Origin: Henricia sp. BOLD:AAB3569
Taxonomy: Eukaryota; Echinodermata; Asteroidea; Spinulosida; Echinasteridae
DNA: 64,000 nt
NCBI GenBank assembly: GCA_037783545.1
Contig: JBBELK010000026.1
Location: forward strand, 62,001-126,000
Direction: 5' to 3'
The position numbers and the translations under genes were made by a program. Each line of letters starts with the position of its first letter. Position 1 is the first letter of the stretch. Positions 1 to 64,000 of this stretch are shown here, in pieces. Under the pieces are notes generated by a model. That model ran no database searches, had not been told where the DNA came from, and saw only the letters and a list, made by a program, of their open reading frames with translations.

Positions 1-341
1 GATGCTAACTTCTCCGGGGAAAACGGAAATTCATAATCGGTCGTCCGGGCTGCCCAGTGAAATCGTGTTCCGAAGATTGGAGATATCCCGAGTAGGAAAA
101 GAGCGAATCGTTTGTGACAAAGTCTGAAGCTCGCGCATAGCTGTAGCGGAGCCCTGGTAAAGAGTATAACCCGCCTTTAGACTGTTTTTGTTAATTTTGC
201 ACTTCTTTAGTAAATTACGGGATATTTTGATGATTTTTTTTCACAACGACCATAAAAAAAGTATTGTCAATGCTGCTACATCACTAAATCATGTAAACAG
301 TAGGCCGGTGTGTCCCTTTAACCCACAGAATGTCTTGTTTA
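1..341. other. No recognisable gene
   Basis: I see no coding exon, RNA gene or clear repeat boundary here. The short open frames are unremarkable and AT-rich. Confidence 0.4.
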
Positions 342-660
342 TTAAGGGCCCTGAAATGCTCAATAACGTTATGCACAGTTTCTGCTGCATATGAAGGATT
401 ACTTAAGTTTAGAAAGACAATACTACTGTTCATTTTGATGCCCCATGAATAAAAGATGGCATTTTTCAACTTTGAAAATTTCTTCACATAAACTCACAGA
501 AAGAGGGCGCTGTTTGGGGCATGTCACTTTAGGAACACAAAGCAGAAAAGCAAAGAAAAAACTTAAGACTTCAAACAAGAATTGTGAAAAAATGTAATAC
601 AAACGGAAACCTAAACCGTCATCCGTTACAAAAGTTTCAGCATCGATTACAAAAGTTTCA
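342..660. repeat. Truncated copy of a TTAA-flanked dispersed repeat
   Basis: TTAA at 342-345 is followed by GGGCCCTGAAATG. The next 300 bp matches, in the same orientation and order, the left half of the element at 28195-28766: shared words include GGCATTTTTCAACTTTGAA, AGAGGGCGCTGTTT and GATTACAAAAGTTTCA. The right end with the inverted GGCCCTTTAA terminus is missing, so this copy is 3' truncated or decayed. Confidence 0.6.
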
Positions 661-1628
661 ACAAGTCACAATAAGAATTAACCAAACAGCCGTAATAATG
701 ATATAAAATGACATTTTGAGGCAAGTTATTTTGGAAATTCACAAAATTTGTTATGGGCCTATTCCATTTGTTTGAATGCTTTTTCAATCACTAAATGAGA
801 AGGGGTGCCAAAATTAGGTTCAAACAATTCTAAAATTAGGGACAGGGTGCCATAATTCCGGACGAAACAAGGGTCCTGAATCATCATGTGACACTGCAAG
901 TACAGGCCAATAATGGATTTCATTTTAGTACCATTATATGTGCCATGCCACCTTCTTTTAATAATGGTAGGCCTGCCTATGTTGACAGAGTCCAGGGTAT
1001 GAATTAGGCTCCAAAAACAGGGGGGAAAATTTTTGTAACGAAAAAAATCACTATTTATTATTTGTACCTTGTGCTGGAAGCCAGTAATGTGCTAACAAAG
1101 TTCCACGTGTCCTAATCTCTAGGATTGCTGGGTTTAGAAATCCTCTACACAGCATCAAACTGCATAATACGGAGGAAAATGGCGAAAAGTCACGCTAAAT
1201 TACTATATATTTGTGCAAAAAAAATCCCAACACTTTAAGGTATATGCCGGCTCGAAACGCGCATTGTGTTTTTTTGTTCTTATACCGCATTCGCGCAATT
1301 TGCGGTTGCTATAGGCAAGTCCTTGCGCGTAAATGGAATTGCGTGACGCGCGCTTATCCAAAGTTGATAATACCGACAGCTTTCCCTGGAATTTAACGTT
1401 AGTTCGTGTATAAAATCCCAGCATATATTCGTCAAATTTGATGTACATGGTTTTTAAACCTTCCGTTCTTGTAAATGAAGACGTCAAGGATATATACGGA
1501 CATAAATTCGACGTCCACTAAGTAAAAGGTAAAATAGCTCATAAATTATGTGCAAGTTTCATTCCCCTTGTTTAGAGACATCGTAACCTGGAGGTCACTC
1601 GTAATGCAATGAACACGACGTCCAACCT
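661..1628. other. No recognisable gene
   Basis: No supported gene. Short open frames on both strands lack motifs, splice context or similarity that I recognise. The GC-richer patch around 1240-1370 has no identifiable function. Confidence 0.4.
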
Positions 1629-2532
1629 GGGCTAGCTTAGCCCCGCGAGCAGTGCTTCGGTTTTCAAAACCTTAGCCCTGTGTTCTGCTATACACAAAAC
1701 CTGTGGCAAACTCACGCAAATGAAATTTGGCCCACGGCTCTGATATTTGCTCAATAGGTGCACTCACCCCAGTTTATCAATATTCCGAAGAGTACGCATC
1801 GATCCGATGTCTAGTTTCGGTGAAATCGTGGGGACAGTTTGAGACATTACTTACAATGAAATTCACACTCTTTGACCAAAAATCAAATATGCGCATGCGC
1901 GAGGGCGGAGAGGTCAACATAATAGCGCCATCTCGCGACGGCGTCGTCACGTACCAGCTGCACAACGGCTGTTTCATGAGAGAGCACATCGACTCTATGG
2001 TGGCGTACAAGAGACGTCGCAAATCAAAGTTATCTTTGCAATATGATGTCGAACAACTTCGATTTCTACCTGAAAATTATCAAACGTCTGGCTTGGCGGC
2101 ATGGCATCGCGTGCAGCGCGCGCTGTACGTGTAGATCTATAGAACGTACCGCGCGATAGAGTCGATGTGCTCTCTCATGAAACAGCCGTTGTGCAGCTGG
2201 TACGTGACGACGCCGTCGCGAGATGGCGCTATTATGTTGACCTCTCCGCCCTCGCGCATGCGCATATTTGATTTTTGGTCAAAGAGTGTGAATTTCATTG
2301 TAAGTAATGTCTCAAACTGTCCCCACGATTTCACCGAAACTAGACATCGGATCGATGCGTACTCTTCGGAATATTTATAAACTGGGGTGAGTGCACCTAT
2401 TGAGCAAATATCAGAGCCGTGGGACAAATTTCATTTGCGTGAGTTTGCCACAGATTTTGTGTATAGCAGAAGACATGTAGGGCTAAGGTTTTGAAAACCG
2501 AAGCACTGCTCGCGGGGCTAGGGCTAGCTAGG
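1629..2532. mobile_element. Foldback element with ~390-bp inverted arms
   Basis: The left arm (about 1629-2010) and right arm (about 2150-2532) are near-perfect reverse complements around a spacer of about 140 bp. The outermost parts read GGGCTAGCTTAGCCCCGCG on the left and CGCGGGGCTAGGGCTAGC on the right. Each arm keeps the same open frame: plus strand 1727-2134 and minus strand 2427-2137. Because of the mirror symmetry these two frames are one sequence read twice. The translated arm (for example MRMREGGEVNIIAPSRDG) matches no family I know. This is a non-autonomous or foldback DNA transposon; the target duplication is not obvious. Confidence 0.8.
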
Positions 2533-2542
2533 CCATAAATAG

Positions 2543-2637
2543 GGCTGTAAATATAGCTCACTTTTGAATTTGAAATCTGACTTATTACACTGTCGCAGTC
2601 AGATTTCAAAAGTGAGCTATTTTTTACAGCCCTATTT
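2543..2637. repeat. Short hairpin MITE
   Basis: Inverted repeat: AATAGGGCTGTAAATATAGC on the left answers GCTATTTTTTACAGCCCTAT on the right, with TCAGATTTCAAAAGTGAG-type inner arms and a loop of about 15 bp. It abuts the foldback element upstream. Confidence 0.65.
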
Positions 2638-2658
2638 GTGGGGCTAGGCTAGGCCTAA

Positions 2659-2686
2659 CCATAGAGCAAGGAACCTTGCTCTATGG
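2659..2686. repeat. Perfect 28-bp palindrome
   Basis: CCATAGAGCAAGGA and its exact reverse complement are joined with no spacer, flanked by GGCCTAACC words. It could extrude as a hairpin; no function can be assigned. Confidence 0.7.
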
Positions 2687-3023
2687 CCTAACCCTATACT
2701 ATAGTATACCCAAAAAAAAATTTCCTATCAAAAACTTGGCTCAAAACTTTACTTGGCTCTTTTTACAGAAAATTGCAATTTTTGGGTAAAAAAACTAAAA
2801 TCAAAATCTCTACACGTTCTGGGTTCTACCATGGGTTCTACATACCGTCGCGTCCTGGCCGGCCGTATTTACTCTAAAAACTGGCGTACACACGTCCTTG
2901 AAAACCAAATTTTCGAAGAAAAACCCTGGACGTCACCGGCACCTCGCATCGATCAATTCCCTGTTTTAAGATGACGAGCATGCGATCGACGGCGAAAGAG
3001 GGCGCTATTCACATCTCTAATGC

Positions 3024-3364
3024 TATACACCAATCCGGTAATAAGGTCTTCTTCTCTGTATATCCGCCATAGCTGGGGGGCTTCCACTGAATGAACTGTA
3101 TGTTTTTGTTGTTGCTGAAGCTGCATTTGTTTACTTCGAACAAGTTGCGCGTCTTTGTAGGGTTGTGTGCGCGCGAAGGCGGGCGCGTCGCGTGTACGCA
3201 AAGGCGGGCGCGTTGCGTATACGCGAAGGAGGCTTGTTCGTGCATGTAATGGATGAGCGCTTTTCGTTCTAACAGCAACACAAAACGCACAGCCCATGCA
3301 CTGGACGCCCCCCAGCTATGGCGGATTTGCAGGGAGGAGATTTTAGTTACCGGATTGGTGTATA
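3024..3364. mobile_element. MITE with ~60-bp terminal inverted repeats
   Basis: The left end TATACACCAATCCGGTAA and right end TTACCGGATTGGTGTATA are inverted. The inverted match extends inwards through CCGCCATAGCTGGGGGG. The internal part has GC-rich GCGCGAAGGCGGGCGCGT repeats. A single end of the same family is found at 60058-60115. Confidence 0.8.
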
Positions 3365-3407
3365 CCGGCTGCTCAGTAAGGTCTTTACACGACACAGGTG
3401 CTGTTAA

Positions 3408-3935
3408 AGGCCCAGTGGATCATTTGCAATGACCCCAAAAAGTAATCGACGAGTTTACAGGGGAAAGGTTCTGAAAGTAAAGATTGAATTAATAGCAACT
3501 ACCCAATAAAATGTTTTCGCTCAAAATTATATAATTTTACCAGAAAATAATCCGTAAAGATGAAATTATTTAGATCGTTTGCAAACGATTTACTTATTTT
3601 TGGTTCGCATCTACGCGGTCCAAAATACATGGGCGCTGTGTACTCCGCGTGCGTGTTCCAACGCGATGCATTTTGATGGAGCGCGCGCAGACGCAGTATA
3701 TGATGTGCGCCACAGAGTGCATGACGCAAGCCACATAGTACCCGATCAACCGAGAACGAATATCTGAAACACCCCGCCAAGACCAGGAAAACGCATGTGG
3801 ATTTTCATGGTTTTTTTTTACCTGGTACATTTGACAAAGCTGAAATTTCTTCGGATGAGTTTGTTGATGTCTTTCTTTTGTTTTATAATGGTTTTATTGG
3901 CAGAATCGCTCAAAAACAGATCATCTACAGGGCCT
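3408..3935. mobile_element. TTAA-flanked non-autonomous transposon, copy A
   Basis: TTAA at 3404-3407 and 3936-3939 flanks an element starting AGGCCCAGTGGATC and ending CTACAGGGCCT. A TTAA duplication with short G/C-rich termini is the hallmark of piggyBac-type insertion. A second copy lies inverted at 56571-57080 and matches along the whole length. Copy A sits at the 5' edge of the LINE remnant that follows, so it inserted into or beside it. Confidence 0.8.
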
Positions 3936-3939
3936 TTAA

Positions 3940-4722
3940 TTCCAAATGGATTAGCAGTGTTAAAAACATCCTTGATAGCACTGGTTTATCGGGTTTCTGG
4001 AATGACAGTGTAATTTATGACAAAATAGGTTAAAGCTATGTGTAGAGCAACGGCTCAAGGATATGGCTATTCAAAAATGGCATACCGAAGTCAATAACAA
4101 TAGTTTATGTAGTAATTATAAGACATTCAAGCATGAACCGTGTTTAGAAAGTTATCTACTTAAACTCAGCTATTCTCTAAGAGTTGTTTTAACTAGATTT
4201 CGAACTGGAAATAATAAATTACCCGTTTCTACTGTACGATATGTGTCCGATGTTCAACCACCCTCGTGCTCTTTATGTAACTCAGGAGATTATGGTGACG
4301 AATTTCATTACGCTTTAGTTTGTCCATACTTAGTAAAACGGATCGAGCTACTCATGTGAAGAAATATTACTGGAACAGACCAAGCATGCTGAAGTATGAT
4401 CAGTTATTTAATGTACAGAGTACCACACAATTAACCAGTCTTGCAAAATTTCTAAAAATAATTCTGTCTAAATTTCTCTAAATATTTCTTTTGTTTATTA
4501 AGTAGATCAGACTTGTATTTGACACAAACTTGCCATTTTATAAATACAATTGCACATATACACTTCACTTTGTCAAAGTTTAATCTCGTATTTAGATATC
4601 TAGAGTTTACAAATTAGTTTACCATTAGTATTGTGTATGCTGTATTTAACTGTATTGTTAGCTCTCATACCCTGGTCGGGGTCGTAGAGTTGAATAAACC
4701 AACCAACCAACCAACCAACCAC
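3940..4722 (+). pseudogene. LINE 3' end: C-terminal ORF2 remnant and tail
   Basis: Translation in shifting frames gives the C-terminal part of a non-LTR retrotransposon ORF2. Visible pieces are KWISSVKNILDSTGLSGFW, RFRTGNNKLPV, a Cys-rich CSLCNSGDYGDEFHY segment and a final YYWNRPSMLKY. Known LINE proteins end with this RFRTGNHKLP / CxxC...H...C arrangement. A stop at 4031-4033 and a frameshift near 4340 show it is dead. The 3' end has a short UTR and a (CCAA)n tract at about 4697-4722, a LINE-type microsatellite tail. The 5' part, including the polymerase domain, is missing; the TTAA element lies at the break. Confidence 0.8.
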
Positions 4723-6084
4723 ACATCCTGAGATCTCAGGGAATTTCTACTCTGCAAAGCGACGTGACAATACCCTGAGGAAATACACGCAAATCTGTGG
4801 AGCGAGCCGGCTGCTGTCTTGAGCCAACTCACGCCCGAGTCATTTTGATGTAATTTAATCAATTCGGTCATGTTCTATGCCGAAAAGAAACAATTTCTAT
4901 ACTTTCCAGAAATTGTATTGGGTTCCGTTCCTTATGACTGTCCCATTCCTACCAAACTTTCAAACGACGAACCTTATTTACTCCGCAGTTTTTTCAAATT
5001 AATAACAGGGATGCATGCTGACGAATGTAATGGAACGGATTCCCCAGTATGCTTTAAATAGCAGCCAATCGCCGACGCGGACAACGGCCAGCATTACCGA
5101 GTACATGTATCACATGCATGCACGGTGTTTACAATCTGCGCGCGTTACATTTGAGTGCCTGCAATCGTGCTACAATGCACTGCAAGCGTCCTGATTGGTC
5201 CAACAGAGGCGACAGGATTTCTGTCGCTCTTGATCTTGGTATTATATAAGGATTTTACGCACAGTCAAAAAATTACTGTTCTCGTCAAAAAATTGTATGA
5301 AGCCATTTTTCAATTATAACAAAAAAACCTATGTAGGCCTACTATGTTTCATGTAGATGTAGGTTACAAATTGTTCGGTTTCTGTGTGAATGATAAAACA
5401 CTAAGCGATTTTCAGACAAAAAATTATTTTAAATTTCAATCCTCGCGTGCGCTTTCAGTCCCCTCTGCCGCGTCGTGCGTCCATTGCACATACTTCATAG
5501 AAGCGCGTAGAATACGCAAGGCGTACGCGCGTTTTGGAATAGCCGCGAGCGCTTTGAACCCGCGCGGTTAGCTCATGCAGTCCATTTAATTGTGTCGTCA
5601 TTTGCCCATACTTTTCAAAATCACGATTTTCAATGTAAGATGGTTGATCTATTGGTTTATATGTCTGTGGTTTAAAGGCAAGGCTCGTCAGCAATGCGCG
5701 CGCGCCAAATTCGTGCCACGAAATACGCATAATTACAAGTGCAACAATAAAACAAGTGCGAATGTGTTTCTATATTAAACCAAGTAAAACCACCTGCTTA
5801 AGAAAGTGTACGGTGGTGCAAAACCTGCTTAAGAACGCCTCGAAATCCTGGAGGTTAAGCTCTCATGCAACAGTAAGCCCCGCCCCCTGCGCTTCACCCT
5901 CCCTTCCCGCCCTTGCAGCGCAGCCGGGCACGGCGCACTGCAACGGTAACTACATTGTAGTTTGGCACCATTTGACACAACGTATACATGTACCTGTTGT
6001 TTTGGCAACGTATATGTATGGGAAAGAGCTTGAGGAAGGGTGGAGAGTCAGACTAGTGAAGAGCCACAGTAATCTCCGCGAGTT
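4723..6084. other. No recognisable gene
   Basis: No gene is supported. The open frames at 4870-5061, 5344-5571 and 5756-6091 carry no motif I recognise. Composition alternates between AT-rich sequence and CpG-bearing patches. Confidence 0.4.
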
Positions 6085-6900
6085 CCTTTAGCTCTCAGTG
6101 GCAAAAGCTTTCATTACGGGCAAAGCCTTCAAATGGTGCTTGTACTTGCTCACAAGCTTTTTGCATGTAGGCCTACCACCGAGATTTTGGACCACTCTAA
6201 GTTGCGAAGACGTTTAGGCTTCTGAACTCCGAAAGCTTTCTTGACGTCGCTCTAGTCTAGAGCTCCCCTTGATTTGGCTTGGGTATGGCCTCTAAGCTAG
6301 TTCATCAACCTCTTTAGATAATGTAATGCCCTTATTCCAGGAATACGTAAAATGTTTCGTCCTGCAAATGGGCATTAGACATCGATCTCCATTTTTTGAC
6401 CACCTGTACCTTGGCTATATGTTTCGGATTTTGCTGGAAGATGTTATGTCGCTCAAGGCCAGTTTGCAGAACGCTTTCTTTTAGGATATCGTGATGTAGC
6501 GCTCCTTTCTCATGATGCCACTCACTTCGACGAGGTTGTCAGGCCCATTGGCAGAAAAAAAAACCTCCAAAGCATTACATAATGCTTTGTCTCCATGCTT
6601 GACAGCGGAGATTATTTTCTTTGCGATTAACGCTCCTCCTCTTCGTCATGCTTCTCCTATGTGTCCAATAGGTCATGCGCCAACAAGCCCATTTTCGTCT
6701 CATATAGCCTAATGTGACGACCACAAACAGATGAACCTTTTCAAATGCTAAAGCTTCTGTATGCCTGGCTAGCTCGGAGGACCAAAGTCTTTCTTGGTCA
6801 GCGTTTATGAATAACAGGCTCGTGCAATGTCCACTGAAGTGCTTGCCTTGCGTGTATTGGTACCAAACTTCCATCGTTTATTTTTGTTTGTCTTTAAGCT
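6085..6900 (-). pseudogene. Tc1-like transposase relic
   Basis: Read on the minus strand with several frameshifts and stops, this follows the catalytic half of a Tc1-type DDE transposase. In order: LWSSE / YETKMGLLAHD (the region of the second catalytic Asp, WSDE), then VKHGGKSIM (family: KHGGGSIMxWG), GPDNLVEVSGIMRKERYI, and IFQQNPKHIAKVQVVKKW (family: FQQDNDPKHT...KW). The DPKHT aspartate is lost here. The ends are too decayed to place inverted repeats. It acted in cut-and-paste transposition and is now inactive. Confidence 0.75.
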
Positions 6901-7082
6901 CTCGCAATATTTTCCTTGTCAGCTGAGGGGACATCTTCTGACCAAGTCCTTCAGATTTTAAAAAGTGTTTTCATCGATTTTGAGATTTTGGCCGAAAACG
7001 AATTGGTACTGCATGGCCTACAACCTGGTGATGTCCATTTGTCGAAAATATAACGAGAAGTCTAACTACTGTAATTAGCCAC

Positions 7083-7330
7083 GTGGACAAATTTCACAAA
7101 AGTCCCATTTTCCGTTTTCACGAACTTCAGAGAAAAAGATCACTTTGCCTGTCTGTGAAGATGGAATTTACACAGGCGCGCTGGTGCAAAAACATCGTTT
7201 TGCGTTTTCACGGCGAGACAAATCACAAAAGTCCCATTTTCCGTTTTCACGAAGAGAGAAAGATTACTTTGCCCGTCTGGACAAAAACAGCGTTTCGCGT
7301 TTCACAAAGAGACAAATGTCTTTGGAAATT
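7083..7330. repeat. Two-unit ~120-bp tandem repeat
   Basis: CACAAAAGTCCCATTTTCCG followed by TTTTCACGAA and a GAGAAAGAT-CACTTTGCC block occurs twice, at about 7094 and 7213. The open frames here are a by-product of the duplication. Confidence 0.7.
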
Positions 7331-7442
7331 AATTACTATACGATTTTAATGGTTAAATTAATATTTTATTGGTACAGATTTTAAATTCAAGATCCCAACT
7401 TTTCATACAGATCACACATGTATTACTAAATAGACCCTGAAA

Positions 7443-7576
7443 AGACTACTAAAGTGAAAACGTCACCCTTTGTGTGTTGCCATGGTTTCCCCGCGCTATA
7501 CCAATGGACGTTTCAGATTACCAGCGAATGTTTAGACCCAATTACCATGGCAACCGACGTCACACTTTAGTAGTCT
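7443..7576. mobile_element. MITE, family M1 copy 1
   Basis: The inverted ends are AGACTACTAAAGTG and CACACTTTAGTAGTCT. Internal words CGTCACC...TTTGT and CCAATTACCATGG(C/A)AAC recur in the copies at 26344-26509 and 30504-30674, which share the TIR type (GCCGAAGTGAATACGTCA / TCACACTTCGGCTGTCTA). Confidence 0.65.
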
Positions 7577-8340
7577 ATTGAGGAAATGCACAAAAGTTTA
7601 GTTTCAAAAAGTGACCAAATTTAAAACTCGATTTTCTCAAAAACACTTTCTGGATGAGATTTTCAAAGTTGAATAATGACATGATATATCAGTTTAAAAA
7701 TCACTGTGGGAATTTAAGGTCACAGAACCGGAACTTCCGGTAAAGTTGCGTCCCCCTATATATAACCCCAAAACAATAAGGCCTTGCCAAAAGGTTAGGC
7801 AAGTCTACGCCTTGAATTATTGGCGGACCGCCAATAAATTGAAATATTGACTGTAATTATTGTTCGATAACTAAACGTTGGTCGATTTTTTTTTCGTTGT
7901 CTCATTTGAAAGCGATAACTTTTATGTTTTTAGAAAAATATAAATTAGAAAAACTTATTATTCGAGGTACCGCACCCAAAACGCACGGACAGTATATTTC
8001 CGTTCGTCTTTGTAAAAGGTGCTTTCGAATTAAGATTATCGCATCCGTCATTCAAGTTTGGAGAGACCAACACAGATGGGTTGTTTGGGCATTCATTTTC
8101 ATTAATGTGCAAACATTTTTCAAAAGGCATGGCTATACGTCTGACCGGCATCAACTTCTGCTAATTTGAATGCAACAATCGTCAACATGTGCCCAAAAAG
8201 GTATTCTCGGAATGGCACATATTTTAAGCATTGAATGCACCGTCCACAACGAAATGTACAAAAACGAAAACAGACGTAGGGTACCAACTTGTGACATGCA
8301 CATTTTAGACCCTAAATAAATCATCACCATTCGTCCTTTA
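7577..8340. other. No recognisable gene; left flank of the DIRS element
   Basis: No gene is supported. The short string AGTTTAAAAATCACTGTGGG plus AATTTAAGG near 7690 recurs at about 15476, on the far side of the DIRS element. Confidence 0.4.
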
Positions 8341-8470
8341 TTCTACCTCACCATTACCTCCATTCAGAATCACGTGAGATTGCATTGTTCAGTAACTCAG
8401 GAATGCCACACATTCAAAGAATTCGCAAAAGCCCCTATATAAAGGCACCCTCTCAGAGTAGTCGCCAGTG
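8341..8470 (+). repeat. DIRS left inverted terminal repeat
   Basis: From CACGTGAGATTGCATTGTTC to AGAGTAGTCGCCAGTG it is the reverse complement of 14744-14850. The outermost 36 bp (TTCTACCTCACCATTACC onward) are absent from the right ITR but complement the first part of the internal complementary region. It contains a TATATAA-like run (CCCCTATATAAAGGC), possibly a promoter. Confidence 0.9.
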
Positions 8471-8748
8471 GGGCGGTCGGGTTGGCGTATACGGGTTCTT
8501 TCCTCGCCTTTCACCTCTGGGGTCCCGGGTTCGAATCCGGGGCGTGTATGTGGATTGGGTTTGCAGTCCCTACTTGACCGCGTGGGTTTTCCCCTGGGGC
8601 ATTTCTCTGGGGGTTTTCCTCCCACTTCTAAAACTGCAACTCCTTCTTCGTCATCTCAAGTTGATAATATAGTATAGTTAAAACCGTATAGTTGATGGCA
8701 TAAAGGGCCTTAGTTGCCGAAGATGCCATAAAATATACAACAACAACA
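8471..8748 (+). mobile_element. tRNA-derived SINE inserted in the DIRS left ITR
   Basis: The 278-bp insert is flanked by the 12-bp duplication TAGTCGCCAGTG (8459-8470 and 8749-8760). It starts with a tRNA-like head: A-box-like TGGCGTATACGG and a perfect B box GGGTTCGAATCC within a pairing T arm. It ends in (CAA)n. The right ITR of the same DIRS element has the uninterrupted sequence and so serves as the empty site. Confidence 0.9.
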
Positions 8749-8879
8749 TAGTCGCCAGTGTATTTTCAGTGGCTGTCGCGCGAGCTACTCGCTTGAGTGC
8801 TATACGCGGACACCTTTTTTGATTCGTGCCACACGCTTTCGCCGGACCACGTTGTGGCCGACTTCATGCACGCCGAGCT

Positions 8880-10136
8880 ATGGCAAGTACCAACGAAGCA
8901 GTATTGCAAATCCAACCCTCTGAGGACGAAGGGCTACTACTTGAGCAGCTGCAAAATGAACTAGCAATAACGCCTCATGATACGAGCAAACCAACTGCGG
9001 CTCGAAAGCGCACTGCCAAACGCAAACATTTGGAACCCGATACGGCTTGCACACCTGCAAAGAAACTGCCTAAAAAACAAGAGTCCGACCTACGCGAAAC
9101 AGTAGCGTCTTTGCAGCAAACGGTTGCCTCTTTAGCTGAAGCTTTTGCACAGCGCAACGCATATGCACAAGTGGGTCCCGCCAACGCTGCTCAAGCACTC
9201 GATTTTGGTACAGAACTAAGTGACGGCGAAATTATTGAGGATTATGAGAATTTTGTCGTACCCGAAAGGGGCGAAACCTCAAATGTACACCCTGACCAAG
9301 GTGACGAAACGTACACCGAAGGTGGCCTGGATAATTTGCTGGCGGGCGGACAAACAGATGAATTGCTGACCGAAATGGCGGCATTGATTGGAGGCGATGA
9401 CCAAGACAGCCCCTCTATTAATGAACAATTGGCAAAGACAATTAATTCTCTGGCCAGAGGCAAGGTACAGAATGAAAAGCTTGAAGAAAAACTTAAACTG
9501 TATAACAGACCAAGCAACTGTGAAAACGTGTGTTTAACTAGAGTAAACCCAGAAATATGGGGCATTCTCAAGCCACAGACAAGAGCACGAGACGTGAAAT
9601 TTCAAAAGATTCAGAATTCTTTTGTCAAAGCAATGGTTGCCATTACAATGGTTGCAGAACAGCTGTTGAAAGCTCGTAACAATAGAGACGAGAAAAGCAT
9701 TGACACTGCACAAATGATTAGAATGCTTGTAGATGCAGTCGCTATTTTGGGGGCGGGCAATTCACAATTGAACTTGCGCAGACGTGACAATATCCGTCCT
9801 GAACTCAGTTCCAAATTCACCCCACTTTGCTCGTCTCAAGTAGCATGTACGAATTTTCTCTTCGGAGATGATTTGGTTCAAGCCTGTAAGGCTATTCAAG
9901 AGACCAACAAAATTGGTTCTAAGATTGATGGCTCTTCTTACGACATTCGTCGTTCAAACCGGTATTTGGCCGAGAATCCACCTATCGTTCGGGGAACTAC
10001 CGAACTCGGGGCACATACCCCGAACAGTCGAATTACAGCCGCCAGAGGGCGCCATACTACTACCGGCGATCGAGGCCGGAGTCAGATGTCACGGGGTTAC
10101 CGCACAAGCTACGACTACGATCAACGGTACCCCTAG
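8880..10136 (+). CDS. DIRS ORF1 (gag-like), 3' end interrupted
   Basis: This is the first ORF of the DIRS element. I choose the ATG at 8880 (MASTNEAVLQIQPSEDE); the frame is open further upstream but without another ATG. The protein has a basic stretch (AARKRTAKRKHLEPD), a short coiled-coil-like run around residues 60-80 (LRETVASLQQTVASLAEAFA), an acidic middle and an Arg/Gly/Tyr-rich tail. No zinc knuckle is visible. DIRS ORF1 is taken to be a nucleocapsid or gag analogue from its position; no catalytic role is seen. The last two residues before the stop (YP) come from the foldback element inserted at 10128. Beyond it the original frame resumes at 10677 as DQRQMRCEHQTPALR and stops at about 10724. 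Confidence 0.85.
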   Translation: MASTNEAVLQIQPSEDEGLLLEQLQNELAITPHDTSKPTAARKRTAKRKHLEPDTACTPAKKLPKKQESDLRETVASLQQTVASLAEAFAQRNAYAQVGPANAAQALDFGTELSDGEIIEDYENFVVPERGETSNVHPDQGDETYTEGGLDNLLAGGQTDELLTEMAALIGGDDQDSPSINEQLAKTINSLARGKVQNEKLEEKLKLYNRPSNCENVCLTRVNPEIWGILKPQTRARDVKFQKIQNSFVKAMVAITMVAEQLLKARNNRDEKSIDTAQMIRMLVDAVAILGAGNSQLNLRRRDNIRPELSSKFTPLCSSQVACTNFLFGDDLVQACKAIQETNKIGSKIDGSSYDIRRSNRYLAENPPIVRGTTELGAHTPNSRITAARGRHTTTGDRGRSQMSRGYRTSYDYDQRYP

Positions 10137-10676
10137 AACTATGGTGGACTGTATCCCCCATAGGTTATGTTGTTTTTTTCCAATATGGCGGCGCCTGAAC
10201 TTTAAGATCGGACCGATACGGTTTAAGCTAGCGCAATAATCCGCTCCCCAATCGCCACCAAACTCCGTCTGATAGTTCTTGAGACACTCGCCTTGCGTGT
10301 GTCTACGGAATTTCGGTACCATTCGTCCACTAAATTCTCCGAAAATAATGTTGGGAAATGAACGGTAACATGTGTGATGCATCCACATGCATTTTACCGA
10401 ATGCCTCAATCATGCATGTGGATACATCGCACATGTTCCCGTTCATTTCCCAACATTATTTTCGGAGAATTTAGTGGACAAATGGTATCGAAATTCCGTA
10501 GACACACGCAAGGTGAGTGTCTCAAGAACTATCAGACGGAGTTTGGTGGCGATTGGGGAGCGGATTATTGCGCTAGCTTAAATCGTATCGGTCCGATCTT
10601 AAAGTTCAGGCGCCGCCATATTGGAAAAAAACAACATAACCTATGGGGGATACAGTCCCCCATAGTTCTAGGGGTA
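10128..10676. mobile_element. 549-bp foldback element in DIRS ORF1, 9-bp target duplication
   Basis: The element is flanked by GATCAACGG (10119-10127 and 10677-10685). Its ends TACCCCTAGAACTATGG and CCATAGTTCTAGGGGTA are perfect inverted repeats. The arms stay almost exactly complementary for about 260 bp down to a small centre near 10390-10420. A 9-bp duplication with long inverted repeats resembles Mutator-like foldback MITEs, but no transposase is present. Insert plus duplication is 558 bp, a multiple of three, so the ORF1 frame downstream is unchanged; a stop inside the element still truncates it. Confidence 0.92.
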
Positions 10677-10719
10677 GATCAACGGCAAATGCGCTGCGAA
10701 CATCAAACCCCAGCACTTC

Positions 10720-11775
10720 GGTAAAGAAACCGGCCAACTAAACCAAAACAGAAGTGGAAATACCACTTCAACAGAAATCGTAAGTAAGTACCAATTGCTA
10801 AATGAGACGGCAATAGCAGGGCGACTGAACAAATTTGTTTCTGCCTGGGAAATGATTACTACCGATAAATTTATATTGGACACTGTCCAGCATTGCCATA
10901 TTGAATTTGATACCCCACCAGTGCAAACGAATGCACCACTGCCTATATCATTCAATGCATCTGAATCTCTCCAAGTAGATGCGGAGATAAAAACCCTGCA
11001 AAACAAAGGGGCCATTATACCTGTTCTCCCCTGTGCAGGACAATTTGTGTCCAATATCTTTTTAAGACCGAAAAAGGATGGTTCCATGCGACCAATTATA
11101 AACCTAAAGAGTTTGAATAAATTTGTCACTTACCACCATTTTAAAATGGAAACACTTGAATTTGCTCTGACTTTGATGAGGCCGAATTGCTTTATGGCAT
11201 CAATAGACTTGAAAGATGCATATTTCACAATACCTATCGCTCAAGAACATCAGAAATTTCTGCGATTTTATAGGAGTGAAAAGTTATGGCAGTTTACCTG
11301 TTTGTGTTTTGGTCTAGCGAGTGCTCCTCGAATATTTACAAAAGTAATGAAACCCGTAGCAGCAACATTACGGAATATGGGCCATATTTCGGCCAACTAT
11401 ATTGACGATTCATTACTTATTGGCGATACACATGAAGAATGCGCTAATAATGTGCGGGACAGATGTAAACTAATACAAAACTTGGGCTTTGTGGTCAATG
11501 TGAAAAAATCACATTTTGAACCGACACAGGTGTTGGATTTTTTGGGTTTCACTTTAAACTCGACAGAAATGACGGTTCGGTTACCACCTAAAAAGATTTC
11601 TGATGCAATAGAAGTATGTACAAACCTCAAAGAGCAGGACAACCCAACTATTTTACAAGTGTCACAAGTAATAGGAAAACTTGTTTCCTGTTTTCCAGCA
11701 GTCCCGCTGGGGCCTTTGTATTATAGGAACCTAGAAATTGCCAAAGATCTTGCTCTGAAAACTCACAAAGAGAAC
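10720..11775 (+). CDS. DIRS reverse transcriptase (N-terminal part of ORF2)
   Basis: The frame is open from at least 10720, overlapping the ORF1 end in another frame, with no clear ATG. RT landmarks in order: FLRPKKDGSMRPIINLKSLN, ASIDLKDAYFTIPI (first catalytic Asp region), CLCFGLASAPRIFTKVM, and the active-site NYIDDSLLIG at about 11396-11425. These follow the DIRS/Ngaro type of reverse transcriptase. It copies the element RNA into DNA. The frame ends at a TAA (11776-11778) that belongs to the inserted 817-bp element; the polymerase was originally continuous with the RNase H domain beginning near 12597. Confidence 0.9.
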
Positions 11776-12592
11776 TAACACGTTGCCTTCGGGTTGCGCT
11801 TTATTGGGCGTTTTTGGGCTATTACAAGCGTTTGAAGTATAATGAGCACGATCTGAAAGATGTTTAAAAAGTAGAATATAATGATCCACACAAACGTGCC
11901 TTAGAAATGCTTCAATTTTGCGTAATTTCCCGAAGCAGCACGCTCCGCCATTTATGAGAGTCAAAATCTTGACTCCCATAAATGGCGGAGAAATTATATT
12001 AGTCTTATTTCCAGCCTGGAGAAAGAAATAATTTTTCCTTCCTCCGTTGCGTGTGATGTGCCTGTTTTTTTAATTTGTGTCTACAATAACCATTGGGTAT
12101 AAATCATCCAAGTCCTTTCTATCGGTTTGTCCCATGACAATATTCTTACCCTGATTGGCGAGGTTTTCGTTTTTTCTTTTTTGACGCGTCTGCTGTGTTC
12201 TCTTGACGATCCATTTTTTGACAGCCAGTCGGTGTGTGTGTGTACGTGTGTTTACATTTCACACATGTCTCGGGAGGCGGAGAATGGTATGGTACCTTGC
12301 GTTCATCTGATAGGTTTACCTGACCACTGGCTACGGCGCCAGCCTAACTCCTGTTCGTCGCTGCATTTTGCCCACTACCCGGACGATCGTATTGACGGCT
12401 TGAAATACGTATACATTTCGCGGGACATGTAGTGGGGGTCAGAGGTCAGTGTTTGTTTTTTTAAATTACCATTCACTAATTATAACACATTAAATGTGTT
12501 TTATTGCAAGAACAACTCTTAATAAGTATAAGGAACACCCTCAAACGTGAGATTTCGTGAAATCTGAAGGCAACGTGTTCCTTTAACAGGGG
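11776..12592. mobile_element. TTAA-type palindromic element splitting the DIRS polymerase ORF
   Basis: The ends are TAACACGTTGCCTTC on the left and GAAGGCAACGTGTTCCTTTAA on the right. With a single TTAA restored at the site, the DIRS frame reads on without a break from KTHKEN to TGEAKSDLQWW. The left terminus seems to have lost a few bases. Inside, at 11942-11990, is a hairpin of CTCCGCCATTTATG and its complement around GACTCTCA-like arms. From general knowledge, a foldback family with AAAGGAACACGTTGCC ends and this hairpin centre is common in marine invertebrate genomes. The right half here is not the mirror of the left, so it has been rearranged or replaced. Confidence 0.75.
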
Positions 12593-12596
12593 AAGC

Positions 12597-13623
12597 AAAA
12601 TCTGACTTACAATGGTGGATTGACAATTTGAATTTCGTCTGTAGACAGATTTACCCCAAAACAACGACTGTTAACATTTTTACAGACGCCTCTTCAGAGG
12701 GCTGGGGAGCGACATGCTCCATAAATAATTTACATACTAATGGCCGTTGGAACGCTAAAGAAGCAATGATGCATATAAATTGCCTGGAACTTTTGGCTGT
12801 CCTCTATGCCTTGATGTCTTTCTCTCGGCATATAGAAAATAGAACAATAGCTGTGTTTTCTGACAATGCCACAGCAGTGGCATATATAAACCATATGGGA
12901 GGCTGCCATTCACTTGACCTTAATAATATAGCCAGGCAGTTATGGTTTTGGTGCATTTAGCACAATGTTTGGCCAGTTGCTCGCCACATTGCTGGCATTC
13001 ATAACACTGGTGCAGATAGTTTATCGAGGTTGTTTTCTGACCACCATGAATGGAAGTTAAATCCAAATACCTTCCAAGCCATTTTATCAGCGTTTAAGGT
13101 TTTACCTACAATTGATTTATTTGCCTCAAGGCTTAACTACCAACTTAGGCCATTTATTTCTTGGAATCCAGACCCTGAAGCAAAAACATGTGATGCTTTT
13201 TCAGTTTCCTGGACAAATGACTTATTTTATGCTTTCCCTCCTTTTGCCATTATTGACAGAGTTTTACAGAAGACGGAGATCGACGGAGCCACAGGCTTGC
13301 TGGTGTTCCCGCTGTGGAAAACACAACACTGGTTCCCAAGGTTATTGCGGCTTCTCATAACACATCCAATCATCTTACCGAGGACCAATCAACTGTTCCT
13401 CCCACATGCTCCAGGGAGACTCCACCCACTGGAGGGTCAATTGACACTTTGTGCAGCATACTTATCAGGCGATCCCTTATATCAACAGGCCTATCGCCGG
13501 GGACTATTGAGATCATCCTGGACTCGTGGAGACAAGGCACAAAGGAACAGTATTCTTCGGCCTTTTCAAAATGGCTGGATTTCTGCTCTAAACGATCAGT
13601 TGATCCCATTCAGGCACCTGTAA
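12597..13623 (+). pseudogene. DIRS RNase H and methyltransferase-like region, one in-frame stop
   Basis: It continues the RT frame. RNase H signs: VNIFTDASSEGWGATCS (first catalytic Asp), the NCLELLAVLYAL helix (Glu), and AVFSDNATAVAYINHMGG (Asp). A TAG at 12958-12960 falls just after LWFWCI. The same frame then continues HNVWPVARHIAGIHNTGADSL, so this is a point nonsense change rather than a natural end. From about 13090 comes the domain read as DNA N6-adenine methyltransferase-like in DIRS elements (TIDLFASRLNYQLRPFISW, YAFPPFAIIDRVL, WKTQHWFPRLL). Its 3' end overlaps the recombinase ORF in another frame, as usual in the group. Confidence 0.88.
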
Positions 13624-14447
13624 GCATAGCTCTTGATTTTCTTACGTGTCTGGTGCATTCAGGTGCTAAATATAGCACAATAAATACAACTCGAAGTGCA
13701 TTATCATGTTTGCTATGGCCAACCTCGGATAAGAAGTTTGGATCCCACCCATTAACAAGCAGGTTTATGCGTGGTGTTTATAACATTAAGCCTCAGCGGC
13801 CTCGATATTCCCAAATCTGGGACGTAGGACTGCTTCTTCGTTATGTAGGTACCTTGGAACCACTCAAATCATTAACACTAAAACAATTGACATACAAACT
13901 TGCTTGCTTATGTGCCCTTACCACTGGCCAACGTGTACAAACTTTGTCAGCGCTAGATTTAACGAATATCAGAATTGAGAATGGAAAAGTTACTGTGGAA
14001 ATCACCGATTTAATTAAAACATCAAGGATAGGGAAACCACAACCTGTTGTAGTATTGCTCCCCTATCCCCAAGATAAAACAATTTGTGTGGTTCGCACTT
14101 TGCTACAATACATAAAGCAAACTAAGTCCTTTCGGGGCTCTGATACCAGTCTTTTTCTGAGCCTGTCTTCTCCTCATAGGGGAGTCACCCCTTCAACCAT
14201 ATCAAGATGGTTGAAGCAATGTCTGGTTGACGCAGGGGTTGACGAGACCATCTTCAAAGCGCATAGCTACAGATCTGCGTCAACATCAGCAGCAGTACTG
14301 CAAGGTACTCCGATTGATTACATTCTGCAAACAGCAGGTTGGACGAACTCTATGACTTTTGCAAGATTTTACGATAGAAGTGACAATGTCATTTATACAA
14401 AGAAACCACAGGCCGAGTTTGCAGCGTCTGTTTTGACAAGAAAATAA
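13314..14447 (+). CDS. DIRS tyrosine recombinase
   Basis: An open frame encodes a phage-integrase-type recombinase, the integration enzyme of DIRS elements. The catalytic set is present: first Arg in TTGQRVQTLSALDL, the H-x-x-R in KAHSYRSASTSAA, and the nucleophile Tyr in FARFYDRSDN. The first part (SLISTGLSPGTIEIILDSW and following) looks like the SAM-like core-binding domain. The start is uncertain: the frame has no early ATG and overlaps the 3' end of ORF2 by about 300 bp, so the protein may come from frameshifting or a spliced or internal start. It appears intact. Confidence 0.9.
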   Translation: MENTTLVPKVIAASHNTSNHLTEDQSTVPPTCSRETPPTGGSIDTLCSILIRRSLISTGLSPGTIEIILDSWRQGTKEQYSSAFSKWLDFCSKRSVDPIQAPVSIALDFLTCLVHSGAKYSTINTTRSALSCLLWPTSDKKFGSHPLTSRFMRGVYNIKPQRPRYSQIWDVGLLLRYVGTLEPLKSLTLKQLTYKLACLCALTTGQRVQTLSALDLTNIRIENGKVTVEITDLIKTSRIGKPQPVVVLLPYPQDKTICVVRTLLQYIKQTKSFRGSDTSLFLSLSSPHRGVTPSTISRWLKQCLVDAGVDETIFKAHSYRSASTSAAVLQGTPIDYILQTAGWTNSMTFARFYDRSDNVIYTKKPQAEFAASVLTRK

Positions 14448-14527
14448 AGGCACTAGCCTTATTAACTTGATTATTGTTGTTACCTCTTTTATTGTATTGG
14501 GGTATTACACTGCCTTGCTTTAAAGTC

Positions 14528-14640
14528 TCACGTGATTCTGAATGGAGGTAATGGTGAGGTAGAATCACCAAATTAAACGATTGAAATGAAGTTTGATTAA
14601 GATTCTACCGATCTATTACCGAAATGAGGAATCACGTGAC
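14528..14640 (+). repeat. DIRS internal complementary region
   Basis: The first part (CTCACGTGATTCTGAATGG to GAGGTAGA) is the reverse complement of the extreme left end 8341-8377. The second part (ATCACCAAATTAAACGATTG to GGAATCACGTGA) is the reverse complement of the right end 14831-14907. It is therefore a copy of the joined circle ends, the template that lets DIRS restore its termini. Confidence 0.92.
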
Positions 14641-14743
14641 ACCCTCCCATAACATAACTGCTTGCTTACAGGTTTATCTGTATGTTAATCACCCAACCCG
14701 TCACGTGATTAAGCCAGTGCAATACCTTGCTTTAAACCACTGG

Positions 14744-14907
14744 CGACTACTCTGAGAGGGTGCCTTTATATAGGGGCTTTTGCGAATTCTTTGAATGTGT
14801 GGCATTCCTGAGTTACTGAACAATGCAATCTCACGTGATTCCTCATTTCGGTAATAGATCGGTAGAATCTTAATCAAACTTCATTTCAATCGTTTAATTT
14901 GGTGATT
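14744..14907 (+). repeat. DIRS right inverted terminal repeat and extension
   Basis: 14744-14850 mirrors the left ITR (CACTGGCGACTACTCTGAG ... CAATGCAATCTCACGTG). 14851-14907 is the right-end extension complementary to the internal complementary region. It carries no SINE and so shows the original left-ITR sequence. Confidence 0.92.
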
Positions 14908-15532
14908 TTGTAAAACCATTTATTAAATTTGCATATTTACTCAGTTTCCTAAAAGTTACAGTATGTAAGTTCTTTCCAGGGGTTAAGAATCATGTATACT
15001 CCATTCATCGCACAATTATTGGTTTCTCGCGTAAGGGGGGACTCCAAAATGCCTTTTCCCAATTAGAACCACTGTTATATTTGTTTCATACCATTTATGT
15101 GTTTTTGAAGATGTATAGTCAATTCCAAGCTAAAAACTGTCCGTGTTTTCATCACACTTTTATAGCACAAAAACAAAAATATTTTTTGGGGACACAAATT
15201 GTTTTGCCTCAATTTTCAAATCCTTAAACAAGTTTACAAAATGTTTTGTGCTGTATGTTTAAAAGGCTCCACGAAAATAATTGTTTCAAGTAGAAAGCTT
15301 CTTATATACCCTGATGTATACATGAGGCTTTATAGTTGCTGGAGGGCTCTGAACAGAAGAGTGGTTTACAGAGCAAAGAAGTCAATTTTCTGCTGACACA
15401 TGTTTTGTTTTTATATAAAAATCTGACCAAACATTCCTAAGTTATTAAATAAGGTATTCAATTGGATGAGATATAGTTTAAAAATCACTGTGGGAATTTA
15501 AGGACCAAAACTGTAATTTGTAAAACTTAGCA
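14908..15532. other. No recognisable gene
   Basis: AT-rich right flank of the DIRS element. No gene or clear repeat boundary is seen. Confidence 0.4.
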
Positions 15533-15772
15533 GGGGCCAATTTCATAAAGCTGTTTAGCAAAAACATTTGCTTAATCAAAAATTTGTATGCTTTATAAAA
15601 ATGGGTCAACAGTCAAAATTGTATGTCAACTTGTGTTCTTAGAAAGAATAGCATAATATTCTTGTGAAAAACAGGTTGACATGCAATTTCGACTATTAAC
15701 ACATTTTCATAAAGCACACACATTTTTGATTAAGAACATTTTTCTGCTAAACAGCTTTATAAAATTCGCCCC
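15533..15772. mobile_element. MITE with GGGGCCAATTTCATAAAGC ends
   Basis: The left end GGGGCCAATTTCATAAAGC is answered by GCTTTATAAAATTCGCCCC on the right. The inner arms (GTTTAGCA...TTGCTTAATCA) are also inverted. The element at 42130-42375 has closely related termini. Confidence 0.75.
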
Positions 15773-15904
15773 AGGACGGGTGTCAACTTCAACAATTTAT
15801 ACAAGTGATATATAGTTTATGAAATGGAAAAATGTACACCTAGATAACTACAAAGCAGTCTACACTACCATGCATTGAAGAACAATGCTACAATTCAAGC
15901 TTTT

Positions 15905-16317
15905 TCGATATGCAAATAATACAATACCAGGGTGTGATAGAATTTTGTTTGTTGACTTTTCGTCGGCATTTAATACCATGCAACCCCATTATTGGGCAAA
16001 TTATAGGCATGAACATTGATTCTAAATTGTCATTATGGATAAGTTATTTTTTTATCCAACAGATCCCAGAGGGTGAAGGTGAAGCAGTTCCTCTCAAACA
16101 GTGTACACTCCAATACCGGATCCCCACAGGGCTGTGTATCGTCTCCATTGCTTTTTTGCATTATACACCAGTGATTTTAGAGTTGATGGTAATTCCTGTT
16201 GTATTGTGAAGTATTTAGACAATACTTCATTAACGGGGTTTATTTCACACAATGACGAAAGTGCATACAGGGATGAGGTAAATCGTTTTGTCAAATGGTG
16301 CGATAAAAAATCACCTA
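15905..16317 (+). pseudogene. LINE reverse transcriptase fragment, 5' part
   Basis: In alternating frames this encodes the palm of a LINE RT: a degenerate FSSAFNT-like segment, INIDSKLSLWIS-type text, the SPQGC-like region (SPQGCVSSPLL with a frameshift), then FALYTSDFRVDGNSCCIVKY followed by LDNTSL. In active relatives the last motif is YADDTSL, so the catalytic pair is damaged (D to N at the second Asp). It ends at NRFVKWCDKKS where the 1.9-kb element begins and continues at 18252. The element is inactive. Confidence 0.85.
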
Positions 16318-17356
16318 GGCTGCTTTCGAGCGCGGCACCAGGGATCCCTGGTGTTCGCTCGCCCGAAAGCGCGTTGGTGCACCAGATGGTGGCACCAACT
16401 GCTCCCGACCTCCGAGTCGTTGGGCCAACTGGGAGACTAGACTGGTCCCCTGTCCATGTGCACTACGCTGCTCTCGCTATACAAGGACAGGCACACGCCG
16501 AGCAATAACCACGGGTGATTGGCCGTTGTATTACCACGCGTGATTGGTCGTTGTATTAAATATATGCATGATCTATTTTTAGAGTTTGCTCAACAACGAG
16601 TGAATTTCGCAATCGTCAATTTTGTCGCTGGGTTTTGCATATCCTATTCAATCTTTGCCATCCCTTATATTTATTTAGTAATTTTGGCAGTGGTGTACTC
16701 GTCAACGCCAGGTTTGTACTGATACATTACTTTTTACTTGAAAAAGTTCGAATAATTTTTAAAAATAATTCATAAAAAGCACATTATTGTATATCAATAT
16801 GACCACACAATAGTTCTCTACCAGCATGATATGGAGTTAACGCGTGAGCAATCATGCATGACTGGTTACACGCATTAAACAATAGCAAGTACAGTAACAG
16901 AAAATTGCAAGAAATGGAGCATTCAGTTATTCAATTGTGAAACAGTTTATGTGGCATAATCCGATAGTTGGTGAAATGGCGCTGTTTGCCGTATTTTTAA
17001 GCCGCCAAACATCAATATCACAGTGCGGCCGTACGTTGTTCAAAAAAAGTTTTTCATCGCATAAAAAAAATCGACAAAACATGACAAAAACCCCATCGAA
17101 TGATACGAATGACATGGTTGGATATAGAGCTATTTGTTCAACCTTGATTCCCACCGAAACCAGGATGTTTATTTGGTTCTGACAGCAATTTTACAGGCAT
17201 ATCTTCTGCTGTCGATGCAAAAATACCGCTGCTGCCGCCGCTGTAATTTTCCCAGACATTGATTGCGTAGCGCGCGCGATGCCAAATCGAACGAAGGCGC
17301 GCAACACGCTGTATTCTGGGCGCCTGCTTGGCGCTTGCGCAAACCGTGACACAGTC

Positions 17357-17680
17357 CTTTGAATTTGCATAAACATCCAGGAATAGACCGTATTCCTGAA
17401 CGCGTGAGGGCGCTCGAACAAGGTGATTTGGGGGAAAATGTCCATAGACGACAGTAGAAAAGTGGGGGTACGTGCATACGTACGTGGGGAAAAGTCGCGT
17501 ACGCGGAGCGCGCAGACCTGTGTCGCGCGCACAGATTTCCATTCAAAATAAACGTTTGGAAGGCGTGTGCGCGTAGCGCGTTTTGTGTTCGAACATAACG
17601 CACGATGGGCGCGGACCACTTGACAGCGCCCTCCACGTTCAGGAATACGGCCTATTCCTGGATATTTATGCCAAACATGG
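17357..17680. mobile_element. Nested foldback MITE
   Basis: GCATAAACATCCAGGAATAG then CGTATTCCTGAACG and AGGGCGCT at the left are inverted at 17627-17680 (AGCGCCCT, CGTTCAGGAATACG, CTATTCCTGGATATTTATGC). The core is GC-rich. Confidence 0.7.
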
Positions 17681-17809
17681 CGGCGTGTACCTGTCCTCAT
17701 ATACGACGGAGGGGAAGTAAATATGTGGACAAGGGAACCAGTCTACTGGGAGACATGCGCAGTTGCGCGTACTCATGCATGACTCGGCGAAAATGGCTGA
17801 CGCGTCGTA

Positions 17810-17993
17810 GAATAATAAGCCAGTTCGGAGTCTCGACTGCGCATGCGTCTCCCGACTTTGGTTTGAGATAAACAAAGCGGTATGCATTGTGTTTATCTCA
17901 AATGACCTGTGTTTATCTCAAATGACCTTGACACAATCCCATAGACGTTCATTGCGCGCGCGAGATTCCGAACTGGCTTATTCTGGAAATCTG
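17810..17993. mobile_element. Nested MITE with AATAAGCCAGTTCGGA ends
   Basis: AATAAGCCAGTTCGGAGTCTCG on the left is inverted to CGAGATTCCGAACTGGCTTATT on the right. The core contains a near-tandem GTGTTTATCTCAAATGACC (two adjacent copies). Confidence 0.7.
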
Positions 17994-18251
17994 GGTTGAT
18001 ATTTTGAATGTTCAAGCTTCCACATCGAAACCAAATGTTGTAAATATTTTCAGGATTTATTATCTTCAGATATCTGTGATTTATTTTGTGTAAGACCAAG
18101 ATTTTATTAGTGGGGATGTAATTTCTAATGACCGTAGTGCACCAGGGATCCCGATAACGCTTTTGAGCGCTATCGTATGTACGCATGTGTGTGACGTAAC
18201 GTTACCAACGCCTGGGAGCACCAGGGACAAGCGCTCGAAAGCAGCCCTGGT

Positions 18252-19101
18252 GATCAATGTTCGTAAGACAAAGGAGATGATTTTCGATTTTCGTAAGATT
18301 AAGAATTAGATTACTCCACTTCAAGGGATTAATGATGAAGAGGTTGAAATTGTTAATAAGGAATATAAATATCTGGGAACTTATATTGATGCAAAATTGA
18401 ATTGGAATGCAAATACCGACAAAATATGTGCCAAAGTAAATCGACGGCTTTATTTCCTACGCAAATTGAAGTGTTTTAATGTAGACAGAGACATTGTGTT
18501 TTTACTCTATCAGAGTGTAATCCAATCGGTGATCACCTTTTGTTGTATTGTCTGGTTTAATAGTTTGACAAACAAAAACAAGAGTAGACTCCAGCGAATA
18601 ACTAAAACTGCAAGTAAAATGATTGGCATCAGTGTTAAGGAGCTTGATGAGATATATGAGAAAGCTCTGTTGGTTAAACTTGGAATTAATTACACAGGTA
18701 ATACCCATCCATTGTTTCCATATGTGATTTTTAGCAGGTCCGGGAGGATTGTCCCTTCCTTGAAGAAAACAAATGGCCATTTGCATTCATTTTTACCTAG
18801 TGCAATTTATCTTTATAACAAACAGTTTGTTAGATGATACTAACCTAACTCGCTAAGGTAAGATAGGGTTCATTTGCAAAACCAATTGCCAGGGAATGTT
18901 TATTTTTGGTGTGTGTGCATGTCAATCTCTTATTATTTCTGTGTTTAGGGCGTTTGTACTATTTGTAATGTTTTTAAAGTGTTTTTATAAGTGCGGACAG
19001 CAGCTGTCTTTACTGTAATTTTTTTTTGTTTTACACCAGGATAACATTTCATGTTTGTTTTTAACTTACATGACTAATAAGGTTAATCTGAATCTGAATC
19101 T
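18252..19101 (+). pseudogene. LINE reverse transcriptase fragment, 3' part and tail
   Basis: It resumes the LINE of 15905-16317: INVRKTKEMIFDF, a stop, then EYKYLGTYIDAKLNWNANTD, a thumb-like KICAKVNRRLYFLRKL, and SRLQRITKTASKMIGI, ending FLPSAIYLYNKQFVR and a stop at 18837. The untranslated tail ends in a short AATCTG repeat at 19084-19101, typical of this LINE type. The order and spacing fit a CR1/L2/Rex-like ORF2 C-terminus, which copies element RNA at nicked DNA; this copy is dead. Confidence 0.85.
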
Positions 19102-19585
19102 GGGGATATTTCCCAAAAAACATCCATTATGGGGATGGCCACTAAGTAGAACCTTTTCAGAGATAGTGGGTTTTAAAGACAAACAATTAAATACTGGTTT
19201 GGAGAGTCATCTGTAAACCTTGGAAGTGTTCCGGCTCTTCCTTTTTTGAGCTGCATGGGGGTGCCATGGCACAATGCCCTCTCGCCTCACTACATCGGTT
19301 GGTGGGAAAGCCTTGGGAACCAACTTGAATAAGCCTTTTGTCAAAGGACAGGTGTACCAATTCCATAGATTGGTTCCTGCTCCTATACTTTTGCAATAGG
19401 CGATAGGATCTATTGGTACACCTGACCTTCGACATGCATTGTGCGCAGAAAACCCTGAAAAGGCTTATAGCCTGGGATGAGGTTGATGAAACACATACAA
19501 AGCTTTGACAGTCTGGCTCCCCTATCCCTGTTCTGATCATACATACACTGTAGAAACTACCAAGATACACATACTTATTTTCATT
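19102..19585. other. ESF1 downstream flank
   Basis: The likely ESF1 3' UTR and downstream region (the gene runs leftwards). I find no canonical AATAAA close to the stop on the minus strand; an AATAAG variant lies about 13 bp past it. A local inverted repeat of GGTGTACCAA/TTGGTACACC words occurs at 19350-19425. Confidence 0.35.
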
Positions 19586-20047
19586 TTATCTGACTTTTTG
19601 CCTTTTCAGCTTGCTCTCGTTAAACTGTTCAGTCTTAATCTTAACCGACTTAATAAGCATGGACAGTTCAACATTTTTGTTGCTCGCCTGGAGTGCTTTT
19701 TTGGGTGTGGCCGTGGGTGTGAGCTTAGGCGTGGCCTCAAGTGTGGGATTTCTCTGTATTCGCCTTTGTCTCTCAGCCACCAGAGCTTCTGTAGCCTTTG
19801 TCTTCTTAAACTGTGGGTCCGACGGATCCATGGCATACAGATGAGAGCTGAACATGGCTTGAAAACGATAATCCGTGACGTCAATCTCGAAATCATCCTC
19901 GTATTTTGAAGCTGCTTCCTCTTCTAGTTGTTTTCGTTTCTTCTTCCTTTTTGTTTTGCTGGTTTGCTCCTCATTTTCCATTATCCGTTTTAGGTTGAAG
20001 TGTTTCTTGCCATCATCATTGTCCATAAACAACAATTCAAGTTCAGA
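19586..20047 (-). CDS. ESF1: ESF1 exon 10 (terminal)
   Basis: Acceptor TCATGTTTCAACAG. Encodes [20 protein letters not shown], the NUC153 motif and [16 protein letters not shown], ending KRQKVR and TAA at 19588-19586. Confidence 0.95.
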   Translation of the reverse strand, partial: SELELLFMDNDDGKKHFNLKRIMENEEQTSKTKRKKKRKQLEEEAASKYEDDFEIDVTDYRFQAMFSSHLYAMDPSDPQFKKTKATEALVAERQRRIQRNPTLEATPKLTPTATPKKALQASNKNVELSMLIKSVKIKTEQFNESKLKRQKVR

Positions 20048-23000
20048 CTGTTGAAACATGAAAAGAGTAAATAAATGTGTATTGAACGACATTAATCATT
20101 TCTTACAGTATCTTTCAAACAACCACATCTACAGGTTATGAAACATTTTAACATTTGAAGAACAATGACAAGGTGCCATTATGTAATTGGGCCATTACGG
20201 TTCATTTACTTCAAAATGACAGTTTTTCCCATTAATAATAATTTATTTATTTTTATTTACTATATGCTATGGCGACCGTCTTGATTTGGGATCTTTTGTC
20301 TTGGATTTCAGCTACATTAACCAGTATTTTCACATGAACATTAATTTTTCTGAATAAGGGCATCAAACGCTAGCATTTTTTCACCTTCGGCTCACGGACT
20401 ATTTGAATGTTCGTAGAGTAGACGCATGTCATTGGAAAGTAGCAAATAGACAGAGGGTTTATTTTTATCGTGTAAGTGTACTACTGTTTATTTTTGGTAA
20501 CTGATGTAAGTGCGGAATCCCCCCGGACATATATTCACTGTTTTCTTGAAAAAGTGAAGTCAATGGTTAATTTTGGAAAATGACAATCTTATAGAACTAT
20601 CCAGAAAATATTACTAGTTTCATAATGTATAAAAAGGAGAGGAGTTGTTATTTCGATGGGGATTTGGCTAAAATGATATCCAGAGGACTTGGGTGTTTTT
20701 GACAAGATTTGGACTAAGTGTTCGACAGGATTTTGACTTGGTTGAAACTAAACTCTTCAAAAAAAGTTTAGAAATTCAAGTTTGACTGACAATTTATCTC
20801 TTGCTACCAAGTAATTTTCCTTGAACTTGGTATCATTGGAAAGCCCTGTTATTCATTTTTACAATGATGTGTCATTTGTTATGATTAAGCAATTAGGGGA
20901 TGTGCAGCACAGCTGAATATGGGCGTGGGTGTAAAGTGAAATGTCACAAAATGTCACTGCTATTGTCATACAGTGCATTCCCCTTTTGTTTAGGGGATGG
21001 GAATGTGTCAATACACTTTTTGACAATACTCATAGCAATTTGCATTTTGTGACATTTCACTTTACACCACCCCATATTCAACTGTGCTGCACACCTCCCA
21101 ATTACTTAATCAGAACAAATGACACATCATTATAAAAGAGGAATAACAGGGCTTTCCAAAAATACAAAATTCAAAGAAAATGACTTGTAACAAGAGAGAA
21201 ATTGTCAGTCAAAATTGAGTCTCCAAACTTTTTTGAGGAGTTTACATTATTTCGCAAAGGACTGAACAAAGGATTTTCTATGGGACTTTGTTAAATGTAC
21301 ATGTACCTTACGCACAAACCGTTTGTACGTGCGATCTGTTTGTTTCTGAAGCGATCAGAAACTGTTAAGAATAGTCTAGAAATTTCCGGACCGTAACACA
21401 TAGCAATTATTCATTAACTCAAATTTAGTGGCATTTTATAATTCCACCTACATTCTCCAAGATGTCATCTTTGGAGATGGACCAACCGGCATTTTCCATC
21501 TTCATGCTACAACCGTGCTGATTTGCACTTCACGTTCAAGCATCACAACCTTTTAGCCAATCATCTTTGCCCGTTGTGATTATTTTCAGTGCTAATGCTC
21601 ATTCATATTGCGATAGATTTAGTGAAACACAAGTTTCAGCGCCATCGTGAAAGAAGATGGACTTTTTTTGCAATAATTTTAGTGAAATTGGCCCCTGTAG
21701 TCCAATATAGTATGTGGCAAAGTAATACTGGTAGCCACTTTAAAAAAAAAGTGCCCGAGTCCATGAACACCTTAGAAAATGACAAGCGACTGATTTCAAG
21801 GTTTCCAAAAATTATGGTCTGCAAAAATCCGAGGGACTAGAGTTTTGCAAGTGAGCCCCTTGGGCCTAATTAATCATGATTACCTTTTTCTGATGAACTT
21901 CCTCCTTGTCTTCCCCTGCGTCTTCATGCTTGCCTTTTAACTTCTTACTTTTCTTGGAACCTGAGAATGAATGAAGCAACTTCGTAGTTAAGACTCACAA
22001 GGGTACCGGTGACCAAGGTGACCAAACCCACTGGGTGTGGTTCCACATAAGGCCAACAAAAATAATAGTTCTGCTTCCGGTTTCCCGACCGACCCTATTT
22101 TTAGGCTGCGACCCTATTTTTTTTATCGGAAAAAAAAAAGAAAAAAAAGAAAGAAAAAAGTAGAAGTTATTTGGTAGTCTTGTTTCCATTGTTTTACTGT
22201 TACCCTTAAGCCTTGACTACACGCAGATGCCTCCATATGATTGTGCACAAAAAAAATTGGCAAAAAAAAACAAATTCCATACCTACCTTATTTTGAAATG
22301 CCATGTAATCTGAAGCAGAACTATTTTTTCGGCCCGTCAGATTTTGTTATATATATACATATATATAAAGTATGCAATCTATCACTTGTACATTGCTACA
22401 CCTACAGCCCAAAATGCTATATACAGCCCAGACAGTACAGTCCGGGCTCCGTGGGAAAACACACTGACGAAAAACAAAATCTTCTTTGATTACACCGACG
22501 GACCTGATAGCCTGGAAACCACACCCCATCTAAAGATGTTTATTGGTCAGAATATCAGACTATACCAATAACTGCAAAGGGGTTAGATGACTGGAAGCTC
22601 ACAAAAGAAGTCGCTGCAGATGACAATACATATAATCTTGAACGACTGTCAGTCCATTCAGCAAGCCAGGGCGTCTGAATGCCTTTTCGCGCGTAATATT
22701 GCGACTTGTGTCGTTTTGAAAAAAAATGCTGTGGAGAATATTTGGGGTGAAACGACGCACTTAAAAAAACAGTCACTATACAGAATCAGAATGATTCGTT
22801 TTTCTCCAAATTTTCACCACAGCGCCCTTTCTAAAAGCGATGCGCATCAGAATAAGTGCGAAAAAGCTTGACTTGATGATGCGCTTCCGAAAAAAGTGTG
22901 AAAACCCCTCTACAGCCACTGCGCAGCGTCAATTCGATAAAGAAAATGGCAAATTTGTTACTTCTCCTTGTGGAACTTATTACGCTCGTACCGTACTCAC

Positions 23001-26000
23001 TGCCCTTATACAGGGCGCTGGGAGAGCTCTCATCGCCCATATAAAATAAATTACACGACATGTGCACCATGGACATCTTTTTCTTGCGACATCCTTTTTT
23101 TTTTTTTTTTTTTTTAAGAGCAGGGGGTGCGTTTTGACCCCCAAACCCCCTCCCCTGGATCCGCGCCTGCTATGGTAGCACCTACCGTATCAATAATTGT
23201 TTCTCCCTACATCCAGCCCCTGCCCCTGCACTGCCCCACCACTTGGTCATGTTTTGCATGCCCCAGCAGGGGCGGATCCAGGACTTTTTACAGGAGGGGG
23301 TTTTGCCACTAGGGAGGGGTTTGGCCAATCAGATTTTTATGTCAGCTTGTTTCGGACAGGCGGACACACAAAATGCATTACATTATATTTTTTGGTGTCG
23401 GAGCAGGGAGGGGTTTTGACCCCCAAAACCCCCCATCTGGATCCGCGCCTGCCCAGGGTTGGGGACTTTGACACACATAAATCAGATTGACAGTGCATAA
23501 GGGTCTTTCTATAAATTAGGGGTCCAATTTTGGTATCCCCCGTTACATTTTACATCTTGTTTTTGTAAATTCAGGACACATTCTTCAAATACTTTCCATC
23601 TCAAAGAGTGAGTACATAAAGTACAATTCATACAAAATGGTTTAAAAGCCATTTTAATGATTTTTGTACGAAAAATAACACATCAGGTGTAACGGGGGAC
23701 ACTAAATGTCACACTTTTGGACCCCTAATTTATAGAACGACCCATAAGAGCAAATGTTTTGCACCCTTGGATGCAGGATTTTGTCACGTAAATGTTGCCG
23801 TAAGAGTGGGGATTTTGTCCCTCGAAAAGTGACAAAACAATTGATAAGGTTGCAAATAAAGGCCCAGTATCATTTACATTTTATCACATGTGACCCATGT
23901 TCTTTTAGTTTGCTTTAAAAGCAAGGCAAATTCATTTACATGTACATGTACTTTCTTCTGTTTACTTTACTTTGCAGTCTGCACTACCTAACCCAGTAGT
24001 GGTCGTTTTTGTGCGGCACTTAGATTTTCACCAGGAAATCGTTTAGAAGTTTTTAAATTCTGTGCTGGCACAAAAACCTGCAACGTACATGTACATGTAC
24101 CATCCGATCAAGAAAACCTGGAAAGTTTGCTTGGGTTGATGCTGTACGTGTGTAGCCAAGTAATGGAGGCAGGTTTCTATGTTGATTGAGTAATATTACT
24201 AGTCAGTTGCTTTTCAAGAGCAAAGTTTACAACATGTCATTCGACGTGGCTAGATATCTTCCATGTCAGTCAGTGCCACTCAGTTGAACAAAAACGGTTA
24301 CATTACCGCTGATAGTTTTGAGCTTTTTTTTTTTTGGGAACCCAAGCCGGTTTAAAACGGATTGTATAAGACTATATCCAAACCTACTTTTAATCCCTTC
24401 ATAAATGTGTTTTTGTGTAAACGGGAAAAACTTAGCTTGTCGTTTTGCTATGTTGAGATGTTTTTGTTCGATCGCGCGCGTTATGCGTAATGCAGGCGTG
24501 TTGTACGTGCACGCACACGACCGGATACTTAAGTGCACATTTTGCTTTCGTGCGTGCAGTTTCTGTGTGCGTGTTTTAATAGGCGCTGACCAAGGCGCAG
24601 ACGCTGACGCACAGCACGGCCACGCGACTCTACTGCACACGTGCCTCACATGTGCGGCATGTTGCTAGGCAATTTTTAAATGGGCGGAGCTTACTGGATC
24701 GGTCTATTCATAGAAAAATGGAAAAACATCCGTACCTACATGTAACTGCAAATATATAGTACATTTATGCAGTATGTCTGTATCCCAACCGTAATCATTC
24801 ACATTAAAAGTACTAGTTAGAACCAGGTTAGAATCAAAAGAATATAGAGGGCGCTATCTCCTGCACGTTGTACACTTTTACAGTAGGTTCGATTATCTTT
24901 CCCTAGAATACCCACGGTTACCCGTCGCGTGATGATGGACCTGCGCAGTGGGGCAGAATATATGAATGCTTTAGCCCAAAATCAGGTAAGGTTTTAACTT
25001 TTGACCCTCGGATACAATTATATGGAGAATACACAAATTTGGGATAATATTTTTTGCACGACAGATGATCAAGACGGGACAGGCTAACAACCACAGTTAA
25101 ATGTAGCTCTAAATTAGACGAGTGGTTACCGTACTACTGTATGTACTTCAAAGTTTGTGTAGTGATGAACAAGAGCCTTGATGCAGCACGATATGTGGCA
25201 GAGGGTATCCCCCTACCATTGTTCCCCATTGTGTCTCAAACATCCAAGGAATTTCCAAGGAATTTCTTTCAGTTTTTAGGCGGGATTGGTGCGTTAACAA
25301 AAGGTTAGAGTGTGTTGAGGTATAGGGGCATTAGGGGATGGGTGGCTTGGCAGGTCGCTCACTTTTGCCTGGTGCAAGTAAGCATGAATGACGTCAAACG
25401 TAAATCGAACTGTGTCATGCTAACACGAGTAGGCTCAGGGAAGGTAATGAAACACACTATTATGTAACAATTCAGATGATCTTCTGCTGGATTATACACT
25501 CCTGTGTGAGCAATTTTTACACACGGTTCTATTGGTATGAGAAACGAGACCGAATTCGGTCAGTCAAAAGTGCAATATCAGAACATTTAGAAATCTGCGT
25601 ATAGATCTGCAGAAGAGTTTTTTAATAATCTGAAAATAATCTGACCTTTGACTCCATCCTCTTTTAGTGTATCTTTGAAGAATGAATCGTTAAGGTCCAC
25701 ACCAGGAGGCAGCTCGTCATCACTGAATGCAAGTTCCGTATTGGGGTCTTTGATCTCTTCCTGGCAACAGAATAGAAAGTCAATGCAAGGTCACGATAAT
25801 GGTGGATTCACAATGAAAGAAAAAGTATCGTGGCAGGAGTTTGGAGTGAAAAAACGCACTAAAAAAAGAATAAACTTGGGTGGAAAGTGTTTTTGTGATT
25901 CTATTGTTTCATTGTTTCACTCCAATATCCTTCGACACCACTTTTACTCAAAGCGATGAGCATCAATATTAGGCTCAAAAAAGCTCAATGTAAATTCACC

Positions 26001-29000
26001 CTAACCAAGCAATCGACACCAGCCATCAAGGAATCAACACCAAAGCAGCTCACTCTCATTTTATATGACTTATACGACTTGCTCAAATGGCTACATGTAG
26101 CATTCATCACCATTTGCTATGGCATGGAGAGACAAGGATCTCTTCCTGGATGGGATGCCAGTCTAGGTTTACCCTCAGCAGTTGGGTTTACTTCCTAACC
26201 CTTCTTTTGTTGGCACCCATTTATACACTTGGTTGAAGAGACAATGTAAAGTATCTTGTCTACAAAAGACACAATGCAGTTGCAGTAACCAGGCTTTGAA
26301 CCATGGGGGTTCTCGCTTAAGGTTTGACGTGCTATATTCACTACACTGCCGAAGTGAATACGTCATCTTTTGTTAATTGCCTCGGCAATGGCTCTACACT
26401 AAGAATCACTGAACCATGTCCCTGTGCTTTTGCAATGGTACTTTTTCCCGCAGCCATGATGTTTAGAGCCAATTACCATGGAAACCCACATCACACTTCG
26501 GCTGTCTATAAGCCTCAAGTTTATGCAAGACTCCTTGAAAATTGGTATGACTCCCATCACATCTTGAATAGAAAGTGTTAGAGACAAGTCCGTGTGTTTT
26601 GGGTGGAGCACTTCAAAAATGTTTTATTTTTCCTTCAATTTATATTTTCTAGAAACAAAAGTTATTCGCTTTTAAATAAGACATCACCAAAAAAAAAAAA
26701 AAAAAATCGACCAACATTTAGTCATCGAACAATGACTGTCAATATTTTGCGCTATATACTACGCATTACAGACCAAACACAGGAAGTCAGACTTGGGCAA
26801 GTCTAGTTAAGGCGCAAGCAGCCATATAAAAACAGCATTTTTCACAGGGTTGCCGATGTCTAAAATACAAAGTATGTTTTTTTCGTAAAAATAAAGTAAA
26901 TGCCTTAAAAATTGAATTTTCTGAGAACCATGGACAATATAACTTTAATAAAACCTGTAAATTTTTTCCTGGCTAGAAAAAAAATACAATCTCACAATGG
27001 TACCGTGCTTACAACAGTGAAAACAGTGTCGGGTTAAATATGCTGCCAATATTTTGCTGTAAATACCAACCTTTCTGCCGTAGACCAGCTTCCGAAATCG
27101 AAACTTGATTGGCCTACAAATTGGCCTAACGTTAGGTCTACTTTTAACCAATGACAAAAATCTACACATTCGCTATATATAACAAATATTGACTGCTTTT
27201 TGTTTAGGTCATGGTTAAGATTATAGGCCTTCGGTGATCTCGAAGCCATGGCTATTCCCCTCGGTGGAATGGCTTTGAGATCACCTTGGACCTATGTTAA
27301 CGTTTCGAGTGCACACGACGGTCGCTAGATCAATAGAGTTACATTAGTGCATTACCGGTGCACTCGCCTTGCACATAGCGTATCTGTGCACGAACTGTAC
27401 CATGCTACATGTATTTCTCTCTACTAAAAACAGGGCAGTAATGGCGTTATTTCAAAGTCGTTTTGGGCCCCCGCAAGGAACGATGGGATGATTACAATAC
27501 AATTAGGAGATTGCCGTGTTATTAGTGTGACCCCACTTTATTATAATATGATTACAATCCGAATATAATAAGTTTGTGGTACTACCACGGTCGTCATTGG
27601 AAATATTACAATCGTATCATAATCGAGTAATTACGAGAATTTTCTTGTGGGACCCCAACCCTAAATTTACTTAGTATTTGGCTTGGCTAAGAAATTGACC
27701 TATCTCGTATTCAAATGCCTTCTAAGAATTTTGCTTTAGCAAGTAAAATACTAAGATAAATTGTGCCTTGGGGCAGCATGGCCGAGCGGTGTAGCATGTT
27801 GAATCCAAGACTGGTAAATCTACAGATCGTGGGTTCAAATCCCATCCTGGCGGGCAAGGCACTTTGCCACGAATTGCCTCTCTCCACCCAGGAGGAAATG
27901 GGTACCTGTGAGGGTAGTGAAAGCTGATGTGTTTGATTAGTCCCTGTGCGCATAAGCAGCACGGGACTGTATACTCCCCAGGAAGCTGAGAAGGATTAAG
28001 GAATGATATTACTGAGCCCAATGACCAGGGGTAATAATTCAGAAAGCGCAATGAGAGATCCGGCAGATCTGAAATGCACTACAGTGAACCTTGCATAAGT
28101 CGAATACGTTTATGTCAGATTTTCACTTATCTCGGACAAAATCGCGTGGAACGTTTGATTTCGTATGTTATTCCTAATAAAAATCGGCACTTAAAGGGCC
28201 TGTGACATCCTAAACAACTTTGTGCCTAAGCTTTGCTTCATAATGACGGATTACTTGTTCAGCAAGACATACTATTGTTCGTTTGGATGTAAAATCAATA
28301 AAAGGTGGCATTTTTCAACTTTGAAGATTAACTGCAATAAATCACAGACAGAGGGCGCTGTTTTGAGTGCATCACATAAGGAAGACAGAAGGGAAAAGTT
28401 AAGAAAAAACATAAGACTTCAATTTGGATTTGTGGCAAATTGCTGCAGTTTCTACCCCCAGTTTTGTCATGGCTTACAGCAGGCAACATGTAAAACAAAC
28501 TCAAACAGCCATGGATTACAAAAGTTTCAGGAAAATTGAGAAAAAAGTGGAATCTTTTGTGCACAGTTCAATGTGATTTTTCTGTGTTTGCCTCTTGTGA
28601 CGTCGTGACCTTGGTCATGAATATGCATATTTTCATTAGCATAAAAACTAAAAACCTTTGTTTTAACCCCCAAAGCAAGCTCCAAATAGGATTTTTATGA
28701 CTTTAACTGAGTAAAGTGGTTTTAAAGCATATATTTCATTGATAAAAATCCTAAATAAGGGGCCCTTTAAGTCGGATCGCGTAAGTCAGATTTTTGCTTA
28801 TCTCGGACACATCAACCTAGAACATTTGTTCAATTCCTTTGTGTCTTACCTCTTTTAAGTCGGATTGACGAAAGTTGACATGTTTGTATAATTTCACTTC
28901 AGTTTACCGCGGGGAGTTGAGGAATTTCTCGGTTTTACGGCCGCCCCATGCGGCTTCCCGAAATGCCGCTAGCATGATTGTACACTGTACATACGATGTG

Positions 29001-32000
29001 TGTGTGCATATGTACATGTACCATACACTTGCACACACACGTGCATTATCAGTATCAGTTTCTATGTGCACACGTGATAACAGGCTGCATTTTGTATTGG
29101 CCAAGGTGGCCTGAGCAGTAAACGTGTGTACATATACTGCATGGCCACGATCAGACGATGGCGATGCTCGTGGCACAAATGTATGATCGCGCCCGCCAAA
29201 TGATGCTTATGATTTTCTGCCTTATTAGTATGAAAATGAAAATGAATTGTAAAAATTAAATGTTTTGGTGTTGAAATTCATGCTTATTTTTACTGTCGAC
29301 CGTTAGGTGGTTGGAGATAAATAAATCCCTATGCGTTTTTTCATCTTCGCGTAAGTTGGATTTTCGCTTAAGTCGGATAAAATCGCTCGGTCCCGTTGGA
29401 TCAGACTAAAAAGTACTGCCTATTATTATTATTATATTAAATTAACGCAGGGCACAGAACTTCCTAAACAGGCAATTGAATACTGCATGGGACGCACCAT
29501 AAACCATGCTTTCTTATAAACGTTTTTCTCATGCAAAACGCGCATCCAAACAAAACCGGTCAAAACAGGTTACAGTGTGCGTTTGATGTAATATAATTTT
29601 CTTAAATGTGCTTCCCTGCCTTCTCAAAGTTAATTAAAATACTTTCCCAAAAAGAACTATTTGAATACATAATGTGCTTAAGTATTTTTCTGAAGTAAAA
29701 TCACTTACGAATTTAATACCAATTTTGGCTAAGATTTTTGCTTCAGCCAAAAACTAAGTAAAATTCTTATATATTTGGCTTTAGTATTGAATTGAATACG
29801 ACCCAGGTTCACACCTAGATCTGTGCCAAATATTCAAGGATTCAAATCTTTCATTTCAATGTAATTGAAAACTGCTCGGACTAAATTTGCTTGTATAATT
29901 TCCCATTTTTCATACCTCTTTCTTTAGAGTCTTCTGCTTCTTTTTCTTCTCTTTCTTCTTCTCCATAAATTTCTCCCAAGGCGTGGAATCAGCTGATTTT
30001 TCAAACTTCCTTTTCACGAGTTCCTCAGTCGAGTCCTTCAGTCCTATTTTATTTGCAAGAGTAGAAACAGTTTCAAAAATTGGGGAATACAGTACAATGT
30101 AGTTCTTAAACAAGTCACACATGGAAGACAGTTTACAACGTCTTCCATGGTTTTGAGCATGAGACTTGTTTTTTTAATGATATTTTCATTGATTTAAAAT
30201 GTATTTTCAGTTTATCTGTATTGCCGAAGGTTTGTTCAAGGACAAGCCATTTACATTGTCCATCACCAAAAATGCACTAAATAATCATGCAACATTAGGC
30301 CCCCAAGAAATATGTTCGGTCCGTGCGTGCGTTGATTTCAAGCATGAGCGTCCATCCGTTTTTTCCTGCAGCAGCTGAAACAGCGCCCTCTATTGCCGCA
30401 CCGCCTTACATTTTCTAGACTGATCGCCATCCTGTAGACTACGTAGGGAATGGGAACAAGTCTATATGTATTTCCCGGGCAGCTCGACCCCATACTCTGG
30501 GCAATAGACTGCCAAAGTGAATACGTCACCTTTTGTTGGTTGCCTAGGCAATTGGCTCTAAACTAAAAATCACTCAACCTTGTCCCAGTGCTTTTCCAAT
30601 GGTACTTTTCCCGACGGCCATGATAGTTTAGATCCAATTGCCATGGCAATGCACGTCACACTTCGGCTGTCTATAGATTCGGACGATGCCGATATCGAAT
30701 GAGAACGAATGATAGTGAGTATGAGGTTGTTTAATCAGCTGCAGTATATTTCACGAAAAAGTGTGTAGCTTGCGCAACTTCTAAAAATGGCATAAGCCCC
30801 ACAGCTTGTGTGTTGCGCAAGTTACGCAATAAAAAGCTGCGCAAGTGAGCTTACGCATCAAGCGATTATAGTCGACTAGAGTCCCTCGAAAAACGGAGAC
30901 AGTCCCTTGAACAACGGGTCATTTCTGTTGTTCGAGGGACTCTAGTCGACTATAGTCGCTTGATCGAACTTGCTCAATGGCGGCTAGTTCCCACGCAACA
31001 CAAGGACAATAAAGGAATTGTGATTGTGAATTAGAGCATGTCTGAGATGAGCTGAACACTGACATATGCCACTTATTTCCGTGTCCATTGTTTGTGGAGT
31101 AAAAACTGTGACCGTTTGGTGTTGTGTCATGTGACGGCTCTGTAAGTTTACTAAAAAGCAAAATAAGTAAAAAACAACTGATCTGTACAATCCAAGCTTT
31201 GGAAAGAGGGAAACAAACTCACCCCCACTCCCCCCCCCCCCACAGCTTGTTGCGGATAGGCGGACACACAGACAATGCATGACAGTTAGGTTTTTGTTTG
31301 TTCGAGTCAGAGCAATGCCCCCTCTAGATCCGCGCCCGAGTGTGGTCACGTAATCAGTACATGTACTATCCTCTACCTATCACTTACCATTATCCACGGT
31401 CCCATGCAGGCATGCTTTAACAATGGCAGTCAGCATGTTCGAGGTTGCATGCTACCGCATACATTCGCGCAAAGTGCCCACCGCGACCAAGAACTAACGC
31501 AGCGCCCGGCGCAGCGGCACCATTCAAGCAGTCCAGGAAGCCTGATTTGTTGCAGTTCTGGATTGATTAGGCCCTATTGTAACAGCGAGGCAGTGCATCA
31601 TGCTGAATCTCTTGATGAAAAGATTAAATTGACAGATAAGACTCGTGAACAGATTTTCAAGCTTTGTGATCGTTTTAGTTGCGGTTTCTTTTTAGATTAG
31701 CCAAAAAAACTGCAAGGTAAACGGAGGCACTCGTACAGTAATTTTGAGTTACGGAGGTATTCACGTGCACAAAATCCTATTCTTATTAATTTTATTTATT
31801 TTTATTTTATTTATTTATTCACCACATCCAACAGCGGAAGAACCGCCAATTACAGGAATGGGATCAATTAACATAGATATACGAACAAATATCAACTTCT
31901 AAGTTGAATTAGAAACGGCCAGAGACACCGGGGAATCCCTCCCCTTGCTCTTAACGAAAGAATGCTCTGGGATCTTTAAAGTGCATTACATGTAACACAC

Positions 32001-35000
32001 TGGACCAACGGCTTTACATCCCTTCCGAAGGACGGAACAAGTGCGATTAAGTGCCTTGCTCAAGAGCACAAGTGTCACGGCCCGGAATCGAACCCACATT
32101 CTAGTACTAGCACAGGAACTTGAGTTTGACGCGCTAGACTGCTCGGCCATAACACCCCATGTCGGAAATAACACCCCATAACACCCCTTGTCGGGAATGT
32201 GCCATTACTTCGAGGTAAACAGAGTTTAGAGGTATCCGGTATCGACTTATCGAGATTTTACTGTACTTATTTTATGCATTTTTGCAAATGACCTACCAGG
32301 CTCCCATGTGATCTCCATTTCCATCTGTTTATCACTCTCTGCCTGATGATTTCTGTCGGCCTCCTTCAGCAATGCCCGGTACTTGGCAATCTGCTGGTCC
32401 TCATTCATAGATACATTGCATTTCTCCTCACTGTTGCGCTGTCTTGTTTCGTCTTTGCCACTGAAATCAAGTTCCCATTGCTCTGTAAAAACAATAATGA
32501 GAACAGCGAGTTTAGAGCCTTTGGGCACCCACACATGGTATTTTTGGTAGCTGACCTCCGAGGGCATGTGGGATAACCGAAATGAAGCGCAACAATTGGT
32601 GCCCGACCGTGGGAAAAGCACGTTCTCTCAGAGCCACAGTAAGAAATAAATTGAAAATTACACAACCAGAAATGAAGTTTGCTAAAATTTAATACACTGA
32701 TTTAATTTACACCCTGCTCCCGTAAACTTCACCTGCTAATCATTATGAAGGACAATGGTGACCCATGTAGTATTTTGTTGAGACAAACAATCTAATGATT
32801 GTACACACCTTAAAGTTGCTAAATGCATTTGGGAAATTCAACAGCAATCGGGACTAAACTCCAGAAATTCAAGTACTTTTAATTTGTTTTTCTGCAGTTT
32901 GGATTGCATTATACATTGTACCAGCGTTTGCCCTTAACTTTTTCCCCAACCGGCCAACGGGGCCAGTTGGCTCAAGTCTTCACTGGCCCGTCGGCATTTC
33001 AAGTGGCCCGGTTAAAATTTCCGGTTGTTCTTTTTACACACAGTCGACCTTTAATGTTTGCAATAACCACATTTGAGTGAATAAATTAGGAAAATTTGGT
33101 AGTCATGAGGTTCTGCCCAGTACAAGTTATATTTCAACTGGACAGCCGGACCATTTGGGGAGGCTTTCCAACTGGCCCGAGATGATTTTAACTGTCATTT
33201 GGTCAACGGACCAGTGCTAATTCGAACGCTGTTGTACATGTACATACATTAACATGAAGGAGTTAAACATTAACATGTTTAATTATCAGACCTTCCCTTT
33301 TGTTATAATAGTACTGTACATGCCTACAGTTCAATTATAGCTCCTGTCATCATGAAAAATATTACCTGTAACGTTAATGATGGCACCTAGTACCAATTTG
33401 ATGCAGGTCCTGCCTACATTACCGATTCATTTGAAGTAACAATTTTTAAATGTTTGCCTTTGTCCTTCCCGAGTTTAAAAAGACAGCTGGTACTAAAGTG
33501 AGTTCAACCAGTTAATAGGAGACAGTCGGTGTTAACAGAGCCCTCAAATACACACCATGTCCTTTTTGGTAACGCTAGTGACAGCCAATCAAATGCTTGT
33601 TCTGAAAACTGCAACCCAAGTTGTGAGTTGTTCTTTGTAAGCCTCACCTCCCTTGTATGTTATGGCAGTTTTGCCTCAGAATGATCAAAATGCTGTTGGG
33701 TTGTGTGAGATGAAAGTGACAAGACAGTCTATAAATGTAACATTAGTGACGGTGGAATTGCCCATTTCTATGTGGGCAGGGCCTGCTGGATATGTGCTTT
33801 CAGGTTTTATAAAATTGGGCCCTGAAGAGCAACCATAGACATTTTGTTAGTCTAACCTCCATCCTCCTCGTCACTGGAAGAAGCAAGGAATGCACTGACA
33901 TCCATATCCTCCACGTTCTTCTTCTTGAAGGCTTCGGCTGTTTTGACTGTTCGCTGGTGATCTGTCTCATCCCATGTCAACTCTACTCGGGATTGGTGCA
34001 GTGCCTTGGTGCGGAACTCTGCAGGCTGGTAGTGGGCAGTGTCTGGTAGATCTGTGGCAACCTCCTTAGGCTCGTGGTCAAATGAAACATCATCTGGGAT
34101 GAACCTAATTAATAGATCATTTACGGATGAAACTGGTTTTTCTTAAATAAATTCCTCACAACAGCTCTACTTATCTAATAAAAAAGAGCACTGGTACAGT
34201 GTTCTCCAACTATAAAATTTAAAGAATGGCGGCAGGGTACCGAACATGATTGCACATGTATATGCACATGTAAATATACATGAAAATACTTGTATGTACA
34301 TGTATACATGTAAAGCAGTAAACATACATGAAAATATATATACATGTACGTGTATGTGGAAGGAAAAGTATCCCAGAAATGGGGTAGGGGAAACTTTTTT
34401 TTTCATCGCGGCAAACTTCCGGCGGTCAAATCATGGTACCGCGTGATTTCTTTCAATGTTTCAAATAAAATACAGGCATAAAAACCAGTTTAATTTAAAA
34501 TAAGTACTGTATGTACCTTTTTATGAACGTGGATAATTAAAAGAATATTTAAACATGATCATCGGAAACTAAGACGAGCCAACAAATAACATGTTTTCCA
34601 CGGCTTCACGACAGCGCCCGGCCGATCAACAGAGCCTTGCCGGACCGTCACTTGCAAGACACGGTAAGCTAGATTGTGCATGGCTGCATGTCACATGGCT
34701 GGACGACTAGACTTGCACAAGTCCATGGTGCGCTTTGCGCTAGTCTAGTCATGTCCTGCGTGGCTGCGCCCGTACATTACACCACCTGCACCGGCCGATC
34801 AAGCTGCCAAGGTATTTTCGTATGATTCGGAAAACACGCTGGCGCATCTCCGTTGATACGGCCACATATTTATGGCTTTGAACTTCGGCATTTCGGATGC
34901 ACTTGTGCTTCAGTTATTATTAAAACTGAGTGATTTTTCGTAGCATGGCAGTGATTTTTTAAGCATGGCGGCGACGTTTTTAAGCATGGCGGGATTACTA

Positions 35001-38000
35001 ATCTCAAAAATATAGCATGGCGGGCCGCCATGCTTTAATATACACTTGGATAACACTGCTGGTATTAATCAACCTGCAGAAACCTCAGCTACCTACATGT
35101 AGATGGAGCCTTATTTCAGAAAACGTTTAAAATCCATGCATGACTTTTATGTTGCGTGAATGCTAAAAAAAAAGCCTACATGTACATGCACATTTATAAA
35201 GTACCTTTCTAAAAACTCCATGTGCAAATTTCTCTTGCAACACATGTACAATGTGTCTGGGATGGACAAAGATGTAACACATGTGTTTACCCTGGTTACA
35301 TGCATTAAGTGTACATGGGAAATTTGTATTAAAAAAACAGATTCAGAAAGAAGTTACTTTTTTTTAACTGAAGAAAATTGCCAAAATGTATGTCAAGGTA
35401 AATATCGGCACTTCAAATAAAATGTTTTTAAATTAATCAACATATGGGTATTTTCACGGTTTAAACCGACACTACAATGGCACTGATTTCATGCAGCATT
35501 CATTTTCGCGCCAAATAGAATGACGTGTTTAAATTGCCCGCTTCTTTGCTGAAATTGGCCGGGAAAACCTATATTTTAAAAAAAACACAAATCACTTGAA
35601 AGTCAGTTTGTACAGTACCTGTATGTCCCTTTAATAGGGACAGTCCCTTGTCGTGACCTCCAGGTAATATCAATAACTATCTTCAAACTTAAAAGCCCAC
35701 TATATTATTTACAAATGAAACATATATGAATTCCTGGAGCAACAATATCTATTAAAAGAAGAATGTTAGTAAACTAGACCACAGAAATTTCAGCTACACA
35801 GATGCAACAACTTCACAAAACAAAACATCCTGAAAATTCAAACATGGTTTGTGTTACATGAATGCTAAAAAAATGAACATACATGCGCTTCAGTTGCTAA
35901 TTTTCCAAAGAACGGTGCCAATTTGGATAAGAAAAATGAAGCATTTGTTACCATTGCTGTCCACACTTTGTCAACTCAAAGTAAAACTGGGTCATCACAA
36001 ACGATACACAAACGATTGGTCTTTAAACCTGTTCTCAGACTGCTCTCTCAAGTACGAAAATAGGCCAACCCGGTTTTGGTTTGTTTGTTTGTTTGTTACC
36101 TGAGATCCAGCTTGGTGGAGCTGCTTTGATACTCCAGGCCATCACAGTGGTCATACAGGGCCGATCCAGTCTCTGGGGTGTCACAGTCAATCACTGCATA
36201 GTAGTACTTCAGTCTGGGAGTGTAACAAATAATTATATTATATTGATTACCGGTACTGCACAAGTCATGAAAATACCAAACGAGCCAAAAGCGAGTTTGG
36301 TATTTTTATGATGAGTGCAGTACATTCTCGCATCACCCGAGATGATGTCCAAAATTATAAAATTAGGATTCCTTTCTTGATTTTGTAAAAAAAAACCTTT
36401 TCTTTTAATAGCTCAAACTCCATGCACTGCCGTTTGTGGTTTGTTTGCAGTGACAACACAATGCCAAAATGTGCAATCCATACATAACATGCAGTTTATG
36501 TACTAGAAGCACCGCAGTTGTGGCAGAAATGTATTTGTGGTCATGTATATACACTCAAAAACTTGCACAGAAATGGGAAAAAAATGATTTCCCATTTTAC
36601 CCTTTAAATGGGGATCAGACACTCTTAGTACATGTAACCAGTGTTGTAGTATTCGAGTCCAGGACTCGGACTCGAGTCTGACTCCAGTCACAATTTTCGT
36701 GACTTGTACTCGACTCGAGTCATATTGGAAAATGACTCCGACTCGGACTCCACCATGATGACTCGGACTCGAGCATGGCGACTTGTGACTTACGAGTAAC
36801 AGATTTCAAAAAAGAAAAAAATATATATATTTGCCCGCTTAAAAAACAGTCCGATGCGTGAATATGTACACTGCTCCACCAGGCCGGCAAGGAGCGCATG
36901 AGTACACATATTGTGTGAACGAAATATAGCAGATTCAGTTTCATTAATTTAGTGAACAAGTGACTCATGACTCGAGGCTGATGACTCGAGACTCGATATT
37001 GGTGACTCGACTACAACACTGCATGTACATGTAACAACCTAACGCAATGCAAAAACCAAGATTATGCTGCATGCTAGGAGTTTAATAATCATCACCGGCC
37101 CGAGTCCAGTCACTAGCCCGAGTCCAGTCACTAGCCCGAGTCCAGTCACCAGCCCGAGTCCAGTCACCAGTCTGAGTCCAGTCACCAGTCCGAGTCCAGC
37201 CACTGTATGACCCATTGACTGCAGTCTAACCTTTGAAGCTGGTATTTTCTCAGCTTCTCTTGCAGTAAGTCTTCATCCTCCTGTCCTGTTTTTGTCTTTT
37301 CATCTTTACTATCATCTTGTAACAGCTCAACTGGGCCCCGGGCATCTTCTTCCCGCATCTTTTTAAGACCATATTCTGATGGATAAATCTGCACAAAATC
37401 AGCTGTATTTAACAGTTGTATAAGCTGATGGGGTACTGTAGCCGAGTGGTTTGGGCCACTGACTTGCAACACTCGGGTGAAAACTTGGGGTTGTGGGTTC
37501 AATACCCGGCCGTGATACCTGTGCCCTTGAGCAAGGCACTTAAACACACTTGCTCCATCCTTCGGAAGGGATGTAAAGTCGTTGGTCCAGTGTGTTGTGT
37601 AACGCACTTAAAAGATCCCAGGGGCACTCTTTCGTGAAGAGTAAGGGGATTTCCCCGGTGTCTCTGGCCGTCGGCTGCCAATGGCGCCACCCACCTATGT
37701 ATCTCGATGTTTAGGTGGAGTATTAGCTTCGTAAAAACCCAATATAATGTGAAGCGCATGTGAACATATCCAAATGGAATATGCGCTATATAAATGTAAT
37801 AATAATAATGGAGGTTATTAAATCCCTTTGCATTCGTAAATTCTGGTTGGTTGACATGAATATATACATCTAGATGTATACATACCTTGACGGAGTGTAT
37901 CACACCCCCGGTTGTCTTGAAAGAGTTAAACAACACCAGAAGATCGCTGGCTGAGACACGGTCCCAGTCCATGTTGCACAGCGCTAGTCGTGCCGACTGA

Positions 38001-40155
38001 TTGCTGCTTCGTGGGGCATCGCTGTCCAGCTCCCCCCACTGCAATTCAATCTCCTCCCCCTCTCTCTCGCTTCCGTAATCCGAATCCGAGTCCGAGGAGC
38101 TCTCGTCATTACCCTGGCCGCGAGCCAGATCTACTCCTGGGGTAGGTGCAAAAGCTTGTCCCTTGTGCTTGCGGTTTGAGACAGTTGGCACTGAAGGCTC
38201 ATCTTCACTTGAGTCTTGATTGGAATCTTCAACATTTGCTGCAAAGAGCAAAGATGAAGCAAGATGTCACACACTCAACATTGATTAAATTCCATACAAT
38301 GATAGTGTTTTGGTCAACAGGCCTAGGCCAAACTTGATAAAACTGTTAATGCTTTTTATGAAGTTTCACCTCAAGTATGAAAATCTGCTATTTTCCAATG
38401 CATTGTTTAGAGATGCAGTTGGAGAACACACTCATATCACATTTTTGCTCACTCTGATCTTTGGCTGCCTTTTCAAGAAATCATCACTGATATAACTGAA
38501 ACCAATTTAAGGTCATCAATGACACAGAAAATTCTTGCTTCTTGTTGTTATGTCTTCAACTCCTAAAATGTTGGTGTTTTTTTAATAGAAAATTTACCCC
38601 TAAATTTCTCTGGTATTGCCAAGAGAAAAAAAGTTTTTTGAAATAGCATGCCGCTGAAGCAGAAAATGTCTGCTTTTGGAAGGAAATTGGGCTCTGGGTA
38701 ATTAACTTAATTTAGGGATTAAACGTGGGTTTGAATGGTCTTAAACATACGTTTAAAACCGGATAGGGGCCTGGACGCTGATAATGGCCCAAGCCAAAGG
38801 CGCGGACCATTTAAGACTGGCCAAACCCACTTTTAATCCCATTCATAAATACCTTTTTTGTGTAAATCGGAAAAAGTCACCAAAATTAGTTTGTCGTTGC
38901 ATTCACTTTTTCGCTTCATCTTGTTGTTTGTACGTTCAAACTGGTCTGTGCTTCGAGTCGTTTGTTCGATGGAGCGCATTACGCGTATAATGCAGATGTG
39001 TTGTGTACGCGCACGCAGACGACCTGGTAGATGTCGCATGTACAGTGCAAATTTTGCTGTCAGAAGCACTTTCCATACAGAAACGCGGGCCAGAAACGCG
39101 GGCCAGCTAGTTTTAAACACTGATTATTATCATTCGTTTCAAACCGGCCACGTGATGTGTTTCTCAGCCAATGAGGATGCGTAAACTGTCTAAGGTATTT
39201 AGGAATGATTGATAACATGTACTTGCAAGTAGTAATTGAAATCATTTCAGGAGCGTGCAGTTTGTGTGTTCGTGTGCGTGTTCCATACGCGCTGACCAGG
39301 GCACGGGCGCGGCTGTGAGCCAGGCTCAAAAGTGTTTAAGACTGACTCGGCATTTATCGCTAGTTTAAAACTGCCCACGTGATGTGCTTTCAGCCAATAG
39401 GGATGCGTAAACTGTCTAAGGTATTTATGAATAGTGGACATAAACTTAATGTTTTGATCTATGTAAATTTGGAGCCAATTATTTTTCGTTTCTCTCAAAA
39501 TGACAATGTCTCCTTTTTAAAAACAAATTCTGCATCCTGTTGCGGGCTTAAACTTTTTTCTTTTTGATGTACTACCATTAGCCATGAGTATCTTTGAGTA
39601 AACAGCATTTCAAACAATCAATTTTTGAATGGTTTTTTAAATGAATTCATTTTTTACGAAATAGAAAGTCATTGACTCTATCAATTTAAGAAATTGTTCA
39701 CCTCGTCTTTTATCTTGATAGCTTTCGTCTTGTTTCCGTCTAGTTCCAAATTTGTTTTTTAGTTGTGATTCTCTTCGCTTCTTTCTTGTTTCTCTACGTT
39801 TCCTCAGAAGCTCTTTAATTTGCTTTTTTCCAGACAACCTCCTGCATTTCCGCAAAGCAGACCTCCCCTCAGCCTGATCCCCAGACATGGGACGAATTTC
39901 ATCGTCACTATCGCTCTTTTCGTCCTCCGAGTCAGAACTTGACGAAAGCTCATAGAACTTTCTCAAGTGCTTTTCCGATGTCAGGTTGACGGGGCGCCCT
40001 CGCTTGTCCACAGTGTACTTCAGCCTGAAGCTGTCGTCCTTAAACATTCCATGGAAGCGCTTGTCTATCTTGACCTTGCGTTCCTTCTGGTTGAGTTTCC
40101 TGAATCGAGGGTCATGGCTGATGGCAGCAAAACGGTTGTCATTTTCTTCATCCAT
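19586..40155 (-). CDS. ESF1: ESF1 nucleolar pre-rRNA processing protein, 10 coding exons
   Basis: ESF1 is a conserved nucleolar protein needed for 18S rRNA maturation in the small-subunit processome. Coding exons, in gene order: 40155-39702, 38238-37886, 37388-37231, 36213-36100, 34104-33857, 32482-32297, 30043-29916, 25760-25646, 21960-21884, 20047-19586. All internal junctions are GT-AG, phases agree throughout, and the total is 2295 nt (764 aa plus stop), slightly shorter than the roughly 850-aa vertebrate protein. N-terminus: [18 protein letters not shown] and [14 protein letters not shown]. Then Ser/Asp acidic and Lys/Arg basic tracts, a central RRM-like part ([20 protein letters not shown] ... 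[14 protein letters not shown]), [22 protein letters not shown], and the C-terminal NUC153 motif ([20 protein letters not shown]). The assignment rests on family knowledge; exon limits are inferred from splice signals. Confidence 0.95.
20749..21244. mobile_element. Foldback MITE in ESF1 intron 9, ~220-bp arms
   Basis: Starts TAAACTCTTCAAAAAA and ends TTTTTTGAGGAGTTTA. The arms stay inverted through ACTGACAATTT, GAAAGCCCTGTTATTC, ATGATGTGTCATTTGTT and GTAAAGTGAAATGTCACAAA around a centre near 21000. The TA ends fit a Tc1/mariner-type non-autonomous element. Confidence 0.8.
21884..21960 (-). CDS. ESF1: ESF1 exon 9
   Basis: Acceptor ATTCATTCTCAG, donor CAGAAAAAG|GTAATC, phase 0. Encodes a short Lys/Glu-rich linker ([20 protein letters not shown]). 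Confidence 0.88.
23105..23172. repeat. Right-end fragment of the hAT-type MITE
   Basis: A poly-T run (23092-23115) is followed by GTTTTGACCCCCAAACCCCC and GGATCCGCGCCTGC, the right terminus of the element at 23267-23451. Confidence 0.55.
23267..23451. mobile_element. hAT-type MITE, CAGGGGCGGATCCAGG ends
   Basis: The left end CAGGGGCGGATCCAGGA is inverted to TCTGGATCCGCGCCTG on the right. The core GCTTGTTTCGGACAGGCGGA recurs at 31205-31345. The 8-bp target duplication expected for hAT is not clear here. Confidence 0.75.
23501..23743. mobile_element. MITE with GGGTC ends
   Basis: GGGTCTTTCTATAAATTAGG on the left matches inverted CCTAATTTATAGAACGACCC on the right, with further inverted GTATCCCCCGTTACA / TGTAACGGGGGACA. 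The flanks share ATAA. Confidence 0.8.
24300..24665. repeat. Dispersed repeat, related to 38750-39320
   Basis: Shared ordered words with 38750-39320: CC(A)AACC.ACTTTTAATCCC, TTCATAAAT, TTTTTGTGTAAA, CGGAAAAA, TTGTCGTT, GCGTAATGCAG.(C/T)GTGTTGT, and GTGCGTGTTXXATA.GCGCTGACCA. The ends are not defined. It is probably a non-autonomous element. Confidence 0.55.
25646..25760 (-). CDS. ESF1: ESF1 exon 8
   Basis: Acceptor TTCTGTTGCCAG, donor GTCAAAG|GTCAG, phase 1. Encodes [20 protein letters not shown] and VDLNDSFF. Confidence 0.9.
26344..26509. mobile_element. MITE, family M1 copy 2
   Basis: The ends CTGCCGAAGTGAATACGTCA and TCACACTTCGGCTGTCTATA are inverted. It is collinear with 30504-30674 over its whole length. 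It lies in ESF1 intron 7. Confidence 0.75.
27770..28078 (+). mobile_element. SINE with tRNA-Leu-like head
   Basis: The head GGGGCAGCATGGCCGAGCGG has a good A box and GTGGGTTCAAATCCCAT a perfect B box in a pairing T arm, the class II (Leu-like) layout. It is followed by a body with GGGCAAGGCACTT, shared with other SINEs here. The 3' limit is uncertain because it runs into a different repeat. It lies in ESF1 intron 7, opposite to the gene. Confidence 0.75.
28085..29410. repeat. AAGTCGGATTTTCGCTTA repeat region with a nested TTAA element
   Basis: Motif CG(C/A)GTAAGTCGGATTTT-CGCTTATCTCGGACAAAATCGC-like text occurs near 28098-28160, 28771-28870 and 29345-29400 in the same orientation. Such phrases are typical of pogo/Tigger-type terminal regions, but I cannot prove inverted ends here. 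The 28195-28766 element interrupts it. Confidence 0.45.
28195..28766. mobile_element. TTAA-flanked non-autonomous element (full-length copy)
   Basis: TTAA at 28191-28194 and 28767-28770 flanks AGGGCCTGTGACA ... AGGGGCCCT. The flanking sequence reads as one continuous repeat across the insertion. The partial copy at 342-660 belongs to the same family. Confidence 0.75.
29916..30043 (-). CDS. ESF1: ESF1 exon 7
   Basis: Acceptor GCAAATAAAATAG, donor AAAGAG|GTATGA, phase 0. Encodes [15 protein letters not shown] and [19 protein letters not shown], a lysine-rich block characteristic of the family. Confidence 0.93.
30504..30674. mobile_element. MITE, family M1 copy 3
   Basis: ATAGACTGCCAAAGTGAATA and TCACACTTCGGCTGTCTAT ends, with internal CCAATTGCCATGGCAA, collinear with 26344-26509. 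It lies in ESF1 intron 6. Confidence 0.75.
30858..30963. repeat. 106-bp hairpin element
   Basis: TCAAGCGATTATAGTCGACT then AGAGTCCCTCGAA is inverted to TTCGAGGGACTCT then AGTCGACTATAGTCGCTTGA. The stem is about 36 bp and the spacer about 34 bp. Confidence 0.8.
31205..31345. repeat. Degraded copy of the CAGGGGCGGATCC MITE
   Basis: CAGCTTGTTGCGGATAGGCG, GACACACA and the ending CTAGATCCGCGCCC match 23267-23451. The left end is replaced by a C-rich run at 31227-31242. Confidence 0.6.
31782..32162 (-). mobile_element. tRNA-headed SINE (minus strand)
   Basis: Reverse-complemented it starts GGGTGTTATGGCCGAGCAGT (A box) and has GTGGGTTCGATTCCGGG (B box). Then come CTTGAGCAAGGCACTTAA, CCTTCGGAAGGGATGTAAA and GTTGGTCCAGTGTGTTAC, collinear with the SINE at 37428. 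The tail is (AAAT)n, seen as TTTATTTATTT at 31786-31820. It lies in ESF1 intron 6, same orientation as the gene. Confidence 0.85.
32297..32482 (-). CDS. ESF1: ESF1 exon 6
   Basis: Acceptor TATTGTTTTTACAG, donor GAGCCTG|GTAGGT, phase 1. Encodes [18 protein letters not shown] and [10 protein letters not shown]. Confidence 0.93.
32922..33230. mobile_element. hAT-like MITE, degraded
   Basis: Right end GTGCTAATTCGAACGCTG; left end CAGCGTTTGCCCTTAAC; interior alternates ACTGGCCC / GGGCCAGT phrases. ATTGTAC lies just left and TTGTACAT just right, a possible imperfect 8-bp duplication. Confidence 0.5.
33857..34104 (-). CDS. ESF1: ESF1 exon 5
   Basis: Acceptor TCTATTAATTAG, donor ATGGAG|GTTAGA, phase 1. 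Encodes [29 protein letters not shown] and the acidic [10 protein letters not shown]. Confidence 0.93.
34235..34345. repeat. ACATGTA-rich low-complexity tract
   Basis: Runs of ACATGTATACATGTA and ATACATGAAAATA words. Similar ACATGTACATGTAC runs occur elsewhere in the window (23940, 24087, 37021, 61975). Confidence 0.6.
36100..36213 (-). CDS. ESF1: ESF1 exon 4
   Basis: Acceptor TTACACTCCCAG, donor CTCAG|GTAAC, phase 2. Encodes [18 protein letters not shown] and [12 protein letters not shown], the most conserved part of the RRM-like domain. Confidence 0.93.
36639..37021. mobile_element. hAT-type MITE, CAGTGTTGTAG ends
   Basis: Left CAGTGTTGTAGTATTCGAGTC and right GACTCGACTACAACACTG are inverted. 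The body repeats GACTCGGACTCGAG. Left flank CATGTAAC and right flank CATGTACATGTAAC are consistent with an 8-bp duplication in a CATGTA-rich site. It lies in ESF1 intron 3. Confidence 0.8.
37096..37203. repeat. 18-bp minisatellite, about six units
   Basis: CCCGAGTCCAGTCAC(T/C)AG is repeated with small changes, ending about 28 bp from the ESF1 exon 3 donor, inside intron 3. No Cas genes and no unique spacers, so it is not a CRISPR array. Confidence 0.9.
37231..37388 (-). CDS. ESF1: ESF1 exon 3
   Basis: Acceptor GATTTTGTGCAG, donor CTTCAAAG|GTTAGA, phase 2. Encodes [19 protein letters not shown] and a linker. The donor is about 30 bp from an 18-bp minisatellite in the following intron. Confidence 0.92.
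37428..37809 (+). mobile_element. tRNA-headed SINE in ESF1 intron 2
   Basis: A box TAGCCGAGTGGTTTGG, B box GTGGGTTCAATACCC, then CTTGAGCAAGGCACTTAA, CCTTCGGAAGGGATGTAAA and GTTGGTCCAGTGTGTTG. The 3' end is CGCTATATAAATGTAATAA with an (AAT)n tail. The body is shared with the SINE at 31782-32162, but head and tail differ. Antisense to the host gene. Confidence 0.88.
37886..38238 (-). CDS. ESF1: ESF1 exon 2
   Basis: Acceptor TTTGCTCTTTGCAG, donor TCAAG|GTATG, ends phase 0. Encodes a Ser/Asp/Glu-rich stretch and then [20 protein letters not shown], the start of the RRM-like part. Confidence 0.93.
38750..39430. repeat. Dispersed repeat with internal ~110-bp duplication
   Basis: The first part is collinear with 24300-24665. 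Within it ACGTGATGTG(T/C)TTTC followed by AGCCAAT and GGATGCGTAAACTGTCTAAG plus GTATTTA occurs at about 39150 and 39378. It lies in ESF1 intron 1. Confidence 0.6.
39702..40155 (-). CDS. ESF1: ESF1 exon 1 (coding part)
   Basis: Starts at the ATG at 40155-40153 and ends ...KDKR with donor GACGAG|GTGAAC, phase 1. It encodes the conserved N-terminal ISHDPRF / KIDKRF block and an acidic-then-basic linker. Antisense open frames across it are shadows. Confidence 0.93.
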
Positions 40156-40865
40156 TTTCTTTGGACAAAAATACAAAAACACAGAAATCATATTGGCTTG
40201 TCCACACTAATGGGACTCGCACATCATGAAAAAAGTGCATTTTTAGAATCAGTTGAAATTATACTACTCCAAAAACCGATGAAGCTGCTTGTAAAGCCAA
40301 CATTTGTTTACAACGATGGTCATGTATCTGTTTACTGCTGGCCAGGCGAGAGGTTCGATGATGCATAACATTGTGGAGCAGGACAGATGGGGAGAACCCA
40401 GCATCATTGTGTGACAGTGGGGCTGCGTTTGGGCGGGAAGACGAGAATGAGCACCTCATCCAAAATGTGAAATTCGAGCGCTGCTTTTAAAAATCCAACA
40501 AAAATGGCAGGAGAAAAAAATTAAAAACTTGATATTTTTGGGGGAAATACCAAATAATTTATTGTTTTAGGATTTTGGCATCTCAAACGCGGCTGAAAAA
40601 TCCAAACGCGGGCGGATTACAGGAAACATAACATCGAGTTTCATTAGCCTAATCTGCATGTACCGCTGCAAACTATAACATCGACACTGACAAAAACGTC
40701 TGCGCGTGTACCAGTTTGTTGTTTTGGCGCAGTGTGGAATATTGAAGCGATGCGCGTTGTGTGTACCTCTGGCGGGCGTAACACGCGGTTTATTTTACCA
40801 ATGGGAGCCTCAGTACAGCGCGTTACGCGTGCTATGGAGACGCACAACACGCGCGCACATCGCTT

Positions 40866-41022
40866 CCATGCAGCAGGGTGATATGAAGAAATTTGCATAC
40901 AGCAGGGTGATATGAAGAAATTTGCATACAGCAGGGTGATATGAAGAAATTTGCATACACGCGGAAGGTGATATGAAGAACATTTGCATACGGCAGAGTG
41001 ATATGAAGAAAATTTGGATCGG
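40866..41022. repeat. 30-bp minisatellite, five units
   Basis: GGTGATATGAAGAAATTTGC plus ATACAGCAG is repeated three times perfectly, then twice with changes. Confidence 0.92.
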
Positions 41023-41119
41023 TCAGTGGTATTCAGTTGTTTTTATGCACTGTACATGTGACCGTTCTGGACCAATGAAATTGCAGTATTCCAAGACGGG
41101 GTCAAAGAAAAAGAGATTT

Positions 41120-41163
41120 TAAGGGGGGTGGGGGGGGGGGGGGGGGGGAGGGGGGGGGGGGTT
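41120..41163 (+). repeat. Poly-G tract
   Basis: Almost unbroken G with single T and A interruptions. It could fold as a G-quadruplex, and it is a likely sequencing or assembly weak point. Confidence 0.85.
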
Positions 41164-41660
41164 TATTTCGTCGTGAATTAAATTAAAAGCGCCCTCTGGA
41201 CACCGAGTAAACTTGAAACGAAGAACGCCCTCTGTACGCCATGGTTACCGGACTTTATTTACCTTTTTTAAAAATCCCTCTCGTGCCGAGATTATTCCTG
41301 GCAAGATGGTCTCTGGCGACGCGGCGACACGGAGACGGTTGTAAATGTTTGGTGGGGGAGGGGGGTGGGAGGTTTTAGTTCGTCATGAATTAAATTAAAA
41401 GCGCCCTCTGGACACCGAATCAACTTGAAACGAAGAACGCCCTCTGTACGCCATGGTGATGGTTACTTGACTTTATTTACCTTTTTTAAAACATCCCTCT
41501 CGTGCCGAGATTATTCCGGGCAAGAGGGACTCTGGAGACGCGGCGACGCGGAGACGGTTGTAAATTTTTGATTTTGAGGGGATCGGGGTGGGGGAGGGGG
41601 GCGTTGTTGTAGTTCGTCGTGAATTAAAATAAAAGCGCCCTCTGGACACCGAATGTTACA
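41164..41660. repeat. ~210-230-bp tandem repeat, about 2.3 units
   Basis: GAATTAAATTAAAAGCGCCC plus TCTGGACACCGA occurs three times, at about 41178, 41390 and 41622. Between them are GAACGCCCTCTGTACGCCAT, CTCGTGCCGAGATTATTCC and GACGCGGCGAC. G-rich stretches recur at each unit junction. The open frames here are artefacts. Confidence 0.88.
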
Positions 41661-41994
41661 ATGTAGGCTAGGCCTAGGCCTATGAAAAAAAATACCAAAA
41701 CTAGTAAAAGTGCCTTCCAAAAGTGAGCTGTTTACCTTTTCCAAAAGTTAAAATACATTCATCGATGGGATGATTTTGGAGAGGAAAGAATGATCTTTCT
41801 AACAATGTGTTTTACGTGGTGACTGAAGTCTTCAAAATGAAGAAATCTTGTGTTGAAAACGATTGTGACCGCTCCCGTTCCTAGCGCGTGGCAATCTTGA
41901 TTTGATGATATACCGCCCTCCCGAGTTTTGGCTGAGAAATTCAGATGGTTTGTCTAGACTGGTTCCCGCTCCACATGTTGTTGTTGGTTAGGTT

Positions 41995-42754
41995 TGGCCC
42001 TGGGAGTTACCGTTTATTTTTCAAAACGTTTAAACGTCAATTTAACGTTCGTTTAAACGTTTAAACGAATAGTAAACATAACAAAAAGTAAAACGTATTA
42101 CCACGCTCGCAATATAAAGTTCTTTGACCTGGGCCCAATTTCATAGAGGTGTTTAAGCACAAAAATTTGCTTAAGCACAAAAAACACTTGCTTAGTAGAG
42201 AACGTTACCAGTGAAATCCTCATGTGATAGAAATAGTGTAATACCAGTGTTAGAGGACTGTTTTATTTCCATGGCAATCGCATGAAATTTTTAGTGGGAA
42301 CCTCATTTTATCAAGCAAGGTTTTCCATGCTTAAGCAATTTTTCATGCTTAAGCAGCTCTATGAAATTGGCCCCTGGCATCATGTGCGTTCGCGCGGCAC
42401 CACGATCGTCGGCTCCACAGTGTTTACCGCCCTGCTTTGAATTCAACTTGCAAGATGAAACCGAAAACCATCAGTAAAATCGGTTCCGCCCGCGAACGCA
42501 ACTGTACATCTTCGGCTTGAAACCACAAAGGTTACCGACCGTTGGGCTCATCACAGCGGTATGCTGCCTGATTCTTTCAGAACAAAACTGCCTCTTTAGA
42601 ACTTTCCGGCGGCGCAAAACGGCTATTAGATCTTTGAAAAAGGGAGGATCGTTTTTTCACAAGTTGGTTTCGGATATCCGTTTAGCATTTTTCTAAACGG
42701 ATAGTTACATTTCGGTCGTTTAAACGTTTAAACGTTTACACGGTCGCAGCCCTA
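41995..42754. mobile_element. hAT-type non-autonomous element with a nested MITE
   Basis: The 8-bp duplication GTTAGGTT occurs at 41987-41994 and 42755-42762. The ends TGGCCCTG and (inverted) TAGGGCTG are each followed inside by AAACGTTTAAACG-type palindromic subterminal repeats. No transposase. It is interrupted by 42130-42375. Confidence 0.8.
42130..42375. mobile_element. Nested MITE with GGCCCAATTTCATAGAG ends
   Basis: GGGCCCAATTTCATAGAGG, with TGCTTAAGCA inside, is inverted to CTCTATGAAATTGGCCCC. Related to the element at 15533-15772. Confidence 0.8.
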
Positions 42755-43018
42755 GTTAGGTTAGCACGTTCGACAATTATGTCCTTTGTGCCATAACAGT
42801 AGAAAAAAAAGGAATCATTGGAATACAAATCCAAAAGTATGTTTGGACTAAAGAGTTGACTCCGGTTTGGACAAAAAACAGGTCAGACGTACAGAAATGT
42901 AGGTAAAAACAAGACAGTAATTTGTAAATATGTGTATAGCAAAAAGGGGGTGGGGCCGCTCCGAGTCCACATAGTCCACATATATACATTGATATATATA
43001 GTCTGGATAAAGCATCGC

Positions 43019-43279
43019 CCCCTTTCATTGAAGCATGTCTGTGTTCCTGGGCAAGGCACTTAATCCCAGTTGCCTCGTCAACCCAAGCGATATATGGGGA
43101 ATGCCACAATCTAACTGCTGATAGGGTTGTGCGCCTTGGCCGGGTTGCCACCTATAGTTGAAGCGAAATGGTTCTGGTGATTTCCTGATGGCAGCGGTAA
43201 CAATGGCAACAGCCGCCTCGGAATATGTCTACATAGATAGATGGCGCTTTACAAATGCTTGTAATTATTATTATTATTA
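43019..43279 (+). mobile_element. 5'-truncated SINE
   Basis: CTGGGCAAGGCACTTAATCC, a body with GGGTTGTGCGCCTTGGCCGG and a 3' end GGCGCTTTACAAATGCTTGT followed by (ATT)n. No tRNA head is visible. Confidence 0.6.
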
Positions 43280-44571
43280 AGCCACCGTCCGCCATTTTTT
43301 TACCCCACCGAAAAGATCGCCGCTATGTGTTTCAATGGATTTCCCATTTCTACCCGTGTTTAGGCACTGATATCACATTGTTGTGCATTAACTGCAGAAA
43401 CAGGCAGTATAAGGTCTGTGGAAGAACTTTTCACATTTTTAAGAATATCTTTAGCTCAGCTTGTGCGCCGCCGGCTATTTCCAAGATTGTCACTTGAGAA
43501 GTGTCAGTCATTGGAAACTTAGTAGACTCTATTCGGGTTGAAAAGTTGGGGTGCACCCCACGCTGTGGTGTAAAAAAAAACCACGCAGCCAGCCAGCAAC
43601 TAGTCTGATTTCCAGACCCGTTGTATGTAGACTACATGTTTGTGAAGCGGAAACCAGTCTATATTTTCGTTATCCCATAATTCCGTTTTAGAATATAAAG
43701 ATTTTACAATATAAAAATGCATATATAGCATACAAATATAATTTTACATATGTATGCATTATAATAGCCATAAACATATTATATATAACATTAAATATAT
43801 ATTTTAAACAATGAATATAAATAAATTGAAAAACATAAAATATATGATAACATTAAACATATATTTGACTATTGAATATATATTGGTAACGTATTGAACA
43901 ATGCAACGTTTTACACGCGCCATAACCGGCGGCATCATGCAGGAGTTGTGAAAGAACTGCAAACTTTTTTTCTCAAATGAGAAATAAAAGGGACAAATCG
44001 GAAAGAATTCCGTACTGTACTCGTACGTCAATATTTTTTCCCAAAAATGACTTCTAAAACCATGTCAAAGAGTGCAGATTTAATGAAAAAAACAAAATTT
44101 GGAGAGAAAAAATATGAAGTTCCACTTGACTTGTCCTATACTTTACCCCAATACTTGACAAGAAATAAAATTATAATATAGGGTTTGCAAATATTTGAAA
44201 AAAGTGTCAAAACAACCATAGTTATTGATGCTTTGGGATCCACAGACTGTAAACAACCACAAATTGCTGTATTATATCTAATCCTTATTATTTATTACTC
44301 AATGTAAGCCAAAATTCAGGTTTTATAAAACTGTACATTATTAAAGCATAGTAAACAGTGCCGAATTGGTATTTTTTTTAAATTCAGTTTGGCAATAACC
44401 TGTACAATGTCTTGGTCTAGTCGATATGCTGATTTCACTGAGTAGCTCTTTATTGAGTCAATGTGTCAATTTCTTTTATTTTTAAGGACATGGCTGTAAA
44501 TTGACTTCTTTAAAATAAAAAAAGATTTGTAATGTGTATTATAGTTCTGATAAAAACCTATTTTGTTTGTT

Positions 44572-47500
44572 TCAACCTTCAAGTTCTGGCTCCTCGGCTC
44601 CCTCAAGTTCTGGCTCCTAATGTACAGAATTAGAAGGACCGTATCAAAGTTCAATTGTTCAATTTTCCTTTGATGTGTCCACTGCCCAACATCTCCGTCA
44701 CATCTTTCATTATCAGTCGAGTCTCTGTTGTAAAGATAAAAAATGAGATGTGTTTAATATACAAAGCACATGCTGACGTGACATGAATAAAACAAAACAA
44801 AATCGTGAGTATATTGCTTGGTCAGAATGGTTATTTCCTAATTCGCCCCGCTCAAACGGCAATAAAATATTTTCTATTTTGTCCCCCCTTCCCATTTCCA
44901 ACCCTGCGCAACCTGTGGAGAGAAACAACAAAATATACACACTGTTTTGGGGAGCACCGTACTCCGACGACAAGCAACGGACGCGCGCGTCCAGGACGCA
45001 ATGCTAAATGCTGCTAGCCTTGTACGTAGACTTACCTTTTCACAGGTTATGATACCTGTTTGGGCGCCTTTCTTTATTGCCAACCTATACGTCTGTTGTT
45101 CCCACTCTTGCGTTGGCATGGGGTGCCAGCTGCAGCAAGAAAACAAAAACTGCAAAGCTCAAGGCCGTTAGATTCGTAAATACACCGTCAATCGGCAGAC
45201 GGACCCTCATCTTAAGAAAAAATTGGGCTGTCCGATGCGTGTAGTCGAAAACAGTCAAGTGACCTTCCCGCCTTCCTTAAACTACCTCAACACCTCTGCA
45301 TACCTATGCAAATAGGAACTCTGACATACAATAGAAAATTAAATTATTTCCTAATTCGCCCCGCTCAAACGGCAATAAAATATTTTCTATTTTGTCCCCC
45401 CTTCCCATTTCCAACCCTGCGCAACCTGTGGAGAGAAACAACAAAATATACACACTGTTTTGGGGAGCACCGTACTCCGACGACAAGCAACGCTCAATAC
45501 ACAATGCTCCCCACCTCAAGGTCAAAGAACGGGAACATGAGTCCGTAGAACCATTGATTTTATTGCTGAATAATTAATATTTGTATCTGAAATTAATGGC
45601 AAGTGTTAACTTAAATAATGGTTAAGCAGTTGTGATGTCCCTTGGACATTATGCATACCGTACGAGGTACCACTAAAACGTTTCCTAGTTGGTGTAAAAT
45701 TCTATACTGCAAGTTCCAGTAAATTGACAGTAATTACTTGATCATATTTGTGCGTCGTTATGGACACAAGACTCTATCAATACCTCTTCGCTCGCCGTTT
45801 GAAATATATGTATATTTAAAATATAATACATAATGCAAGGGGTAGAAAAAACCATACTTTCTCTGGATCATTCCATGAATGTCAATATATAACAATATTT
45901 CAAGTAAAACCGTACCTTCACACATTCGTTTTCTGTGAAACTATCCCCGCTATATTGAGGATCTATGCTAATCGTTTAAATGCACAGTTTTACTGATAGT
46001 ATGCAGAATTACAACTTTCCAAGATATCTGCCATGCGAGCATATACATGCAAGACAACACCAATGGGTGTCAAGCCGAATTTATATGTGAACATGGTGAA
46101 TATAGTCCTATATATTATATCTGTCATGCGATCATGTAATAGGACTTCGGGCTCGTCGCTCTCTAATACCTGACATAAGGGCAAAACAGCGTATATACCA
46201 TGCGTCTTTGTAACTATCCAGCTCCAACTCAAATATCTGTCATCTTGGAGAACCCATCACTCATGTTGTCGACCATGCGACTTGGGTTTATAACTTTCAA
46301 CAGTTTTGTAATTGTAATCCTTTAAGCTATTCGCGATGATAATTTGAAATCTGAGCCAAATATTTTATCGCAAACAATTATATGCAAGAGCACACAAAAT
46401 ACGACCCTCAAACTTACGCGTATTCCTGCGACCATGTGAGACAACACCATACGGATCACTCACGTAATTATAACGAATGTCACGTGACCATATCATGCGA
46501 ATTAATAACTATCAGAAAATACAAAAGATTCATCTTGTTACCGCCTGCATAGAATACCACTCGGATTTATTAGTGTAATAATTTAAAACATCCATCTTGC
46601 GACCATGCGGATATGTAAGTATATGATTTCAAAACATTAAACTTGTAACCGCCTGATATAACACCACGCGGATTTATAACTATCATAATTCAATACATAG
46701 ATCTCGTAACCGCCTGATAGAACACCACGCGGATTTATAACTATCAGAATTCAAAACATTCATCTTGCAACTAGTAATAGAATACCATGCGGATTTGTAA
46801 GTGTAAGAAATTCGAAACATTCATCTTGTACCAATTTGATAGAACACCATGCGGATTTATAACTATCAAAATTCAAATCATTCATCTTTTAACCACTTGA
46901 TAGAACACCATGCGGATTTGTAACTATCAGAATTCAAATCATTCATCTTGTAATCACCTGGTAGAATTCGAACACCATGTGGATTTTAAGTGCACGAATT
47001 CAAAACATTCATCTTGTACCACTTGATAGAACACCATGCGGATTTATAACTATCAAAATTCAAAATTTTCATCTTTTAATCACCTGGTAGAATTCGAACA
47101 CCATGTGGATTTTAAGTGCACGAATTCAAAACATTCATCTTGTACTACTTGATAGAACACCATGCGGATTTATAACTATCAAAATTCAAAATCTTAATCT
47201 GTTAACCACTTGATAGAACACCATGCGGATTTGTAACTATCAGAATTCAAATCATTCATCTTGTAATCACCTGGTAGAATTCGAACACCATGTGGGTTTT
47301 AAGTGCACGAATTCAAAACATTCATCTTTTAACCACCTGACAGAACACCATGCGGATTTTAACTATCAGAACTGAAATTATCTGCCATGAGAACATGTGA
47401 GAACATCAAGCGAATCTCATTCAATGTTTATCATGTGAATCGTATGAGGTAACATACGGGTTAATTAATCAATTTAAACTCACGTTTGTTACGTGACAGT

Positions 47501-48911
47501 GACACTGTGAAAAAAGCATATCAAGAATCATTATTTTAATATGGATATGTCATGTGAACCCCATGAGATAGAGGACAAGCAGGTTTGTAATCAATTTCAA
47601 CATTCTGCCATGTGAACATTGTGAGAGAACGCAATCTCATTGAACAATGTTGAAGCACATCATGTATATTACAATACATGTTCTATATCCAAATTTCAAA
47701 GTATCAATACATGTTACATAATTCGTATGATAGAACATGTGCCTTGCGTATATATGTTAAGAAAACCATACATAATACATGTACTCATTCATTGCTTGTC
47801 CAGTGAACCAAATGAGAGAACATGCGAATTTGTAATATCGAATTCAAACCGCCCGTCGTGTGAACATGTCAAGAACACAATGAATCACTTAGTCAATGCA
47901 TGTCATATGAACCGAATAAGAACATGTGGGTTGTAATCAATTTCAAAACATCTGTCATGCGAGCAGGTGAAAGAACACCATGTGGGTTGGGCTATAGAGC
48001 AGTAAAGTGAGACTATGCATTAAGTTTACTGTTACGCCTCAATGACTTGCAACGTATGAGACATTGGTGTGGTTTAAGAGCTCTGAATCTTGTGAAATGA
48101 AGAAATATGCCCTTATATGGCAAATAATTGCTGTACATGTACAGCATGTACCTGTATGTGGTTCACTTTCAATCTACAGAAAAGGACCGACTTCTGTTGT
48201 GATATTAGTCCCAAGTAGATTTTCTGTTCAGTTCACCACAAGCTTAATTAACTGAACCAACACAAATTGTTTATGCATGTCGCATGTGACCATATGAAAG
48301 AACATGCAGTTTTCTCACTTTCAAACTCGAACATGTCATGTGAACATGCGAGAGCTGTCATACGGACCATTCTTGTCCAATACATGTCATGTGGGCATTT
48401 GGGGTTACACTGAATTTGCAACCCCTATAGATCCATACTGGAATGGAAATATGCTAATTACATGTATATAAAGAACTACATGTACATGTATGATAAGGCG
48501 TCATTGCCGTGCTGCAGATCAAATCCTGCAGTATTAAACAACTCTGAATCATGTGTGAATACAAATACCTTGTCTAGAACAGGAAAGTTTGGAAATAGAA
48601 TGAATTGGAAGATTAACATTTCATTGGCAACATATCAATAGAATACAGAAACATGCGAATCTTCCTCTCCACCTAAACATACTACTTCTACCTTCTCACA
48701 ATAAACTATTTAGCAGCTATAACGTCAAGCGTTGGTGTTTGTCAATTGTCAGAACATTTCAGTATCGATAAAACACCTTTACACGAAGGCCAGTGATATG
48801 TTTCAATGGCAAGGGATACCCCTTCTCTATGCTGGTGTTAGTTTCCTGCAACTCTTCAACATATGATTCCAGTCCTGGTGAAACCTCATGTTTTGACTCT
48901 TCATCCTCCAT
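44572..48911 (-). CDS. Candidate small acidic protein gene, three coding exons, unknown function
   Basis: This is an inferred gene. Coding exons: 48911-48820 (MEDEESKHEVSPGLESYVEE, ending IEKG with donor AAGGG|GTATCC), 45129-45036 (acceptor TTTTCTTGCTGCAG; WHPMPTQEWEQQTYRLAIKK; donor GAAAAG|GTAAGT) and 44616-44572 (acceptor CTGTACATTAG; EPELEGAEEPELEG, then TGA). Lengths 92+94+45 give 77 codons in a consistent frame. The middle exon has excellent splice sites; the first donor is weak, and an alternative donor at 48776 would change the frame. The frame is also open upstream to an ATG at 48920. The predicted product is 76 residues, acidic at both ends, with no signal peptide or membrane segment. 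I do not recognise the family. The introns contain duplicated segments. Confidence 0.42.
44832..44985. repeat. 154-bp direct duplication, copy 1
   Basis: TTCCTAATTCGCCCCGCTC through GTACTCCGACGACAAGCAAC is repeated almost exactly at 45347-45500. The two copies bracket candidate exon 45036-45129. Confidence 0.88.
45209..45346. repeat. ~135-bp direct repeat shared with 55229-55363
   Basis: AAATTGGGCTGTCCGATGCG through CTCTGACATACAATAGAAAA is identical by eye in both places, 10 kb apart, on either side of the large palindrome. Confidence 0.85.
45347..45500. repeat. 154-bp direct duplication, copy 2
   Basis: Second copy of 44832-44985; its left edge joins directly to the 45209-45346 repeat. Confidence 0.88.
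46430..47395. repeat. Degenerate ~61-bp tandem array
   Basis: Unit: AGAACACCATGCGGATTTAT, AACTATCAGAATTCAAAACA, TTCATCTTGTAACCACCTGAT. At least twelve units are spaced 60-67 bp. Some carry a 6-bp TTCGAA insertion and GTGGATTTTAAGTGCACG, which recur as a higher-order block near 46951, 47078 and 47267. No open frame runs through it. Confidence 0.88.
47396..48460. repeat. Decayed margin of the satellite-like array
   Basis: Scattered CATGTGAAC, GAGAGAACATGCG and AACACCATGTGGGTT phrases suggest highly diverged units; no gene is seen. Confidence 0.5.
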
Positions 48912-49436
48912 GTTACACATTGGAATGGATAGTACGAAAACCTGTGGAAATATTAAAATAGTATGTAGGATTAAGATGACAGTCAGTGCCGTTGTACATA
49001 CAAACAAAGTACTTAATTATATATTGCTAAATTGTTACTATGGAATTCAATGTATGTTTTAAATCTGGACAATGATGGGCTCGACCAGCCAAATTCATAC
49101 TCAAAAGAACTGAACTGGGGCAAATTTGAATAACCTAACATTTCTTTCGGGGTAAATCCATTTAGAAATATGCGAATCATAATCAGGAAACAACCTGGAG
49201 TCAAGTATTATAGGCCTATTAAAATCCCACTTTGATAATAATTGTGGCTGTGCTATCTGACTATGCCTTACTGGGATTTATGCTTCCCAACAACTTGATC
49301 GAGGGCAACAATAATATTTGTTTCAATATAAATTATAATGTGCTTGAAATCCAATCATGCCAACCGTATCTTTAAAGAATCGCTTTCATGGAGACAAAAA
49401 ATGCAAGTAAACCATTGTAATACCTTTATAGTTTAC

Positions 49437-49500
49437 CTTCAACGTTTTAGCAGAACTGCGTGCGTAACTGGACTACTGGGCGCCGCCATCTTGTTTAAAG
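49437..49500 (-). promoter_or_regulatory. Candidate leader exon / YY1-like start element for the small gene
   Basis: On the minus strand ACAAGATGGCGGCGCCC fits the YY1 motif often found at animal transcription starts. It is followed after 50 bp by GTTGAAG|GTAAAC, a usable donor. The ATG in the motif opens only a 16-codon frame, so it would be a 5' leader joining the acceptor TTTCCACAG at 48942. Confidence 0.35.
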
Positions 49501-49510
49501 CCGGAGTTGA

Positions 49511-50222
49511 TTTCTCAGCGTTTATGTATTCACTCCAGGGGCCATACGCCAAACAAATATCACTACAACCGGCTTCGTCTTTGCGTTATACATAGAAAAC
49601 GATAAAGGACTAAAACTGCTCAAAATTAGTGGCATAGTAACCAGTATCATGATTTTTTGAAACATCAACGGAAAAACCTCGTGTACAAAACATATGAGAC
49701 TGATTGAAACTTTTCTAAGTGTTTTCTAAGAAAATGTTTCACACTGCCAATTAGTGTTCCTCCATCAACTCTGCACCCACAGGCAAGTTTGATTAGTTAT
49801 TTTAAAGAATAACTTTCATGGTCATTTTCCAAATTCTTACCACTACAGCTTATCTCGGCCCTTTCTTTGTCGCCATAATCGCGAACTAATTGTGACCAAA
49901 ACATGTAGTGCACCATTAACCATGTTTAAAAGCTGAATATCTGGAATGTTGAGATCCTATATTATATATACATGTATCAGCTTAATTCTTCTCTGCAATG
50001 TGTATTGCCGATTTATTAAGAAATTCAACATATTCGTCCAAGACGTAAAACAAATTTTATACTGGATATTTAGTTCCATTTTACCGTAATTGAATCAGCA
50101 CAAAATTTCTTTTATCTAATCTGTTTCTTTGTTCTGCGTACTTAACTCAGTGTGCATGTAGCCTAGCACTTCTCCGCTCGCTTCTCTTGTCCCACGCAGC
50201 TTACACGGTACATGGGTAGTAC
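49511..50222. other. No recognisable gene
   Basis: AT-rich sequence between the candidate leader exon and the large palindrome. Nothing is supported. Confidence 0.4.
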
Positions 50223-51058
50223 TAGTCCGGGTGCCAAACCCCTATTTTGGCCTGAACCTTGCAGTGAGAGTTAAAGTTTTTTTCTTTGCTGATTATTATA
50301 CCCTGGGGGGTTGTCTTCAATTTCCAGGTGGATGACCGCCGGTCACCATTGAGCAATTTTTTTTCTTAACCCTTTTGTGTTGAACCCCCAAAATCAAAGA
50401 TGTCTCTAAAAATGTGTGTATCGAACATAAAAAGCCATGTAAAACAGTTACTATACTACTTATGGCAATAAGTGACCATTCAAAATGTAGGTACTCTCAC
50501 CCGCTTTCAGATTATGTAAGAGATTTAGAACATACCTTTTGGTTCAAGGGGTCACAGGGGTCAGAATTGTTACATAACTTGAAACCCTTAAATGTGGGCG
50601 TGGCCTTAATTAAGTACTAATTACGTCGTAATTAGTGAATATTTTGTATGATTCTATCTTGCATCCTCAAGAGTACATCACTGGAAGTTTTTATACCAGT
50701 TTACAATCCCATGTGATGATAGGGGTTTGTCTGGTACGGGTTCAAAGATGACCCTTTTTCATAAATTTAACAGGTTTGCGAAAAAATGAAAAAACAGCTT
50801 ATCAATGAAAAACAAATTATATTCAGGAACAACTCAAATTTACATTGCACTTCGGATGAAGTAGAAGTAAATTAATTAACTAACTAAACATTTAACATTG
50901 GTTTGACATGGGAGATGGGGTCAAAGGTCATTCAAGTACTTAAATTTTACAAATGTGACAAATGTCCCAAAACCAATCAACCATCATTATTTGATATCAC
51001 ATGCTTTGTGACTTAGACTAGACTATACATCAACATGTGACTAGAGGGACATTGATCT

Positions 51059-52611
51059 CTAATGATCTGCTCTCGAACAACCTGTGCTGTAACAGGCACA
51101 GAACATTGTACATGGCAAATGGACAACATCTTTGCAAGTGCACCTTCTTGCGCAAGGGGGGTCGTTTTCCTCAAGCCATCTCCCACAGAATAGCTTGATA
51201 ATATGGGCGCGTTTGACATTCTCATGGAATGCCTCCGACGGTTGTCGGCGGAAGCGAACACAGTTTTGGGGATGACGTGACACCTTTGCCATTTTTGGCA
51301 GCCCATATCTGTATACGCATCTCTGACATTGTTGCCACATTCTTTGTACCATAGCATGCCGACATGAATGTTGTCACTTGTTTGTAGACATCTTCTAGGT
51401 TGGAGGTGATGACCCCAAGAGCAGCCAAGGAGGTATATCCGGCCAGAAGAACTTTGATAACTTTCCCCTTTCCAATGCCAAAGTAGGTTGCCACGGTATC
51501 GCAGCCCGAAAGGGCATGAGCTGGGAGAAGATTGTGTACAATCTTACTATTTACTTTTGCTGTCTCACGTATGTCGATGACCGTCCTGCCTTTAATGGGA
51601 GATTCCATGATGACTGGAACTTGGCATAGTAATATACAAGGAGTACGAAGACATCGGTGTCGTCAGACATCACTGTGATGGATTTCCCTTCTAGACTGCA
51701 TCGCAACACCTGTTGAACAATAATGTTGTCGGCCTCCTCGTGGTTGGTTGCAAGGTCATGGCGCATTCGGTTCTCCTCATTCTGAATCTCAACAGGGCAG
51801 TTATTTTCTCCTGTGATAACTAACTTATGTTTCTTGGTGTAATCTGTGTGGAAAAGCCTGTCCTTGCATAGTTCTTCAACTATGATCTGGATCAGTTGCT
51901 TCTTATTCTTTGTGACGGTCAATGCAACTTTCTGGGCTGGCAATGTAGTGTTTAGCTTGAGATGGTGGACTCGACTGGCTCCGGCCTCTCTTGCACCTCT
52001 GGTTCCGGTCGAACACTAGGTACACATCGTAGTCTTGCAAAAGTTTTTGAATACGCTGTTTCACATTTGAGACATAGTCCTGAACAATGCCATCTGCTGG
52101 CCAATGGATCACCCAGAGCAGAGCGGAACCATCTATAACCAACACGTCAGTCGTTCCAGCGCACCTACTGGATACTTCCACTTGGAGACTTTTCTTCAAC
52201 TGACTTATTCTTGGCAATCCTCATCCTATCTTCTGTAAACATGGATGTTGGCACAGGTGAAAGTTCATAGGAGAGAACATCCTTGATGTCAATGTCTCGC
52301 GAACTTGACATTAGCCCAATAACCCGTGCATAGATGGCATTTATGTCTGCGATCTTGTCTTTCCCAATGGAATTGGCCTGCTTGACACTCATTGTAACAA
52401 CCTTCTTTGAAATGGGTCCATAAAATCCATCTGGCCACTTGTTCTCAAATTCCTTCATCAAGAGTCTTCCAATTTCTACCGACTTGTGCACGTTCACTTC
52501 ATCCTTGCCAATCTTTCCACTTACGATGTTGAATATTCCATCTGGGTGATCTGCCGGATCCATGGGGTCAATGCACATCTCTAGCTTTTTGTGAATGCCG
52601 TCGCATCGGAC
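51059..52611 (-). pseudogene. PIN/flap-nuclease-like gene, left arm copy (broken)
   Basis: Frames in order: MCIDPMDPADHPDG, KFENKWPDGFYG-like text, VLVIDGSALLWVIHWPADG, then a frameshift from a 26-bp deletion after YLVFDR, then THEEADNIIVQQVL, SDDTDVFVLLVYYY, HALSGCDTVATYFGIGKGK and a Cys-rich end (PCTMFCACYSTGC). The acidic residues in IDGSALL, EEAD, SDDTD and SGCD are arranged as in PIN/FEN1-like nuclease folds. I know this protein type from multicopy families in corals, hemichordates and amphioxus, function unknown. The copy is also missing sequence before the Cys cluster. The N-terminus lies beyond the palindrome centre and is lost. Confidence 0.75.
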
Positions 52612-54269
52612 TTGGAATATTCAACATCGTAAGTGGAAAGATTGGCAAGGATGAAGTGAATGTGCACAAGTCGGTAGAAATTGGAAGACTCTTGATGAAG
52701 GAATTTGAGAACAAGTGGCCAGATGGATTTTATGGACCCATTTCAAAGAAGGTTGTTACAATGAGTGTCAAGCAGGCCGTTTCCATTGGGAAAGACAAGA
52801 TCGCGGACATAAATGCCATCTATGCACGGGTTATTGGGCTAATGTCAAGTTCGCGAGACATTGACATCAAGGATGTTCTCTCCTATGAGCTTTCACCTGT
52901 GCCAACATCCATGTTTACAGAAGATATGATGAGGATTGCCAAGAATAAGTCACAGTTTAAGAAAGGTCTCCAAGTGGAAGTATCCAGTAGGTGCGCTGGA
53001 ACGACTGACGTGTTGGTTATAGATGGTTCCGCTCTGCTCTGGGTGATCCATTGGCCAGCAGATGGCATTGTTCAGGACTATGTCTCAAATGTGAAACAGT
53101 GTATTCAAAAACTTTTGCAAGACTACGATGTGTACCTAGTGTTCGACCGGTACCGTGACTTCAGCACAAAATCTGGAACCAGAGGTGCAAGAGAGGCCGG
53201 AGCCAGTCGAGTCCACCATCTCAAGCTAAACACTACATTGCCAGCCCAGAAAGTTGCATTGACCGTCACAAAGAATAAGAAGCAACTGATCCAGATCATA
53301 GTTGAAGAACTATGCAAGGACAGGCTTTTCCACACATATTACACCAAGAAACATAAGTTAGTTATCACAGGAGAAAATAACTGCCCTGTTGAGATTCAGA
53401 ATGAGGAGATCCGAATGCGCCATGACCTTGCAACCAACCACGAGGAGGCCGACAACATTATTGTTCAACAGGTGTTGCGATGCAGTCTAGAAGGGAAATC
53501 CATCACAAGTGATGTCTGACGACACCGATGTCTTCGTACTCCTTGTATATTACTATGCTCAAGCTAAGCTCCAAGTGCCAGTCATCATGGAATCTCCCAT
53601 TAAAGGCAGGACGGTCATCGACATACGTGAGACAGCAAAAGTAAATAGTAAGATTGTACACGATCTTCTCCCAGCTCATGCCCTTTCGGGCTGCGATACC
53701 GTGGCAACCTACTTTGGCATTGGAAAGGGGAAAGTTCTTCTGGCCGGATATACCTCCTTGGCTGCTCTTGGGGTCATCACCTCCAATCTAGAAGATGTCT
53801 ACAAACAAGCGACAGCGATCATGTCGGCATACTATGGTACAAAGAATGTGGCAACAATGTCAGAGATGCGTATACAGATATGGGCTGCCAAAAATGGCAA
53901 AGGTGTCACGTCATCCCCAAAACTGTGTTCGCTTCAGCCGACAACGGAGGCATGCCATGAGAATGTCAAACGCGCCCATTATCAAGCTATTCTGTGGGAG
54001 ATGGCTTGAGGAAAACGACCCCCCTGAACTGGACCCCGAGCAATTTGGGTTTAAGAAGGAACCACTAACCAAGACCCTAACACCTACTAGTATATAACAC
54101 TTCCAGAAGATAAGGCGAGTGCTCCAGAATATGTACTAAACTTATGAAGTGTGGTTGTTCCAGTGATCGTGCTTGCGCAAGAAGGTGGTCTTGCAAATAT
54201 GTTGTCCCTTTGCCATGTACAATGTTCTGTGCCTGTTACAGCACAGGTTGTTCGAGAGCAGATCATTAG
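52612..54269 (+). pseudogene. PIN/flap-nuclease-like gene, right arm copy (broken)
   Basis: It is open to 53519, keeping the YLVFDRYRDFSTKSGTRGAR segment that the left arm has lost. A one-base insertion near 53508 then stops the frame at ITSDV, and the homology continues at once in the next frame (SDDTDVFVLLVYYYAQAKL, HALSGCDTVATYFGIGKGK, SPKLCSLQPTTEACHENVKR, ENDPPELDPEQFGF). A further stop and shift precede the Cys cluster MKCGCSSDRACARRWSCK ... CTMFCACYSTGC, ending at TAG (54267-54269). Its lesions differ from those of the left arm. Confidence 0.75.
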
Positions 54270-55228
54270 AGATCAATGTCCCTCTAGTCACATAGCATGT
54301 GATATCAAATAATGATGGTTGGTTGATTGGTTTTGGGACATTTGTCACATTTGTAAAAGTTAAGTACTTGAATGACCTTTGACCCCATCTCCCATGTCAA
54401 ACCAATGTTAAATGTTTATTTAGTTAATTAATTTACTTCTACTTCATCCGAAGTGCAATGTAAATTTGAGTTGTTCCTGAATATAATTTGTTTTTCATTG
54501 ATAAGCTGTTTTTTTTCATTTTTTCGCAAACCTGTTAAATTTATGACAAAATTACCAGACAAACCCCTATTATCACATGGGATTGTAAACTGGTATAAAA
54601 TCTTCCAGTGATGTACTCTTGAGGATGAAAGATAGAATCATACAAAAAATTCACTAATTACGACGTAATTAGTACTTAATTAAGGCCACGCCCACATTTA
54701 AGGGTTTCAAGTTATGTAACAATTCTGACCCCTGTGACCCCTTGAACCAAAAGGTATGTTCTAAATCTCTTACATAATCTGAAAGCGGGTGAGAGTACCT
54801 ACATTTTGAGTGGTCACTCATTGCCATAAGTAGTATAGTAACTGTTTTACATGGCTTTTTATGTTCGATACACACATTTTTAGAGACATCTTTGATTTTG
54901 GGGGTTCAACCCAAAAGGGTTAAGAAAAAAAATTGCTCAATGGTGACCGGCGGTCATCCACCTGGAAATTGAAGACAACCACCCAGGGTATAATAATCAG
55001 CAAAGAAAAAAACTTTAACTCTCACTGCAAGGTTCGACCCCTTGGCACCCGGACTATACCGATGTGTTGTTCCGTGAAAACGGCAAAAATTCAGTAGTTG
55101 ACCATGTCTTTATCCAGTTGCCGGATCAACTAGCCCCATCAAAGTTGCTGTTGCTGTACGTTGAACAGCCCTAGCGAATCTTCTTTCGGGATATCAAGTG
55201 AACTTAACATTTCATTCAGACATTTCCG

Positions 55229-55363
55229 CGGAAGAAAAAATTGGGCTGTCCGATGCGTGTAGTCGAAAACAGTCAAGTGACCTTCCCGCCTTCCTTAAAC
55301 TACCTCAACACCTCTGCATACCTATGCAAATAGGAACTCTGACATACAATAGAAAATTAAATT
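55229..55363. repeat. ~135-bp direct repeat, second copy
   Basis: See 45209-45346; same orientation, and ends in the same AGAAAATTAAATT. Confidence 0.85.
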
Positions 55364-55689
55364 CTTGAATCTTGAATCTGTATTTTGCTCACTCCCAAAA
55401 TTCATGTTTCCCTCAGCAAAATTTGTGTGGAATTGAAGTGAAAAGGCTCATATCGCGATTGACAACAACAATTAAGATGCATCATGACGGTGCGTTGGAT
55501 CATAGTTCCTTGCTCTATGGTTGGATCACGCCAGATAAGCGGATCGATAGTACGCGTCATCACAAAGTCATGATTAACTCCTTTTTAAAATTATTATTTA
55601 ATATTATTATTATTTCTTTCTGGTATTCATACCAAGGATTCCTCAATAGTGCTAATTGCACTGTCACTCGGAAGCGTGAGGAAACCCAT

Positions 55690-55735
55690 GAAGAATTAGA
55701 ATTAGAAATGGCCAGAGACACCGGGGAACTACTTC
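55690..55735. repeat. SINE body fragment
   Basis: AATTAGAAATGGCCAGAGAC then ACCGGGGAA matches 31908-31940, the SINE interior. The surrounding open frame is not a gene. Confidence 0.5.
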
Positions 55736-56001
55736 CTCTCGTTTTATGCACACAAACACCGCAAAGTGGTTTCCTCTTCCCATCCGTAAGTCTTTCTGGT
55801 CTTTGTAAAGTAAAAAATAACAGGAAAAACGGTAATTTTCTTATTAGAAACAGAGTCAGAAAGTTACCGCGCGAAAGACACGTTTAGTTGTTTACGCACA
55901 CATCCAGGATGTTCCGTCGTCTAGTGTTTGCCCCCATGGCCATCACCACCACATGATCACGAACAATTTTAAAGATGGCGGTATCCGTGAAACGGCTTAT
56001 G

Positions 56002-56452
56002 GGCCCTTTTCCAAATCTCGACTCCGTCTTCAGGCTCCAGGCTCCGGCTTCATGCGGCTCCGACTCCAACCGCCTCCAGCTTCACTTCAGCGAAGCCAAA
56101 CCAAAAACCGTTTGGAACACTAGTCGGGCCTAGTACTATAGTAGGCCTACCACTCTTTTTCACCGGCATTTTTAAAGCGCTAGCAGACGAGTTTTGTCGG
56201 CGGCAAAGTTTAGCAAACCTGCAAAAGTTCACAAAGTTTTTGTTGCTGTCACGTGATTTTCCAGTTCATGACGTCACGAAGCCGGCCGAAGTCGCCTTTT
56301 TAGTTGACTTCGTTTTGGAGACTCATTTTAGGCCAAAACCAAGCCTCAAAATGAAGCCTGAAGCCGAGCCGAAGTTTGGTATGCGGCTTCAAGATGGCGG
56401 AATGGAGACGGAGCCGGAGACGAAGACGAAGCCGAGATTTGGAAAAAGGCCA
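56002..56452. mobile_element. MITE with GGCCTTTTCCAAATCTCG ends
   Basis: GGCCCTTTTCCAAATCTCGA on the left is inverted to CGAGATTTGGAAAAAGGCC on the right. Subterminal GGAGCCGGAGACGAAGACG-type repeats are inverted to CTCCGTCTTCAGGCTCC. Confidence 0.78.
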
Positions 56453-56570
56453 TGGTTTGGAGTTTATTCTGGCGCCGTCTCACTTACGGTTCGCCGTTCT
56501 TTTCTACAGGGCTTGTGCGTCTATAGGTTCTTTATGTCTGTGGTTTTACCACATCCTTCCTTAAATTTAA

Positions 56571-57080
56571 AGACCCTGTTTTTGAGCGATTCTGCGAATA
56601 AAACCATTATAAATCAAAAGAAAGACATCAACAAACTCATCCAAAGAAATTGTAGCTTTGTCAAATGTACCACGTTTAAAAAAAACACATGAAAATCCAT
56701 ATGCATTTTCCTGGTCTTGGCGGGGTGTTTCAAATATTCGTTCTCAGTTGATCGGGTACTATGGCTTGCGTCATGCACTCTGTGGCGCACATACTGCGTG
56801 TGCGCGCGATCCATAAAAATGCATCGCGTTGGAACACGCACACGGAGTACACAGCGCCCATGCATTTTGGACCGCGTAGATGCGAACCAAAAATAAGTAA
56901 ATCGTTTGCAAACGATCTAAATAATTTCATCTTTACGGATTATTTTCGGGTAAAATTATATCATTCTGAGCGAAAACCTTTCATTGGATAGTTGCTATTA
57001 ATTCAATCTTTACTTTCAGAACTTTTCCCCTGTTAACTCGTCGATTACTTTTTGGGTCATTACAAATGATCCACTGGCCT
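56571..57080. mobile_element. TTAA-flanked non-autonomous transposon, copy B (inverted)
   Basis: TTAA at 56567-56570 and 57081-57084 flanks AGACCCTGTTTTTGAG ... CCACTGGCCT. It is the reverse complement of 3408-3935 with small differences (510 against 528 bp). Confidence 0.8.
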
Positions 57081-57590
57081 TTAATAAACAACTGCGCCCT
57101 CAATCTCCATACCGTGAAAACTCAACAGTCCGCGACGGATGTGGGCGCTGTTCTAGTTTTCTGTACATTTTGTGCATGTGCCATAGAGTTGTACATATAC
57201 CCATTTTGACATGTTACACATTATTTTTCCCAATATGGCTACTTTGTGTTGTGTACGCATGCAGTGTATGAGGAAGTCGCTTGGAATTTTTAACGGACAT
57301 TTTACCATTTTACTGCGCCTTTGCGGCGATGTTATCCAAAAACATCAGCCGATTGGCCACTGAGGAACCCCCTTGATCTTTTTCGCTTCCGGCAGTATCA
57401 AATAAAAGCTCTGACGATGCCCCATCAGCATAAAGAAAAACGGTGAGTTTTGTAATAAACCGTCATGACCGTAAACTGGTATTAAAACGACTAGGCCTAG
57501 TCTAGGGACTTGAAAAAAAATAATGGGTTTTTTTCATATTAATTGAACACGGATTTGGGTGAATTTATTATTGGAATCGATAGCTTATTC

Positions 57591-58895
57591 AATAAACCTT
57601 ATCGACGTTCTCAATGGGATTGGATGACAAAATTGCCCTGCCAAATGTGCATGAGGCGGATGCCAACTTGGCAACTTTTTTACTCATTTTCACGAAAACC
57701 AAAAAGAGTTCAAGAATCAACCTCCCACCACTTTATCTTTGACACATATCAAACATTCTGACAAACATGTCCCGAAACAGAAATGTTGCAAATGCGAGAA
57801 ATCATCGGGGATTCCCTTCGTATTGACTATTGGTATAAAAAAGTCCGAGTACCGCGCTCGCAGCTCAGTATGCGCTATGCAACACGCGCCGTATTGGCAC
57901 GGCACTGGTTGGATTGAGTTTGCTGCACTAGCACTGCAAGTCCGTGTACGTGGACTCCCCTGTTAAAACTGTTCAGTTTCACAACACATTCCTGCCGTTT
58001 CTGAAATAGCGCATCTTGAACAACATCCTCTAGAATATCACGTCATTGTGCAATTCAAACCTTTTAAATAGATACTGAAAATAAAGCATCATTTCTGACG
58101 ATATATGCATTTTTAAAAACTATTTTTAAAAATATATATTGGCGGGGGAGTACGCCGTGTACACGGATTCGCAGTGCAGCACACTCAATCCAACCAGCGC
58201 CGTACCGATACGGCGCGTGTTGCATAGCGCACACCGAGCTGCGAGCGCGGTACTCGGACTTTTTTATACCACTACGACGGGAATCCCCGATGATTTCTCG
58301 CAATTGCAACATTTCTGTTTCGGGACATGTTTGTCAGAATGTTTGATATGTGTCAAAGATAATGTGGTGGGAGGTTAAAGGAGCGTGACCAGAGTTTCTG
58401 GAAAATAGTTTTTCGATGTAACTTATCAATATTATCAAGTAACTCCCATACACACCTCCCATGTCCCAAAAACCCAAAAACATTCGCAATTTCTAGTAAA
58501 ATATTTTACAAAACTATCGAGTATGCTTTCAGCGGATAAACGTTGATACTTGAAAATTAGTTTACAAATAATCGGTGGATTTTCGACGATATCCTCTGGA
58601 ATATGCGGCCTAGAAGCGTGGGAGTTTCAGTTTCGTAATCAGAAAAATATAACGGATGTTACATGTATGATATAAAAATCTCATGACCCATAAGGTAAGT
58701 CCCGGGGAGTTATGGGTAAAAAAAAGTGATCTGGTCACACTCCTTTAATTCTTGAACTCTTTTTGGTTTTCGTGAAAATGGGTAAAAAAGCTGCCAAGTT
58801 GGCGTCCGCCTCATACTCATAGGTTTATGCACATTTGGCCGGGCAATTTTGTCATCCAGTCCCATAATGCATTGAAAACGTCGATAAGGTTTATT
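57591..58895. mobile_element. Foldback element with ~375-bp arms
   Basis: AATAAACCTTATCGACGTTC on the left matches inverted GAAAACGTCGATAAGGTTTATT on the right. The arms continue through TGCCAACTTGGCA, CACGAAAACCAAAAAGAG, GACAAACATGTCCCGAAACA and the GC-rich GAGTACCGCGCTCGCAGCTC. The spacer is about 57964-58140. The right arm is interrupted by 58379-58744. Confidence 0.85.
58379..58744. mobile_element. TTAA-flanked MITE nested in the foldback arm
   Basis: TTAA at 58375-58378 and 58745-58748 flanks AGGAGCGTGACCAGA ... TCTGGTCACACTCCT. The opposite arm (57712-57727) carries the uninterrupted sequence with TTGA at the site, which gives the empty site directly. Confidence 0.88.
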
Positions 58896-59135
58896 CTAAG
58901 ATATACTTCCCACTGACACTTCCGTTGCAAATGTTGCATTTTAAATGAGATAAATAAATGATAAAATTACTGCATAAAGTAATGCACAAAATGACGTGGC
59001 GAGCGGTCTGTGCGTAAGCGCGACATGGTTATCTTGTGCACTAACTGAAGGCAATTTTTGAAGAAGAAAACGTGATTTTTCTACAGAAAAGCAACATTTG
59101 CGACAAAAGTGCAAGTGGGAAGTATATCTTAAAAT
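58896..59135. mobile_element. MITE with AAGATATACTTCCCACT ends
   Basis: TAAGATATACTTCCCACTG and TTGCAAATGTTGC are inverted at the right to GCAACATTTGCGA and AGTGGGAAGTATATCTTA. Confidence 0.75.
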
Positions 59136-59235
59136 TACATTATGTGTTGATTCCAGGAGGTAATTTCAACTTCAATGTATACGAAAAAAATACCAAAATA
59201 ATAAAGTTCGATCTTTATTGAAAACGTCATTCCAC

Positions 59236-59398
59236 ATAGACCTTATCGCTAATACCGCTTGGGCGAGTTTGCACAAAAGCACAACTGTATTATGGGAAGG
59301 AAAACGGGGCAAAGTCTGCCCCGAAAACCTTGCCACAATACATTGCTGCTTTTGTGAAAACTCACCCAAGCGGTATTTGCGATAAGGTCTATTATAGA
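59236..59398. mobile_element. MITE with ATAGACCTTATCGC ends
   Basis: ATAGACCTTATCGCTAATAC then CGCTTGGGCGAGTTT is inverted to AAACTCACCCAAGCG then GTATTTGCGATAAGGTCTAT. Confidence 0.8.
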
Positions 59399-59934
59399 CT
59401 ACTTCCTGTTAATTCCAAAACTGTATTTGTCTCGTAAATTTAGCAAGCGGTTTTAAACCGAGATATATATGCATCTAAGAAATCGGCCGTTTCCCCGCGA
59501 AATCGTGTATGTAATTAAATTGAAGAGAGTTTGAGGAAATGCGATGCGATATGAAGCGCCCCCACAGTCACAGATTGCGGCAGCGAAATTTGTTTGATAT
59601 CTGATTAGTCTTAATTCAACACGCTTTCTCGTTTTGCGTTAAACTGAGTAATAGGCAATGCGCCTTCACGTGGCAATTGCGCGCCAAAATAACACTCTTC
59701 CACAATCCACAATGTACTGACCGTTTTTTTTTGCGTGTTGGCAGTACAGGCGTACCGAAGCGTAGAAGGGACAGGAATAAAAAAAAGTCACACATGTAAT
59801 AATATGACTTAACACAAGTCATAACTAGAGGTATGACGTTTGTTGTTACAAACGCCAGGTGATCGGGTTAAATGAACATTTTGTGATGAATTTCAGACGT
59901 TGTTATCACCTGTGGAATGGCAAAAATGGAAGTT

Positions 59935-60057
59935 CAGCAGCCGATTTCACGAAACTTTACGCAATTGCGCAAGTCCACTTACGCCATTACTTGCGCAATA
60001 ACTTATGGCGTAAGTGGACTTGCGCAATTGCGTAAAGTTTCGTGAAATCGGCTGCTG
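59935..60057. repeat. 123-bp near-perfect palindrome
   Basis: CAGCAGCCGATTTCACGAAA then CTTTACGCAATTGCGCAAGT is exactly inverted on the other side of a short centre around 59995-60000. Confidence 0.88.
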
Positions 60058-60639
60058 TATACACTAATCCGGTAACTAATATCTCCTCCCTGCATATCCG
60101 CCATAGCTGGGGGGTTGATAGCTTGCACCGTTTTGAGATATGAATTGTTGAAATAATAACCTTTGAAATCTTGTAATGTGACACCTGTGACGACATCATG
60201 ACGTCACAATTTTGTGCACAAATTGTTGAACAATATGTTGAACATCAAGTTCTTAAATGTGGCGAAGGAATCATACCAATATCTGTTGTAGTTTTCAAGA
60301 TACAGCATTTTAAAACATCTCAGCTCCAAATTTGCGTAATTTGACACCACATTACGTAACCACCGTCCATGTAATGACGTCACCAATGGTATAGTCAAAA
60401 GGTCCACATGTGTGGAAACATTTCGTTCCGTAGAAATATGGTCAAATTCACTACCACTTTGAATCTATTTGCATTCAAAATGCTAAAAAATTGCACATTT
60501 TCGAACAACTTCCGGTTTGGACCGGAAGTAGGCGTCACACAGGGGTCATGACATCGTATGATTTGTTCAGTTCATTTAGACTTATCATGTTGTGAAAGAA
60601 TTGTTCAAGTATCTATTACGGTTCTTGAGATATGAATTT

Positions 60640-61372
60640 TGAAAATAATAACCTTTGAATTTTTGTAATTTGACACCTGATGACGTCATGATTACGTCAC
60701 ACTTTATGCCATAATAATACTATACATGCTGGTGAAAGTCTGCCGTAGGGCCTATGTCTGTATTTAATTTACTAACGATTCGGCTTGGTTTGATGGGCAT
60801 TGTTACTGGTAAGTGTAAAAACTGAGATTTTTGTTTTCGTTGAACTTTGACCTCCAATTGACCCCAGAAGGAAGGGTCAGATGACAATGCCCACACAAAG
60901 AAAATTGTAGAACAGAATGTCATCTATAAACCTGCCAAATACGAGGATCCTGGGTCACGTGGTTTTCGAGACGAAAGCATTTTAAAATATGCATATTTTG
61001 GTTTTTTGGGAGGTGTAATTTGATACTTGATGACGTCACGATGACGTCACGCTTGATGCCATCATAATATTAAACACGCTGGTGAAAGTCTGCTATAGGA
61101 CCTATGCCTGTACTTAGTTTCTTAAAGATTCAGCTTGGTTTGATGGGCATTGTTGCTCAATAAGTACAAAAATTGAGATTTTCGTTTTCGTTGAACTTTG
61201 ACCTTAGATTGACCCCAGAAGGAAGGGTCAGATGAAAATGCCCACACGAAGAAAATTGTAGGCCATGATCTGATATATAAGCCTATCAAATACGAAGATC
61301 ATGGGTCACGTGGTTTTCCAGACGGAAGCATTTTAAAACATGCATATTTTGGTCATTTTTGGGTTGTAATTT
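60640..61372. repeat. ~355-bp tandem repeat, two units
   Basis: GCTGGTGAAAGTCTGC, CAGCTTGGTTTGATGGGCAT, TTGACCCCAGAAGGAAGGGT and GGGTCACGTGGTTTTC occur in the same order about 355 bp apart. Each unit boundary carries paired TGACGTCA-type palindromes (about 60679, 61031, 61382). Confidence 0.88.
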
Positions 61373-61990
61373 GATACCCGATGACGTCACAGTGACGTCA
61401 CACTTGTATGCACACCTTCACATTGGGGTTGATGTTCGTACCAAGTTTCAAATTGATAGCTTGAACCGTTTTGAAGAAAAGCTCTGGAAACGTTTGAGTG
61501 GAAAAAGAAAAAGAAAAAAAAAAAAAGACAAAGAAATCGTACGAGAGTAATAGGTGATCGGGCTGTTGGCCCGATCACCTAATTATGGCTTTGATATAAG
61601 TCATAATTATGACTAAGGGCGGGTTCACACTGCACTTTCTGTCCGTCAGCGATTGCTTTTCGACAGACACGTACACACAAAATCGTGACCACATCGCCCT
61701 CTGAACGCATCGCAAAACCTGTACACCTTGTGATGCGACTGCACAACATGCTCTATCGTGATCGGATCACGGACGAAACGCAAGGTGTACAGCCGGCATA
61801 ATCGGTCTACGGAGCGATTCAAACGCAAATGCAACGCACGCACGCACGATCGAGACGGATGAAAAACAGATCAAAGGAAAGGCGCTTACACTGCCGAGCA
61901 TAGTTTCACAGGGCGTTCCCACAGACGGCGTTCCCAGAATTCGGTACACGTGTTAATACTACGAGTCTACATGTACCGGTACATGTACAT

Positions 61991-63084
61991 GTACAGTACA
62001 AATCGAAATGAAGTGCTCAAACCGCATTAAGTTTAGCTAGCTAACTGCTCTAATCTTAGCGCAATAAATCTGTACTGGTATCTAAAAGGATCAAATTTCT
62101 ATTGCGCCAAGATCGCGCTAAAAAAATCGCGCTAAAGAATGATCGCGCTAACAACGCAATAAAAAGGGTGTGGCCTTAGCGCGACGAGGAATTATTGCGC
62201 TACGAACGCGCTAGAAAAGTTTGGGTGACCTTTATCTGGCCGGCTTTTATTGCGCTACGAACGCACTAGAAAAGTTTGGTGACCTTTATCTGGCCGGCTT
62301 TTATTGCGCTACGAACGCACTAGAAAAGTTTGGTGACCTTTATGTGGCCGGCCGTTTTGCAATACATGTGCATACCAGGTGGCGTGTTTTCGTGGTTTCT
62401 TTTTAGAGTACTGGACCGGAGCTGTTAAAATAATGTGGCGCCCCTGGTTGTAATGTTTTGGACACGCAAAACTCGATCACGACCTTGTCATATTTTTCCT
62501 ATTTCCCTTTTTTCCTGCTTTTTTCCCTATTTTCTTGACATTGACACAAATACGTACGACTCATTTGTTAGGGTCCGATCGGATTAGGCCAAGAAAAAAT
62601 ACCTGTTACGGTTACCCGTGTGTTTTTGTTGGTTTCTTTTTTCCCCTCTGTTGTTGCTGCTTATTGTTGTTTTCCCGCCTCAAAGTGTTCGACAATGCAG
62701 TTTTCTGCTTGCCGTGTGAGACTCCATCCAGGCCAGCCGGGCCGAGCAAACATAGAACGAGACACGCACGGCGCACGTGCAAGATGCTTTTGCCCAAGAG
62801 CAAACTTCACCCCAAGCTCCACGGTGTGCATGACATCAACAGTACATACGGTTGGGCGAAGTGGCACTTTAGCCTTCCGTTCAGGCTCACATGTACTCCA
62901 CACGTATTCCGCACAGATACACACAATAAAAGAACAGCACTACACAGGGCTACATGCAAACAAAACCTCGACTAAAGGCTACACGTGTACGCTGGTGGCC
63001 AGCGCAGCGCTAAGATTAGAGCAATTACACGTAGCTAGCTAAACTTAATGCGGTTTGAGCACTTCGTTTCGATTTGTACTGTAC
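61991..63084. mobile_element. 1.1-kb element with ~75-bp inverted ends
   Basis: GTACAGTACAAATCGAAATG then AAGTGCTCAAACCGCATTAA is inverted at 63005-63084. The inverted match extends to GCTCTAATCTTAGCGC. No transposase is recognised. The interior holds the 54-bp repeat. Confidence 0.8.
62194..62355. repeat. 54-bp tandem repeat, three units
   Basis: ATTGCGCTACGAACGC then CTAGAAAAGTTTGGTGACCT and TTATCTGGCCGGC is repeated at 62194, 62249 and 62303. The repetitive open frame (GDLYLAGFYCATNALEKF units) is a consequence of the 54-bp period, not a known protein. Confidence 0.88.
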
Positions 63085-63690
63085 TTAGCTCATACCCAGC
63101 ACGCCCCACAGGGGCCAGCTGGGAACGAGCGAGCAAGTATACTCGTAATCGGCAGTCAGAAAACCTTATGCACACGTGAGGGCGCGCAACGTCTTTGTCT
63201 ATGTGTAAGCTCACATTTATGCCTTCAGAGACGGCAAAAATCCGCTGTGAAACTAACCATTACTAGTGTACTGGTACATGTACGATGATGTCACTGATTT
63301 CCAAGTCCCTACCTTATCTATCTTATCGACGTCAATGTAGGGTAGTGAACATGGTGGAACCATTCTGCCAACAGGAATGTACCCTATGCACTGCATATAC
63401 ATGGGTTGCAAGAAGTCCTATTTTTGTCATGATTTGTGTGGTGAATGATAATAAAAGTATACCTACATGTAATCAATTGAAAGAGTGTGTCTTTTGTGTG
63501 TTATTTACAATGTTCGGAATGAATCTAGGCCTTAGGGCCTACTCGGACGTCAAAATTATACAGAGAAAAGAAAAAGTATCCTCTATTCTGTCTCTCCCTC
63601 TTCCAGTCTCTTCTTTCTTTCTCTTCCTCTACTCTGACGTCCTCTACATTTTCTTTTGACATGAACACTTCTTATTCACTCAGCTTTAGG
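63085..63690. other. No recognisable gene
   Basis: The 124-codon open frame (63285-63659) has no motif I recognise and ends in low-complexity pyrimidine-rich sequence; I do not call it. Confidence 0.35.
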
Positions 63691-63696
63691 CCTAGG

Positions 63697-63790
63697 CCCT
63701 TCCTGGAGTTTCGAACCGTCGCCATCCACTTTCATGATGCACATGATATGAGAATATTATACCGTCTATACTGCTCGGCCATACGAGCGA
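63697..63790 (-). repeat. tRNA-like SINE head remnant
   Basis: On the minus strand TATGGCCGAGCAGT (A box) and GGTTCGAAACT (B box) are spaced as in a class II tRNA, but the T arm and acceptor stem do not pair. A SINE head or decayed tRNA copy is likelier than a functional tRNA. Confidence 0.45.
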
Positions 63791-64000
63791 TTGTCATTTA
63801 CATGAAAACGGGTTTCCCTGAATAGCCGTTGGGGTACTTTACAAGTCAGTGCTTTGTCGTCATCGATAGCTGGTCTACAACCGAAGTTACGAAAAGTTGA
63901 AAAGTAATCTAAGTTTATAATCTAAATAAATTAGAATGTTTTATTGTTAATTTTAGCAATTTAAAGTCGGAAAGTTAAAAACAGTTGTACAGTAAAACCT

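Follow-up and report, generated by a model that had tools for sequence, protein, structure and literature searches.

The window, the whole stretch of 64,000 nucleotides from Henricia sp. analysed here, harbors a palindrome at 50223–55056, whose arms, when compared with each other, form inverted blocks of 93–100% complementarity. Each arm is about 2.4 kb long, and the two are 1.7% substitutions apart (38/2227 differences). In a control of 20 mononucleotide shuffles, inverted self-matches of the element reached 34 nt at most. The first-pass annotation had described a giant palindrome of this kind, with an asymmetric centre, a 26-bp deletion in the left arm and a one-base insertion in the right arm, and the self-comparison bears out each of these points, the two lesions lying near 52005 and 53508. 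The features are as follows, where parent positions are those of the parent-like element C37, presented below.

50220–50222: left target-site duplication, TAC
50223–55056: whole mobile palindromic element, W type, 4,834 bp
50223–50253, plus strand: tip A, TAGTCCGGGTGCCAA and an A-specific stretch
50254–52602: left (A) arm, parent 32–939 and 1078–2559, with small internal losses
51062–52578, minus strand: transposon gene fragment in the left arm, for the C-terminal third of a 1,458-aa protein, broken by frameshifts and stops
52001–52010: junction of the 26-bp deletion, left arm, common to the copy at locus L009
52541–52612: asymmetric centre; the innermost inverted blocks are 72 nt apart
52613–55035: right (B) arm, parent 2497–32, reversed
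52614–54266, plus strand: right-arm fragment of the same transposon gene, protein residues 908–1458, broken
53507–53508: one-base insertion, right arm, common to L009
55036–55056, minus strand: tip B, TAGTCCGGGTGCCAAGGGGTC
55057–55059: right target-site duplication, TAC

The outer ends are identical, as had been noted (TAGTCCGGGTGCCAA), and measure 15 bp, instead of the 14 bp first given. Tips A and B diverge directly inside these ends, and the arms restart at 50254 and 55035. The largest additional difference between the arms is a segment of about 139 bp (parent 940–1077) that is absent from the left one. Tandem repeats inside the element are limited to one 36-bp array with an 18-bp period, at 50785–50820.

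The first-pass annotation had proposed searching the genome for further copies with the same ends, and such copies exist. In the 741 Mb searched, the outer arm is present at 12 loci, namely ten palindromes, a 457-bp remnant and C37, which together are referred to as family 1. Eight of the palindromes have both ends and two lack one of them. The 30-base A tip, searched with up to three mismatches allowed, was found at 11 places, ten of them exact and one with a single mismatch. Three loci that carry the 14-bp end (L014, L017 and L020) did not match the L010 element and were not among the hits of the arm search. Exact 3-bp target duplications, read from the flanks, border nine of the ten two-ended copies of the family and include TAC, GTC, AAC, CAA and ATA; the exception is L011, with AAA and AAC. 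Two pairs of copies are nearly identical, the window element with L009 (99.67% over 4,845 columns) and L018 with L019 (99.96% over 5,581 columns), and within each pair the 1-kb flanks on either side have nothing in common at E up to 1e-5. The window copy and L009 carry both lesion junctions, and the ten other elements tested have neither. Between these two sister copies, matching arms differ at 4/2348 and 0/2423 positions, as against the 38 differences between the arms of the window, so that the window palindrome predates its last jump. The palindrome therefore moves as one unit and generates target duplications of 3 bp.

C37 is a non-palindromic element of 6,077 bp with a 451-bp terminal inverted repeat (TIR) and the target duplication CAA. 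It contains an open, single-exon frame of 1,458 codons, the one open full-length frame found among the 32 of 387 candidates scored. Its B end is rearranged, with two B tips, and its 5' kilobase occurs once in the genome. The palindromes align colinearly with the A half of C37: in the eight two-ended ones, the 3' half of the gene is doubled, its 5' end is missing and both parental tips are retained. The "PIN gene" of the window is the C-terminal third of the C37 protein. Diverged relatives of this gene occur in other TIR-bounded elements.

The assignment of this protein to the PIN/flap nucleases, made from the letters alone, is plausible from its conserved acidic motifs, as the acids of HEEAD, DTD and GCD are invariant across family 1, family 2 and the relative at L023, but the library and PDB matches are weak and below every cut-off. 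The best library matches were NYN_YacP (E = 0.024) and DUF6589 (E = 0.011), and that to exonuclease 1 in the PDB had E = 1.4. Pfam and PDB searches gave nothing significant for a PIN, XPG or DDE domain in family 1, nor in the family-2 fragment, and no transposase profile matched the open 1,458-aa frame of C37. The L023 relative has a C-terminal CXC motif (E = 1.9e-4, under the curated cut-off), and its PDB search was without a match. A structure prediction for the 298-residue right-arm fragment of the window element, run with no alignment, reached a mean pLDDT of 32.3 and was discarded.

As to the class of the transposon, the 15-bp identical ends, the 451-bp TIR of C37 and the fixed-length target duplications at several sites are those of a class II TIR DNA transposon. 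PIF/Harbinger elements make 3-bp target duplications of the type TWA, and the duplications found here, which include TAC, GTC, AAC, CAA and ATA, do not conform to it. Academ and AcademX elements encode a large transposase-like protein joined to an XPG/FEN-like nuclease part and make short target duplications. The present elements, with a large protein, a putative nuclease part and short target duplications, may resemble them. Academ-type transposons average 5,565 bp in bivalves, according to the part of the source consulted (PMC10294476), and the literature matches listed include no palindromic element of the Academ type.

Derivatives of this kind are present in three or more families of the transposon group. 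Families 2 and 3, with protein identities of about 43–55% and 22–33%, respectively, also contain giant palindromes, at L025, L030 and L032 in the former and at L034 and L035 in the latter. Four of these five have 3-bp target duplications (L032, with AAA and ATG, does not), and four have two different tips. The fifth in this last respect, L025, carries two A tips, which a simple template-switch model does not predict. No palindrome was found in the family of L023, L024 and C64. At C1374, an inverted match pair lies 15 kb apart.

The centres of the family-1 palindromes are of two types, W and X. In the W type, the arms stop at unequal depths of the parent, at 2579 and 2497, and the junction is nearly blunt, with no visible inverted microhomology; L012, L013 and L022 have the same junction as the window, except that the window and L009 have lost 10 bp. 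The X-type centre reads GTTTTA-TTCATGTAG-ATAAAAC, with a loop of about 10 nt at an inverted TAT/ATA of the parent. With one centre nearly blunt and the other looped, a single mechanism may not suit all palindromes. The arms recombine, as shown by private substitutions shared by both arms and by flipped central spacers. Relative to the tips, L013 and L022 have the spacer in the opposite orientation to the window, L009 and L012, as does L035 compared with L034 in family 3. L016 has 17 private substitutions common to its two arms, as against 4 and 6 confined to one arm. Shared ones are fewer in the other copies, where one-arm substitutions exceed them, so that arm exchange is limited in most.

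The reading that we favor, and consider probable, is that the element is a non-autonomous mobile palindrome of a long-TIR transposon with a 1,458-codon gene, which arose in repair and moved in trans. The model proposes that the gap that excision leaves, or a fork that has stalled, would come under repair, and that a strand re-entering via the B-side TIR would switch onto the A half, either through TIR homology or by snap-back at a short inverted repeat. The A half would in this way be copied twice while the B tip is retained, and the protein of the C37 element could then mobilise the product in trans. SNPs were used to look for the switch point within the TIR and located none, because the A and B TIRs are not informatively different.

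Three other explanations fare poorly. One, suggested earlier and in keeping with the single asymmetric centre in which the arms join, is that a truncated gene was duplicated in inverted orientation once, at this locus. It is refuted by the sister copy L009, where the palindrome recurs, lesions included, at a second, unrelated site; with 10/12 family loci palindromic and target duplications around them, it is almost certainly wrong. Fold-back reads are a known cause of false palindromes in assemblies. An artefact of this origin has next to no chance here, as the arms are separated by substitutions and indels that recur at a second locus, and the target duplications lie outside the palindrome. 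The first-pass annotation had also considered gene capture by a foldback transposon; with a host PIN-domain gene as the captured one, the long self-complementary arms and the gene fragment within them would be suited to it. The ends do bound a transposon, and its target duplications are of 3 bp. The gene, however, was not captured: it is the 3' half of the transposon's own large gene, it aligns colinearly with the open frame of the family's non-palindromic element, and its diverged relatives belong to other TIR-bounded elements. Capture of a host gene is accordingly very improbable.

Two further proposals concern how the palindromes form and why they persist. In an ODIRA-like process, strand switching by snap-back or at a fork would occur at short interrupted inverted repeats, the long TIRs would not be involved, and the B tip would be regained later by recombination. 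The X-type loop at the inverted TAT/ATA and the two A tips of L025 speak for it, whereas the unequal arm depths of the W type, without visible inverted microhomology, and the B tip in 8/8 two-ended family-1 palindromes speak against it, and it stands as a tentative possibility, below even chances. It could also be argued that the palindromes are retained since a read-through hairpin RNA would silence the parent transposon, as Mu killer does with MuDR in maize, the precedent for such silencing in the portion of that study consulted (PMC3440606). This idea, which we regard as unlikely, fits an inverted duplication of part of a transposase-like gene with both TIRs, and also the finding of one open full-length frame. 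However, the arms face outward and the 5' end of the gene is missing from them, which means that transcription has to start outside the palindrome, and transposition alone accounts for the copies. In this transposon group, palindromisation might be a built-in outcome of transposition, by which autonomous copies turn into self-complementary mobile elements that double the 3' half and out-multiply the parent, their arms kept alike by recombination and their hairpin RNA perhaps silencing it, until families end as palindrome swarms around one intact copy. This wider generalization is speculative and unlikely.

That related transposons of the same genome have also become giant palindromes is out of the ordinary, and it might act back on the parent transposon. 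The three families share an anatomy in which the gene's 3' half is doubled and its 5' half is lost, mostly with both native tips kept, and so constitute natural replicates for studying inverted duplication by transposon repair and the survival of palindromes. Foldback elements of Drosophila have long inverted repeats made of short tandem repeats. Tetris, also from Drosophila, is likewise described, in the part seen, as having long inverted repeats (PMC4079207); unlike in Foldback and Tetris, the arms here are transposon gene sequence without tandem subrepeats, apart from the one short array. Galileo, of the P superfamily in Drosophila, is another parallel. The sections consulted report long TIRs that recruit internal and coding sequence (69 bp, and more than 500 bp in copy 147) and invoke gap repair with template switching for defective copies (PMC4168063). 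Galileo recruits part of the element and has target duplications of 7–8 bp, whereas here the palindrome takes up nearly the whole of it and the duplications are of 3 bp. Animal Pack-TIRs are also new mobile composites formed via gap filling and template switching, but, as far as the portion seen goes, they duplicate non-transposon sequence (PMC8277862), while here the element's own half is doubled. In the open-licence literature, searched by titles and abstract openings, no palindromic form of this transposon type is described among the matches listed. Long palindromes are reported to be rare and unstable in natural genomes, in the part of the source consulted (PMC10766186), in contrast with the multi-kilobase palindromes that jump and multiply here. 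The palindromes show the structure of Mu killer, which derives from MuDR in maize: an inverted duplication of part of its own transposase gene (here an inferred one) with two TIRs. Mu killer acts, in the part of the work consulted, as a single dominant locus, silencing MuDR in crosses (PMC3440606), whereas the present elements are multi-copy, mobile and spread over several families. If their hairpins yield small RNAs, they would amount to a Mu killer equivalent arising repeatedly from the transposon itself.

The element at 50223-55056 belongs to a transposon family in which most copies are giant, mobile palindromes built from one half of the element. An inverted-repeat search of the window found blocks of 93-100% complementarity covering almost the entire stretch, the innermost separated by 72 nt, and the longest inverted self-match in 20 shuffles of the element was 34 nt, so that the palindrome described by the first-pass annotation is real. 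Both of its reported lesions are also present, a 26-bp deletion in the left arm and a one-base insertion in the right one, and the outer ends are indeed shared, although over 15 bp and not the 14 bp noted. In addition, about 139 bp found in the right arm and in the parent-like element are missing from the left arm. The features observed in the window are:

1679-2475: 330-bp inverted repeat, 98% complementary, 137-nt gap.
3434-3919 and 56576-57056: two copies of a dispersed repeat in opposite orientation, separated by 53 kb, blocks 92-95% alike.
8823-14447: three long open frames (437, 366 and 396 aa), all in one direction; probably a DIRS-like retroelement, because by eye the 366-aa frame resembles a reverse transcriptase and the 396-aa frame a tyrosine recombinase.
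10128-10676: 265-bp inverted repeat, 97% complementary, 19-nt gap, between two frames of the putative DIRS-like element.
46602-47371: tandem array of about 12 copies of a ~61-bp unit.
50223-55056: giant palindrome, adjoined by TAC on both sides.

The 741-Mb genome was searched for the ends and arms of this element. The 14-bp end occurs 26 times, 16 of these forming eight facing pairs with a spacing of 4.7-5.6 kb, and the same pattern read backwards does not occur in the genome. Two occurrences, L014 and L017 (contigs C171 and C266), share the same 25 bases outside the end, perhaps as haplotypes or parts of a larger repeat. Outer arm sequence is present at twelve loci, ten of which hold palindromes or a palindrome centre (window, L009, L011, L012, L013, L016, L018, L019, L021 and L022); only one end is present in L013 and in L022, and the second arm of L022 is reduced to 229 bp. 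Besides a 457-bp remnant, L015, the sole non-palindromic element among them is L010, on contig C37. Among all copies with both ends, 9/10 have exact 3-bp target-site duplications (TSDs: TAC, GTC, CAA, AAC, ATA, TAA, ATA, TAA, TAT), the other being L011, flanked by AAA/AAC. The window element is a transposon. Moreover, the palindrome itself has moved, recently relative to its own age, because near-identical copies lie in unrelated flanks: over the element, identity is 99.67% between the window copy and L009 and 99.96% between L018 and L019, and the 1-kb flanks on each side show no relatedness within either pair. The window arms differ from each other by 38/2227 substitutions, as against 4/2348 and 0/2423 when the same arm is compared between the window and L009.

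L010 is 6,077 bp long, is flanked by the TSD CAA and has terminal inverted repeats (TIRs) that match over 451 bp (98.7%), as well as a 1,458-codon open frame. The B end of L010, with two B tips, has also been rearranged, so that it may not show the ancestral right end in full; at L010 6301-7077 two B tips face each other 775 bp apart, without TSDs of their own. The earlier reading, a PIN/flap-nuclease-like gene duplicated or captured, stands only in part: the same palindrome with both arm lesions recurs at L009, and the supposed PIN gene is the 3' part of the transposon's own gene (residues ~900 to 1458 of the L010 protein), of which the palindrome holds two oppositely oriented copies, both broken. 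The gene's 5' kilobase, on the B side, matched the genome only at L010. The C37 protein is the likely source of family-1 movement, since it was the only open full-length family-1 frame found among 32 scored of 387 candidates. The L023 protein (1,623 residues), a relative encoded in the same genome, aligns with it over the full length at 28% identity; conspicuous features are the conserved acids of HEEAD, DTD and GCD and a C-terminal CXC motif. These suggest a FEN/XPG-like nuclease part and would fit the AcademX group. Library profile and PDB searches gave no confirmation of either the FEN/XPG-like part or AcademX membership for the family-1 protein.

Family-1 palindromes have two kinds of centre. 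In the W type (window, L009, L012, L013, L022), the arms run from the ends to ~2579 (2559 in the window and L009) and to 2497 in parent (L010) coordinates; L012 and L013 have identical junctions, L022 has the matching one with a changed base close by, and the window and L009 keep it intact next to a 10-bp loss. X-type arms (L011, L016, L018, L019, L021) hold parent 1-1282 plus 2606 to ~4250, the 1282/2606 deletion being in both arms wherever an arm still spans that point and further losses being copy-specific, and they meet around a loop of ~10 nt located at a short inverted repeat, a feature best seen in L016 and L021. The two centres may represent two separate formations; alternatively, one older palindrome could have given both through deletion and arm conversion.

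The arms of family 1 recombine. Judging from private substitutions in both arms versus single arms, exchange is strong in L016 (17 in both, 4 only in A, 6 only in B) and slight in most other copies: L011 (8; 44 and 26; plus a shared deletion), L021 (1; 9 and 15), L018/L019 (1; 25 and 14; plus a shared deletion), window/L009 (2; 11 and 23), L012 (4; 12 and 20) and L013 (4; 39 and 20). Substitutions common to both arms of one element could also come from independent re-formation at that centre, but this would leave the central spacer unflipped, whereas that of L013 and L022 is inverted relative to the tips when compared with the window, L009 and L012. As for how the palindromes arose, native tips A and B are both retained in 8/8 two-ended family-1 palindromes, and therefore the duplication must have begun inside the tips. 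The simplest route would be gap repair after excision with a TIR switch: the gap would be repaired from a sister copy, one end copying its A half, while the other would enter via the B TIR, switch to the homologous A TIR and copy the A half too. Its main rival, snap-back at a short inverted repeat, would suit the X centre better than the TIR switch.

Giant palindromes also occur in other families. In family 2, the L025 palindrome (C842) encodes protein pieces that share 43-55% identity with family 1; its arms are 1,777 bp long, both tips are of the A type, and its TSD is ATT. L030 (TSD ATA) and L032 (no TSD, AAA/ATG), of the same DNA family, are palindromes as well, each with two different tips. 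A family-2 derivative in tandem, L026/L027 (C422:482001-497000, about three 3.3-kb units), has a further distinct centre with only ~86 bp still doubled, at most a palindrome remnant. L028, L029 and L031 have no large palindrome at their family-2 matches; away from its match, L029 carries a ~1.0-kb inverted repeat (430-2548, 92%). In the third family (L034, TSD CAA; L035, TSD GTT), protein identity is 22-33% with family 1 as well as with L023, one 18-residue piece excepted; both elements are palindromes that have arms of ~2.7 kb, two unlike tips and a ~250-bp spacer, which is inverted between L034 and L035. In the L023/L024 family, whose TIRs measure about 103 bp, all matches outside the TIR itself were on the same strand, and no palindrome was seen. 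Counting the L026/L027 remnant, six distinct centres were seen across families. Unless the palindromes are older than the family split, at least three formations would be required, one per family. The gene's 3' half is doubled in every palindrome found. Since it was C-terminal protein matches that had led to families 2 and 3, an 870-residue N-terminal query was also run, and close inverted pairs appeared only at family-1 X-type loci (52 scored of 136 candidates). At G000 C1374:54096-70548, C-terminal matches on opposite strands 15 kb apart mark a possible further palindrome.

A palindromic swarm of this kind was not described among the matches listed in the open-licence literature. The TIRs of Galileo take up both internal and coding sequence, and its defective copies have been explained by gap repair with template switching (PMC4168063); the present palindromes go further in the extent of the element taken up. 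Mu killer, in which part of mudrA is duplicated in inverted orientation together with two TIRs, silences MuDR via a proposed hairpin RNA (PMC3440606), whereas the palindromes found here are mobile, multi-copy and recurrent.
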